64,000 bases of DNA from positions 10,664,001 through 10,728,000 of the forward strand of contig NC_079876.1 in NCBI RefSeq assembly GCF_029227915.1. The letters run 5' to 3'. A program made the translations under genes and the position numbers. The notes below the pieces were generated by a model. The model made no database searches. It saw only the letters and a list, made by a program, of their open reading frames with translations, and was not told the origin of the DNA. Positions 1 through 64,000 of this stretch are shown here, piece by piece (the first letter of the stretch is position 1; the number at the start of each line of letters is the position of its first letter). The DNA comes from Hydractinia symbiolongicarpus. Taxonomy: Eukaryota > Cnidaria > Hydrozoa > Anthoathecata > Hydractiniidae.

Positions 1-1538
1 ATTAGCTAGGCCAACATGTTTGCACTTTTTCTAATAATACTTTTTTGGTTTGCTGCATTATTATTGCAAAGCGAAATTGTGGCACACGTTTGTTACGCAC
101 AGTATACCAAGAGAAATATCGAGATTCTCACAAATTTCAACAGAATTTAAATCATATAAAGTCAGTATAAGGAAATATAACACTTATTTTTTACAAAAGG
201 TTATTTTTTTGTGTACTAGAACAAATAAGTTTGGACCGAGAAGCTGTAATAAAAGTTAGCTAAAAATGCCAATAAGTTGGGTTTGTATTCGCTCTTTCGT
301 CCCCCTCCCTTATTTTCCAATTTTCCGTTTGCCTGAAGAGAAAAACTTTAAAAGTAAAATAAAGCAGTGAAAAAAACGACCATCGGCTAACTTGAAGTAT
401 ATTTTACAGACCTAACATAAATAGATATCTAAGGTAATTAAAAACACATATCTTATTTATTTTTGTGTATTTTATCTCAAAGAATTTTATATTGGTCTCA
501 TTCTGTGGGAACAAATGATTACGCACAATAAAATGTAGTGGAAGTGATTTTGTGATGGCAAAACAAAACAAAAATAGTTTCAAACTTTTACTTTGTTTAA
601 CTATTTTCGCATGTTTCTTAAATTTTTTTAACACTGGAACATCTTAATAAGTTTTACACCATGTGGGCTTTGGTTCAGTAATGGTGACGACCGTTAAGGT
701 AATTTTTGTTTTGGGAGATAAAGGTTGGACATAAAACCTTTAATGTTCTCTTTAGCCTGTTAATCGCGCATAGAAAAACTTTATATTAAGGCCCTTTAAG
801 GCTTCGTCATTTTCTTTACGCGTCTAACCCTATGTTTTTGCGTTGTGTTTCATGAACTTTACAATAATGTAGTATAGTTAATTTATGAATAGTACAGGCG
901 CATAAGTTACAAGTTATCTTCTAACAACTGCACTTTTGTGAACTCAACAGAACTACTCTCAAAAGGCCTTTTGGGATGTGAAACCACATAAAAAACTTTT
1001 CCCAAATTTCATGTTTTTCAAAACTTTTGAATTCAGTTTAGCTAAATTAGCATGTGTGAGTTTTTTAATATTTTAATCTCAGGAAATCCTCCACCAAGCA
1101 TTCCCGCCTCTTGTTCTTGATGAACAAATTTTGCTTGCAACTTGCAAGAATGCTTCGCAACCTTTTTTTAATTTCCAGTGATACTTACTGAGTTTTCATT
1201 TTAATTTAGAGAATGACCTGAAAGCGTGTTACATTTTAGTAAGTCAGCGCAACAAAGAAAAAAGAAAGTAAAAAAGAAAAAGCTCCTGGAACATCACATA
1301 AAGTATTACTAACAAGACCCCTAAAGTTTAAAAAATGACCACAATAGCAACCGTTTAAAATTATTTCAAAACTTTGAAAATTAAAAATTCAAAAAAGTTC
1401 AACAAAAATTAACATAACTGTAAACAACACGCAAAGGAGTTAATAATAGGAAAAGGGTAATATAAATGGTTGCATTAGTCAATTATACTTAACTGAAAAA
1501 CCAATTACCATGACCTTACACGTTTGTGTTGGTGCTTT
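1..1538. other. intergenic or 3' flank, no gene recognised
   Basis: AT-rich sequence with only short chance ORFs. I searched the minus strand for a MATH domain that would complete the TRAF-like gene to the right and did not find one. The gene may have a short last exon near 1583-1539 or continue outside the window. Confidence 0.5.
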
Positions 1539-3424
1539 TCAGTAGTAAACACAAATACATGGTATCTTGTTCAGATGAAAATTCTGAAGATTACCTTATG
1601 CTCAATTTAAAATCAGTCAGCAATAACAAATAGTATAATTCGTTACCTTTACAGAGCAGCCAATTGAATGGAATGAACAATCAATGAGTTGGTATAAACA
1701 ATCTTTTAAAAGATGATTTTCAATCTGAAAGCAAGTAAAATAAACCTATAATAACATTTACTTTCAGGATAAAAGAATTTCTTGCAGCATTAGCTAACTT
1801 AGGGACAAATCAACAAACCTTGCACTTTGGAACCAATTCTGAACACAGATGATTTGAACATGTAACAGGATAATATTCACAAACTTCAAAATGATTCTAA
1901 AATGTTAGATTACAGAGACAGTTATCATTGGATAGAAGGTAGTAAAACAATAAAAACATTGTTCAGAAATACCTTAAAATAGAACAATGTAAACATAAGA
2001 ATTTTGTAATTACTAACTTGAAGTTCATTTGGAAGAAATGATTCAGTACAATAATCACATTGTATTACTCTATATTCACAAATTGATTTGTGTTTATGTA
2101 ATGCTTGTCTTTGCATTTCTTCATTACATCCATCAAACGGACATTCTACCATTTGATATTTGCAAGTAGACTGATGATCCTAATGATAAAAACTTATCAT
2201 GTAAATAATTTAAAATTTATTTCTCTTTGCTTTGACTTCACTCCAAAAGAATTACAAATAAAAGTCGTGTGTGATACTTAAAGCCGAATTGATGATCCTA
2301 ATGATAAATAAAGGTTGTGTTGTTCAATCAACCACTTTTCTAATAAACACAATGGTAAACCAATAAAAAACGCGCACCTCCATCATCTGCAATTCTCCAT
2401 TCCATTCACAACCAAGTTGATTATTTGTACATTTCACTTTTATTGCAGCTATGATTCTATCAAGCATTGAGTTGTGAAATACCTGATGAAAAAAGAATAT
2501 TTAAAAACAAATATGAAACCCAGTTTTTTTACCAGATATTGAGAGGTCCTTAAACATAATTTCTCTAAAAAATAATTTCTATATTATACTTTTATTTGAA
2601 GAAATTACCATTTAATGTAAAATTATTGTTTTTTGTGTCTTCTTTGTTTTCACACAATAGTACTGATAAGAAAACAAAGTTACTAATTAGTGTACTTTCT
2701 TTCTATATAGTATTGCCTGACAAAAATCAGATTTAGAAAAATTTAGTGTCTGGTGTTTTATTATTAAAATTTTTCTTACCTATCGGCATTTTTTCAATTT
2801 TAGGATTTCGATTTTTTCGCATATTCTGTCACAAAATTTAGAGTTCTTTTTTTTTAATTTTTTAATAATTAAATCCTTAAACAGGGTCCCAACAAGTTTT
2901 AAAAGTAGGGGTGTAGAAAAGACTTTATGCGAAAAAATTATTCTGATTCTAGATTTTCTCCATTTTTCGGTAGCTCTTTGACAAACAGAACTTCGAAGTT
3001 TCACACTTTTTGTGTTGGGGACTCTTAAAGTCGTTTACAACACAAGCATTATTTAGTTTTAATTAAACCACTCACTTGATCCTTATTGACATTTTTTCGA
3101 CACGATGGACAAACCAACTCAATGTTTCTGTAACAAGAAATAAGGTAAAGATCATTGAACTTTTAATATCTACCAATGTTTTTCATTTTTAAAGTGCAAC
3201 AGTGTTTAAAAAGGTTATTCTTTTCACCTTTGTCTGCATGATTCGCTCAATGCATGAAACCATGCTTTACACATTCCATGTCCACAGTTCATCTGAATAG
3301 CATCACGCATCAACTTCAAACAAATAATACAATATGCATCTTTAAATACATCACCAGCAACCTCCACATCATAACCTTCCATTATTTCTTCTTGTTTTAC
3401 TGCACTGTCCATACTTATTTTCAA
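1539..3424 (-). CDS. RING plus TRAF-type zinc-finger protein (paralogue B, 3' end uncertain)
   Basis: Model on the minus strand: exons 3424-3228, 3127-3076, 2482-2378, 2179-2018, 1896-1819, 1724-1647, and a weak last exon 1583-1539. All internal junctions are GT/AG and all phases agree. The first two exons encode a RING finger: CIIC, then CGH, then CPSC. The sixth zinc ligand is Trp instead of Cys (motif MCKAWFH), so the second zinc site is probably impaired. The next exons encode TRAF-type zinc fingers, with repeated C-x-C/H spacings such as VECPFDGC, IQCDYC, VTCSNHLC and IDCSFHSIGC. No MATH/TRAF-C domain was found. Proteins of this type act as E3 ligases or adaptors below receptors; that role is known for the family and only inferred here. 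The start could also be Met at 3412. The first three exons match the neighbouring paralogue in length and phase (the latter uses a different start), which supports a tandem duplication. Confidence 0.68.
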
Positions 3425-4820
3425 TTATTCGATTTTACGCTATATTTTATATTATAACTGTAAGAAAGAAATATAGTACAGGATTTGCAAACAATTTCTA
3501 CGTCTTACAATTTTGTTGCGTTTGCATATTCTTCCACACTTTCAATATTTTCTTAAGCCTCACAAATGTAAAAAGGATTTGTTTCTGTAAAAAAAGGAGC
3601 CTTATTTCGTGTTTAGTCATGTTAATTAGATTTCAAAGTTCTTAAAATATGCACGGATTGGTTACTTGTTTATCCTTGACTTATAAAAAACATTTTTGAT
3701 GATTTCGGAAAGGATGATATAAAAATTTAAATACCTAAAATTGGGTAAAAAACAAAATAAAATAGAAAAACGAACAAACATTTTGACACAAACATTCACG
3801 CTAAACTGTGAAAACAAACACATACATACTCTTTATTCTTCTTAAAATATTTTAAAATTACAACTAGTTTCGGTTTGATGTGTACAAATTTCATCAAAAA
3901 TCCTATTTAAAAAATATCTGCATTTCTTTGTTAGTTCTCAAAGCTGGATACATTACTTTAAAACTTGGATTACAAATTAATAGTTGGAAGAAAAGTTTGA
4001 AAATACTCAAAAATTACATTGTAAAAAACATAAACAATTTTCTTTTGCAATTTTCTCAACCACTAGAGAAAATTATAACATTTTTAAAAAATATGGAAAT
4101 CGAAAACCTAACATACACCAGAAGACTTGTTTTTACAAAATAATTTCAAATTTTCACATAACTTTTTAGTCCTTAAGGTTCTGTTTTAATATAAATTTTT
4201 AGACGAAGCAATCACATTCTGAAAACAGATGTGTAACTAAAAAATTAACAGTTTTGACCTTACAAATCAAAAAAAAAAAAAAAAAAAAACAAGAGAAGGG
4301 GAAAAATTTGTCTACAAAAAAGCCCATGTGTGATTGTGTCTTTCTTTTCGATGATCGAAACACACACACAAAAAAGCGGATCATTATAGATCTGTTTAAT
4401 CTAATGTGCAAGACATCAGATTTTACCAACAATGACGATACAAACAAAAGTGACAATTTAGAAAGAAGTATTAAACGTGGTCATTCACTCTTATAGAAAT
4501 TTTATATACACAGTAAAATATTTCCACTTCGTAAAAATATAAATATGAAATACACGATAACACTTTTGATAAATAAATATCCATGGTAATAACTTTTTCA
4601 GAGATAAAAAGAACTGGCAAAAATTTATTTCATAATTTAAATATGCTTTCACTTATCTATCAGAAGACAACAAAATCTATGATAAATAAAAATAACAAAT
4701 TCTAAAACGTGTGAACTTGCTTGAAAAAGAAAGAACTTCTATGAATATATATCCAGTGAAGATACTTTGTTCTACAGAAGACCAAAATAAATACGCGTCA
4801 CGAACAACCAACTGTTTAAT
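3425..4820. other. spacer between tandem RING genes
   Basis: About 1.4 kb between the start of paralogue B and the stop of paralogue A. It would hold the promoter of B and the 3' UTR of A. Poly-A/T runs, such as the A run at 4268-4289, and short ORFs on both strands look like chance. No other gene seen. Confidence 0.6.
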
Positions 4821-7800
4821 CTATAATTCGTACAAGGCTTGCTGTGTTGGAATCTCATTGTTATCAGTAATTGTTACAAAGGGGGTAAAGAAAAGATCAG
4901 TAACATTTTTAAATCCAACAACATATTGCCAAACATGAATTTCATCTCCAGCATGGATGCGGACACGAACTGATTCTTTCACTTGTTTCATTCCATGCCA
5001 ACTATTTTTATTGAGAAAATTTGTGATGAATTCGTCATCTTTAAAATCATCTAAAAATTGAATTCGCACTGCTTTCGAACAAAGATCAAATCCAAAATCA
5101 TCCAATCCTAACATTTCATAATGAAATCCATCCTTGCGATCTAGCATACTTGACCATAATCTAGATGAATTTGTTTCATTCTTCTCTGAATGGATACATT
5201 TCCAGAATGCAACAGATGCACCAAAAGCAACAGCCAATCCACCAGGAATAAAACACATCACATTGTGATGAACCGGATAACTATCTTCTTTCTTCCCATC
5301 AAATCCTTTAAATCTACAATATTCAACTTCGGCACCAGACTGCTTTAAACAATAACTCTTATCTCTACCACCCCAATGATACAATGCATCTCTGATATCT
5401 TCGGGAATGGCAATGTCGTAAGCTTTATCATCGTTATTCATATTAGACGTGACGTGACAAATTTCAGTTTCAAAGGAAATGATAACAAATTGATCACCTG
5501 CACACAAATACACATCACCACCTTTGCAGTTAGGATGAAGAGAATAAGAAGTTGAACCTTTGTCCAAATTCATGTTGGTAACACGACGATACTTATCACC
5601 TTGAATAATGTAAAATTTTCCACCAGTTGATAAATAGTGCTCTCCCTTACAACGATCATGCAATTTGTAGGTGACAAGATCGGTTCCTTGATTGAAGTTG
5701 GATGAGCGAAGATAGTAACCAACATCTGGTCGGATGATATAAAATTTACCTTCTGTTCCACAAATATCAGCTCCTTTTGATTTATGTTTAGGTATAATAT
5801 TGGGACAGGTCTCCTATGATAAGTTAGAGCAGTAACACATAAAACAAACACACTAGTATGGTTAAAGATCAAAGAAGTAATGGTCCTTACAATTTTAACG
5901 TTTGCGATAGCCTGAGCTCGAGCTTGAAAGTTACAATTTGCAGCTTTGTGTATCTAGGTAAGAAACATCAAAACACATTTACTTCAGATACAACATTCCC
6001 GCAGTAAAGGATAAAGAATTCACCATACAACAAGAAATAAAGATATCCACTATTTTAAACAGTCAATCAAGTAACAGAAGCAAATATACCAACCAAATAT
6101 ATAAAGCTGACAGCAGTTCATCAAGTTTAAAATGATTGTAAAACATTATTATTTCAGAATTCTTATGTAAAATGTACAGATATGAAGAGCAAAATTTGGA
6201 TTATTTTTTTAAATATACAAGTTTCCTAAAATCCTGAATGCGTTCCCACAGATGAAAGTCAAATTTAAAGGTATGAAATATCTGGCATTGAAAAAAACAC
6301 ATCAAATAATTGGATCTCATTCCTTCCCCATTTTTTTCTTGCAATGCACTTCAAATAAAAAAGTGAATTAATGACTGTGCATGTTAGTACCCATTTTATA
6401 TTCATCATCACAAACGAATTTAAATTTCTGACAAAAATAGTTACTAGGAATCTCCAGCATCAAAATCACAGGATAAAAACATGAACAAAAGTAATAAACA
6501 CAACCTTGTACCTCCATATCTCCCAATTCACCAATCCAATCACATCCCATCTTTGAGTTTTCACATTTTACTTGCAACGCCAAAATGATTCGATCAAACA
6601 TTGGTACTTGAAACACCTGGAAACAACAAAATTTTATTTTACATGTTGAAGGAAGTCAAAGTACTCAATGATTATCTCCAATATGTAACTTGATAATACA
6701 GTCTCTAGACATCTTAAAGAGATCCTTTATTGCAATACCAAATAAATTTGTTTATTTTTTTTTAACGAAGAAAAGCCTACGGTTGATACTTCTCTATATA
6801 TACCTGAAGATTAAAAGGAAATAACTAAAATACCACCGTGTGTTTTGTGACACAACGTTGACGTTAATAAAATTTGCAAGAAAATAAATATATTTTAAAA
6901 ATATGAAAACCTGGATATTTAACCCAGCAGAATTAAGAAGAAGCCAGGAGGGAGCATGTTGGTGTATCTAAAACCTACGACAATTTCGAAGTTATACGGT
7001 ATTCATGGCTCACAATAAATTAACTAAATTTACGTAAACCACGAATACCTGAATTTACGGTTCACCTAAATTCAGGTGTTTACAGTTCACATAAACTCAA
7101 TTAAATTGAAAATTAGTTTTGAGATATACAGCAAGTACTAATATGATTTTTTTAGTTGGTAAGGAGCTTGAAAAGAAAAAAAGAACTCGTACGTATTTTT
7201 TACAAACTTTAATTATTTGCAAATATAGAAAAAATCCTTTTTTTCTTGAATAGAAAAATATTCAGCATTCTTTCACAAATTAGTTTTGCATAAAAGAATC
7301 CCTGTCATAAAAGGAGAGAAATCCGGCGAACAATATCACGAAGAAGAGATGTAAACTCTCCTTCGTGATAACGAAATCTGCTTTTCTTTGCCTTAAAGGT
7401 TCCAGATCCTTGAATACCAAGTTGCACAGAGAGGTGGTCAATGATTTATATCTTGCCCGTGTAAATGCCAGAATAAAAAGTTTTATTTCATTTAGTCACG
7501 AATACTTCTCTTCTATTCAGTCAAACACAAGTCTAATGTGGCTCGAAGCCTTTGACAAGACAGTTTTACTTTACACGGTCTTTTCTTTATTAATTTTCAT
7601 TTTCTTTGAGCTAAGTTTATTAAAATTTCAATTAAATTGTAATTATTTGTAATAAATAAATAGTTTCTTACTAAAAGGATCCCTTTAAGTGTATCTAACA
7701 TAAAATTATACACTCAATAGAATAGTGTTTTTTGTTTCTGACATTCTTTTTTGTAAAGTCCATCACTAACACATCAATCCAAAATTAAAGTTAAGAAGGT

Positions 7801-8315
7801 ATCAAAATTTCTTTTTCAACTTTCATTGGAATAAAATTTATTATTAAAAAGATGTAGGAAAAAATAAGTAGGAATGACGTTCAAAAATATTTTGTCTCAG
7901 AAATTAACTTGCCTTGTTTTCAATAATTTCCTTTCGACAAGATGGACAAACCAAAGAAACTTTTCTAAATGCAAATGCAAATTAAGGAAATACTAAACCT
8001 ATGAAATTAACTTTAAAAATAAATTAAGAAGAATTGCAGAATATAAATGTACGAATACCTCTCTTTAGCAGAATATAAATGTACGAATACCTCTCTTTAG
8101 CAGAATATAAATGTACGAATACCTCTCTTTAGCAGAATATAAATGTACGAATACCTCTCTTTAGCATATTTAACCAACTTATGAAAACAAGCGTCACACA
8201 TTCCATGGCCACAATTCATCTGTATTGCATTTCTCATCAACTTCAAACAAATAACACAATACATATCATGTGAAGTATCGCTGACTGCTTCAACATTGTA
8301 ACCTTCTTCCGCCAT
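4821..8315 (-). CDS. RING-finger protein with a novel threefold repeat C-terminus (paralogue A)
   Basis: Minus-strand exons 8315-8155, 7964-7913, 6616-6512, 5953-5891 and 5813-4821 give 457 residues with consistent phases. Residues 20-63 are a canonical C3HC4 RING: C20, C23, C35, H37, C40, C43, C60, C63. Residues about 72-106 match the post-RING exon of paralogue B (first TRAF-type finger). The downstream exons then differ: no further TRAF fingers were found. Instead a long last exon encodes three successive units of about 40-45 residues, each with a G-x-(K/Q)-F-(Y/V)-I-I core (GKFYIIRP, GKFYIIQG, DQFVIISF). A unique tail of about 190 residues follows, with a hydrophobic stretch around PGGLAVAFGASVAFW. 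I do not recognise this region. Exon 4 is small and rests only on phase and splice sites, so the last exon may instead belong to a separate gene. Intron 2 uses a GC donor. The exon 1 donor lies in a 32-bp tandem repeat. Confidence 0.62.
6617..7912. other. intron 2 of RING paralogue A (GC-AG intron)
   Basis: On the minus strand the exon ends AAG and the intron starts GCAAGT, the usual consensus of GC-AG introns; the acceptor is TTTCCAG. The intron also holds a strong hairpin at about 7332-7370 and a 95-codon plus-strand ORF (7365-7652) with no recognisable product. Confidence 0.6.
8036..8163. repeat. 32-bp tandem repeat, four units, spanning a splice donor
   Basis: Four perfect or near-perfect head-to-tail units of 32 bp at 8036-8067, 8068-8099, 8100-8131 and 8132-8163. 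Read on the minus strand, each unit contains the end of exon 1 of RING paralogue A (AAAGAG) followed by the GTATTCG donor, so the exon-intron boundary is present four times. The first donor met by the transcript is at 8154/8153. Confidence 0.9.
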
Positions 8316-9950
8316 GCTTTACTTACTTCAACTAAAAAAATAATAAAAAATGGTGCAAGTGGATTTTTTGTTGATTTGGTAATTTAATTAATTTTTAATT
8401 TATGAACTCAAAATTAGTTTTTAACTCTGTTAACTTCATTATTTTCTAATAGAGCAGGTCTAGTTCACATAATTATTTTAACCGCAATATGAAAAAAATA
8501 AAAAATCTAAAACGCTTCTAGTCAGTTCATTCCTTTGTGATAAAATTATTTTAAGTAAAAACCTGCAACATTAAATATAATATTCTGCTTTGTATGTTAT
8601 ACAGAAATTATCAAAATTATCAGAAAAACTTGTTAACAATAAAATGTAAAATACAGAATAAAAAGTTAAAGTTTCTTGGCAAAATACTTAGCTTTCTATG
8701 AAATTTTCTTTTAAATTAAAAAAATATTATATAACCAAAAGCTTCTTTAGCCATACGAAATAAACAAAAACAACGAAAGTCGATCAACCTTTATCTTTTC
8801 CATGAATTAATGTGTTTTTACATTGCTTCTCAGTCTATACTATTACAGTGAAATCTGTCAAAGACGGTCTCTCAGAGGATAGGTAAACATAGCAGTCTCT
8901 TACAAAGAACCTTGTATATAAAAACTGCAGCCCCACTCTAAATTTTACATTTTTGACTGCTCTAAGCAGTGAACTTGCATAATATCAAAATAATGTCCAT
9001 GTATTCCGCATAACAAAGCTTTGAAGAAATAATGATAAAACTGTATGTGTGCGACTAGACAAGAATTATCATATCAAAAAGGCTGATTGGTTTAAAATTA
9101 AGCGATACAAGACTGATTGGTTTAGAAAACAATAAAAGGAATTAATTGAAATTTGCAAAAAATATATGCGTTAAATATTTTAATCCATAGTCCTGCATTA
9201 TTAACTTGTAATATTTATAACACAAGTTTAAACAGTTTATATTGTGCATGATAGATAGTTTACAAGGAACATTTTCAAGTGACAATAACAGATGTTACCA
9301 CCCAAAATCCTGGTTGGCAGAAATTAATAATCTCCTGATCTGTGGTGGAAATCAGTATTTATATATTTTAGTCAGCAAACTATTCAGGTTATGAAAAAAA
9401 GTTAGAGAAGGAAAAATTGAAACTATCGGAGGGGGAGTTATTAGCGTTTTAATGGAAAAATGTAGATTTATTACTATCTAGAAGAAAAATAAAATTTAAT
9501 AGACGATTTATCTTGTTTTTATACCTCATCATATATATTTTTTAAAAAGTGGACTTTTAAGTTGTAATGGATGTGGATGTGTTGAATGATAACTGAACCA
9601 TTACAGTACCCGTACCAGTGTAAAATGCTTGCAGTAAAACGTCAGGCATTTACAGTTGGTGGTGGAATTTTTTCATTGTTTTGAATAAATATTTGCAAAA
9701 TCATTCAAATGAAGTTATTTTTTTAATTTCTGCCCAATTCTCACACAGCAGAATTTTGTATCACAAATGCACAAGGGTATGCAACAGACATGTTGACTGT
9801 ATTGTAACTTTGATGCTCTAAAAAAAGTAAAACCATAACCCAAAAATAAACAATTAAAAATATTTAATGTGTTATACCCCTGATTTTTTTGTATCTTTTA
9901 TTCACTATTCATAATAATTTTTGTAGATATTACGTTTCCTTTATTTAAAG
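8316..9950. other. intergenic, probable promoter region of RING paralogue A
   Basis: AT-rich, without any long ORF. It would contain the 5' flank of the minus-strand RING gene. No core-promoter motif stands out with confidence. Confidence 0.45.
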
Positions 9951-10092
9951 CCCAGACCCTAATTGAATCTGCACAGCTCAAGATGAGGATTAACCAGGAC
10001 TTTCCATCGAAGGCATGGTCCCTCCTGGGAATAATAGACAGGGCATATCCTTCGATAATTTGTGAGGATAGTCATGTAAAATGCTCACACAG
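9951..10092 (+). mobile_element. 5'-truncated SINE, same family as the tRNA-SINE at 37.2/41.3 kb
   Basis: Matches the 3' half of the SINE ending at about 41648. Shared blocks include CTAATTG, CTGC..AGCTCAA.ATGA, CCATGGTC/CCATGGCC followed by CCTCCTGG.AATAATAGA, and ATTTGTGAGG.TAG.CATGTAAAAT. Small substitutions show it is an older, independent copy. The tRNA-like head is missing. Confidence 0.8.
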
Positions 10093-10925
10093 TTCTTCTT
10101 TAATTTTCTAATAAACTGTGGTTATAAAATTGATATACTATCCGCCACCTCACGAAAGTACAAGCAAACATTAGATACACTTTGTTTAATGACAGGAGAC
10201 TAGATCAAGAGAAAGTCTAATATACCTTTTATTTTCTATGTGTAATATTATGTGTTCAGTATTATTATGTCTTCAGTATTATAACATCCCTAATCTTTTT
10301 TTACGTTAAGTGAGGCCATTACTAAAAGTGCAATAACAACAGCAGGTCCAAAAATTCAACAAGAAATGCATTTTCTTATTTTCCATATACATTAAGAATA
10401 TGCTTTATAAGTACAATTCTTGTAAACTTAGAAGTCTCTATTATCTATCTTCACCCTTTTGCAACCATCTATTGGATAGAAAATATGCCCATTAACAGTG
10501 CTAATGATGATATACACTACAATATATAATTTAAGCTAACTAATTAACTTGTTTTTTATGTACCGTTTACAGATAGTTAACATAAAAACAAAAAGTTTAG
10601 GTTGCCTGGTTAAATCATGTTCTTGTTAAAAAAAACTTATTGTAATATAGAATAAGTTTAAAAATATAGTAAGTTCCAAAAATAAAAATAAAATAAAATA
10701 TCGAATCAGTATAAACACATTAGTAAAAATAAGTTTTTATCTCATTATAGTGTACAACTTGAAAAAATAAATATAATTAATTTGAAAATTTACATACACA
10801 CATATAAACACATCAAAATTATCCAGACATAAAATCTTTTGTTGAAATACCAATACTTGGCTTATTGAACAATAACTGTATAATTACATTAATTAATTTA
10901 CTATTTCATGCATTGTGAAGATAAA

Positions 10926-25345
<14,420 letters not shown>

Positions 25346-25351
25346 TGCCAC

Positions 25352-26022
25352 AAGTAAAACAAATAAGGAAAATGCTAGGTGACTGCATGTTATTTTTTAA
25401 TACTTCATATTTCTAAGAAAATGAAGAATTAGATTAAAGAATGATCTTTTTCTTAAATGAATCCATGCGTATTAATGAGTGTTAGAATTGAAATTGCTTT
25501 CATAATTTACAAAAATCAACACACACAATTTTGTTTTTAAATGTCCTTAAAAGTAATTACTTGCTAACCGTAACCCGAAGCATAAAAAAGTCAAGGTCAG
25601 CAGAAAAACAATTTATCCACTAAAAGCAATGAAATTATTTCCAGGAAAAAAAATTCACTGCAGCTGACTTTTCCAGAAATCTTTAAATTTTTGGCACTAT
25701 AAAATTTAACTGGAAGTTTTTGGTAGCAAATAGCTTTTACAAATGTGGAAAAAGTTGTATGACTGTTCTCTACGTTCCTTACAAAATGTCTGTGTATTTA
25801 TTTCATATGAATTGAAACATAAAATACAATATAAGTTGGATCTAGAAACACGAAAAGGAAAAACATTTAAAATTTATGAGGATAAATTTTAAAAAGGGGC
25901 AGTCCTTAGTAAACCAGTCCATGTATTGGCAACAAAAATATAATACTTTTATATGTTGCTGAGGATAAAAAAATTGTTTATCAAGTCCTTTGAAATTTTT
26001 TAAAAATCTTTCTTCGTTGTTC
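25352..26022. other. intergenic flank upstream of the EF-hand/EML gene
   Basis: AT-rich with no ORF of interest. It probably contains the promoter of the minus-strand EF-hand/EML gene. Confidence 0.4.
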
Positions 26023-26736
26023 TCAGATTTGAAATATTTAAATTTTGAATGTACAACAGTGGCTCGTTAGAGATAATTGAGAACTTCTGTTACTTAGGTG
26101 ATATGTTGGGCAGTGAAGGGGGTGTTGAAAGAAGTGTTACTTGCAGGATACTTTCTGCTTGGAAAAAGTTCAGAGAGTTACTTCCCTTGTTCACTAGCAG
26201 AGTCTTGTCAATCAAGGTAAAAGGTAGGTTGTATGAGGCCTGTGTAAGAAGTGTTATGTTGTACGGTAGTGAAACATGGGCAGTGCAGCAGGAATATCTT
26301 GACCGTTTAGAAAGGAATGATATAAGAATGGTTAGTTGGATGTGTAACACCAGTCTGAGAGACAGAATGAGTTCAGATAAGCTAAGAAGCAGGCTAAGTT
26401 TCCGAAGAATTAAAGATCTTATCCAGATAAGAAGATTGAGTTGGCTGGGGCACTTGGAAAGAATGGAGGAGGATAATTGGGTAAGAAAGTGTAGATACTT
26501 CATAGTTCCTGGGGCAAAGTCCAGAGGCAGACCGAGAAAGACTTGGCAGGAGGTTATAAGGACAGACTTGATACAGAGAAAGCGGAATTTAGATCTAACA
26601 CAGTCTAGATCAGATTGGAAGAGGGTCATTAATATACCCAGTCCAACCCATGCTAGCATGGAAAATGGACGTTAAGCCGAGAATGATGATGATGATGATG
26701 ATGAATAACTTCAAGATTTAAATATTTCAAATCTGA
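26023..26736. repeat. inverted repeat flanking a LINE fragment
   Basis: The left arm at 26023-26043 (TCAGATTTGAAATATTTAAA plus T) is the exact reverse complement of 26716-26736. With one mismatch the match extends about seven further bases inward. The arms bracket LINE copy 2 almost exactly. Confidence 0.85.
26049..26704 (+). mobile_element. LINE 3' fragment (copy 2), longest copy, with (GAT)n tail
   Basis: An open frame of 208 residues (26049-26675) covers the region after the reverse-transcriptase core of a non-LTR element. It contains the conserved FCYLGDML, LYGSETWA, WLGHLERM and GRPRKTW motifs. It ends in the same HASMENGR-stop and GATGATGATGATGATGATG tail as the other copies. The catalytic RT motifs and endonuclease are absent, so this is a 5'-truncated insertion that cannot move on its own. 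Confidence 0.9.
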
Positions 26737-27519
26737 ACTTTTCTAAAAGATGCTGACGTTACATTTCTATCTTTAATTAAAGATGAGATTACTTAAGCTA
26801 CAAAATTTTACATGTGTCAAGATAATCATAAAGAGCATCAGGAGCTAAGTCTACACTTCTATAAAAGTTTTGATATTTTGAAATTTTGCAAGTATTTAAA
26901 TTATCAATTTATGGTACTACCTTATTACGCCATCAATATTGATGTCATAAGGTCAGATTGAAATCTTTAAAGCTAAATATCTTAAAAACCAAAAATAAAT
27001 TTGGAAAAAATTCCAATTAATGTATACTCTTTAACATACAAAAATATCATTTTCAATGCAGGAATCTTTTTAAAGACAGCATTACCTATAAAAGCGATAC
27101 CAGATTTTAACAATTTATGTTAAAATCAAAATATTTTTGCTATATCGATTGAAGAAAGTAAGAATAAAATTTTAAGATATATTGATTCACTAAGCTTTTG
27201 GTCTTAGTGTCAACGAAATAACATAATAAACAAAAAATACATAAAGTTACAAAAAACCCACTAACTACTATTAATTTATTTAGATATAAAAAACATAAAA
27301 AAAATATAAATAACTATTATACTATAGTAAATCTTAAGACATCATACGTTCGTAACATGGTTTACAAATAATAATTGCAAAGTGGTTTTTAAATCTTTGT
27401 ATTATATGTGCAATAGATTTTAGAAAACCCTATTCCTTAATTTCGATGCTTACTTAAAAAAATAAAGTTCTGTGTTAAATCAATGTAATTTAGTAATTCA
27501 TTTAAATCAATTTATATTT
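26737..27519. other. intergenic, DBR1 3' flank
   Basis: AT-rich, with only short chance ORFs and no recognisable repeat. It would contain the 3' UTR of the minus-strand debranching-enzyme gene. Confidence 0.4.
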
Positions 27520-28653
27520 TTAGTTTGTGAACTCAATACTATCGTCACTGATTTCATTTGAATAATCACAACTCTCATAATCTACACATGGATCACATAG
27601 CCCAAATTTCTCACAAAATTTTACTGTTTGTTGACGAGACTTCAAATTTGATTTGCTGTCCAGTTTAATAACAGCTAAATTTTCTCTAAATTTACTGCAA
27701 AAATTGCTTGCTTCAGTCATCATGTAAAAATTTTGTTCCTTCTCGAAATTTTCAAACGTGTCAATCTTCCCTGACTTCTTCATGTAATGATCAGTTGCTT
27801 TTAAGACTGACAACCATTGTAGATCATACTTTAAAACTACCTCTGAACTTGGCGAATCAAAGTTTAGTATTTGCATAAAATCATTAGATGGTAAACATTT
27901 TCCAAGTGCTAAAAACTTTGTGCTCTCTTTTGAATCATGCTGCACCAATGCTGCAAATTTGACATGATGGTGGGCAGCAAACCAGTATGTTGGTTTTAAC
28001 AAGCGAAGTAACTCTTCTGCTGGATCATTGTCAATTAAATACTTCTGAATCGGTTCCTCTCGTAGCCATGGTTTTTGCTCGTAAATTTGCTCAATATCAC
28101 CATACTTTTGTATATTAGAAGGCCAATCATGACTTAAAAATATATCAATGGGACTACCTTCCAAGTTTTTAAGTTTTGCAGTAGTAATTTGTTTTATATG
28201 ATAAAATGACCTCTTTGTACTTTCATTAAATGGCGGTTTTTCAAAGTAGCCTTTGTGGAAGTCATTTGTGTTAAATATTCCTGACATACCAGCTATACGA
28301 ATACCACCAACATTGATCACTCCAGCATAACCTAAGTAGTAAATATTTTCAGCTACCCAACCCCCATAAGGAAGTTCCCATAGATGATTGGCAGCTTCAT
28401 GATTTCCACCAATGAATATCGTCAGCAACGGAGCTTTTTTACGACCAGCATAGTAATCGTGAAAGTCTTTCATCTGACGATACTTCTTTGGAACAGCCAT
28501 ACTCATCAAATCGTCATGATTACGAGTTGCTTGAAAATCGCCACAACATATCAAAAAGTCAATTTTAATACTTTCTTTTTTTTCAACATGATCAATCAAA
28601 CTATATATCAAATCAAGATCACCGTGCGTACAACCTTGGACAGCAAATTTCAT
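27520..28653 (-). CDS. DBR1: lariat RNA debranching enzyme
   Basis: A single-exon coding region of 377 residues. It hydrolyses the 2'-5' phosphodiester bond of excised intron lariats, so it acts in nuclear intron turnover. The metallophosphoesterase motifs are visible in order: GCTHGDLD (residues 7-14), CCGDFQ (D39), GGNHE (N84, H85), LSHDWP and AAHHHVKF; these supply the metal and lariat ligands known in Dbr1. The start is taken at 28653 (MKFAVQGC), which matches the usual beginning of the family; the open frame runs further upstream but across an apparent AG acceptor at about 28674. The C-terminal region is shorter than in vertebrates (about 540 residues). The gene has no intron in its coding part, unlike most neighbours. 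An ISOC-type gene lies about 580 bp upstream on the same strand. Confidence 0.95.
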   Translation of the reverse strand: MKFAVQGCTHGDLDLIYSLIDHVEKKESIKIDFLICCGDFQATRNHDDLMSMAVPKKYRQMKDFHDYYAGRKKAPLLTIFIGGNHEAANHLWELPYGGWVAENIYYLGYAGVINVGGIRIAGMSGIFNTNDFHKGYFEKPPFNESTKRSFYHIKQITTAKLKNLEGSPIDIFLSHDWPSNIQKYGDIEQIYEQKPWLREEPIQKYLIDNDPAEELLRLLKPTYWFAAHHHVKFAALVQHDSKESTKFLALGKCLPSNDFMQILNFDSPSSEVVLKYDLQWLSVLKATDHYMKKSGKIDTFENFEKEQNFYMMTEASNFCSKFRENLAVIKLDSKSNLKSRQQTVKFCEKFGLCDPCVDYESCDYSNEISDDSIEFTN

Positions 28654-29234
28654 TTCTTTATTTTTGTATCTAAAAAATAATCCATGCATACATTTATACT
28701 GAAAGTTAATGTTTTGCTTTATGGGTAAATACCATTGACAAAAATTGACATTAGAGTATGATGCTAACTCATAAAAAAAAGAAATTACTAAATTCACAGG
28801 ACTTTCGAGGAATAGAAAAAAATAAATAAACGGGGCAATAAAAAGGGCATTTTCAGAAATATCCATAAATATGAGCTCATGAAAAAAAGTTCATTACATT
28901 AAAATAAATGTTTCCTCCATTTGGATACGTTTGCAAGTTATCAAAACTGTTTTTTACACCTTTATTATTTAAAAAGAATTAGCTTTTAAATTTTGCATTT
29001 GGCAGCTGCTGTTATAGACAAAAAAACAATTTTTAGCGATGCATAAAATAAGAACAAAATATTTAATTGGCATATTCTAACAAAAATAACTGCAGGCTGA
29101 TATTAAAATAAAAATATTAAAAGAAAAAAGAGCTACAATATAAAAAAGAAAAAATTTATTGAAATTAAAAAAGAAGAAAACATGGCTATTATTATTATTC
29201 TAATTAGGATTAAATTTGAAACTTGAAAAGGCAT
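28654..29234. other. spacer between ISOC-like and DBR1 genes
   Basis: Probably the 3' UTR of the ISOC-like gene plus the DBR1 promoter and 5' UTR. A possible acceptor TTTTTTAG just upstream of the DBR1 ATG suggests a 5' UTR intron. Confidence 0.45.
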
Positions 29235-29828
29235 TTACAACTTTGGGACTAGTCCTTGGTATGGAGATGATTCCATAATCAATTTTTGTAATTCACGAAA
29301 ATTTGGATGTTTAGCATCTTGCAACAACAGAAACAATAACGATTCACTGGTTGTAATGAAGCCACCACTTTGACGTATCCTTTCAAAAGCAATCATTCGA
29401 TCAGTCATACTTCTGGAAGATGTACTATCAGCAACAATATGCACATCATAACCCATCTCTAAGAAATCCAATGCTGTTTGTTGAACACAAACGTGAGCTT
29501 CTAAACCAAACAAAACAACTGACTTAAGATCTGGCCGTTTATCTTTCAAATGATTGATGACCTCTGGTGTTGCCATTGAAAAAAGTGTTTTCTCAAACAC
29601 GGTTGCATTTGTAACATCAAGTTCAGGAACAATATGACCAAGACCTTTAGGATATTGTTCTGTAGCAACCAGAGGAATTTTGAGTGTGTTTGCAGCTGTA
29701 ATCAAACGTTCTGCAACAACACAAATTTCAGGAAAATACGCAATGGAAGGTCGAAACTTTTCTTGAATATCACAAAGCAAAAATGCTGTTGCATCTGTAC
29801 ACATTTTACCAATTCTACGGACAGCCAT
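29235..29828 (-). CDS. isochorismatase-domain protein, ISOC1/2-like
   Basis: A complete, intronless coding region of 197 residues, close to the usual length of ISOC2. It belongs to the cysteine-hydrolase (isochorismatase-like) superfamily. Putative catalytic triad: D20 (LLCDIQEKF), K80 (VFEKTLFSM) and C114 (EAHVCVQQT). The substrate of the animal members is not established; cytosolic or mitochondrial locations are reported for the family. No signal peptide is evident. The start Met at 29828 precedes RRIGKMCTDATAF; Met9 is an alternative. DBR1 lies downstream on the same strand. Confidence 0.95.
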   Translation of the reverse strand: MAVRRIGKMCTDATAFLLCDIQEKFRPSIAYFPEICVVAERLITAANTLKIPLVATEQYPKGLGHIVPELDVTNATVFEKTLFSMATPEVINHLKDKRPDLKSVVLFGLEAHVCVQQTALDFLEMGYDVHIVADSTSSRSMTDRMIAFERIRQSGGFITTSESLLFLLLQDAKHPNFRELQKLIMESSPYQGLVPKL

Positions 29829-30464
29829 TTTTATCTAATACATATAAGAACAAAAATAATTAAACAGTGAAAATATAAGACACTTTGAACAAGCAACAAA
29901 GTATTCTTATTACTTTCTAGGAACTGTTTTTAAAATATTACAGCGTTCGAATTAACGGTCCGTGAATTGCGATTAACAAGTCATTTTTTTTCTTCACAAA
30001 TCAAATTTGCCTGACAAACAAGAAATTCGCAGATCGAAACTCAATATTTAAAAACGTGTATTGCGCATAAATTTTATTTTCGGTGTTTTAAAGTTTCTTT
30101 ATTATTGCAAAAAGTAAAAAATAAGCCTGTGAATAAAAAAATGTGTATATATTCAAGAATATAAATTAATTAAATCATGGAAAAAAGAAAGAAAAGCTTC
30201 TTCATTTTACAAGCAGCTTTTTAAGTTTCACTTTTGCTTAAAAAACGTGGCTGTGAAAACAATTTTAACGAAGTTTAAACTTGTATAACTAAGAAAGAAG
30301 AAGAAATTGCTCGTAAATATTTTGTTACTATTTAGGGTCATTTCCTGAGACGAAGTTCTCATATCGCCATATTTAATTACAAAACTATTATAAAAATTTC
30401 TTGCAAAGCTTTTGCTGTATTTTGTTATAAATCCTACAAAAAACCATATCACAAAACATTAAAT
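29829..30464. other. intergenic, ISOC-like promoter side
   Basis: AT-rich with short ORFs only; nothing recognised. Confidence 0.4.
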
Positions 30465-30634
30465 GTGATTGTCCAGGGGAATTTGATTAGCGTTAATAGC
30501 CAACATTAGCGCTATTTTCCATTGATAATTAATAATAATAATTAATCTCATGTTATTTCTTTTGTTCTTTGTAGAGATTTAACGTTAAAATTTAATGCTA
30601 AGTTGTTTGTTATCAATTTACCCTGGACAGTCAC
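30465..30634. mobile_element. small TIR element (MITE-like), 170 bp
   Basis: The ends are inverted repeats: GTGATTGTCCAGGGGAATTT at the left, and at the right the complement of AAATTTACCCTGGACAGTCAC-type sequence. The interior is rich in TTAACG and GCGTTA motifs. It shares ends and interior style with the 1.3 kb element at 35075-36385. No coding capacity. The target-site duplication is not clear. Confidence 0.8.
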
Positions 30635-30685
30635 GAATGTCATTAACATCTGGCATTTAACGTTCCCTAATTTAATATAAGCTGA

Positions 30686-30725
30686 AATATTGTTTCTCCC
30701 ATAAATTTATGGGAGAAACAATATT
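30686..30725. repeat. perfect 40-bp palindrome
   Basis: AATATTGTTTCTCCCATAAA is followed directly by its exact reverse complement, without a spacer. This can extrude as a cruciform or fold as a hairpin. Confidence 0.95.
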
Positions 30726-31037
30726 ATAGATAGAAAGTTTAATTAAGGTCTTCCCTGACAACTTTTTCTACATGGTTGTAATTCCCAGCTGTATGGTGTA
30801 CATTACTGGGCTAAAGGATAATTGAAAACACTACCTTAAAGTGTACTGCAATCGCACGCCTACTGCAAGCTGAAAAAAAAAACATAAATGCTGAAAAAAT
30901 TATTGTAATTTTCGTGGATTACTTTCAATTATCAATTCGAACACTGTATTATCTTTCAGGTGACTCTATGGTAATGTAACTTTACATGTACATGATAGTT
31001 ATCACCTTTCCACAAGCTTTCCGTTTTGTCAGAACTT

Positions 31038-31108
31038 TTGTTGTCTGTTAACCTACTGTTAAATACATATATATTATATGTACTTAACAGTAGGTTAACA
31101 GACAACAA
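31038..31108. repeat. 71-bp hairpin with perfect 25-bp arms
   Basis: The left arm at 31038-31062 (core TGTCTGTTAACCTACTGTTA) and the right arm at 31084-31108 are exact complements. The AT-rich spacer is itself partly self-complementary. Confidence 0.93.
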
Positions 31109-33540
31109 TATATATAACAATATATACAATAATATATATATTTCTTCATGTTTATTTAGGTGATTAGTTATCTGGCTACATCTATTTGTTTACTCTGAAC
31201 AGAGAATGTTTCACCCAATCAGACCTCCGATCATGACAGGCAAATACAATCAATGTAAAACATATTGAACAAGAACTAATTTGCGCATCACTGACATACT
31301 TCTTGAGTATGTCTCACATAGCATGTCCTACACATGAACTCTACTTACCTTTTTCTCCAGAACTTTCATAAACATATACAAAGCCACAGAAATTGGTAGG
31401 AACTTAATAGTACCTATGGTAAGAAACACTAGGATATAAAATCAGGGGAAAGCGTGATTTAGCAGTTTCCTAGTCTTTAAAATGCGAGAAATTAGTGTTT
31501 TTTTTACTTGGCACCAGATGGTTTACCAAAAATGCTATTTAGGAAGTTTTACATTACCTATACAATATATTTTAAAAGCAAATCCACAAAGATGAGTGTT
31601 AGTTATTTAATACAGAACTGATAAGGTCCTCCTTTAAACTTTAAACGCGATTGTTGCAGTACGCAGTTATCTTTTTAAACCCTGTTGTTTACAAATTTTA
31701 TAGACTTCTGAACATTGTCACATGCAGGTCATTGTTATTGGAACAATAAGTTTCTTTGCTCTTTTTTATTTTTTTGCAATGTAATTTATTTTCTCTGAAA
31801 CACAAAGGTCTATTACGAAACGCAGAAGCTTACATTCGGACTGTACTGTAACTTGCTCTTCTAATGTCACCCATACAGCCCCTGTGCATTTTATGTAAGT
31901 AAAGGAATTTTGCACTTATACTCTTTACCTCTGGGAAGTTTAATTTTTTAAGATTATATATTCACTACCTTCGCATTACTGATGAGTGTGATTTATCATG
32001 TACGTACCTAAATGCTAAATGATAAATATTTGAGATAAATCTGTAACATTGTGTATAACTGAAAAAATGTAAATTTGATTGCAATCTCAGTTACTTAATG
32101 TGTAATACAGAAAAAATGCTAGGGGAAAGCTTCACCCTTACTCTTTAGTTGCAGAGGGATTAAAAGCCCCCTATTTTTAAAACAACACCTTTTTTTATCA
32201 GGTACTCCACCCTTCTTAATTTTAAAGTAACTACCCTTATATTAACATTTAGTTGAAGTTATATTTAAAGACATTAGAGAGAACTTTTTTCTTACCTACC
32301 AAACCTTAGCAATGTTAAATTGACAGTGAGAAAAAGTTCTAGCAAATTAAATTGTGCTCTTGCTTATTCCATTTATTTACTTTGTCTTCCTTTCATAGTC
32401 ACATATTGTGACTTAATATACCTGGTATTTTTAGAACTTTCAGCAATGTCTCTAATGCATAGACAAGTCTCTCTAATATTCTAACCTTGTCAATTTTGAA
32501 AATTTCCACAAGCTTAGTTTACTGAGTTTACTGAATCTTTTCACAATTGCCAACTTCAAATGATTTTTTCTAACAGGCTTGGACAGGCAGAAACAATAAC
32601 TTAGATATATTAATAAATGTAGGATGAAACATGCTTCTTCAATTAAATGATCTGTCTTACTTGAAGTAGGCAACCTAAGAAGCAATAATTTATTCCAAAA
32701 TATAGAGTAATATACAACAACCCCTATTCGCTAAATCCCACACTTTTTACTTAGAAATTTTCAACTTTCTTATTTTCTCAATATTTCATAAAGTCCACAT
32801 TTTCTTGCGTTTTATCCGTCGAAATCCACCATTTTTTATAGTTTATTTTTCTGATTAAACCCAATTTAGGGTCATCTCCCGTATGGAAAAAGGTCCCTTA
32901 AACATGTGTTGCCACAAATCCCATTTATCAAAACTCGTAGCAAAAAAAGAAGAGTAAATTATATAACTATATATGTTTAATTTTGTGAATAATTAATAAA
33001 TGTCTATACCTTTTGCCACAAGAATATAGAAGTAGCGCTAAAAAACATTATTTATTCAGCCTTTAAACAGCTAAGAAACAACAATCTGCGTGTGGATACT
33101 CTTCCAAAACAAGTTTTGATACAAGATGAACACTTTTTACCAGATGTTTTGATCACACTGGCAAAAAACCTATGGCAATTTTTAATCTTAGTCAACCGAG
33201 TTCTTGCTTTTGACCGAAGTCCTGCTCAAATTTCTTCTCTATTATGTTAGTACAATGCAGGAATTTATGGGCTTCTATTTTGCACATTGCGCTATTTTCT
33301 GCTTGCTGTACAGTCCCTAAACCTCTTCATGTTCCCGTAAATTTTAACCTGGATAGCAAGGTAAAGTCAATGTTTTTTCTATTTTTATTTTTATATTAGT
33401 TAACTAGTCGAAATGGCATGTTGAAAAAATCACTTAATCAGGGGAAGAATAGAAAAGAGAACTGTCACTCAAATTTTAATGACTTTAACAAAATCTTACA
33501 AAATAAAATAAAATTAGTAACCATTGTCTCTAATATGTTT
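31109..33540. other. gene-free AT-rich stretch
   Basis: No convincing ORF or exon. A block near 32160-32190 (CCCCCTATTTTTAAAA) is the complement of a motif at about 50060-50090, suggesting an unlisted dispersed repeat. Confidence 0.45.
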
Positions 33541-34530
33541 TAACGATGATCAAAAAAATGTATAGGATCATGTACTTTTGATGAACATATGAAGAGATAT
33601 TGGAGTTTAAAGGTTTTCTGATGACGTCATCAACCCGTCAGTTCAGAAATGGGTGGGTTGACACAGCTTTAGGAAAATTGGTCCTAATCTGGACAGACGT
33701 CAGTTACTTTCCACTGGTTTGCAAGTTATTTAGCGTTAAACTTAAATGTGCAGGCAATGGCTTCACTAATCTTTCCTTTGAAGTTACTATTGTTTTAACA
33801 TTAAAGTTTGGCAAATTACAGAGCAATTTCATAGGTGATGTTTTAGATTTAGTTAAAGAAAATTGTAAAAAATATAATCGACTTCGCAAAAGTCACAGAC
33901 AGACAGACAGAGAGACAGAAACTTAGAGACAATAAGGCTCATAGAAAAACCCACTTAGGCAGAGAAAAATAGAAAACAGCCGTACTTAAATTTTGATGAC
34001 GACAGCAGTGTCCGATTAAAATAATGCATAAAAACATGTATATACATTCAACGAACAGATGTAAAGCAGATTTATATATACGTTTAAAAAAGTCTCCCCA
34101 AAGTACAAAAAAATTGCCTTTAACGTATAGATCTTTGCCTTTAATGTATAGATCTTGAAACGCTGATCAAGAAAATGTATAAGAGGGTGAGCTTTCGGCA
34201 AATGGTTGCCGAGATATTGAGGTTGAAAGGTTTTTTGATGACGTCATCTATCCTCTATATTTTAAAACGGGTTTGGGACACAGGTTTGAAAAACTTACCT
34301 AAATTAATCCCAGGGTGTCCCTAGTTATGCTAGGAAGTAGTGAAAAGTGCCTGACGTCACCACTTCGTTTCCAAGTTGTAGCATTGTAATGGTTTCATTA
34401 ATTTAAATTAAGATATTGACGTTAAATTAGTGCTATTGACATTGACATTCATTTTCGGCTACTTCAAAGGAAAATGAACACATTCACTTTGCCTGTTACA
34501 GAGAGACAGACGTACACTCCCTGTATTATT
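33541..34530 (+). repeat. two diverged copies of a GATGACGTCATC-containing repeat
   Basis: Copy 1 (about 33541-33925) and copy 2 (about 34150-34530) share ATGTATA, then GAGATATTG, then AAAGGTTTT.TGATGACGTCATC, followed by similar text with GACGTCA and ending in CAGA-type tails (ACAGACAGACAGA at 33896; AGAGAGACAGACG at 34500). The ORF of 108 residues at 33600 is a by-product of the repeat. Confidence 0.7.
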
Positions 34531-35074
34531 ACATAGATTTATACTTGTTTTTTTGCGTTGCATACATGTTTTATCATTCCTAGGGTTTCCTGGGACATAA
34601 CTGCGTATATTCATGCACCAGGCCAAGTTCCGTCTGCATTACAACTTTTAATAGTATAGGTGTTTTAGCCTGTGCCTGTCCTTTGTGATGATGATCAATG
34701 CGAGTGTCAAAGTGTAAACAATACAAATTCTGCTGATGCGAGCATTGCTATATGCTTTTCTACATTTTCGCAGACTTTGTTACTGAAAACCTACAAAGTT
34801 ATTTCTGGGAGATACTAGCAGTACAAGAAATTACATGTCCGTCTCTTAATTACAGTTTAACACAAACAGGCTATATATATACCCTTCACCTCATGCCTTA
34901 TATAAATAATATTCAGTCTGTCTCTATATGCAATCTTTGACACTTTAATAACTCATCTTCAGTACCTGTTACAAGCTCATCTCCATTCTTGTACAAGCAT
35001 TAAAACACACACACACACACAACAACAACAACAACAATTACATGGTATAATAAAACAGCTTTGTTTTTATATAT
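34531..35074. other. gene-free stretch with (CA)n/(CAA)n
   Basis: Contains a short ACAC and CAACAA microsatellite at about 35006-35037. No gene recognised. Confidence 0.5.
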
Positions 35075-36385
35075 GTGACTGTCCAGAGGAATTTAATAAC
35101 AAACAATTAGCGTTAAATTTTAACGTTATATCGCTATGAAGAACAAAAGAAATAAAGGTAATTAATGCTAGAAAAAGTCCACTTTAACGTTATAGAGCTA
35201 ATGTTGGCTAATAAGGTTAATAGCACTAAATAAATGTTACAAGCGTTAATATAATTTAACATTGTCTACAGATTCTGAAGTTTTTTTAAATAATAAGGCC
35301 AAATCATGACTTAGTATAAGGATTGATCTTTGTTGCGCATTCTTTTTGCGGTAGAAAAGTGGGGGACCTCTGAATCGTGAACCCCAATGATGATCGAGCG
35401 TCTACTGGTATAGTGACTCCCTCAATCTTAACTTCCTTTTCTACATGTTCGAAATAGTATGCATGACTATAATTTCATTTTCATAAATTTATTGTTTATT
35501 TTTCAGATCATAACAAGCAAATATGAAAAATATGCTTCGTTTTCAAATTTAAAAAAAATCTTTATCCACATGACTTAAATAAAACATCAAAATTCATTCG
35601 GAAATTTCGGCTACATTTTTATAAAATTTATACAAAAAAAAAAAATATATATATATATATACCGCACGTGGGTTTTGTTTATAAAATTGTTTGGATAACA
35701 CTTTCGGTATAAAAAAATCCATTAAATTCTGACCTGCTATGGTTTCCAATTGTTTTGTCAAATAAAGAAATTATCTGCAATTAAATCCATGATAAAATGT
35801 CTGTTCCACCTGTAAGTGCAGTTTTGCAGACTTGCTTCATCCGTGCTCTGTCAGCGTTCACCTCCACATTAGTTAAGAACCGCATGGCTGGATTTCTTGT
35901 GTAAGACCTGGTTACCAATGACGAAGGGGCCAGGCAAAAGAGATTTATGTCTACGTAGTTCTTAACTAAATCAGGAGTTGGTGAATTAGGATTAAAAGGA
36001 CCAGGACTATTCAATAAGATCTAAAAGTGTGCCATCAAGACGGAAATCTATCTAACGTTTTGCCCAACCGAAGGTCGAAATGAGCTACAGGCAGTAAGTC
36101 GTGCAGGAAAGGTCTCAGCTCTGTTCGTATTATTTGACATGCGGTGAAAAACAAATTTTGCTGACACACGAAAATTTAAAATGGAATATTCAAGCTTTTT
36201 AACGTTAATAGCGTTATTTTAATGCTAATTATTATTATCGTCTTAACGTTATTATCATTACAAAAAAATTTTTATTAGCGCTATTGACATTATAGCGTCA
36301 ATTGTTAGCACTAAAGCGTTAACATTAGCGCTTTAAACATTAATTAACGCAAAGTGGTTGTTATCAAATTCCCTTGGACAGTCAC
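35075..36385. mobile_element. 1.3 kb TIR element related to 30465-30634, with internal open stretches
   Basis: The ends GTGACTGTCCAGAGGAATTT and the complement of AAATTCCCTTGGACAGTCAC match the small element at 30465. About 200 bp at each end is rich in GCGTTA/TTAACG motifs. The middle (about 35280-36190) is different in composition and contains minus-strand open stretches: 36014-35781 (77 codons, ending in TILSW-like then TAA) and about 35465-35355 (with EVKIEGVTIP). No transposase was recognised. It may be a non-autonomous element that has taken up foreign sequence. Confidence 0.68.
35781..36014 (-). pseudogene. unidentified exon-like ORF inside a TIR element
   Basis: A 77-codon open stretch preceded by TTTTAG and ending with TAA. 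It begins in-frame with NSPGPFNPNSPTPDLVKNY and ends TALTGGTDILSW. The composition looks protein-like (balanced residues, no low complexity), unlike chance ORFs here, but I cannot name a family. It may be a terminal exon captured from a host gene. Confidence 0.35.
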
Positions 36386-37203
36386 ATATAGTAGTAGAAT
36401 ATATTTTTACCAACAATATACAGTGAATCTCGTGTATATATTCAGCGATTCGGTTTGGTTCCTATTTTAGGTGAAGAGAGTGCAGAGCTAGGCACATTTT
36501 GGAGTTTTAAGAACAATGTTAGGAAGTTTGAGCAAAGATAATTTTTTGGAGCAAAATCTAGATAGCTAAGCATCATTTCCAGACAGTTTTTTATTGTGGT
36601 TACCTTTCATTAGCTAATTATTCTTCCGTTTCCACATTTTTTAGCATTCTTCCCACTACAAATTAGGTTTGTTTTCACCCTGCAAAATTTTAAAAATGGC
36701 GGATGTAGCATAAATGTGATTCGTCAACTAAGCAAAATGTCAATCATCACTACAGCAATAAAGCTGAACCGAATCGCCGAATAGGCCTATAAAATTCTGG
36801 GCCACGTCAGGGAAAACAGCAAATTAGGATATCATAAACTAATTAGGCTATGAAAATTTTTCAAAAGCAATAAATCACCGTTAACGCGCCATCCACATCT
36901 TTATTTCACGCTCTTTGTGCGTGTAATATATAAATAAAATACTTTGAGTTCGATTACTTTTTTAATTGGGAGGTAGATAAGCTTTTAACCACATTGTTCT
37001 AAGGATTTCCAGTAAATCAATGCTCTAAAGCTACCTGGATACTAAACCATAAAAGACTGGAAATCTCAAACTTATGATACAAGAGATTATTATTTAAGTT
37101 ACTCTTACGATTCAGGAAAACTCTAACAGAATTGGGTATAATCAGTTGAAGCAGTTTTTTTTCCACCATTTAGGACCCAGCTAACGATTTGGTCAGATCG
37201 CCA
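36386..37203. other. gene-free stretch left of the nested elements
   Basis: No ORF or known repeat recognised. Confidence 0.45.
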
Positions 37204-37865
37204 GCCGTAGATTAGTGGTTATGTTCTGCCCAGATTGCAAAAACGGCCTGTTTACAACCAGGACAGCCGGATTATGTACACATGATCCGATTATGTTTTT
37301 TTTGCACTGGTTATGTAGTGGTGACCGGATTATGAACGCTGATATAATGGCTGGCCAGGCAGGCTGTGATTGGCATTTTCTTCGAACCTTTGTGAATTAA
37401 ACATTCTCTGGAAGATAGAACACCCCTAAAAACTAGAGATGGCGGAAGAAAAAAGTCATTCTTAGTAAAAAGGTAATTCTTAGTTTAAAACTAATCTTGT
37501 AGTAAATACATTTCAGCATAATACACTTTGAAGTAACTAAATTTCACGGAACCTAAATTATTCTTTTTGCGGGAATTAAGTTTGGTGAAAAGTTATTAAA
37601 CTTGCGAATCCCAAAATTTAGTATTTGCCGCGAAATTTCGTTTCATTTGAGAGCAACAACAACTTTGCCACCAGGGCTATTCGCTTTCAGAAGTGATGAC
37701 GAATGATATAAAAGCGGTCGGCCCCGAATATATTTGTTCTATAAGTCTGGAATAATATTTGACTGTGTCATACATAAGTCAGCCTGCCCCGATTATGTTC
37801 GTTCTATAATAAATGAGAAATAATATTACACTGTCGTATATAAAAACTGGCCTGCCCTGATTATA

Positions 37866-37912
37866 CAGTGCCGATCGCGAGTAAAGCTACACATTTTCGA
37901 GAGTAAGAGTAC
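37866..37912 (+). repeat. left TIR of the Tc1/mariner element
   Basis: CAGTGCCGATCGCGAGTAAA, then GCTACACAT, followed by GAGAGTAAGAGT. It pairs with the right end at about 41111-41157. Confidence 0.92.
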
Positions 37913-38094
37913 AAAAATAAAACAGTGAGAGTGCGAGTAATTCACTCCCGAGTACAACGCGAGTACAACTAAAATGATATTACTCGCATTTTTGTTAATC
38001 ATACTCTCAATGATTAATTATATTTTTACTCGCAAGTGTACTCACATAAGTACAGTTTTTAAAGTCAAAGTAATACGCGCGTGAACACATTTAA

Positions 38095-38340
38095 TTTTTT
38101 TGCGAGAGATATTAAATTGTAAACGTTAAAAAAATCAAGTTAAAAAAATTAAACTTTTTTTGCGAGAGATAATAAATTGTAAACTTTAAAAAAATTAGGT
38201 TAAAAAAATTAAACTTTTTTTGCGAGAGATATTAAATTGTAAACTTTAAAAAAAATTAAGTTAAAAAAATTAAACTTTTCTTGCGAGAGATATTATATTG
38301 TAAACTTTAAAAAAATTAAGTTAAAAAAATTAAACTTTAA
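38095..38340. repeat. 60-61-bp tandem repeat, four units, inside the Tc1 element
   Basis: Each unit starts TTTTTTTGCGAGAGATA and continues with TAAATTGTAAAC and runs of A. Differences between units are few. It lies between the left TIR and the 3' end of the transposase gene. Confidence 0.93.
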
Positions 38341-38638
38341 TTTTAAATAGTGAAAAAGACTGTGTTGTTTAGAAAGTAAAACAAATTTATTGTGGCATAA
38401 AAAAACTGAGAGTAAGAGATTACATGTTTTTTTTTAATTTTTTTTTTGCCTATTAATAAAAAGTCTGTGCCCAGAACTACGTTTCAATATCATCAAAAAC
38501 ATTGAGGATAAAAAGAGAAAAAACAAACAACAACAAAAGTATAGTAAAAAATGTATTAGTTGTTAAAATGAAAGTATATATACAAATAACTTTTACCGTT
38601 CAGTTTGAATGTTCAGTTTTATTACATAAAGTAGTTTT

Positions 38639-39658
38639 TTAAAAACCAGATGCCTTTCCGTTTCTTTCAATGACTTTCGGAATTACCTTGCGTAAGTGTG
38701 AAATATACTTTCGGCATTTTTCTGGCGTCACAGCCGACCATATTTCCGAAATTGCATTTACCAATTCTTCTTTCGTGTGCGGTTTATAATCATTTCGAAT
38801 TTTTTCCTTCATTTCATGCCAAAAGTTTTCTATAGGGTTCATGTCTGGTGATTCAGGCGGGGTTTTCCACCAGTTTATTTGATTTTCCTGCATCACTTGC
38901 GACGCTTTCAAACTGGTGTGTTTGGGGTCGTTATCTTGCATAAACCTATGCCCATCTGGAAATACATCGGAAATAAACGGTTTCAACGTATTTTTTAAAA
39001 TTTCTTCAGAGTAGAACTCTTTGTCCATTATGCCGTGAAAAATTAAAATTGGAGATGCGCCACGTTTTGATATGCATCCCCAAACGTTAAGTTTAAAAGG
39101 ATGTTTTGGTTTTCCTTTTAATTTTGCTGGCTCCCACCAGCGATGAAAAGATACCTTTCCGTTCCAGTCCATTTGAATGCAACTCTCGTCTGTCCATAAA
39201 ACATTGCCGAAATCATCTTCCATTTCTTGTACTTTTTTAGCGAAGATAAGCCTTTTTTGACGATTTACTTCCCTTACAAGTTGACAGTACTTTGTCCCAG
39301 TGGAGTACCAACCGAGACCACGTCTTAATCTTTTGATTTTACTTGTAGAAAAGCTAACATTAAATTGCTGAAGCAAAAGTTGTCCAAGCTTGTTAGCAGT
39401 GAGTTCGTCGTTTTTCTCCATGCAGGTGTCGATAAAATCGAGAATGGGGTTTGTAACATTTATTGGTGACTTCGGTTTCCTTGGAAGATTTGCGATAGAA
39501 TGATGCTTGGCCCACTTTTGAAAAAGACGATATATCGCTGACCTTCCAACATTATATCCTTCACTTTTAAGTCTTTTCTTAATTTCGGTGACACCAAGGT
39601 TTTCATTTTTTAAATTGATAATTCTTTGACGAACATGATCAGGTAATTGTTTCCCCAT
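38639..39658 (-). CDS. Tc1/mariner DD34E transposase
   Basis: 339 residues, a normal length for Tc1-type transposases, and intact. The N-terminal third has two helix-turn-helix-type segments (about residues 5-50 and 66-112) that bind the TIR. The catalytic triad is D157 (LWTDES), D242 (MQDNDPKH) and E277 (NPIENFW), with 34 residues between the last two. The GxxSxxG-like linker region and the PPxSPDMNPIE signature are typical. The enzyme cuts and pastes the element into TA sites. It is transcribed away from the second ORF, so the roughly 250 bp between them is probably a shared promoter. Confidence 0.97.
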   Translation of the reverse strand: MGKQLPDHVRQRIINLKNENLGVTEIKKRLKSEGYNVGRSAIYRLFQKWAKHHSIANLPRKPKSPINVTNPILDFIDTCMEKNDELTANKLGQLLLQQFNVSFSTSKIKRLRRGLGWYSTGTKYCQLVREVNRQKRLIFAKKVQEMEDDFGNVLWTDESCIQMDWNGKVSFHRWWEPAKLKGKPKHPFKLNVWGCISKRGASPILIFHGIMDKEFYSEEILKNTLKPFISDVFPDGHRFMQDNDPKHTSLKASQVMQENQINWWKTPPESPDMNPIENFWHEMKEKIRNDYKPHTKEELVNAISEIWSAVTPEKCRKYISHLRKVIPKVIERNGKASGF

Positions 39659-39914
39659 TTCGAGTGCTCCTTCTTTTTGGTTTGTTGATAAGAAATAAAA
39701 AACCGAAAAACAAATTCCCTATTAATCACTTCTGTTTTTTCACTCCCGAGTACAGTTAGAGTAAGAAATAAAAGAGCCGAAAATTTCATTCATCATTTAA
39801 TAACCTTTGTTTTTGTACTCCCGAGTATAGTTAGAGTAAGGGATAAAAAAGCCGAAAATCGAATTTCTTATTTAATGACTCTGTTTTTTCGCTCCGGAGT
39901 GCGATTGTGCTGCT
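39659..39914. promoter_or_regulatory. divergent intergenic region with iterated motifs
   Basis: Three copies of a unit of about 75 bp built around TAAGAAATAAAA.AGCCGAAAA (about 39690, 39764 and 39842). Two carry an upstream CTCCCGAGTA(C/T)AGTTAGAG block at 39743 and 39819; a partial GCTCCGGAGTGCG block sits at 39891. Its position between two divergent start codons suggests a shared regulatory region, possibly bound by an element-encoded protein. Confidence 0.6.
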
Positions 39915-40454
39915 ATGCGACAAATCATTGAAAGACTAGAAAAGCGACTAGCTGCGTTGGAAGGGAATGCAATTGCCTTATCCGCAAACTTTATCGACGA
40001 CAGTGACGAAGCATTACCTTCAGTCCAGGGGTTGTCTCCACTAAAGGCGATGCAGAGGACGAATATTGATGATGACGATTTTCAAATAAATGAAAGATTA
40101 AATAGAAAAAAATACAAGGTGGACACAGCTCCTACTATAGAAATTCCGACCGAATTCTGGCCGATAGCCAATGAAGTGAGACAAGGGGCGACATCTTTCA
40201 AAAACTTTAGCTATCTGTTGCTGGCTAAATTATTTGACCACAAGGAGCTTGTAGGAAGAAATTGTCGAGGAGTTAAAAAACCTGCGATTGATGGCTACAA
40301 ACAAGATATTGTTAAAGCTTTTTGTTGGAAGTTTTATCCAACCAACATGGCTGCACCGGGTGCATGGAGGGACTGTCAACGTGCAATTGATGAATTTATA
40401 CGACGTAGCAACAGAACAAAGAAAAATTATAAATCATGCATGTTGCAGTCATAA
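39915..40454 (+). CDS. Tc1-element accessory protein with coiled-coil start and BEN-like domain
   Basis: 179 residues and intact. Residues 1-20 (MRQIIERLEKRLAALEG) look like a short coiled coil. Residues 25-60 are acidic. Residues about 95-165 fit the BEN-domain pattern: FSYLLLAKLFDHKELVGRN, then a basic G-V-K-K loop, then a helix through YKQDIVKAF..KF, then W151 and CQRAIDEFIRR. BEN domains are DNA- or protein-binding modules in chromatin regulators and some virus and transposon proteins. It is divergently oriented to the transposase inside the same TIRs, so it moves with the element. A role as DNA-binding cofactor or regulator is inferred. The BEN assignment is by eye. Confidence 0.72.
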   Translation: MRQIIERLEKRLAALEGNAIALSANFIDDSDEALPSVQGLSPLKAMQRTNIDDDDFQINERLNRKKYKVDTAPTIEIPTEFWPIANEVRQGATSFKNFSYLLLAKLFDHKELVGRNCRGVKKPAIDGYKQDIVKAFCWKFYPTNMAAPGAWRDCQRAIDEFIRRSNRTKKNYKSCMLQS

Positions 40455-41110
40455 AACTCTTTCAGTTAATAACTTTTTTGTAAATATTTTTTTAGATGTA
40501 AATATTTTTTATTTTTAGATTTTTTTAAAAAAATATATCATTAAACATTAAACTGTTTTTTTTTATAAAAAAAATCCCTCACGTTATTTTGTTGCTTCGA
40601 TCTTTAAACATCCCAACAAAAACAAAAAGATAACAAGCTTAGTGACGTCCTGTTTCTACGGCGATATTTTAAAATTATACAGATTGTTGTCTGAGTTATA
40701 AAGCAATGTTTGTTGAAAAATATTCAGAAAGCAAAGTCTGCATGTGGCAATTGATCACCATAACTATAATTAGATATCATTCTGACTCTGTGTTTGCGAA
40801 AGAACATGCTGGAAGTGATTTCACATAACGAAAGTAGCGAAAGCATTTAAAGAAGAGACACAAAAGTTGAACTTAAAAATTTATTTTTTAATTATAAACT
40901 AAATTAAAAAAAAATTAAATGGTGAATTAAAATTAATGTCTTATGTTTTTCTTTAATATAACTCGCGAGTAACATGATATATTTTTTTAAAGATTTACTC
41001 GCGGGTAGTTTAATTATTGCGTACTCGCGTTATTAAAAAGATTACTCTCGTTTATTTTACTCGCACTCGCATTGTACTCTCACTCTGAACTATTTTACTC
41101 GCATTTATTT

Positions 41111-41157
41111 GCACTCGTACTCTCAAAGATGTGTAGCTTTACTCGCGATCGGCACTG
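41111..41157 (-). repeat. right TIR of the Tc1/mariner element
   Basis: Complementary to the left end; the terminal 29 bases are identical, with mismatches further in. Confidence 0.92.
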
Positions 41158-41939
41158 TATGTCCCTTTTATAAGTGCCAAATAATATTTTTTGAGTAATA
41201 AGCCGGCCTGTCCTGATTATGTTGCCCTGATTATGTATTTTCTGCCCTGTTCTTAACCGGTGCAAGCTGCCGTACTTAATCAGGCCAATGTTCATTATCC
41301 GGGCAGAACAGTTATAGCTCTCGTACTCTGTGTGGGAGACCGGGGTTCGATTCCTCTTGACGGCGATTCAACATGGGCGAGTGAATGTTACCATAGCCCT
41401 GGGTTAACCCAAGCCATGTGAGGGAAATTGGGAAGATGGCACACTGTGTGGGCCCTTGGATGTTGCCGGGAATTGTCTAGTAGAGTGCGGGCTCTAATTG
41501 GGTCTGCGTAGCTCAAAATGAGCATTAAATACTCTAGGACTCTCCATCTACGCCATGGCCCCTCCTGGAAATAATAGACAGGGTATATCCCTCATATTTG
41601 TGAGGCTAGCCATGTAAAATATGCACATCTATCTATCTATCTATCTACCTGTTCTCTACGGTGTGTGTGGCTGCTGTGGAACGGGCCAGTGTTTCCAAGA
41701 ATTCTAATTCTTACCACCATTGAAGTAAAATTGTTAGCTCGCGCTCGGCCATCAAACGGAAAATGCGATACCTATTGAATAAACCCAACCGTCCCGAGGG
41801 GTATAATTTGCCATCTTTCGTTTTGTTTGTTTATACATGAATCGCGTGTTATTAAATTAAAAGTGTTGCTAGACAGATTGAGGCTGCAAATTCTTGTTAG
41901 AAGCGCAGCGAAACCTACGTTCGTTTATAGCTTGAAGCA

Positions 41940-44900
41940 ATGTCCCGACATTTAAGCAAACATTCTATCAACGCCAACAGGAAATCATCAGTAAGAAGAA
42001 ACGAAGAAGATGATGATGCTTGTCTCGAAGAATGCGAAGGAATTTATTTATCAGTTATGCAGAATTTAGAAGAAGAAATATCGTCTCCAGAGGAACTAAT
42101 TTTGCGTAAGTCAATATAATATATCTAATTTTGGGGCTGAGCTAATTTAAAGTATATAGCCAATAGATATCAATTATAATAATATAGATAGATAGACGGA
42201 AAGATGTGCATATGTGACGTACAGAGTGTGGTTTTCTATACGGAGTAATACTCTGTATAGCTGCTATACGGAGTTTTGTTTAACTATACAGAGTCTGCCA
42301 ACGAATGTTCTTAAAGTGGAAATATTGCAATATATGACTGTTTAAAACTATTTCCCCAAAAAAATGAAAAATAATCACCATAAAGAACAAGTTATCCATC
42401 GTAAACATACCAGGTATATATTATAGTTATACGGAGTGTGGGAACATTAGTTTGATTGCAATAAAAGGATTATGGAATACAGTTTATGAGATACCGAGAG
42501 TATGTTATGCAGAATTCGCTATGGGGAGTATGCAGAATTTGCTATAAGGAGTATGCCATACGGGGTATGCTATACGGACTATGTCATACAGAGTATTCTA
42601 TACGGAGTATGCCATACGGACTGTGAAATGCTTCATATACGAAGTATGCTATATACATGATTACTATACTGAGTGTGACAGGCTTAGTATATGGAATGTG
42701 AGATGTAGTATACAGAGGGTGACATGCTTAGTATACGGAGTATGACATGCTTAATATACGAAGTATGCTACACAGAGTGCGACAGGCTTAGTATACAGAG
42801 TGTGCCATGCTAAGTATGCAGAGTGTGAAATGTTTGGTAGGAACAGAATTCGATGTATTGTTAATGAGTTAAGGTTTACAATGGCTGGTATAAAAGTACA
42901 CAATTTTAAAGTAACATAAGAAAAAGTCATTGATTGTATGGTTAGTTTTATTGCATATAGAAACATACAAAACAAAGTTATAAAGCTTAAAATGAATATA
43001 ATGGAAGCCATAAAAATAAACTTCATACAAAATGCAAATAGTAAACTACATCATACAGTTGGACTGCCAGTAACTCAAACACTGGTTATCTCGAACTTTT
43101 ATTAGATGGAACTGTTATCTACGGTAATTGGTACTCCGCATGCTTGTCGCATATTTTAGACGTTTTTCTTCTTACACAAATTATTTGCTTGTTTTAGGCA
43201 CAATTTCCTAAACTGGAATAGCTCAGATTAAATTTTTAATAAGAATGCTTTGTTTAGACTTCAATGCTCATGCTGCATTCGCTAATGTATAGCCAAACCA
43301 GTCTCGGCATTATACTCTCAAAGCTGTCTGCGCCGCTTGCGGCTTTGAGATATTTAAATATTTCTGTCTATAGGGAGTAAACATGTCGCTATATGAAGTT
43401 ATACTCCATATACGCTTGCCTATACGGAGCCGTACTCCATATAGCTGCACACGCCGAATGAAACACATGTTTTGCATGGCTAGCTAGCCTCACAAATATT
43501 GAGTCTAGATCAGATTGGAAGAGGGTCATTAATATACCCCATCCAACCCATGGTAGCATGGAAAACGGACGTTAACCCAAGAATGATGATGATGATGATG
43601 ACAGAGCTAAATGTTATATTTCGCACATAAAGTATGCGTAACTCTTAAAAATCATGCAAACAATTTTCTTAAAAATTACAATTAGCCTCCGGGAAATGGA
43701 AGCAAATGATATGAAAACATTGTTTTAATGTCCAGATGTTCGACCTAAGAACGTAGAACGGCAATAAAATCCTTTTTTTGATTGCATTTTAAAAATTTAA
43801 GAACAAAGAATGGCGATAAAAAAGCTTTGTTAGATCGAATTTTAAAAATTTAAGAACGAAAAACGCCGATAGAAAAGCTTTTTTAGATTGCATTTTAAAA
43901 ATTGAAGAACGGAAAGTGGGGATAGAAATGCTTGTGTTTTGTTCTATTAAGAACGTCAAAAGTTAGTTTTTTAGATTTTTTCTTTTTTCAGCATTAAAAT
44001 TTGATTTGTTTTCAAAATCTTATCGTGAAGGGAAAAGTCCTGAACATAGGGTTTTTCTGTGTGTGTTGTTAAACGTTGCTTTTTGTAAGAAGAACTTTTA
44101 AAAGTTTTGCATGTTAAAAATTATGCTTCAATGAAAAAGAAATATTACTAAAAGTTTATCGCAGCATTAGTTTTTTTAAATATTAAGACGATTGGATATG
44201 CATTTTTTTTAAAAAAGCTTGTGTTCTTTTGCAATAGTGTTACTTTAATTTAATGGCCTTCGTGTTTAATTTTCTCTCGCAGAGTAAAATGTTTATAAGA
44301 CAGCAAAATAATTATAGATTTTCAACCGCATGTTCCGAAATTTAAACACGTAGCAATGCGCAAGTTATAGTTATCAAAACGGGTATCGTAAGCAGGTAGC
44401 AATGACTTTTATGTAAACATGATTTTACAAAAACACAACCTTAACTTCCTTACATGTAAATTACATTCAGGCGGTACTGTATCTAAGAGTTCTAGGACCA
44501 CTAGCTACCATTATTAAAATAGGTGACACAAAGGTACATGTATATTACAGTCCAAACCTGGTCTCCAGCCATCTCACAGAGCACTTCTTCCACATGTTGG
44601 ACAAGAAAATTCCTCAATCTAAAATATTATTGGCATATGTTTGTACATAATACTGGCAATATAAATATGAAAATAAGGTTTTCTTATGTTAAGTTTGATC
44701 TTTGCAACCCCTTTGTCACAGCAAATAATATGCCAATTCCCAATTAGGGGCTTTTCAATAAAACATAATGTTTTCCATATTTTTAGCAGACACTGTATCA
44801 TCAGAAAATGAATATGTGTTCCATAATTTAGAGCTTATAAACTTAGTTTAATGTACTTACGTTATTGATCTATCAGTGCCTTATGCTGATGAATAGTAAA

Positions 44901-47900
44901 GTAATAGTAAATAACTCTACACGTAACTTGTTGTTGCCATTCGTTGGCCTAGCTTATGCATTGAATTTATGATTTGTACTTGAATGTGTTACCATTCCCT
45001 GGTTGTGACATATGGGTATTTTCTGTTCCTCAAGGTGGGGTAACCATACCAATAAAATAGTGTTGAAAAAAACATCTTGTTTACATTACTAAGGGATGAT
45101 CTACAAATTCTGTGCCAACTCGACTTGTCAAAAATCATCTTGGTAGTTTAATGATTGTCTGTTTAATTTTGTACCAAACAATATTATTTCCTATAATAAT
45201 CCGTTAAAACTAATTTAAATTCGGCTCTAATTGTCTAACTTTTTTTTCCTCTCAGTTTGAACTTTGAAAATTGGCTAAAAAGAGCCTAAAATTGGACTCA
45301 ATTCTTTTTTAATGTTGTTTTTTCTTTCAACCTTCTCTCAATTGGAACGAAAATGTTGCAATTGAAACAAAACATTTATTATTTCAAACTCAATTTTTAC
45401 CGTATTCATTCATCCTAAATCTGTAAAAATTGCAATGCTAAAACAGTTTTTGTAAATTTGTAGATTTTAATTTACTGATGTACACTTCAGGGGTGCCGTT
45501 TTGTAATACTTAGCTACGAAACAGTTAGCATTTCTTCCTCTTACATGTTTACAATTTCTAGTCTATCTACGGAATAAAATTGATTGATACATGTATAAGA
45601 ATGCCATTTCTTATTACATTGACCTTGTTGCTGGTGAGAATCAGATCTCTTTAATTATTTTCTTTTTTTAAATAAAAAAAATTAGTTTGAGCGCCCAAAC
45701 CAGTATACCAGCGTCTAAAACCATCTGGATACGCCACTGGGTTCAGTCTGGTGACTGTGATACTAAATCTAATGTGAAGTCTGCTTGACCGAAAGTTATG
45801 ATCAATAAGAAAAAAAACAATTTCATTGTGTAATTGATCAAGAATTTGATTAAAAATGGCTACTATAGTACAATAAGTTGCAATTCAGGCCCCAATATTC
45901 TAGGCGGCCATATGAAGATGGAAATCATAAACAGTTTTATCCCTGACTGTTTTGTTAGCTATAAGCAGTCACAGTCATACCCAACTTGCCATTGATCAGT
46001 TGGTTTTGTGAGTGGGTCCTTAAGGTGGCTGGTTGGTAGCAAGTTAACGTGAAATAAACATGAGCTTTGTATGAAATTCACATTGTATAGCTATGGTAAA
46101 AACATCTTAATAACATCTGAAGTGTTTAAAGCCATGCTTAATATCAACAGAAATTATCAAGGTTAAATGAAACACTCGATCATACTGCCTAAACATAACT
46201 TACATACATGTGAGTTTTACCACATCAAGTAACAATCTGATGTGGATATAAGGAACTGTGGCATACATTAACCTTTTCATTGTTACCATTATAATGCAAG
46301 TCAATGTAATAGGATAACTGAAAAATACAAAAATTCAGTGCTGTCTTTTTGCGTCACGACAGTTTGTTTATTTTTATAATTTATTTATCTTAGTGCTTCA
46401 GCATGCAGGATACAATCCTTCCAAAAAGACATTAGAAAAGTATTGGGGTCCAAGTATTGGTAAGTTATTTAATTCCATATTTCTTAACGTGTGTAATGCC
46501 AGTCTGAAAGACAGTAAGAGTTCAGATGAGCTAAGAAGCAGGCTAAGTATCCGTAGAATTAAAGATATTATCCAGATAAGAAGATTGAATTGGATGGGGC
46601 ACTTGGAAAGAATGGAGGAGGATAATTGAATAAGAAAGTGTAGAGACTTGATAGTTCCTGGGGCAAAGCAGACCGAGAAAGACTTGTCAGGAGGTTATAT
46701 AAGGACAGACTTAATACAGATAAAGTTGAGTTTAGATCTAACACAGTCTAGATCAGATTGGAAGAGGGTCATTAATATACCCCGTCCAACCCAGGCTAGC
46801 ATGGAAAACGGACGTTAAGCGGAGAATGATGATGATGATGATGATGATGTGCAAATTTGTCTGAGGAACAAAGCTTTGTGGTTTTCCACACTGTTTTGAC
46901 AAGCATCTAACATAATAACGACAATTTCGCCACTATTTCCTTCTTTATTGGGAAAAAAGTAATAGTTTGTTGCTCCAGATAGGATTTATGACCTATAGAT
47001 AAAATTTTTAGTGGTATTATATTTTTATTTTCATAATCTTTATTTTTTCTAGATTCGTATGATTTCAATCAGTTTTGCTCAATTGTGAAGCAAGAGAAAA
47101 AGCCAACAAAGAAGGATCTCTTAAAAGCTTTTCAAAAGATAGATCGTAATGGAGATGGCTATATTACACATGACGAGTTATTCCAAGTGCTAACCAAGGT
47201 AGTAACTTCGTACCTTTTACATCTCTAAAAATACAATAACATACTGCTTGTGATTTTTTTTTTTTTTTTCAGTTTGAAACGTATTAGTAATGTTTTTATT
47301 GTTGAAAGAAAGGATAAAAAGACTAATGTTTGCATACGTCCTTGGGAAGAAGCACTAATAAAAGTTTAGACCAGTATTTGCACTACAAAAACATACAATT
47401 AATTCCATATTTCAGAGTAAACATGAATATTTGTGTGTACTTGAAAAGTTTTGTAGCTTTTCTGTGTCATTTTATTCACTTTTTTTTGCATGATCATTTC
47501 TATGTGCACACCAAATAAGACAACTTTATCTCATCTAGCGTGGTGAAAGAATGACAAAGTCAGAAGTTAAAATGATGATTGAAGATGCCGATTTTAATGG
47601 TGATGGAAAGTTAGATTATGAAGAAGTAATAACATTTTATTTTTAACACAAAAATTATTACATATAGCTCCTTAGCTGTAACTAAAAAAAAAATCAGTTT
47701 TCTCTATGAATATAAGTTGTTTTATTTGCTGCAGTTCTGTGACATGATGGATGCTACATCAAAACAATGTCGCCAGTTTTATGCTCCTGGTGCAAAACCC
47801 GATCAAAAACAAAACTTTGGAAAAAAGGCAAGCTTAAATGATGTTGTTCCTCCGCAGAGGGGAAAACCACATCGAAATTTATCTAATGTTAAGGAAGAAA

Positions 47901-50900
47901 AAAGAAGTAGCGTGATGCAGGATGAAAGAGGGAGTGAAAAGAAAACATCTCGATCTTCCATAACATCAAAACTTTCAGCAAAAGAACAAAAAAAGAATGA
48001 TGAAGCTAAGGATGAAATAAAGAGAAATGTTGCTCAGAAATTAAAACATGAACCTCAAGATCTCAATGTATGTTGCTGTTTTGTTATTTTGTATACCACT
48101 TAATGAATGTGTTTAGCCTTAATATACCTAAAAATGTTTGGACTTTTACCAGCATTTATCACAAATAAAGCTAAATATTGTATTTGTTGTTTTCAGAAAT
48201 ATGATTTTATATCCATTGTATAGCAAGAGGTTCAAATTGTTTGTTCTTTATAGAGATGGCAGTTTCATTCCACAAAAGGATGTTTTTACAAAGAAGACAA
48301 TGGCAAGATAGAAAGTCACCACTATCAAATGAAAATCACTCAACCGACAACTGTGTGGATTACCATTAAACCCGCTCCTCCCAAATATGGTAATGTTGTT
48401 TTAAAAAATCTTTACTTCTCAAAGTTTAGCACATTTTTGGGCAATGATTATCTTTTTTTAAATTTCGAAATGACCAATTTAATCCATGTGAAATTGCTGT
48501 ATGATAATATTATCGGTTGTAATTTGGTTCCCAGGTGTTTATTAAGGATTTGCTAAGGCGATATGTAATAATGAACAGACACAGAGTATCATGCTTTGTA
48601 GCATTAATCTGAGTTTAGAAGAAATTGACCTTTTTACTTTTTATGGACAAAGTAGGAACTGTTTCATGAACTTTAAGGCGTTATAACATAATTTCTGATC
48701 ATAGAGACGATAAATAAAATATTATACTACAACACATCAATATGGTCATATACTGATCCCAATAACGTGGTCAAATATATTTGTACCAGAAAAATGTTTT
48801 CGTATACACCAATTTTTGATTCAGTATAAGTAACATTTTTGAAATTCAATATCGCCATAGGTAAGTTCAATGATGAGATCTTGGACAGTGATATGATGCT
48901 TTTTCTTGTGGATGAATCACACGGGAACAAACTTGTTGCCTTCACCAATTCATTAATCAATGGAGTAAGTTCCTTTTTTTCACCTCTTTTGCAGTAAGTC
49001 ATTTCAACGTTTACGCCAAATCATTTTTATGTCACTAAACACTTCTTAGACTTTCCTCCCTTTTTACCTTTCACTCGTTATATATTTTTTCATTGAGAAG
49101 TTGTCAGATCAAAACAGCGTAAACACTTTGTTATGTGATCAGTTTGACATGCATGAAACTTTTGATTCATTTTATGTCTTTACAGAAATATTGCCTCCAA
49201 GCCGATGTCAACATTGGAGTATACAACTTGTTGTCATTCTCATCTGGAAATAAACTTTACGCAGAAGAGTCAGACAGTGGACAAGTTAGTTTAGTGAAAG
49301 GACGTGGTGAAGATGCGAAGCTGACAAAACCATGCAGGTAATTACAATTTCGTCTTGGTTATAAACAATTCCCTTAGGATAAATAATTTGTCAAATAACA
49401 TAATCAGAAGAATAAGAATAGTCTCGATAGCCTGCCATTTCGGACCTCAGCTAGAGTCACGTGGTTTTTAATGGGGTAGCATAAGTGTATCAAAGTAAGA
49501 AAAAAACCGATTTTGCTTTACCTGCTTAGATATTATTTGATAAGTATTTTTAGGAAGTCAATTTTACTCCTAGTCACCAATTAAAAATGTTTAAAGCAGT
49601 CAAGAAGTCTGAATTTGATATTTTACCTAACATGTCAATCAATGAACTGGCTAACTAGCTCTGCAAGTCTGTACTTGTGGAATAAAAACACAAGTTGATG
49701 ATACGACTTGATTATATGAACCAATATTAATTGATTTGTTGAAAAAATAATTAGTCACATCTGGTGGTGGTTATACAAGGCAGACAAAGTAGACAAATGG
49801 AATTAGCAAGAGTACAATTTAATTTACTAGAACATTTTCTTACTATCAATTTGTTGTAACTATTTAACATTGGTTTTTGTATGTTCCGTATATTTTTAAA
49901 AGCGCTTTCTTATGTCTTGGAATATGAGTTTAAAGTAATAGTGTGTTTTCGTTATATATACCTTACAAGGGCTTGACCTCGAAGTAATAGGGGTGAAGGA
50001 GGGGAGTGGTGGGGGCGGCGTACTCTTTAAAATAGGAGGAGGGGTTACTAATAATAGGGGAAGTGTGTTTTAAAAATAGGGGGCTTTTGTTTTGCCCCAT
50101 GGTATTTGATGATTTTGTGTTAAATCAGGTGCTCATCGTAATAACCAAAAGTGCAGATCACCCAAAAGATATACACAACTCAAAGCGAGGAGCATAGAAC
50201 TTTGTCTCCTTATGTCATTTAACTTTTTGTCATTTAGGGATACGTTGATGGAAATTTTTTATCGTTGTGATCTTGATGGAAATGGATACATAAGCCAAGA
50301 AGAATTTAATGAATTTCAAATGAGGGCGAGCGGAGAAGGTTGCGATGATGAAGCTTGGGATGTTGTCAAAGGTAGTGTATTTCAGTTGGTTTTGTTATAT
50401 AGAATCTGCTTCTGGTGTATTTGTTGTGTTAACGAATAAAAAAAATATTTTGATATCAATCACAACTAATTTTCAGTATCTGTATATTTTTACTGTTCAT
50501 GTTTTTATTTGTATCTGTGTGTGAATTTAAAATAATTTCTGGATGAAGAAACATTGCATAGCCAAAAAAAGGTGTCTGTTCTCCACTACAGAATAAGTTT
50601 AAAACGATGTAAAAATTGTAAGGCATTATACTGAAATAGAAAAGTTGCTTGAATCAATCTCGTAGGATATCCTGCACATAACAACAGATTTTAAGACCAG
50701 TTATTAACAATGTGCTTTCTTTGTTTTTTTCAGTAAGTTATTGTAGCCAATGTAACCATACCCTTTAACAGTTCCTTTGTTTTATAGAAACAATTGAAGT
50801 TACTCCACAGTTTGAGATCACACCAAATGGATTTATGAATTTGAATCTTATGGAAGCACGTGATCCAGACGGGGGCCAAGACGAACTGTGGATTACTATC

Positions 50901-52476
50901 GAAAGTATGGGTTACACTAGAAAATTGCAGTTGACAAAGGTATGGATTACAAATTCTACAACTTATTTGGCTTTGAAAGTTCCTTTAACACAAGTACTGG
51001 TTAGACTAGGACATATTCATAAACAAACGGTCGGAAATTTTTGTACCGAAGTAAGGAGTTACACTAGGAAATCACCATTAACAGAGTTAGAGTTAGGCAT
51101 TACGCTCACATTTAACGAGTTACAGTTACCGTAAACGGGACATGCTGGGAATTGGCCATTAACTAAAATACGGATTACACTTGAAGTTTACCTTTAACAC
51201 ACGGGTTATGGTGGAAAAATTGACATTAACAAAAGACTCTCAATATGCTCAATTTCTATAACATTAAAAAATGGTAGCGTTTTTTGAATTTTCATTGGTT
51301 GTTAAAAACTTATCCTTCTGCATGAAAGTTAACCTGTACTTTCAAAACGTTTCTTAGTGCGCATGCACAGAAACTAATCACTAGGACTTGTATGAAATAC
51401 GATGTAATCACCACACCTCTTGGCAAAACATTTTAATTAAACTATCCAAATTTTATTTCCCAACCGGTTTTTAGGCTTGCCCGTTTCAAGTGGAAGTATA
51501 CACAAAGCGTGGAAAAAATGATATCACTTTACTTGGCGTTAGTGACGGTGGTGCACCATTGCAAAATGCTTTGATGGAATCAATAAAAGCTGTCTCAACT
51601 GTGACGCAGATAAGAAGCAAGAGAGATTTATTGTTGCACATTGCGCAATTTGAAAATCGTATTTCTGTGGCTGTTGACAACCAGGTATGTTTTTATAGTT
51701 CGGTTGACAACTAGGTGCATTTTAAAAGTTAGATTAATAGCCAGATACGTTTCAAAATTTGATAGTGAAGTGTTAAAACTCGCTGATCAAAATGTAACTC
51801 CTTAAAATTTAATTGACAACTGGCTATAGTCTTACAAACTGATACTTTTTTGTAGTTTTATTGACAACCTGGTATTCTAATAATTATCAATTATTCGTTT
51901 GATGGCGTAAAATAAAATTTAGGTTGATAATGTTATTATTAGTATCCATTTTGTTGTTGTTTTGTTTTGCTGTGGTTTTGTAACTTTGTCTCAATTTTTT
52001 GTAATATTTTAATTTTCTTTCAGTCTCACAGCATTGTTGGTATACAAGTGGATTGCAAAGGTAGTGAGAATTTAATAAGTAATCAGGGAAGTTTGGAAAA
52101 TGTTGAAGATATTGATCCCAAAAGCATGACGGTAAGCTTACTACGAAATGTTTCATGAAATTACATGTGTAAAAAATCGTATTTTCGAAGTTTCACCGCC
52201 GTTTGTTGTGCCATCTCATTTTCCGATGTAAGTTGCACGCTTACTGCTCTATGAAGCTTTAAATCTATCTAAGTGGAAACCTATCCATGATGCTGTTTTA
52301 CCCATGATGCTGTTCTACCCATGATGCTGTTCTACCCATGATGCTGTTCTACCCATGATGCTGTTCTACCCATGATGTAGTATATTATTTTTTGTTTTTA
52401 GATTATACATCATCTCACGCCAGAACGAAAAAATGAAGCGATGTCACTGAAGTACCAAGAAAGTGTAATACGATAA
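41940..52476 (+). CDS. EFCAB7: EF-hand calcium-binding domain-containing protein 7
   Basis: Thirteen exons: 41940-42105, 46394-46459, 47053-47198, 47539-47625, 47735-48067, 48254-48389, 48861-48964, 49186-49337, 50238-50371, 50788-50939, 51475-51684, 52024-52131, 52402-52476. All phases agree and give 622 residues, close to the vertebrate length of about 629. Exon 2 (LQHAGYNPSKKTLEKYW) and exon 4 (RGERMTKSEV) match the family closely. Three EF-hand loops are visible: 108-119 (DRNGDGYITHDE), 144-155 (DFNGDGKLDYEE) and 408-419 (DLDGNGYISQEE). Residues about 190-265 are a charged, probably disordered linker. In vertebrates EFCAB7 with IQCE anchors the EVC-EVC2 complex at the cilium base and supports Hedgehog signalling. 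Introns hold LINE and SINE pieces and three minisatellites. The split SINE ends about 290 bp upstream of the start codon. Confidence 0.95.
42200..42840. repeat. degenerate TATACGGAGTATG repeat array in EFCAB7 intron 1
   Basis: About 25-30 imperfect copies of a 10-20-bp motif such as TATACGGAGT, ATGCCATACGGAGTATG and GACATGCTTAGTATACGGAG. Further copies in both orientations occur at about 43370-43450 (TATACGGAGCCGTACTCCAT). Confidence 0.88.
43461..43503 (-). mobile_element. short SINE fragment, reversed
   Basis: The complement reads CTCAATATTTGTGAGGCTAG, then CTAGCCATG.AAAA.ATG, matching the 3' region of the SINE at 41.6 kb. It directly abuts a LINE tail. Confidence 0.6.
43502..43602 (+). mobile_element. 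LINE 3' end (copy 4), about 100 bp
   Basis: Begins TCTAGATCAGATTGGAAGAG and ends with the stop region and GATGATGATGATGATGATGA tail seen in the other copies. A severe 5' truncation. Confidence 0.85.
43740..43960. repeat. about 60-bp tandem repeat, nearly four units
   Basis: Units share TTAAGAAC(A/G)(A/T)A, then a GGCGATA- or GCCGATA-like block, AAAAGCTTT, TTAGAT(T/C) and GCATTTTAAAAAT. Located in EFCAB7 intron 1. Confidence 0.85.
46498..46849 (+). mobile_element. LINE 3' fragment (copy 3), frame-disrupted
   Basis: Same sequence as copies 1 and 2, with an early stop (GATAATTGAATAAG in place of GATAATTGGGTAAG) and small deletions near 46667. It ends in (GAT)n at about 46826-46849. Lies in EFCAB7 intron 2 in the sense direction. 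Confidence 0.88.
52277..52378. repeat. 17-bp minisatellite in the last EFCAB7 intron
   Basis: Six copies of TACCCATGATGCTGTTC; the middle copies are identical and the outer ones slightly diverged. Confidence 0.93.
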
Positions 52477-55359
52477 TCCGAACGTGCTGGATGAATATAT
52501 CTGTCATTATGTACGAAGTTGTAACTTCATGAAGTCTCCGCCTAAATGTAGATTGTTTTAAAAATTCTGCTCCGTTGTAACACTATTTTTGAACCAATTT
52601 TTCGCACTGGTTATGAAATATATAAAGTATAAGTTTATTAGCCTGACGCTCAATGCAAGTTATTAGTGTAAGAACGTCAATGTGTTCCTCTCACATATTG
52701 TAGTGAACAAACATGATGCGACATTGATACATAAAGTGTGCATGCGATACGATGTTATATATGCCTATTTCTTAGTGTAGGGCATATACGAAACTGCATA
52801 TATTGGCTGAATGTATGCATGTCTCATCGTAAACATATTAAATAGGTTTACTCCAGTCTATGTGTTTTAGGAATACCCGTTACTTCATTTATTAATCTCT
52901 CCGTAACTCGACGTTTTACCATAGCGCTGATGATGTCACTTTAATTTTTCAGCGAGATTCTTGTTTCAATTCTTCCTACTTCGTATTTTGATGGGGTATT
53001 ATATGAAGTGCTAGCACTGTGTACATGTACGTTATTCTAATTTTTTATTTATTTAATTATTTCTGAAATATTACTCAGTTTTTTGAAGCAACACGAAGTA
53101 TATAGTTTTTTTTGGTTCGTAACATTCCCAGCGAGCCGCCATGTCGCATTTTAATATGAATTCACTATAGCCATGCGCTAAAACCCTTTACATATTTCGA
53201 CCCCCTTCCACCACTCTTATATTCTATCTTCTTCTCGGTCATATCGAAGACTTGTTTTTCCAATGAACCTAAGATGCATAACAATTCGTTTATCTCATTC
53301 TCGTCCCCAGAGCTCTTTGAGATAAATCCTCGAAAGTACTTTCAAGTTTATCTCAAATATGTAGCTCTGAGGTCCAGTATGCGTTTATCAAAGCCCTGAG
53401 AACAAGGGTGCACATTATATAAGGTATGTATTGTTTGAACTCCGTGTACACTCTCCCTAAATTTTACCGCTCTGTCAAAAGTCTGTTTCGAGGAATGATA
53501 ACGCTTGTGTCATATCACTAGAAAGAGTTAAAATAGTGTTTATCACAAAATGTTCGCAAATAGATTATAGATTCGGAAAAGCTTTACGCGCCCTGACACG
53601 TAACAAAGGATTTTGTCGGTAAACTTTTTGTGTTGTCGCAAAATTTGCTTATTTTTCAGGGAGTCTATAGGCTCGCTATGCACTTTTTTTGCCATAAAGC
53701 TATAGAGGGGGACAAAATTGACGAATAATTGGACGAACCCACAATTTTATTGGCTTATAAGTATTATCAGCTAAATGTTGGATGTGGTTAAACTCAATTA
53801 ATCGCGAGAATATATAAAAACCAGATAAAAAACTTCATCGGATAAATAATTTTTTCCATACATATTAGTTCCATACATATTAGGAATACTTTCATAAAAA
53901 ACGGATTAAAAGCAAAAAAATCCGATAATGAAAACCAGATAAAAAAGTCGAATCGTGATTAAAATTAAAAATTGAAACTTTACTAATTTGTTTTCGCATC
54001 AATTATGTTAATTTCAAATTCTTCAAATTTTTGCAGCTTTTAAATACAGTAAAACAATATATCAGCAAAGATATGTTTTGATTGACGTCTCAAAATTTTA
54101 CTTGCCATAATTCTTAACACTACCAATTTGATCTGCAACAACAATATTCTGCTGTATTCATTATTTCCAAATGACCACTTTTTCCTGCCCAGATGATTAC
54201 GTTATTTACTCACCCAGTTCGTTTTATTAAAAAATTGTTTTATGGTAAAAATTAGCGCATAGGTAGACATATTACCGGAAATTTGATTTCATTATAATAT
54301 GATGTGATATGAAGTCAGACACATTTCTTGCCCACTCGGCGCGGAATTTAAATTATGCATGCCATTATGATTAATTATGGGGAAAAATTCAGTCAATAAC
54401 ATTTTAAAATTCCGTTTTCACATTTGAAGATTTAAAGTCTACGTTGTTAAGTCTTTTACGCTAGGAGGCCCGATCGGAAAATCGGAATATGTATGCAGGG
54501 AAAATTACGCAGAGTCACAAACAAAACTTGTCCGGGAAGTTTACTGTTTGCTTGTCTATTTCTATTGTTGTTTGCCCACACAGTTTTTGTGACAATCCTG
54601 AGCCGCTCTAACGGGCGACCTAGTGGCACTACCAAATATATGAAAATAGCAAAACTCCCTGTAAATTAGGTTGGAAAATCCTTGATGCTTATATCAGGTT
54701 TAAAATGTGGAACCAGAGATTTCGATCGAAACTCTGGAAAAAAGGTCGTATTTACTGATATGGTAGCCTGGTACAGAATACATGTATACGTATCCGATAT
54801 ATGTTAGACATGACTGCAATATATAAATATATACACTGTTGATGTATAAAGTTCTTGTGAAAATATAATATTATATATAACCTTTTATGTACATCATTGA
54901 AGGTATGTTATTAAAAATTCGCTGATGTACAAAAGCGAAACTTGAAAATAAATAACAAATACTTTCAAAAAACACCATCTACATATATATATCGTAACTC
55001 GAAAATTCTCATTATTAAATCCTGCCCCATGGTCCTTTTAGCAACGTAATTTTAAGTTGTTTTTTATTTACCTAGTTAGGTTACCAGAACTGGTGAATTG
55101 TTTTGTCGGGAAATAACGCAGTTCGGTAGCAACAATGATTTTAAAATAAGTTGAACATAAATTGTGACGTCATAATGGCAAAAACCCGAAGTAAAAAACG
55201 GTGTGAGATAGTCTGTAAAAAAAGTGTGAAAAATGCGAAGTTCTATCAAAAGTACACACAAAAAAATCTCACGAAGTTAACAAAATTTAGTACGTTTTTA
55301 TAAAATTTAAAAAAAAAATTAAATTCAGTCGTATTTAGAATCGCTTTTTCATTGTACTT
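52477..55359. other. convergent intergenic region between EFCAB7 and the ETS gene
   Basis: About 2.9 kb holding both 3' UTRs. No further ORF of interest. A short palindromic-looking block with TTTGAGATAAA motifs at about 53310-53375 was noted but not classed. Confidence 0.5.
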
Positions 55360-58300
55360 TCATTCGTCTAAATCCACGACAAGTTCTCCATCTGTATCAG
55401 ACAATGGCGAACTAACAGGAGTCTCCTCTGCCGAGTCTATAACGTTATCACTATCAGAAGATCTCAACGAGGCTTGTGCCAAATCTAAATCATTTTTCAA
55501 AGGAGTGCGACTTGCGTAGTTCTCGGGATGCGATGCTTCGTATTCACTTTCTGATCGAAAGTCCTTCGGAAAGAATACGTTCGCCGTGTTGGCACGGATA
55601 ACTGGTGTGACTTGACTCACCAGCTCCGACATTGATCTTCGATGTTCGTGTAGAAAAGGGGACCCAGGAGCTGCTCTCCCCTCATAATTTTGGTAGCTCA
55701 TCGGACTGTGTGTAAGGAGAGGCCCCTCTGAGTGAGGTCTGGGTATCAAGAGATTTTTGCGACTGGCCTCCTCAGTCGCAAATTTATATACAGAATTGGA
55801 AGAGTGTTGTGCTTTTGGAGCATGGGATTTAGTCTGCAAGTTTTTGTCTGTGTGACGTAATGGTTTAATTGTTGTCACATCTAAGACTCGTGCTAACATT
55901 TTCTCACCGAAACGAAAATGTAATCTTTTGTGTGGCACTTTTTCCAAGATCTTCATTTTGTAGTAGTAACGCATTGCTCGCGCCATTTTTTCGTAGGTCA
56001 TGCATGTACGGTTCTTTGATTGTCCCCATAAGTCAGCTATCACAGCTGTCTTGATTAACCGAAATTCACCCCGTTCTCGATTAGTCCATTCAATGCATTT
56101 GTTGGGTTTATTCTTTTCTTGGTCTAACATACTACGTAAAAATTGCCATAAATGTAAGCAGTTGTTATCTAAAGAAACAAACCAAGAGATAACATTAAAA
56201 TAATTTTACATCTTCAGGATTGAAAACCTCCTACGAAGTCTGCAACGACTGATGGTATCAGATGTAATTTATTGAAATAAATAAATGAAAACAAAAGGTT
56301 ATAATTCAAAACAACGACTTACTTTTTGTTCTCTTTTTTTCCTTCGCAATGGCTTGCCCCAAGTGTTCATTCGCCACCATAGTTAAACTCAGTAGGCCTC
56401 CCAGACCAGATTTGTTATCACTTGATTGAGTACTATCGACAGTCGAGACTTGTACCAATGAAGGCGGGGAAGTTGAAAAAGAATGCTCTTGTTTCATTTG
56501 GTCTTGATCACCCAATTCCTTTTTTACTCCATCTACTCCAGCTTCGTATCCGCTATGGATAGTCCTTATATCAGTGGACATATTATGATCACGTGATTGT
56601 TTCTCTCTTGATTCAGCCATCATTTTTTCGACGTGCGCATCGAAGGCTTTAAGGGCTGCTTTAGATGCTTCGTCGTATACATGAAGTCTGTGCCCGTTGA
56701 CGTACTTGTTATGATGATTAGACACATGTCCACTTTGCTCTGAGTATGGCCGAGTTTCACAAGGCGGCGAGGTACTCTCACTTACCGAACAATATGCATG
56801 TTTTATGTGGAGGCTAGATTTTTTATTCGGACGAGTTAGGCTAATATTGGAAGGATCACTCGAATAACCACTTTCAGTCGAGTACACTCGATGTATTGTT
56901 GACGGACGAATAACAGAAAAAGCACTGGGTCGAGTTTCACTTGTTTCGTGTAACGTGTTACGTGTAGCGTATTCTTCTTCATATTTTGAGCGTACTAAAT
57001 CATACCGTGATTCCGTTTCAGATGTAGATATAGATTCCTGTTTATAACGACGGTAATACGGATGAATGCCGTCTTCATATTTACGCTGCGACGTGCAATG
57101 CGTCCAACGACGTTCTGGTGAATGACGACTTTCTCTGTCATAAGGCGACTTTTTGCTCATTCGACCTTCGTCAATAGTTTTATTGTAAATTAAATCATAG
57201 TAAGTGTAACCACTCATATCCTTATGTGGAATATCAGCTCTTATTGGTGTATATTTAATACGAGGCTTTGTATGAGAACGAGACTTACAATGTTCATCTT
57301 TTGTTAAACAAGGGCATCCTTCTGTGCATTTGATTGGATAAGAACTTGCGCCACGTTCTAACTCATACCGCCCTTCTACAATCTGTTCTTCCCGCCTTGG
57401 AGGCGTAAAACTTAATCGCAAATCACTTTCATAATTTGGTACAGATTCGATTCGTTTTCTGCTCGATGCATGCAATTCATATGGGCGATGAATTTTTGGA
57501 GATACAGATCTCACTCTTGCTTGATGCTCATATTGATCATTCTCAGCCCTGCATCTACGCTCTTCATGATGTGCACTATGTACAGGTACTAATGAATGCA
57601 TTTCTTCTCGTCGTATTTTCTCGAAGGATGTGTTGTAATAAGAGCTTGGATAGCCGCGATCGATGTAATTAAACGGAGGCCTTATAACAGCCTGACCACG
57701 TGTTTCGAGCATCGTTTTATAATTTTTATCTTCTATTCTCGGTTGAACTAATTCTTCTTCGGTTTCCGGTAATTTGCACAAATATGGCTGGAATAGTTTC
57801 TTGTTATTGTTGTTGTTATTTTCGCATTTTGTTTCAAATGTTGTCAATTGTATTGGCTACAAATAAAGACAAACAAGGAATAAAAAAATAGAAGTGTTAA
57901 AACAGTATTAATAAGAAAATATAACAATGCTTTGTTGTGATATTGTTTATAAGTTTCTCTTTTTTATAAAGAGACATAATGTGTAATAAAAAGTAATGAT
58001 ATCCAAAACACGTGCTAAAAATAATTTACCAATCTTTACAAATTTTATCCGAATAAAACTTGGACTCAGTCCACTTTAATGTTTAAACAATACAAATGGA
58101 CAATTATAATGGAGAGTTAAAGTTGTTTTTAAAATTATACTCAGACTTCGTATCGCATTTTGTAGTATAGGAAATATAAGAAAGTTGAAGAAAGAAAAAC
58201 AACTTTCGAGACAACTAAAAATTACAAAAATATAACTAAAATAATGTTGAAAATTATCTTACTAGAAATAATGTCAACCAATCATGTTTGACTACCATTT

Positions 58301-61078
58301 TTCTTTTTAAAACTAACTTAAACTTCACTAGCTTCGTGCACTGCAACAAGCGTTCCTGCTTCCAACTCACTCAACTAGCTTCGTGTACTGCACAACAAGC
58401 GTTCCTGCTTCCAATTCACTAACTAACTCTGTCTACTGCACGACAATTTTCGTGCTACTAGCTTCCGTGTTAGTTCATTAATATTCACAAGAAATTGAGA
58501 TATAAATACAAAGTGGATGTATTATTAATGAAATGGAATTTCGGCGGCACGATAATATTTCCTCTCTTTATCCTATATACTTAACCTTTGTTGTTAAAAA
58601 TATATTTAGCTTGTCAAACTCTTCTCCAGCCTATTTAAACTAATATTTTAATATACAAAAATTATATTTAACGATCAAACTTTGTCCCTGTACTTTCTTT
58701 ACTGGCAACAACTATACTTAGCTTATACACTTCGTTACCATGCTTTATTAGTTTATTTTTACTGATAGATATATTTTTAGCTTTTAAACTTCGACCCCAG
58801 TACGTTTTCATTGTTATACTGCAAGGTTTTAATGTTAACAATTTTTAGCATAATTTTACGTTTGTTTTGGATAAATTAGAGAAAAAATAATTTTTTAACT
58901 GTAGTTATATCACAATACGTTTGATGTTTACGTTGTCGTAATTCACCACGTCATTTTGGCTCCGTCTTGATTTTTTTGAAGGACTGTATTGAGCGCATCC
59001 TGTGATGCATTCAAGTTCAAAAAACATTCCAACAAATACAGCTGCTAATTTTTTAAATTGTACATTTTTAATGCTTTTTTTATTCATCATACTGTAAAAT
59101 ATTTTCATCTTTCTGCAGATTGTTGATTGCGGAAGTTTTGGGACGTGTTGGGTCATGAACATGAGTGTATATAAATATAATCTCCTAAAATGAATAATAT
59201 ATTGTATATACTACTGCATATACATGTAATTAATTAAAAAAATAATTAAAAAAATAACTTGTACTGACTTAAAACTTCTTTTAAAGAGGGTAGGATGACT
59301 CTTAACTTTAAACCCTAACCTGACCTTTGGGCGGAGGGGTAGTGAGAAGAGGGAGGGGGTAACCAACACGTAGCTGATCCAGACCTTTTAGTATACCTAT
59401 CTTTGAAATCAGGTTTGAATTATAAACATTGTATTTTTATAATAGTGGAAAGGTATATGGCAGAATATTTTCTTTAAAATTTTTTAAAAATGTATATATC
59501 ACGAATGTTCCATACTTCCTCTTTGAACATTGAATTACGTTTTAAAACAGAATATCGCAAAAATTATGCTTTATTAATGATTAACAACGATGTTATAAAA
59601 GATTAAACATTCTGAATTTTTTTCCTTGTAGAGAAAGATATGTGTTTTCTTTTTCACTCTGATCACCTTACCCAAATTCGTTTTCAAGGAATTTTTAGGT
59701 TTTTACTATCCCAAATAAAAATAAGACCTAACAGGCTTTGGGAACTCTAGGTCTGGGAGGTTGTGTGTTTAGAATTTAAAGAAAAATAGGAGACTATGTC
59801 TATTATATCGTAAAGAATCGAATTATTATCAATTCTTAACTACTAGTTTGAAGCAGAGAAAAAAAAGAAGCAAATATTCAAAGAAACAAAGTCGTTAGTC
59901 AGAATTTTAATTTTCGCCAATTTTCTACTCCATAGATGGAAAAAAATGGGAAAAACTCAGTCTTTGATTGTAAGAATTAATTATTCTCAATACTGATGCA
60001 ACATTGTCATGACTAAAAATAGATTTGCAGCCACCTACTTATTAAATAATTTAATGTCGAAACAGTATCACTTAATTTTCTTTCACGCGATGGAAATTTT
60101 GTCAAAATTACTGACTCGTAGGAATCGGGTAAAGAAAAGCGGCGGTGAGAAGTTGTAGGGGGTAAGTGGACATTACACCTCCACCCTCTCCCTCCCCAAT
60201 ATTTCTTTTTGAAAACTAACTAACTAGAAAACTTAAAAACTAGCTAGACGCATCAATTTTAATAAAATTTTGATGCTAATTTTTTTAAAAACTACCGCTC
60301 GCACACAACGATACTTTACCCGGCACTAAGAATCATATTTTTCAGCGTCGTGATTTTTTGCTGAATAAAATAATTGAGTAAAAATGGTTTAATAATTTGA
60401 TAGCATTCACAACATGATTAATAAAAGAGGAAAAACCTGATATCCAAAGTTACTTCCACCTGTCAATCATTTCAAGAAATGTCGCAAAAAACGAGTCTCA
60501 GAATAATTCCTAAAATATTCTTAAAACGTCGAAATTGAAGTGATTCTTATAAAAAAAAATTCTTACTAAAAAAGCGTGCAGTGCATTGTATTATAATACT
60601 TATTAAACTTCTCTACTACGTGTAAACCATGTATTGCAAATTAAACTAAATTTTTCTCCTTTGTGTGGTCCAGTCTTCTACTAAAATATTTTCTTCTTCG
60701 TGTAATCTAGGTATTTTAATTTACATTGAACTCCTCGTGCTTATTCATTTCCTCATTGAATAAAAACAAAAAATAAAACTGTATGTATATGATGACAAAT
60801 TCAAGTCTGATATGTCGAAAAAAAGAGGAAGAAGTAGTCTTCATAAATATAAACAGTTAACATCTCATCTTATATTTCTTAAAAGGTTATCACGAACGCT
60901 CCACTGAATCACATTGAATTATCCTACTTCCTCGTTTATTGTTATTGTGTTTTGTGTCTCATTCTATTCTATTTCTCATTCCTTAAACCAAATCTTATTT
61001 TTATACAAGGCAAAAAAACAAAAAAAAAACAAAAAAAAATTAGTAACTCACCGGTACGATACATGCAGTTCCAGCCAT
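55360..61078 (-). CDS. ETS-domain transcription factor
   Basis: Three exons on the minus strand: 61078-61052 (MAGTACIVP), 57856-56323 and 56168-55360; phases agree and give 789 residues. The ETS DNA-binding domain is at about 524-608: LHLWQFLRSML, CIEWTN, GEFRLIK, LWGQSKNR, MTYEKMARAMRYYYKMKIL, ending KRLHFRFG. The recognition helix R-A-M-R-Y-Y-Y is intact. The domain resembles the ELF/EHF-like and other MTYEK-type ETS groups, but orthology is not decided. The long N-terminus is rich in Ser, Tyr, Arg and His and has no Pointed domain; it contains possible sumoylation sites (VKKELGD). The C-terminal 180 residues are Ser/acidic and probably a regulatory tail. The first exon is only 27 coding bases, 3.2 kb upstream. 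It rests on phase and a strong GTGAGT donor. Confidence 0.9.
57857..61051. other. intron 1 of the ETS gene
   Basis: About 3.2 kb, AT-rich. Contains a repeat of about 55 bp at 58330-58470 and a looser series of about 65-75 bp units to about 58830. No internal coding exon recognised. Confidence 0.55.
58330..58470. repeat. about 55-bp tandem repeat, 2.5 units
   Basis: Shared core CTAGCTTCGTG.ACTGCA, then CAACAAGCGTTCCTGCTTCC and AACTCAC; the third unit is diverged. Located in ETS intron 1. Confidence 0.85.
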
Positions 61079-64000
61079 CTAATTTTCTAAAAAACAAAAT
61101 TCAATATTTTGTTAACACCTGAAGAAGAACAAAAGTTTATATGCTCAGTGAGGATGCTCCCTATTAATCATAAATATAAAATGTTTTCCTCTTATTGCGG
61201 AATCAAATATTTACACTCTGAAAGCTACAACGACGGTTGTAAACATTACACAGTCAATAGCAACACTTATCCTAGTCATAATATATTTCTATGTTCGAGA
61301 CATAATGCCATTAAGTTGTCGTAGGTACTTCACGAAGGATAATTTGATGTAGCATGCTGTGCATTGTTGTCAAAAATCTCTTTCTTTTGTGTTTGATGAT
61401 AAGATAAGGTTTAAAAACATCACAAGTATAAAGAAATAAAAACTATAAAAAAAAACAAAAAGTGTAAAAAAAGAACGGGAAGTTTTAGAGCAATATATTC
61501 ACGTGTTTTTTTTTAAATAAGTTTTTTAAAACGATACTTTATGATCATTAGGAGTGATACTATTATCCATCTTGTGCGATACAATAAAGAAGCATATGAA
61601 AATTTAGATAAGGTATTTCGTCTGGTCTGTGTTTTAAACGCATCAAAATTTCCTTACTCTGCCAACCCATTTTCCAGCTGTAACATCTTTCGTCATCCAA
61701 ATACAATTTCATTTTATCTGCAACATGTTTAAATCTGCACGTCTTGTTAAAGTTAATTACAAGTCTGCAAATTACACGCATGTCATGCAACATCACAATG
61801 AATAAGCATATACTATGGCAGTTGTAAATTCATTAAAAGACAGACCATATCGTCTATTGAATGTTATGAAATTGTTAAAACACTATTATAGCGATGATTG
61901 TCAATTTCCTGATTAGAATATTTGGTTGCTAACTAATCCTTATTCTCTCATCATCATTGGTTGAACACATTCGCAATATATCATGCATTCGGAAGTTTAA
62001 TGAACGAACTAAAATGACTAAGTTTTAATCTCGGCTAACCTAAAGAGAAATAACGGTTTTACGACATCTTCCGAGAATGACTTCCAAGTAACGAGTACTG
62101 TACGACGACTGCCGAATGTTTGATTTTCAATATTTTCCGCCGAAAGAACAGATCAACTTTACACTTAAATTTCACAACGAGTCTCAAATATTGCATTTAA
62201 AAAAGAAAGATAATTTATTAAATTTAAGATTAAAAGACTTAAAGATAAAAAAAAACGATTCGAAAACATCATTTGAGCTTACCAAACGTCAGTTTTCCAC
62301 ACCACAATAAATCAAAGATCTTAATTCATAATGATAACAATAAAAATAAACGCACTTGAAATAAAACTACTTCCCTCTTGATCGACATCGTCAAATGTTA
62401 TATAAACAAAACCGGATTGTAGTTATGAACCGGAAAACCAAACGTTTCAACACTTTACTATTAAAAAAACATAGCGCGCCCTTTGTTATGTGACATTGTT
62501 ATCTCACTCATGTTATGCCTCTTGAAACAGGAACTGGTTTTTAAAAATGACATCAAAATCGGAAACCACATGAGTGTTGCCATGACAACTTGATATTATG
62601 TGTTCAGTAGCGAAAGATTTGGTCCAGTCATCCAGAAAAGAGAATAGGAATGTGGTCAAACGAACGCCACGTTTACTTTTTGTGAATAAAATGTGACACA
62701 AATGGCTGCATGATGTGTATAAGAAAGAAAACGTTCCATTTATGTCAACGCGACAGACTAACTACGTGTCATATTTTTTTCCACCTGCCAAAAATGGTAA
62801 TTAACTTCAACTATTTACATTGAAGTGTTGGACAGAAAAGTCAATTTATTGTTAATTATAAAAATTGTTGGCGAAAGGTTAGACATTTTCCCAGTGCAAG
62901 CACACATTAAGAGAATGAATAACTGTCAATGATTGGCCGTGTACCACGTGACCTTGCCTAAACTATTTTCTAATTTGCGAAGCAAACACACATTCTAATG
63001 GGTAAAACGAAAAAATATAGATAAAAATGACTTTCAAAGCAGAATTTATGGTTCTAACTCAAAGTGGAGACAACGTCTGCTAAAGAAGGCGCTCGTCACA
63101 ACTTTTGAAAATTTCTTAGGACACCTCAATTATGTCCTTCGTTGTTACATTTGTAATAAGAATTGGCTTGTCAAAATGTTTTCATTGTAAAGAACCAATT
63201 TTTTCTCTCACATTGATGTCAACGTATCAAGTATGGACCCACCACACTGTAAAAGAAATGTTTTTCTTCACTGAAGTGTGCAACAAATAAATTAAACACA
63301 ACTTGAATGTGTCAACATTGTCTAGCCTTGTGCCAACTCTGTATGGGAGTGTAAAGTTTGTGTTGTTGATACAATACACATTAAATGTTAAATAAAAACG
63401 TATAAAATGAAAACCAGATATTAAGCAACTTTTCTTTTAACTCAAAAATTCATGAAATTAGACAGAGACTCTTAAAAAGAGACCCTTTGGAGACAATAAA
63501 AATAGGTTTTTGTTAGTGTACTTGTTTTTCCATTCTTTTGCAGATCTCGATGTCCCAAAGAAATAAGGTAAGCTACACAATGGTAATCGAGTTTTATTTA
63601 CTGCTGACTCCCTAAATTAGTTGTCAATTACTTTATAAGGATGTCCTCTCTAAATAATGATGTCCTGTTCCGTATGATCCCTGTTGTCAGTTTTATTTTT
63701 GAATAATTGCGAGGGATATCCAACCAAAGTTTAGATTTGTGAAAATATTTCAGATTTGTAGAAAGCTATTATCATCGCCATGTTGTTTCAAACGACAAAT
63801 ATTTATTTATCAACTTGACATGTTTTGTGCCTGTGAACACATTAAATAAGTAAATAAATAAATAAATAAAAAATTTCTATAAATAGCCACGTTATTGTTA
63901 TTATTGGTATAGAGGGTTGATGCACTCTAACTTGAACTGCTGTGATGCAGAATAGACAAAGTTTGCAGAATGGTTTTCATACCAAATTATTACTTAAGGG
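61079..64000. other. gene-free right end of the window, ETS upstream region
   Basis: Would contain the ETS promoter. Short ORFs on both strands (for example 62116-62310) are Lys/Leu-rich and not convincing. A short (AAAT)n run lies near 63844-63866. No repeat family identified. Confidence 0.5.

What the first reader, a model, noticed from the sequence alone, without database searches (positions are those of the whole stretch)
37866..41157. Tc1/mariner element carrying a second, BEN-like gene
Tc1/mariner elements normally encode only a transposase. Here matching TIRs with TA duplications enclose an intact DD34E transposase and a divergent, intact 179-residue ORF with a coiled-coil start and a BEN-like domain. 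Both ORFs appear functional, so the second gene may be under selection as part of the element. A DNA-binding partner could regulate transposition, target the element to chromatin, or counter silencing. The structure is visible in the sequence; the BEN call and the role are inferred.
Basis: partly seen in the sequence, partly recalled or inferred. Interest (0 to 1): 0.87.

Follow-up and report, generated by a model that had tools for sequence, protein, structure and literature searches.

The report
Two-gene Tc1 transposon with BEN partner
The window holds a young jumping gene of the Tc1 family that carries the end of a second gene, for a DNA-binding BEN protein; sibling copies keep the whole second gene and distant element families of the same genome keep the same pairing, although elements of this kind were thought to need only one protein.

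Summary
The element is real: 37866-41157, TIRs, TA at both ends, a 339-residue DD34E transposase and a divergent ORF. The 179-residue ORF is BEN-type but not a complete gene. This copy lacks 1,498 bp that a sibling (4 mismatches over the remaining 3,292 positions) still has; the lost stretch holds two exons and the start of a third. In 7 of 12 copies with an unbroken 3' part, three predicted exons read through GT-AG introns into a 443- or 451-residue protein.

The pairing is no single capture. A family with a 58% identical transposase (L019) keeps the divergent pair. A 5,898-bp element with its own 70-bp TIRs and TA (D1) holds a truncated transposase and a BEN gene in tandem. Nine of 20 Pfam-level BEN loci lie within 5 kb of a Tc1-type transposase match (0.03 expected). 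In the pairs tested both genes have lower pN/pS than every neutral simulation. Window and D1 elements each carry dense subterminal repeats of their own (CGAGTA; ATCGTG).

Best reading: a Tc1/mariner lineage with a BEN accessory gene; that the BEN protein binds the element's repeats is inferred. My searches found no paper describing it. New variant of a known kind.

The parts
37864..37865 (.). TA target-site duplication, left
   Evidence: sequence; TA both sides in 8 of 8 copies with both ends held
37866..37915 (+). left terminal inverted repeat, CAGTGCCGATCGCGAGTAA...
   Evidence: arms 37863-37915/41108-41160, 92%
37866..38115 (.). left subterminal repeats: 6 CGAGTA (both strands)
   Evidence: none in the coding parts
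38095..38338 (.). 60-bp tandem repeat, 4.1 units, in the left non-coding arm
38639..39658 (-). transposase, 339 aa, DD34E
39659..39914 (.). stretch between the genes, shared two-way promoter region (inferred); 256 bp here, 1,754 bp in the C3 copy
39689..39900 (.). 75-bp tandem repeat (2.9 units) between the genes, holding CTCNNGAG palindromes at 39743, 39818 and 39892
39898..39899 (.). junction of the 1,498-bp deletion that removed exons 1 and 2 and the start of exon 3 of the BEN gene
39899..40454 (+). remaining 3' part of exon 3 of the BEN gene; longest ATG frame 39915-40454, 179 aa
40149..40427 (+). BEN domain (residues 79-171; Pfam match residues 100-165)
40908..41157 (.). right subterminal repeats: 6 CGAGTA (both strands); palindrome AACTCGCGAGTA at about 40960
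41108..41157 (-). right terminal inverted repeat
41158..41159 (.). TA target-site duplication, right

Best explanation
A lineage of Tc1/mariner (DD34E) elements that carries a standing second gene for a BEN protein: an N-terminal domain (exon 1), a charged exon 2, then a coiled-coil-like stretch and a C-terminal BEN domain (exon 3). The window copy is a young, internally deleted member that keeps the transposase and only the BEN end. Shown: both genes lie inside TA-flanked TIRs in the window family and in D1; the pair recurs in L019 and at further loci; both genes are constrained in the pairs tested. Inferred: the transposase cuts and pastes as in other Tc1 elements; the BEN protein binds, probably as a dimer, to the repeated sites near both ends (CGAGTA here, ATCGTG in D1) and to ACTCNNGAGT palindromes between the two genes, and so helps to build or target the cleavage complex and tunes both promoters, as the Myb-like partner does in Harbinger elements. 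I put the two-gene architecture at about 0.95, a DNA-binding accessory or regulatory role at about 0.6, and the choice between cleavage helper and promoter regulator at about even.
For: TIRs, TA and transposase. BEN identity. Seven of 12 copies predict a whole three-exon BEN protein, 2 of 12 with an unbroken transposase as well. L019: transposase 58%, BEN end 47% over 115 residues, divergent, related termini. D1: 5,898 bp with 70-bp TIRs, TA and both genes; D2 matches it at 92-96% across both. Nine of 20 Pfam-level BEN loci within 5 kb of a transposase match, random mean 0.03, maximum 2 of 2,000 draws. pN/pS below every neutral simulation for both genes in two pairs. Family-specific subterminal repeats and palindromes between the genes. 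One database protein shows the exact splice junction of a related BEN gene.
Against: The window copy itself lacks a whole BEN gene, as do 5 of 12 copies, and copies with either gene broken have multiplied, which fits supply in trans but also dispensability. No expression or binding was tested for the window family. The repeats could serve the transposase. The L019 BEN frame starts at GTG and its left flank reads TG, not TA. D1's transposase lacks its C-terminal part, which D2 has in a frame broken elsewhere. The transposase tree does not group the BEN-linked rows (3 changes, as in shuffles), so one origin is not shown. L019 holds only one ACTCNNGAGT.
Confidence: 0.6

Rival explanations
1. The BEN protein acts on the host, not on transposition: as a chromatin or boundary factor it keeps the element from being silenced, or steers insertion to certain chromatin.
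For: Host BEN proteins are chromatin and transcription factors (PMC10206803, passages). The gene is constrained and keeps an extra N-terminal domain and charged exon.
Against: It does not explain the family-specific repeats at both ends and the palindromes between the genes, unless the transposase alone uses them.
Confidence: 0.2
2. A repressor only: the BEN protein, or 5'-deleted forms such as the one in the window, shuts down the shared promoter and limits copy number.
For: Palindromes lie in the stretch between the genes, 8 in the C3 copy and 2 in the window. Five of 12 copies with the open 3' part have lost 5' exons in different ways.
Against: No promoter or expression data; in the D1 lineage the genes are in tandem and do not share a promoter region in the same way.
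Confidence: 0.12
3. Passenger: BEN genes of a large family have been picked up more than once by Tc1 elements and have no role in them.
For: Two gene orders (divergent and tandem); BEN-linked transposases in two separate clades with unlabelled rows between; 11 of 20 BEN loci have no transposase match within 5 kb.
Against: pN/pS of the BEN gene stays low between families; at least 2 of those 11 loci (C5:21718997, C12:7779012) adjoin D1-family DNA and a third (L093) is 89% identical to the L089 gene.
Confidence: 0.06
4. The ORF is not a BEN protein, or is a chance open frame.
For: The window ORF alone is under Pfam's cut-off and found no database protein; Foldseek E-values are weak on a model of mean pLDDT 62.
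Against: Homologues pass the cut-off; 4 of 5 database homologues of the profile carry PF10523; PDB profile match E 2e-13; constraint.
Confidence: 0.02

Closest known systems
Tc1 branch of the Tc1/mariner superfamily (Sleeping Beauty, Tc1)
   Same: DD34E transposase, TA duplication, CAGT termini (CAGT as typical is recalled), cut-and-paste copies
   Different: these typically encode only the transposase (PMC12242761, passages); here a three-exon BEN gene and dense subterminal repeats are added
Oxytricha TBE and Euplotes Tec elements
   Same: Tc1/mariner-type elements with further genes; TBE carries a 57-kDa and a 22-kDa protein under purifying selection (PMC12242761, passages); Tec carries a recombinase (PMC7325037, passages)
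   Different: ciliate elements with zinc-finger/kinase, unknown or recombinase partners; no BEN protein
PIF/Harbinger with Myb-like partner
   Same: transposase plus a DNA-binding partner that binds the TIRs and travels with the transposase into the nucleus (PMC9179366, passages): the closest working model
   Different: another superfamily and another DNA-binding fold
Two-gene element with a FLYWCH protein in the Lambdina fiscellaria baculovirus
   Same: about 2-kb element, transposase plus a small DNA- or protein-binding partner inside inverted repeats (PMC4447894, whole text)
   Different: FLYWCH, 118-nt repeats, 12-nt rather than TA duplication as described; superfamily not named there
Host BEN proteins BANP and BEND3
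   Same: BEN fold; BANP prefers TCTCGCGAGA and TCTCG (PMC10206803, passages), which shares CTC-NN-GAG with the element's palindrome
   Different: host factors, 13-18% identity in the BEN rows of the structure search; binding of the element's sites is untested

Membership tests
Tc1/mariner superfamily, Tc1 (DD34E) branch | DDE transposase with 34 residues between the second D and the E | tested here: met
   D157, D242, E277; DDE_3; SB100X E 4.6e-23
Tc1/mariner superfamily, Tc1 (DD34E) branch | insertion at TA with TA duplication, inverted termini | tested here: met
   8 of 8 window-family copies with both ends held; D1; in L019 the left flank reads TG
Tc1/mariner superfamily, Tc1 (DD34E) branch | single gene, transposase only | tested here: not met
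   BEN gene in the element in several families; a typical, not a strictly defining, feature (PMC12242761)
BEN domain family (PF10523) | score over Pfam's curated cut-off | tested here: inconclusive
   window 16 bits and whole 451-aa protein 13.4 bits, cut-off 23.2; L019 no match; L089 30.5 and L090 35.8 bits pass
BEN domain family (PF10523) | BEN fold or profile match to solved BEN domains | tested here: met
   BEND3 E 2e-13 with a 5-sequence profile; 11 best Foldseek matches BEN, E 0.15 and up
BEN domain family (PF10523) | sequence-specific DNA binding | not testable with these tools
   needs purified protein
PIF/Harbinger-like two-protein transposition (works like) | partner needed for transposition | not testable with these tools
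   needs an excision assay
PIF/Harbinger-like two-protein transposition (works like) | both genes evolve together across families | tested here: inconclusive
   BEN tree keeps window with L019 and L095 with L033/L034, as in the transposase tree, but not the third group; long branches meet

The most novel reading that the evidence does not exclude
A Tc1/mariner group has turned from one-protein to two-protein transposition: a BEN protein acts as a co-factor that binds subterminal repeats, evolves together with family-specific repeats at the ends (CGAGTA, ATCGTG) and also controls a shared two-way promoter; the pairing is old, and some BEN genes of the host genome may descend from such elements.
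Probability: 0.4. Interest if true: 0.85.

Novelty: new variant of a known kind. Interest (0 to 1): 0.74.

Why it matters
Tc1/mariner elements are the textbook one-gene transposons and the base of gene-transfer tools (recalled). A lineage that keeps a second, DNA-binding gene would show that this superfamily too can depend on, or be regulated by, an accessory protein. It gives a natural BEN protein with a ready-made set of candidate targets, and a possible source of BEN genes in eukaryotic genomes.

Tried and rejected
Single chance capture: rejected by the L019 and D1 families and by the clustering of BEN loci with transposase matches.

Deletions that spare the second gene: with the window copy as reference, 13 young copies with an internal gap had 6 gaps hitting only the transposase, 0 only ORF2 and 7 both; not significant (P 0.06 to 0.19 by margin and criterion), and void, because the window copy itself lacks the 5' exons. 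Against the C3 copy, 12 copies chosen for an open 3' BEN part (so biased towards BEN) have 7 unbroken BEN genes; the genome search lists 5 window-family places with an unbroken transposase; 2 copies have both.

dN/dS proper: synonymous sites are saturated between window and L019 (pS 0.83 and 0.82), so only pN/pS against simple neutral simulations is given; the first 49 aligned BEN codons gave pN 0.48 against pS 0.78, without a simulation. Older copies of the window family that I read are broken and say nothing on selection.

Window ORF against the protein database: 214 candidates, none at E 0.01. Viral contigs: none. One origin of the pairing: not shown. Host: not placed. CGAGTA in D1: 0. In one search the label 'no BEN seen' rests on about 1.5 kb either side of the match only; L037 so labelled is 98.6% identical to BEN-linked L038 over 1,969 bp.

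Limits of counts: the genome tool scores only its best candidates, so loci are lower bounds. The random control used my own guesses for the lengths of contigs C9 and C14. The tree used 75 of the 120 listed database hits (length and every-third-row thinning).

Literature: searches (one search was rejected for its wording). BEN domain with transposase gave 12 papers, with DNA transposon 2, with transposon and Tc1 2; in the 20 of 184 listed the term BEN domain does not occur. By their listings none is about a BEN gene in a transposon; I did not open those papers. Only open-licence papers are held.
Full report
What is there. The element spans 37866-41157, has CAGTGCCGATCGCGAGTAA at both ends and lies between TA dinucleotides. 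On the minus strand is an unbroken 339-residue transposase; diverging from it on the plus strand is a 179-residue ORF. The transposase has DDE_3, 34 residues between the second D and the E, and matches Sleeping Beauty SB100X at E 4.6e-23: a Tc1 DD34E element. TA flanks both ends in 8 of 8 copies whose two ends were held.

The genome. The window lies on contig 2 of an unnamed 481-Mb, 76-contig assembly, a eukaryote and by its ORFs probably an animal (by eye). The family is young: 12 places hold the 179-codon stretch with identical protein and no stop (43 matches listed, 107 candidates scored); of 20 regions fetched, 9 carry all 540 nt without a difference and the rest are partial, older or other families. 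The window copy differs from the C3 sibling at 4 of 3,292 positions outside the deletion.

The main correction. The extra 1,498 bp carry two exons and the first part of a third; the introns have GT-AG ends and keep the frame (211 + 179 + 942 nt). Of the 12 copies, 7 read through all three exons without a stop (six predict 451, one 443 residues); 5, the window among them, lost 5' exons by different deletions. The splice sites are predicted, not shown by RNA of this family. Five window-family places keep an unbroken transposase; two copies keep both genes.

Is it BEN? Alone, the window ORF scores 16 bits, below Pfam's 23.2; its L019 relative has no Pfam match, a third homologue 22.9 bits, but L089 and L090 pass with 30.5 and 35.8 bits. 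A profile of five homologues finds five database proteins at E 0.01 (5,268 candidates), four with PF10523, and in the PDB six sequences at E 1, all BEND3 BEN domains, best E 2e-13. The AlphaFold model (6 sequences, mean pLDDT 62, best in the first part of the domain) has BANP, BEND3, NACC1, Bsg25A and insensitive BEN domains as its 11 best Foldseek matches, none below E 0.15.

Is the pairing a standing one? (a) L019 on C12 has an unbroken transposase 58% identical and a BEN end 47% identical over 115 residues, again divergent, with related termini and long TIRs of about 76%. Its BEN frame starts at GTG, it too has a short stretch between the genes, and its left flank reads TG, not TA. A broken relative on C11 (L024/L055) has about 1,275 bp there, with a stretch resembling exon 1. 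(b) D1 on C10 is 5,898 bp long with 70-bp TIRs at 98.6% and TA on both sides; it holds a transposase split by apparent introns and a BEN gene in the same orientation. Its transposase lacks the C-terminal part; D2 on the same contig, 92-96% identical over both genes, has that part, but its frames are broken elsewhere. D1-type DNA is found on many other contigs (59 matches, 39 of 249 candidates scored). (c) L033, L034 and L095 hold divergent pairs in which the transposase or the BEN frame is broken. (d) On C13, L038 and L089 form a tandem pair 4.2 kb apart. Over the whole genome 20 BEN loci pass Pfam's cut-off (27 candidates scored); 9 of 20 (6 tandem, 3 divergent) lie within 5 kb of one of 69 merged transposase-like loci, against a random mean of 0.03 and a maximum of 2 in 2,000 draws. 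The other 11 have no such neighbour at E 1e-10; two of them adjoin D1-type DNA and one is 89% identical to the L089 gene. The window and L019 families are not among the 20.

Constraint. Window against L019: pN/pS 0.337 for the transposase and 0.444 for the last 113 BEN codons, each below all 200 neutral simulations (minima 0.758 and 0.648); synonymous sites are saturated. L089 against L090: BEN exon 0.567 over 210 codons (minimum of 300 simulations 0.779); the transposase stretch of the matching families (L031, L038; L038 has one stop in it) 0.321 over 153 codons (minimum 0.644). Database protein P0125 shows the junction that removes an 84-nt GT-AG intron from the L089 gene, which suggests a spliced transcript of a relative.

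History. In a tree of 86 transposases the BEN-linked rows need 3 changes, as many as in shuffles. Window and L019 sit in one starred clade of 8 rows, L095, L033/L034, D1/D2 and L038 in another of 9; both hold rows of unknown status, and the first also L030 and L036, where no BEN was seen within about 1.5 kb. The BEN tree gives window with L019 (100/100) and L095 with L033/L034 (100/99) as clades, but not the third group, and long branches meet. One old origin with losses and two gains are both open, as is the cause of the two gene orders.

How it may work. Tc1 elements usually carry one or two transposase sites per end (recalled). Here the ends are dense in a family-specific repeat: CGAGTA 6+6 in the outer 250 bp of the window element and 0 in its two ORFs; ATCGTG 7+10 in the outer 400 bp of D1 and 0 in the 5.1 kb between. 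Part of these lie in the TIRs, so the two ends are not independent. In the C3 copy ACTCNNGAGT occurs 8 times between the genes and once near each end (window: 2, 1, 1; L019: one in all), but not in 60.6 kb of window outside the element; the 8 sit in a tandem repeat. This palindrome shares CTC-NN-GAG with the BANP site TCTCGCGAGA (PMC10206803, passages). I infer that the BEN protein binds these sites as a dimer, helps the transposase at the ends and tunes both genes. The repeats might instead serve the transposase.

Known relatives. PMC12242761 (passages) calls accessory proteins surprising for Tc1/mariner and describes the Oxytricha TBE exception, whose accessory proteins did not change transposase binding in E. 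coli; PMC7325037 (passages) mentions Tec. Harbinger elements work with a Myb-like partner (PMC9179366, passages). A two-gene element with a FLYWCH protein sits in a baculovirus (PMC4447894, whole text). I found no paper on a BEN gene inside a transposon by searches, in a library of open-licence papers only.

Verdict. A Tc1/mariner lineage with a standing BEN gene is well supported. The window copy is a truncated member. The role of the BEN protein is inferred.

Noticed in passing
G000:C2:27300167-27311980: Five transposase-like units in a row at about 1.8-2.4 kb spacing, all on the plus strand, with a BEN locus about 2 kb past the last; might be a tandem array or a retired element cluster.
   Followed up: no
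38095-38338 and 39689-39900: Two minisatellites inside the element (60-bp and 75-bp units); the stretch between the genes that holds the second differs in length among near-identical copies (256, 778, 925, 1,067 and 1,754 bp in five copies).
   Followed up: partly
G000:C7:12615562-12619857: Chimeric copy: left part 94%, right part 100% identical to the window element, as if recombination or gene conversion joined two subfamilies.
   Followed up: no
L096 and L097 (G000:C10:16602400-16609900): D1 seems to sit inside the BEN gene of an L095-type element: L095-like sequence is seen on both sides (by eye).
   Followed up: no
41318-41500: Sequence beside the element with GGTTCGATTCC, like a tRNA-derived SINE (by eye); ARAGORN lists no tRNA gene in the window.
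   Followed up: no
26049-26675, 27520-28866, 29235-29828, 55360-56130: By eye: a reverse-transcriptase tail, a lariat-debranching-enzyme-like ORF, an isochorismatase-like ORF and an ETS-like ORF; names recalled, not tested.
   Followed up: no
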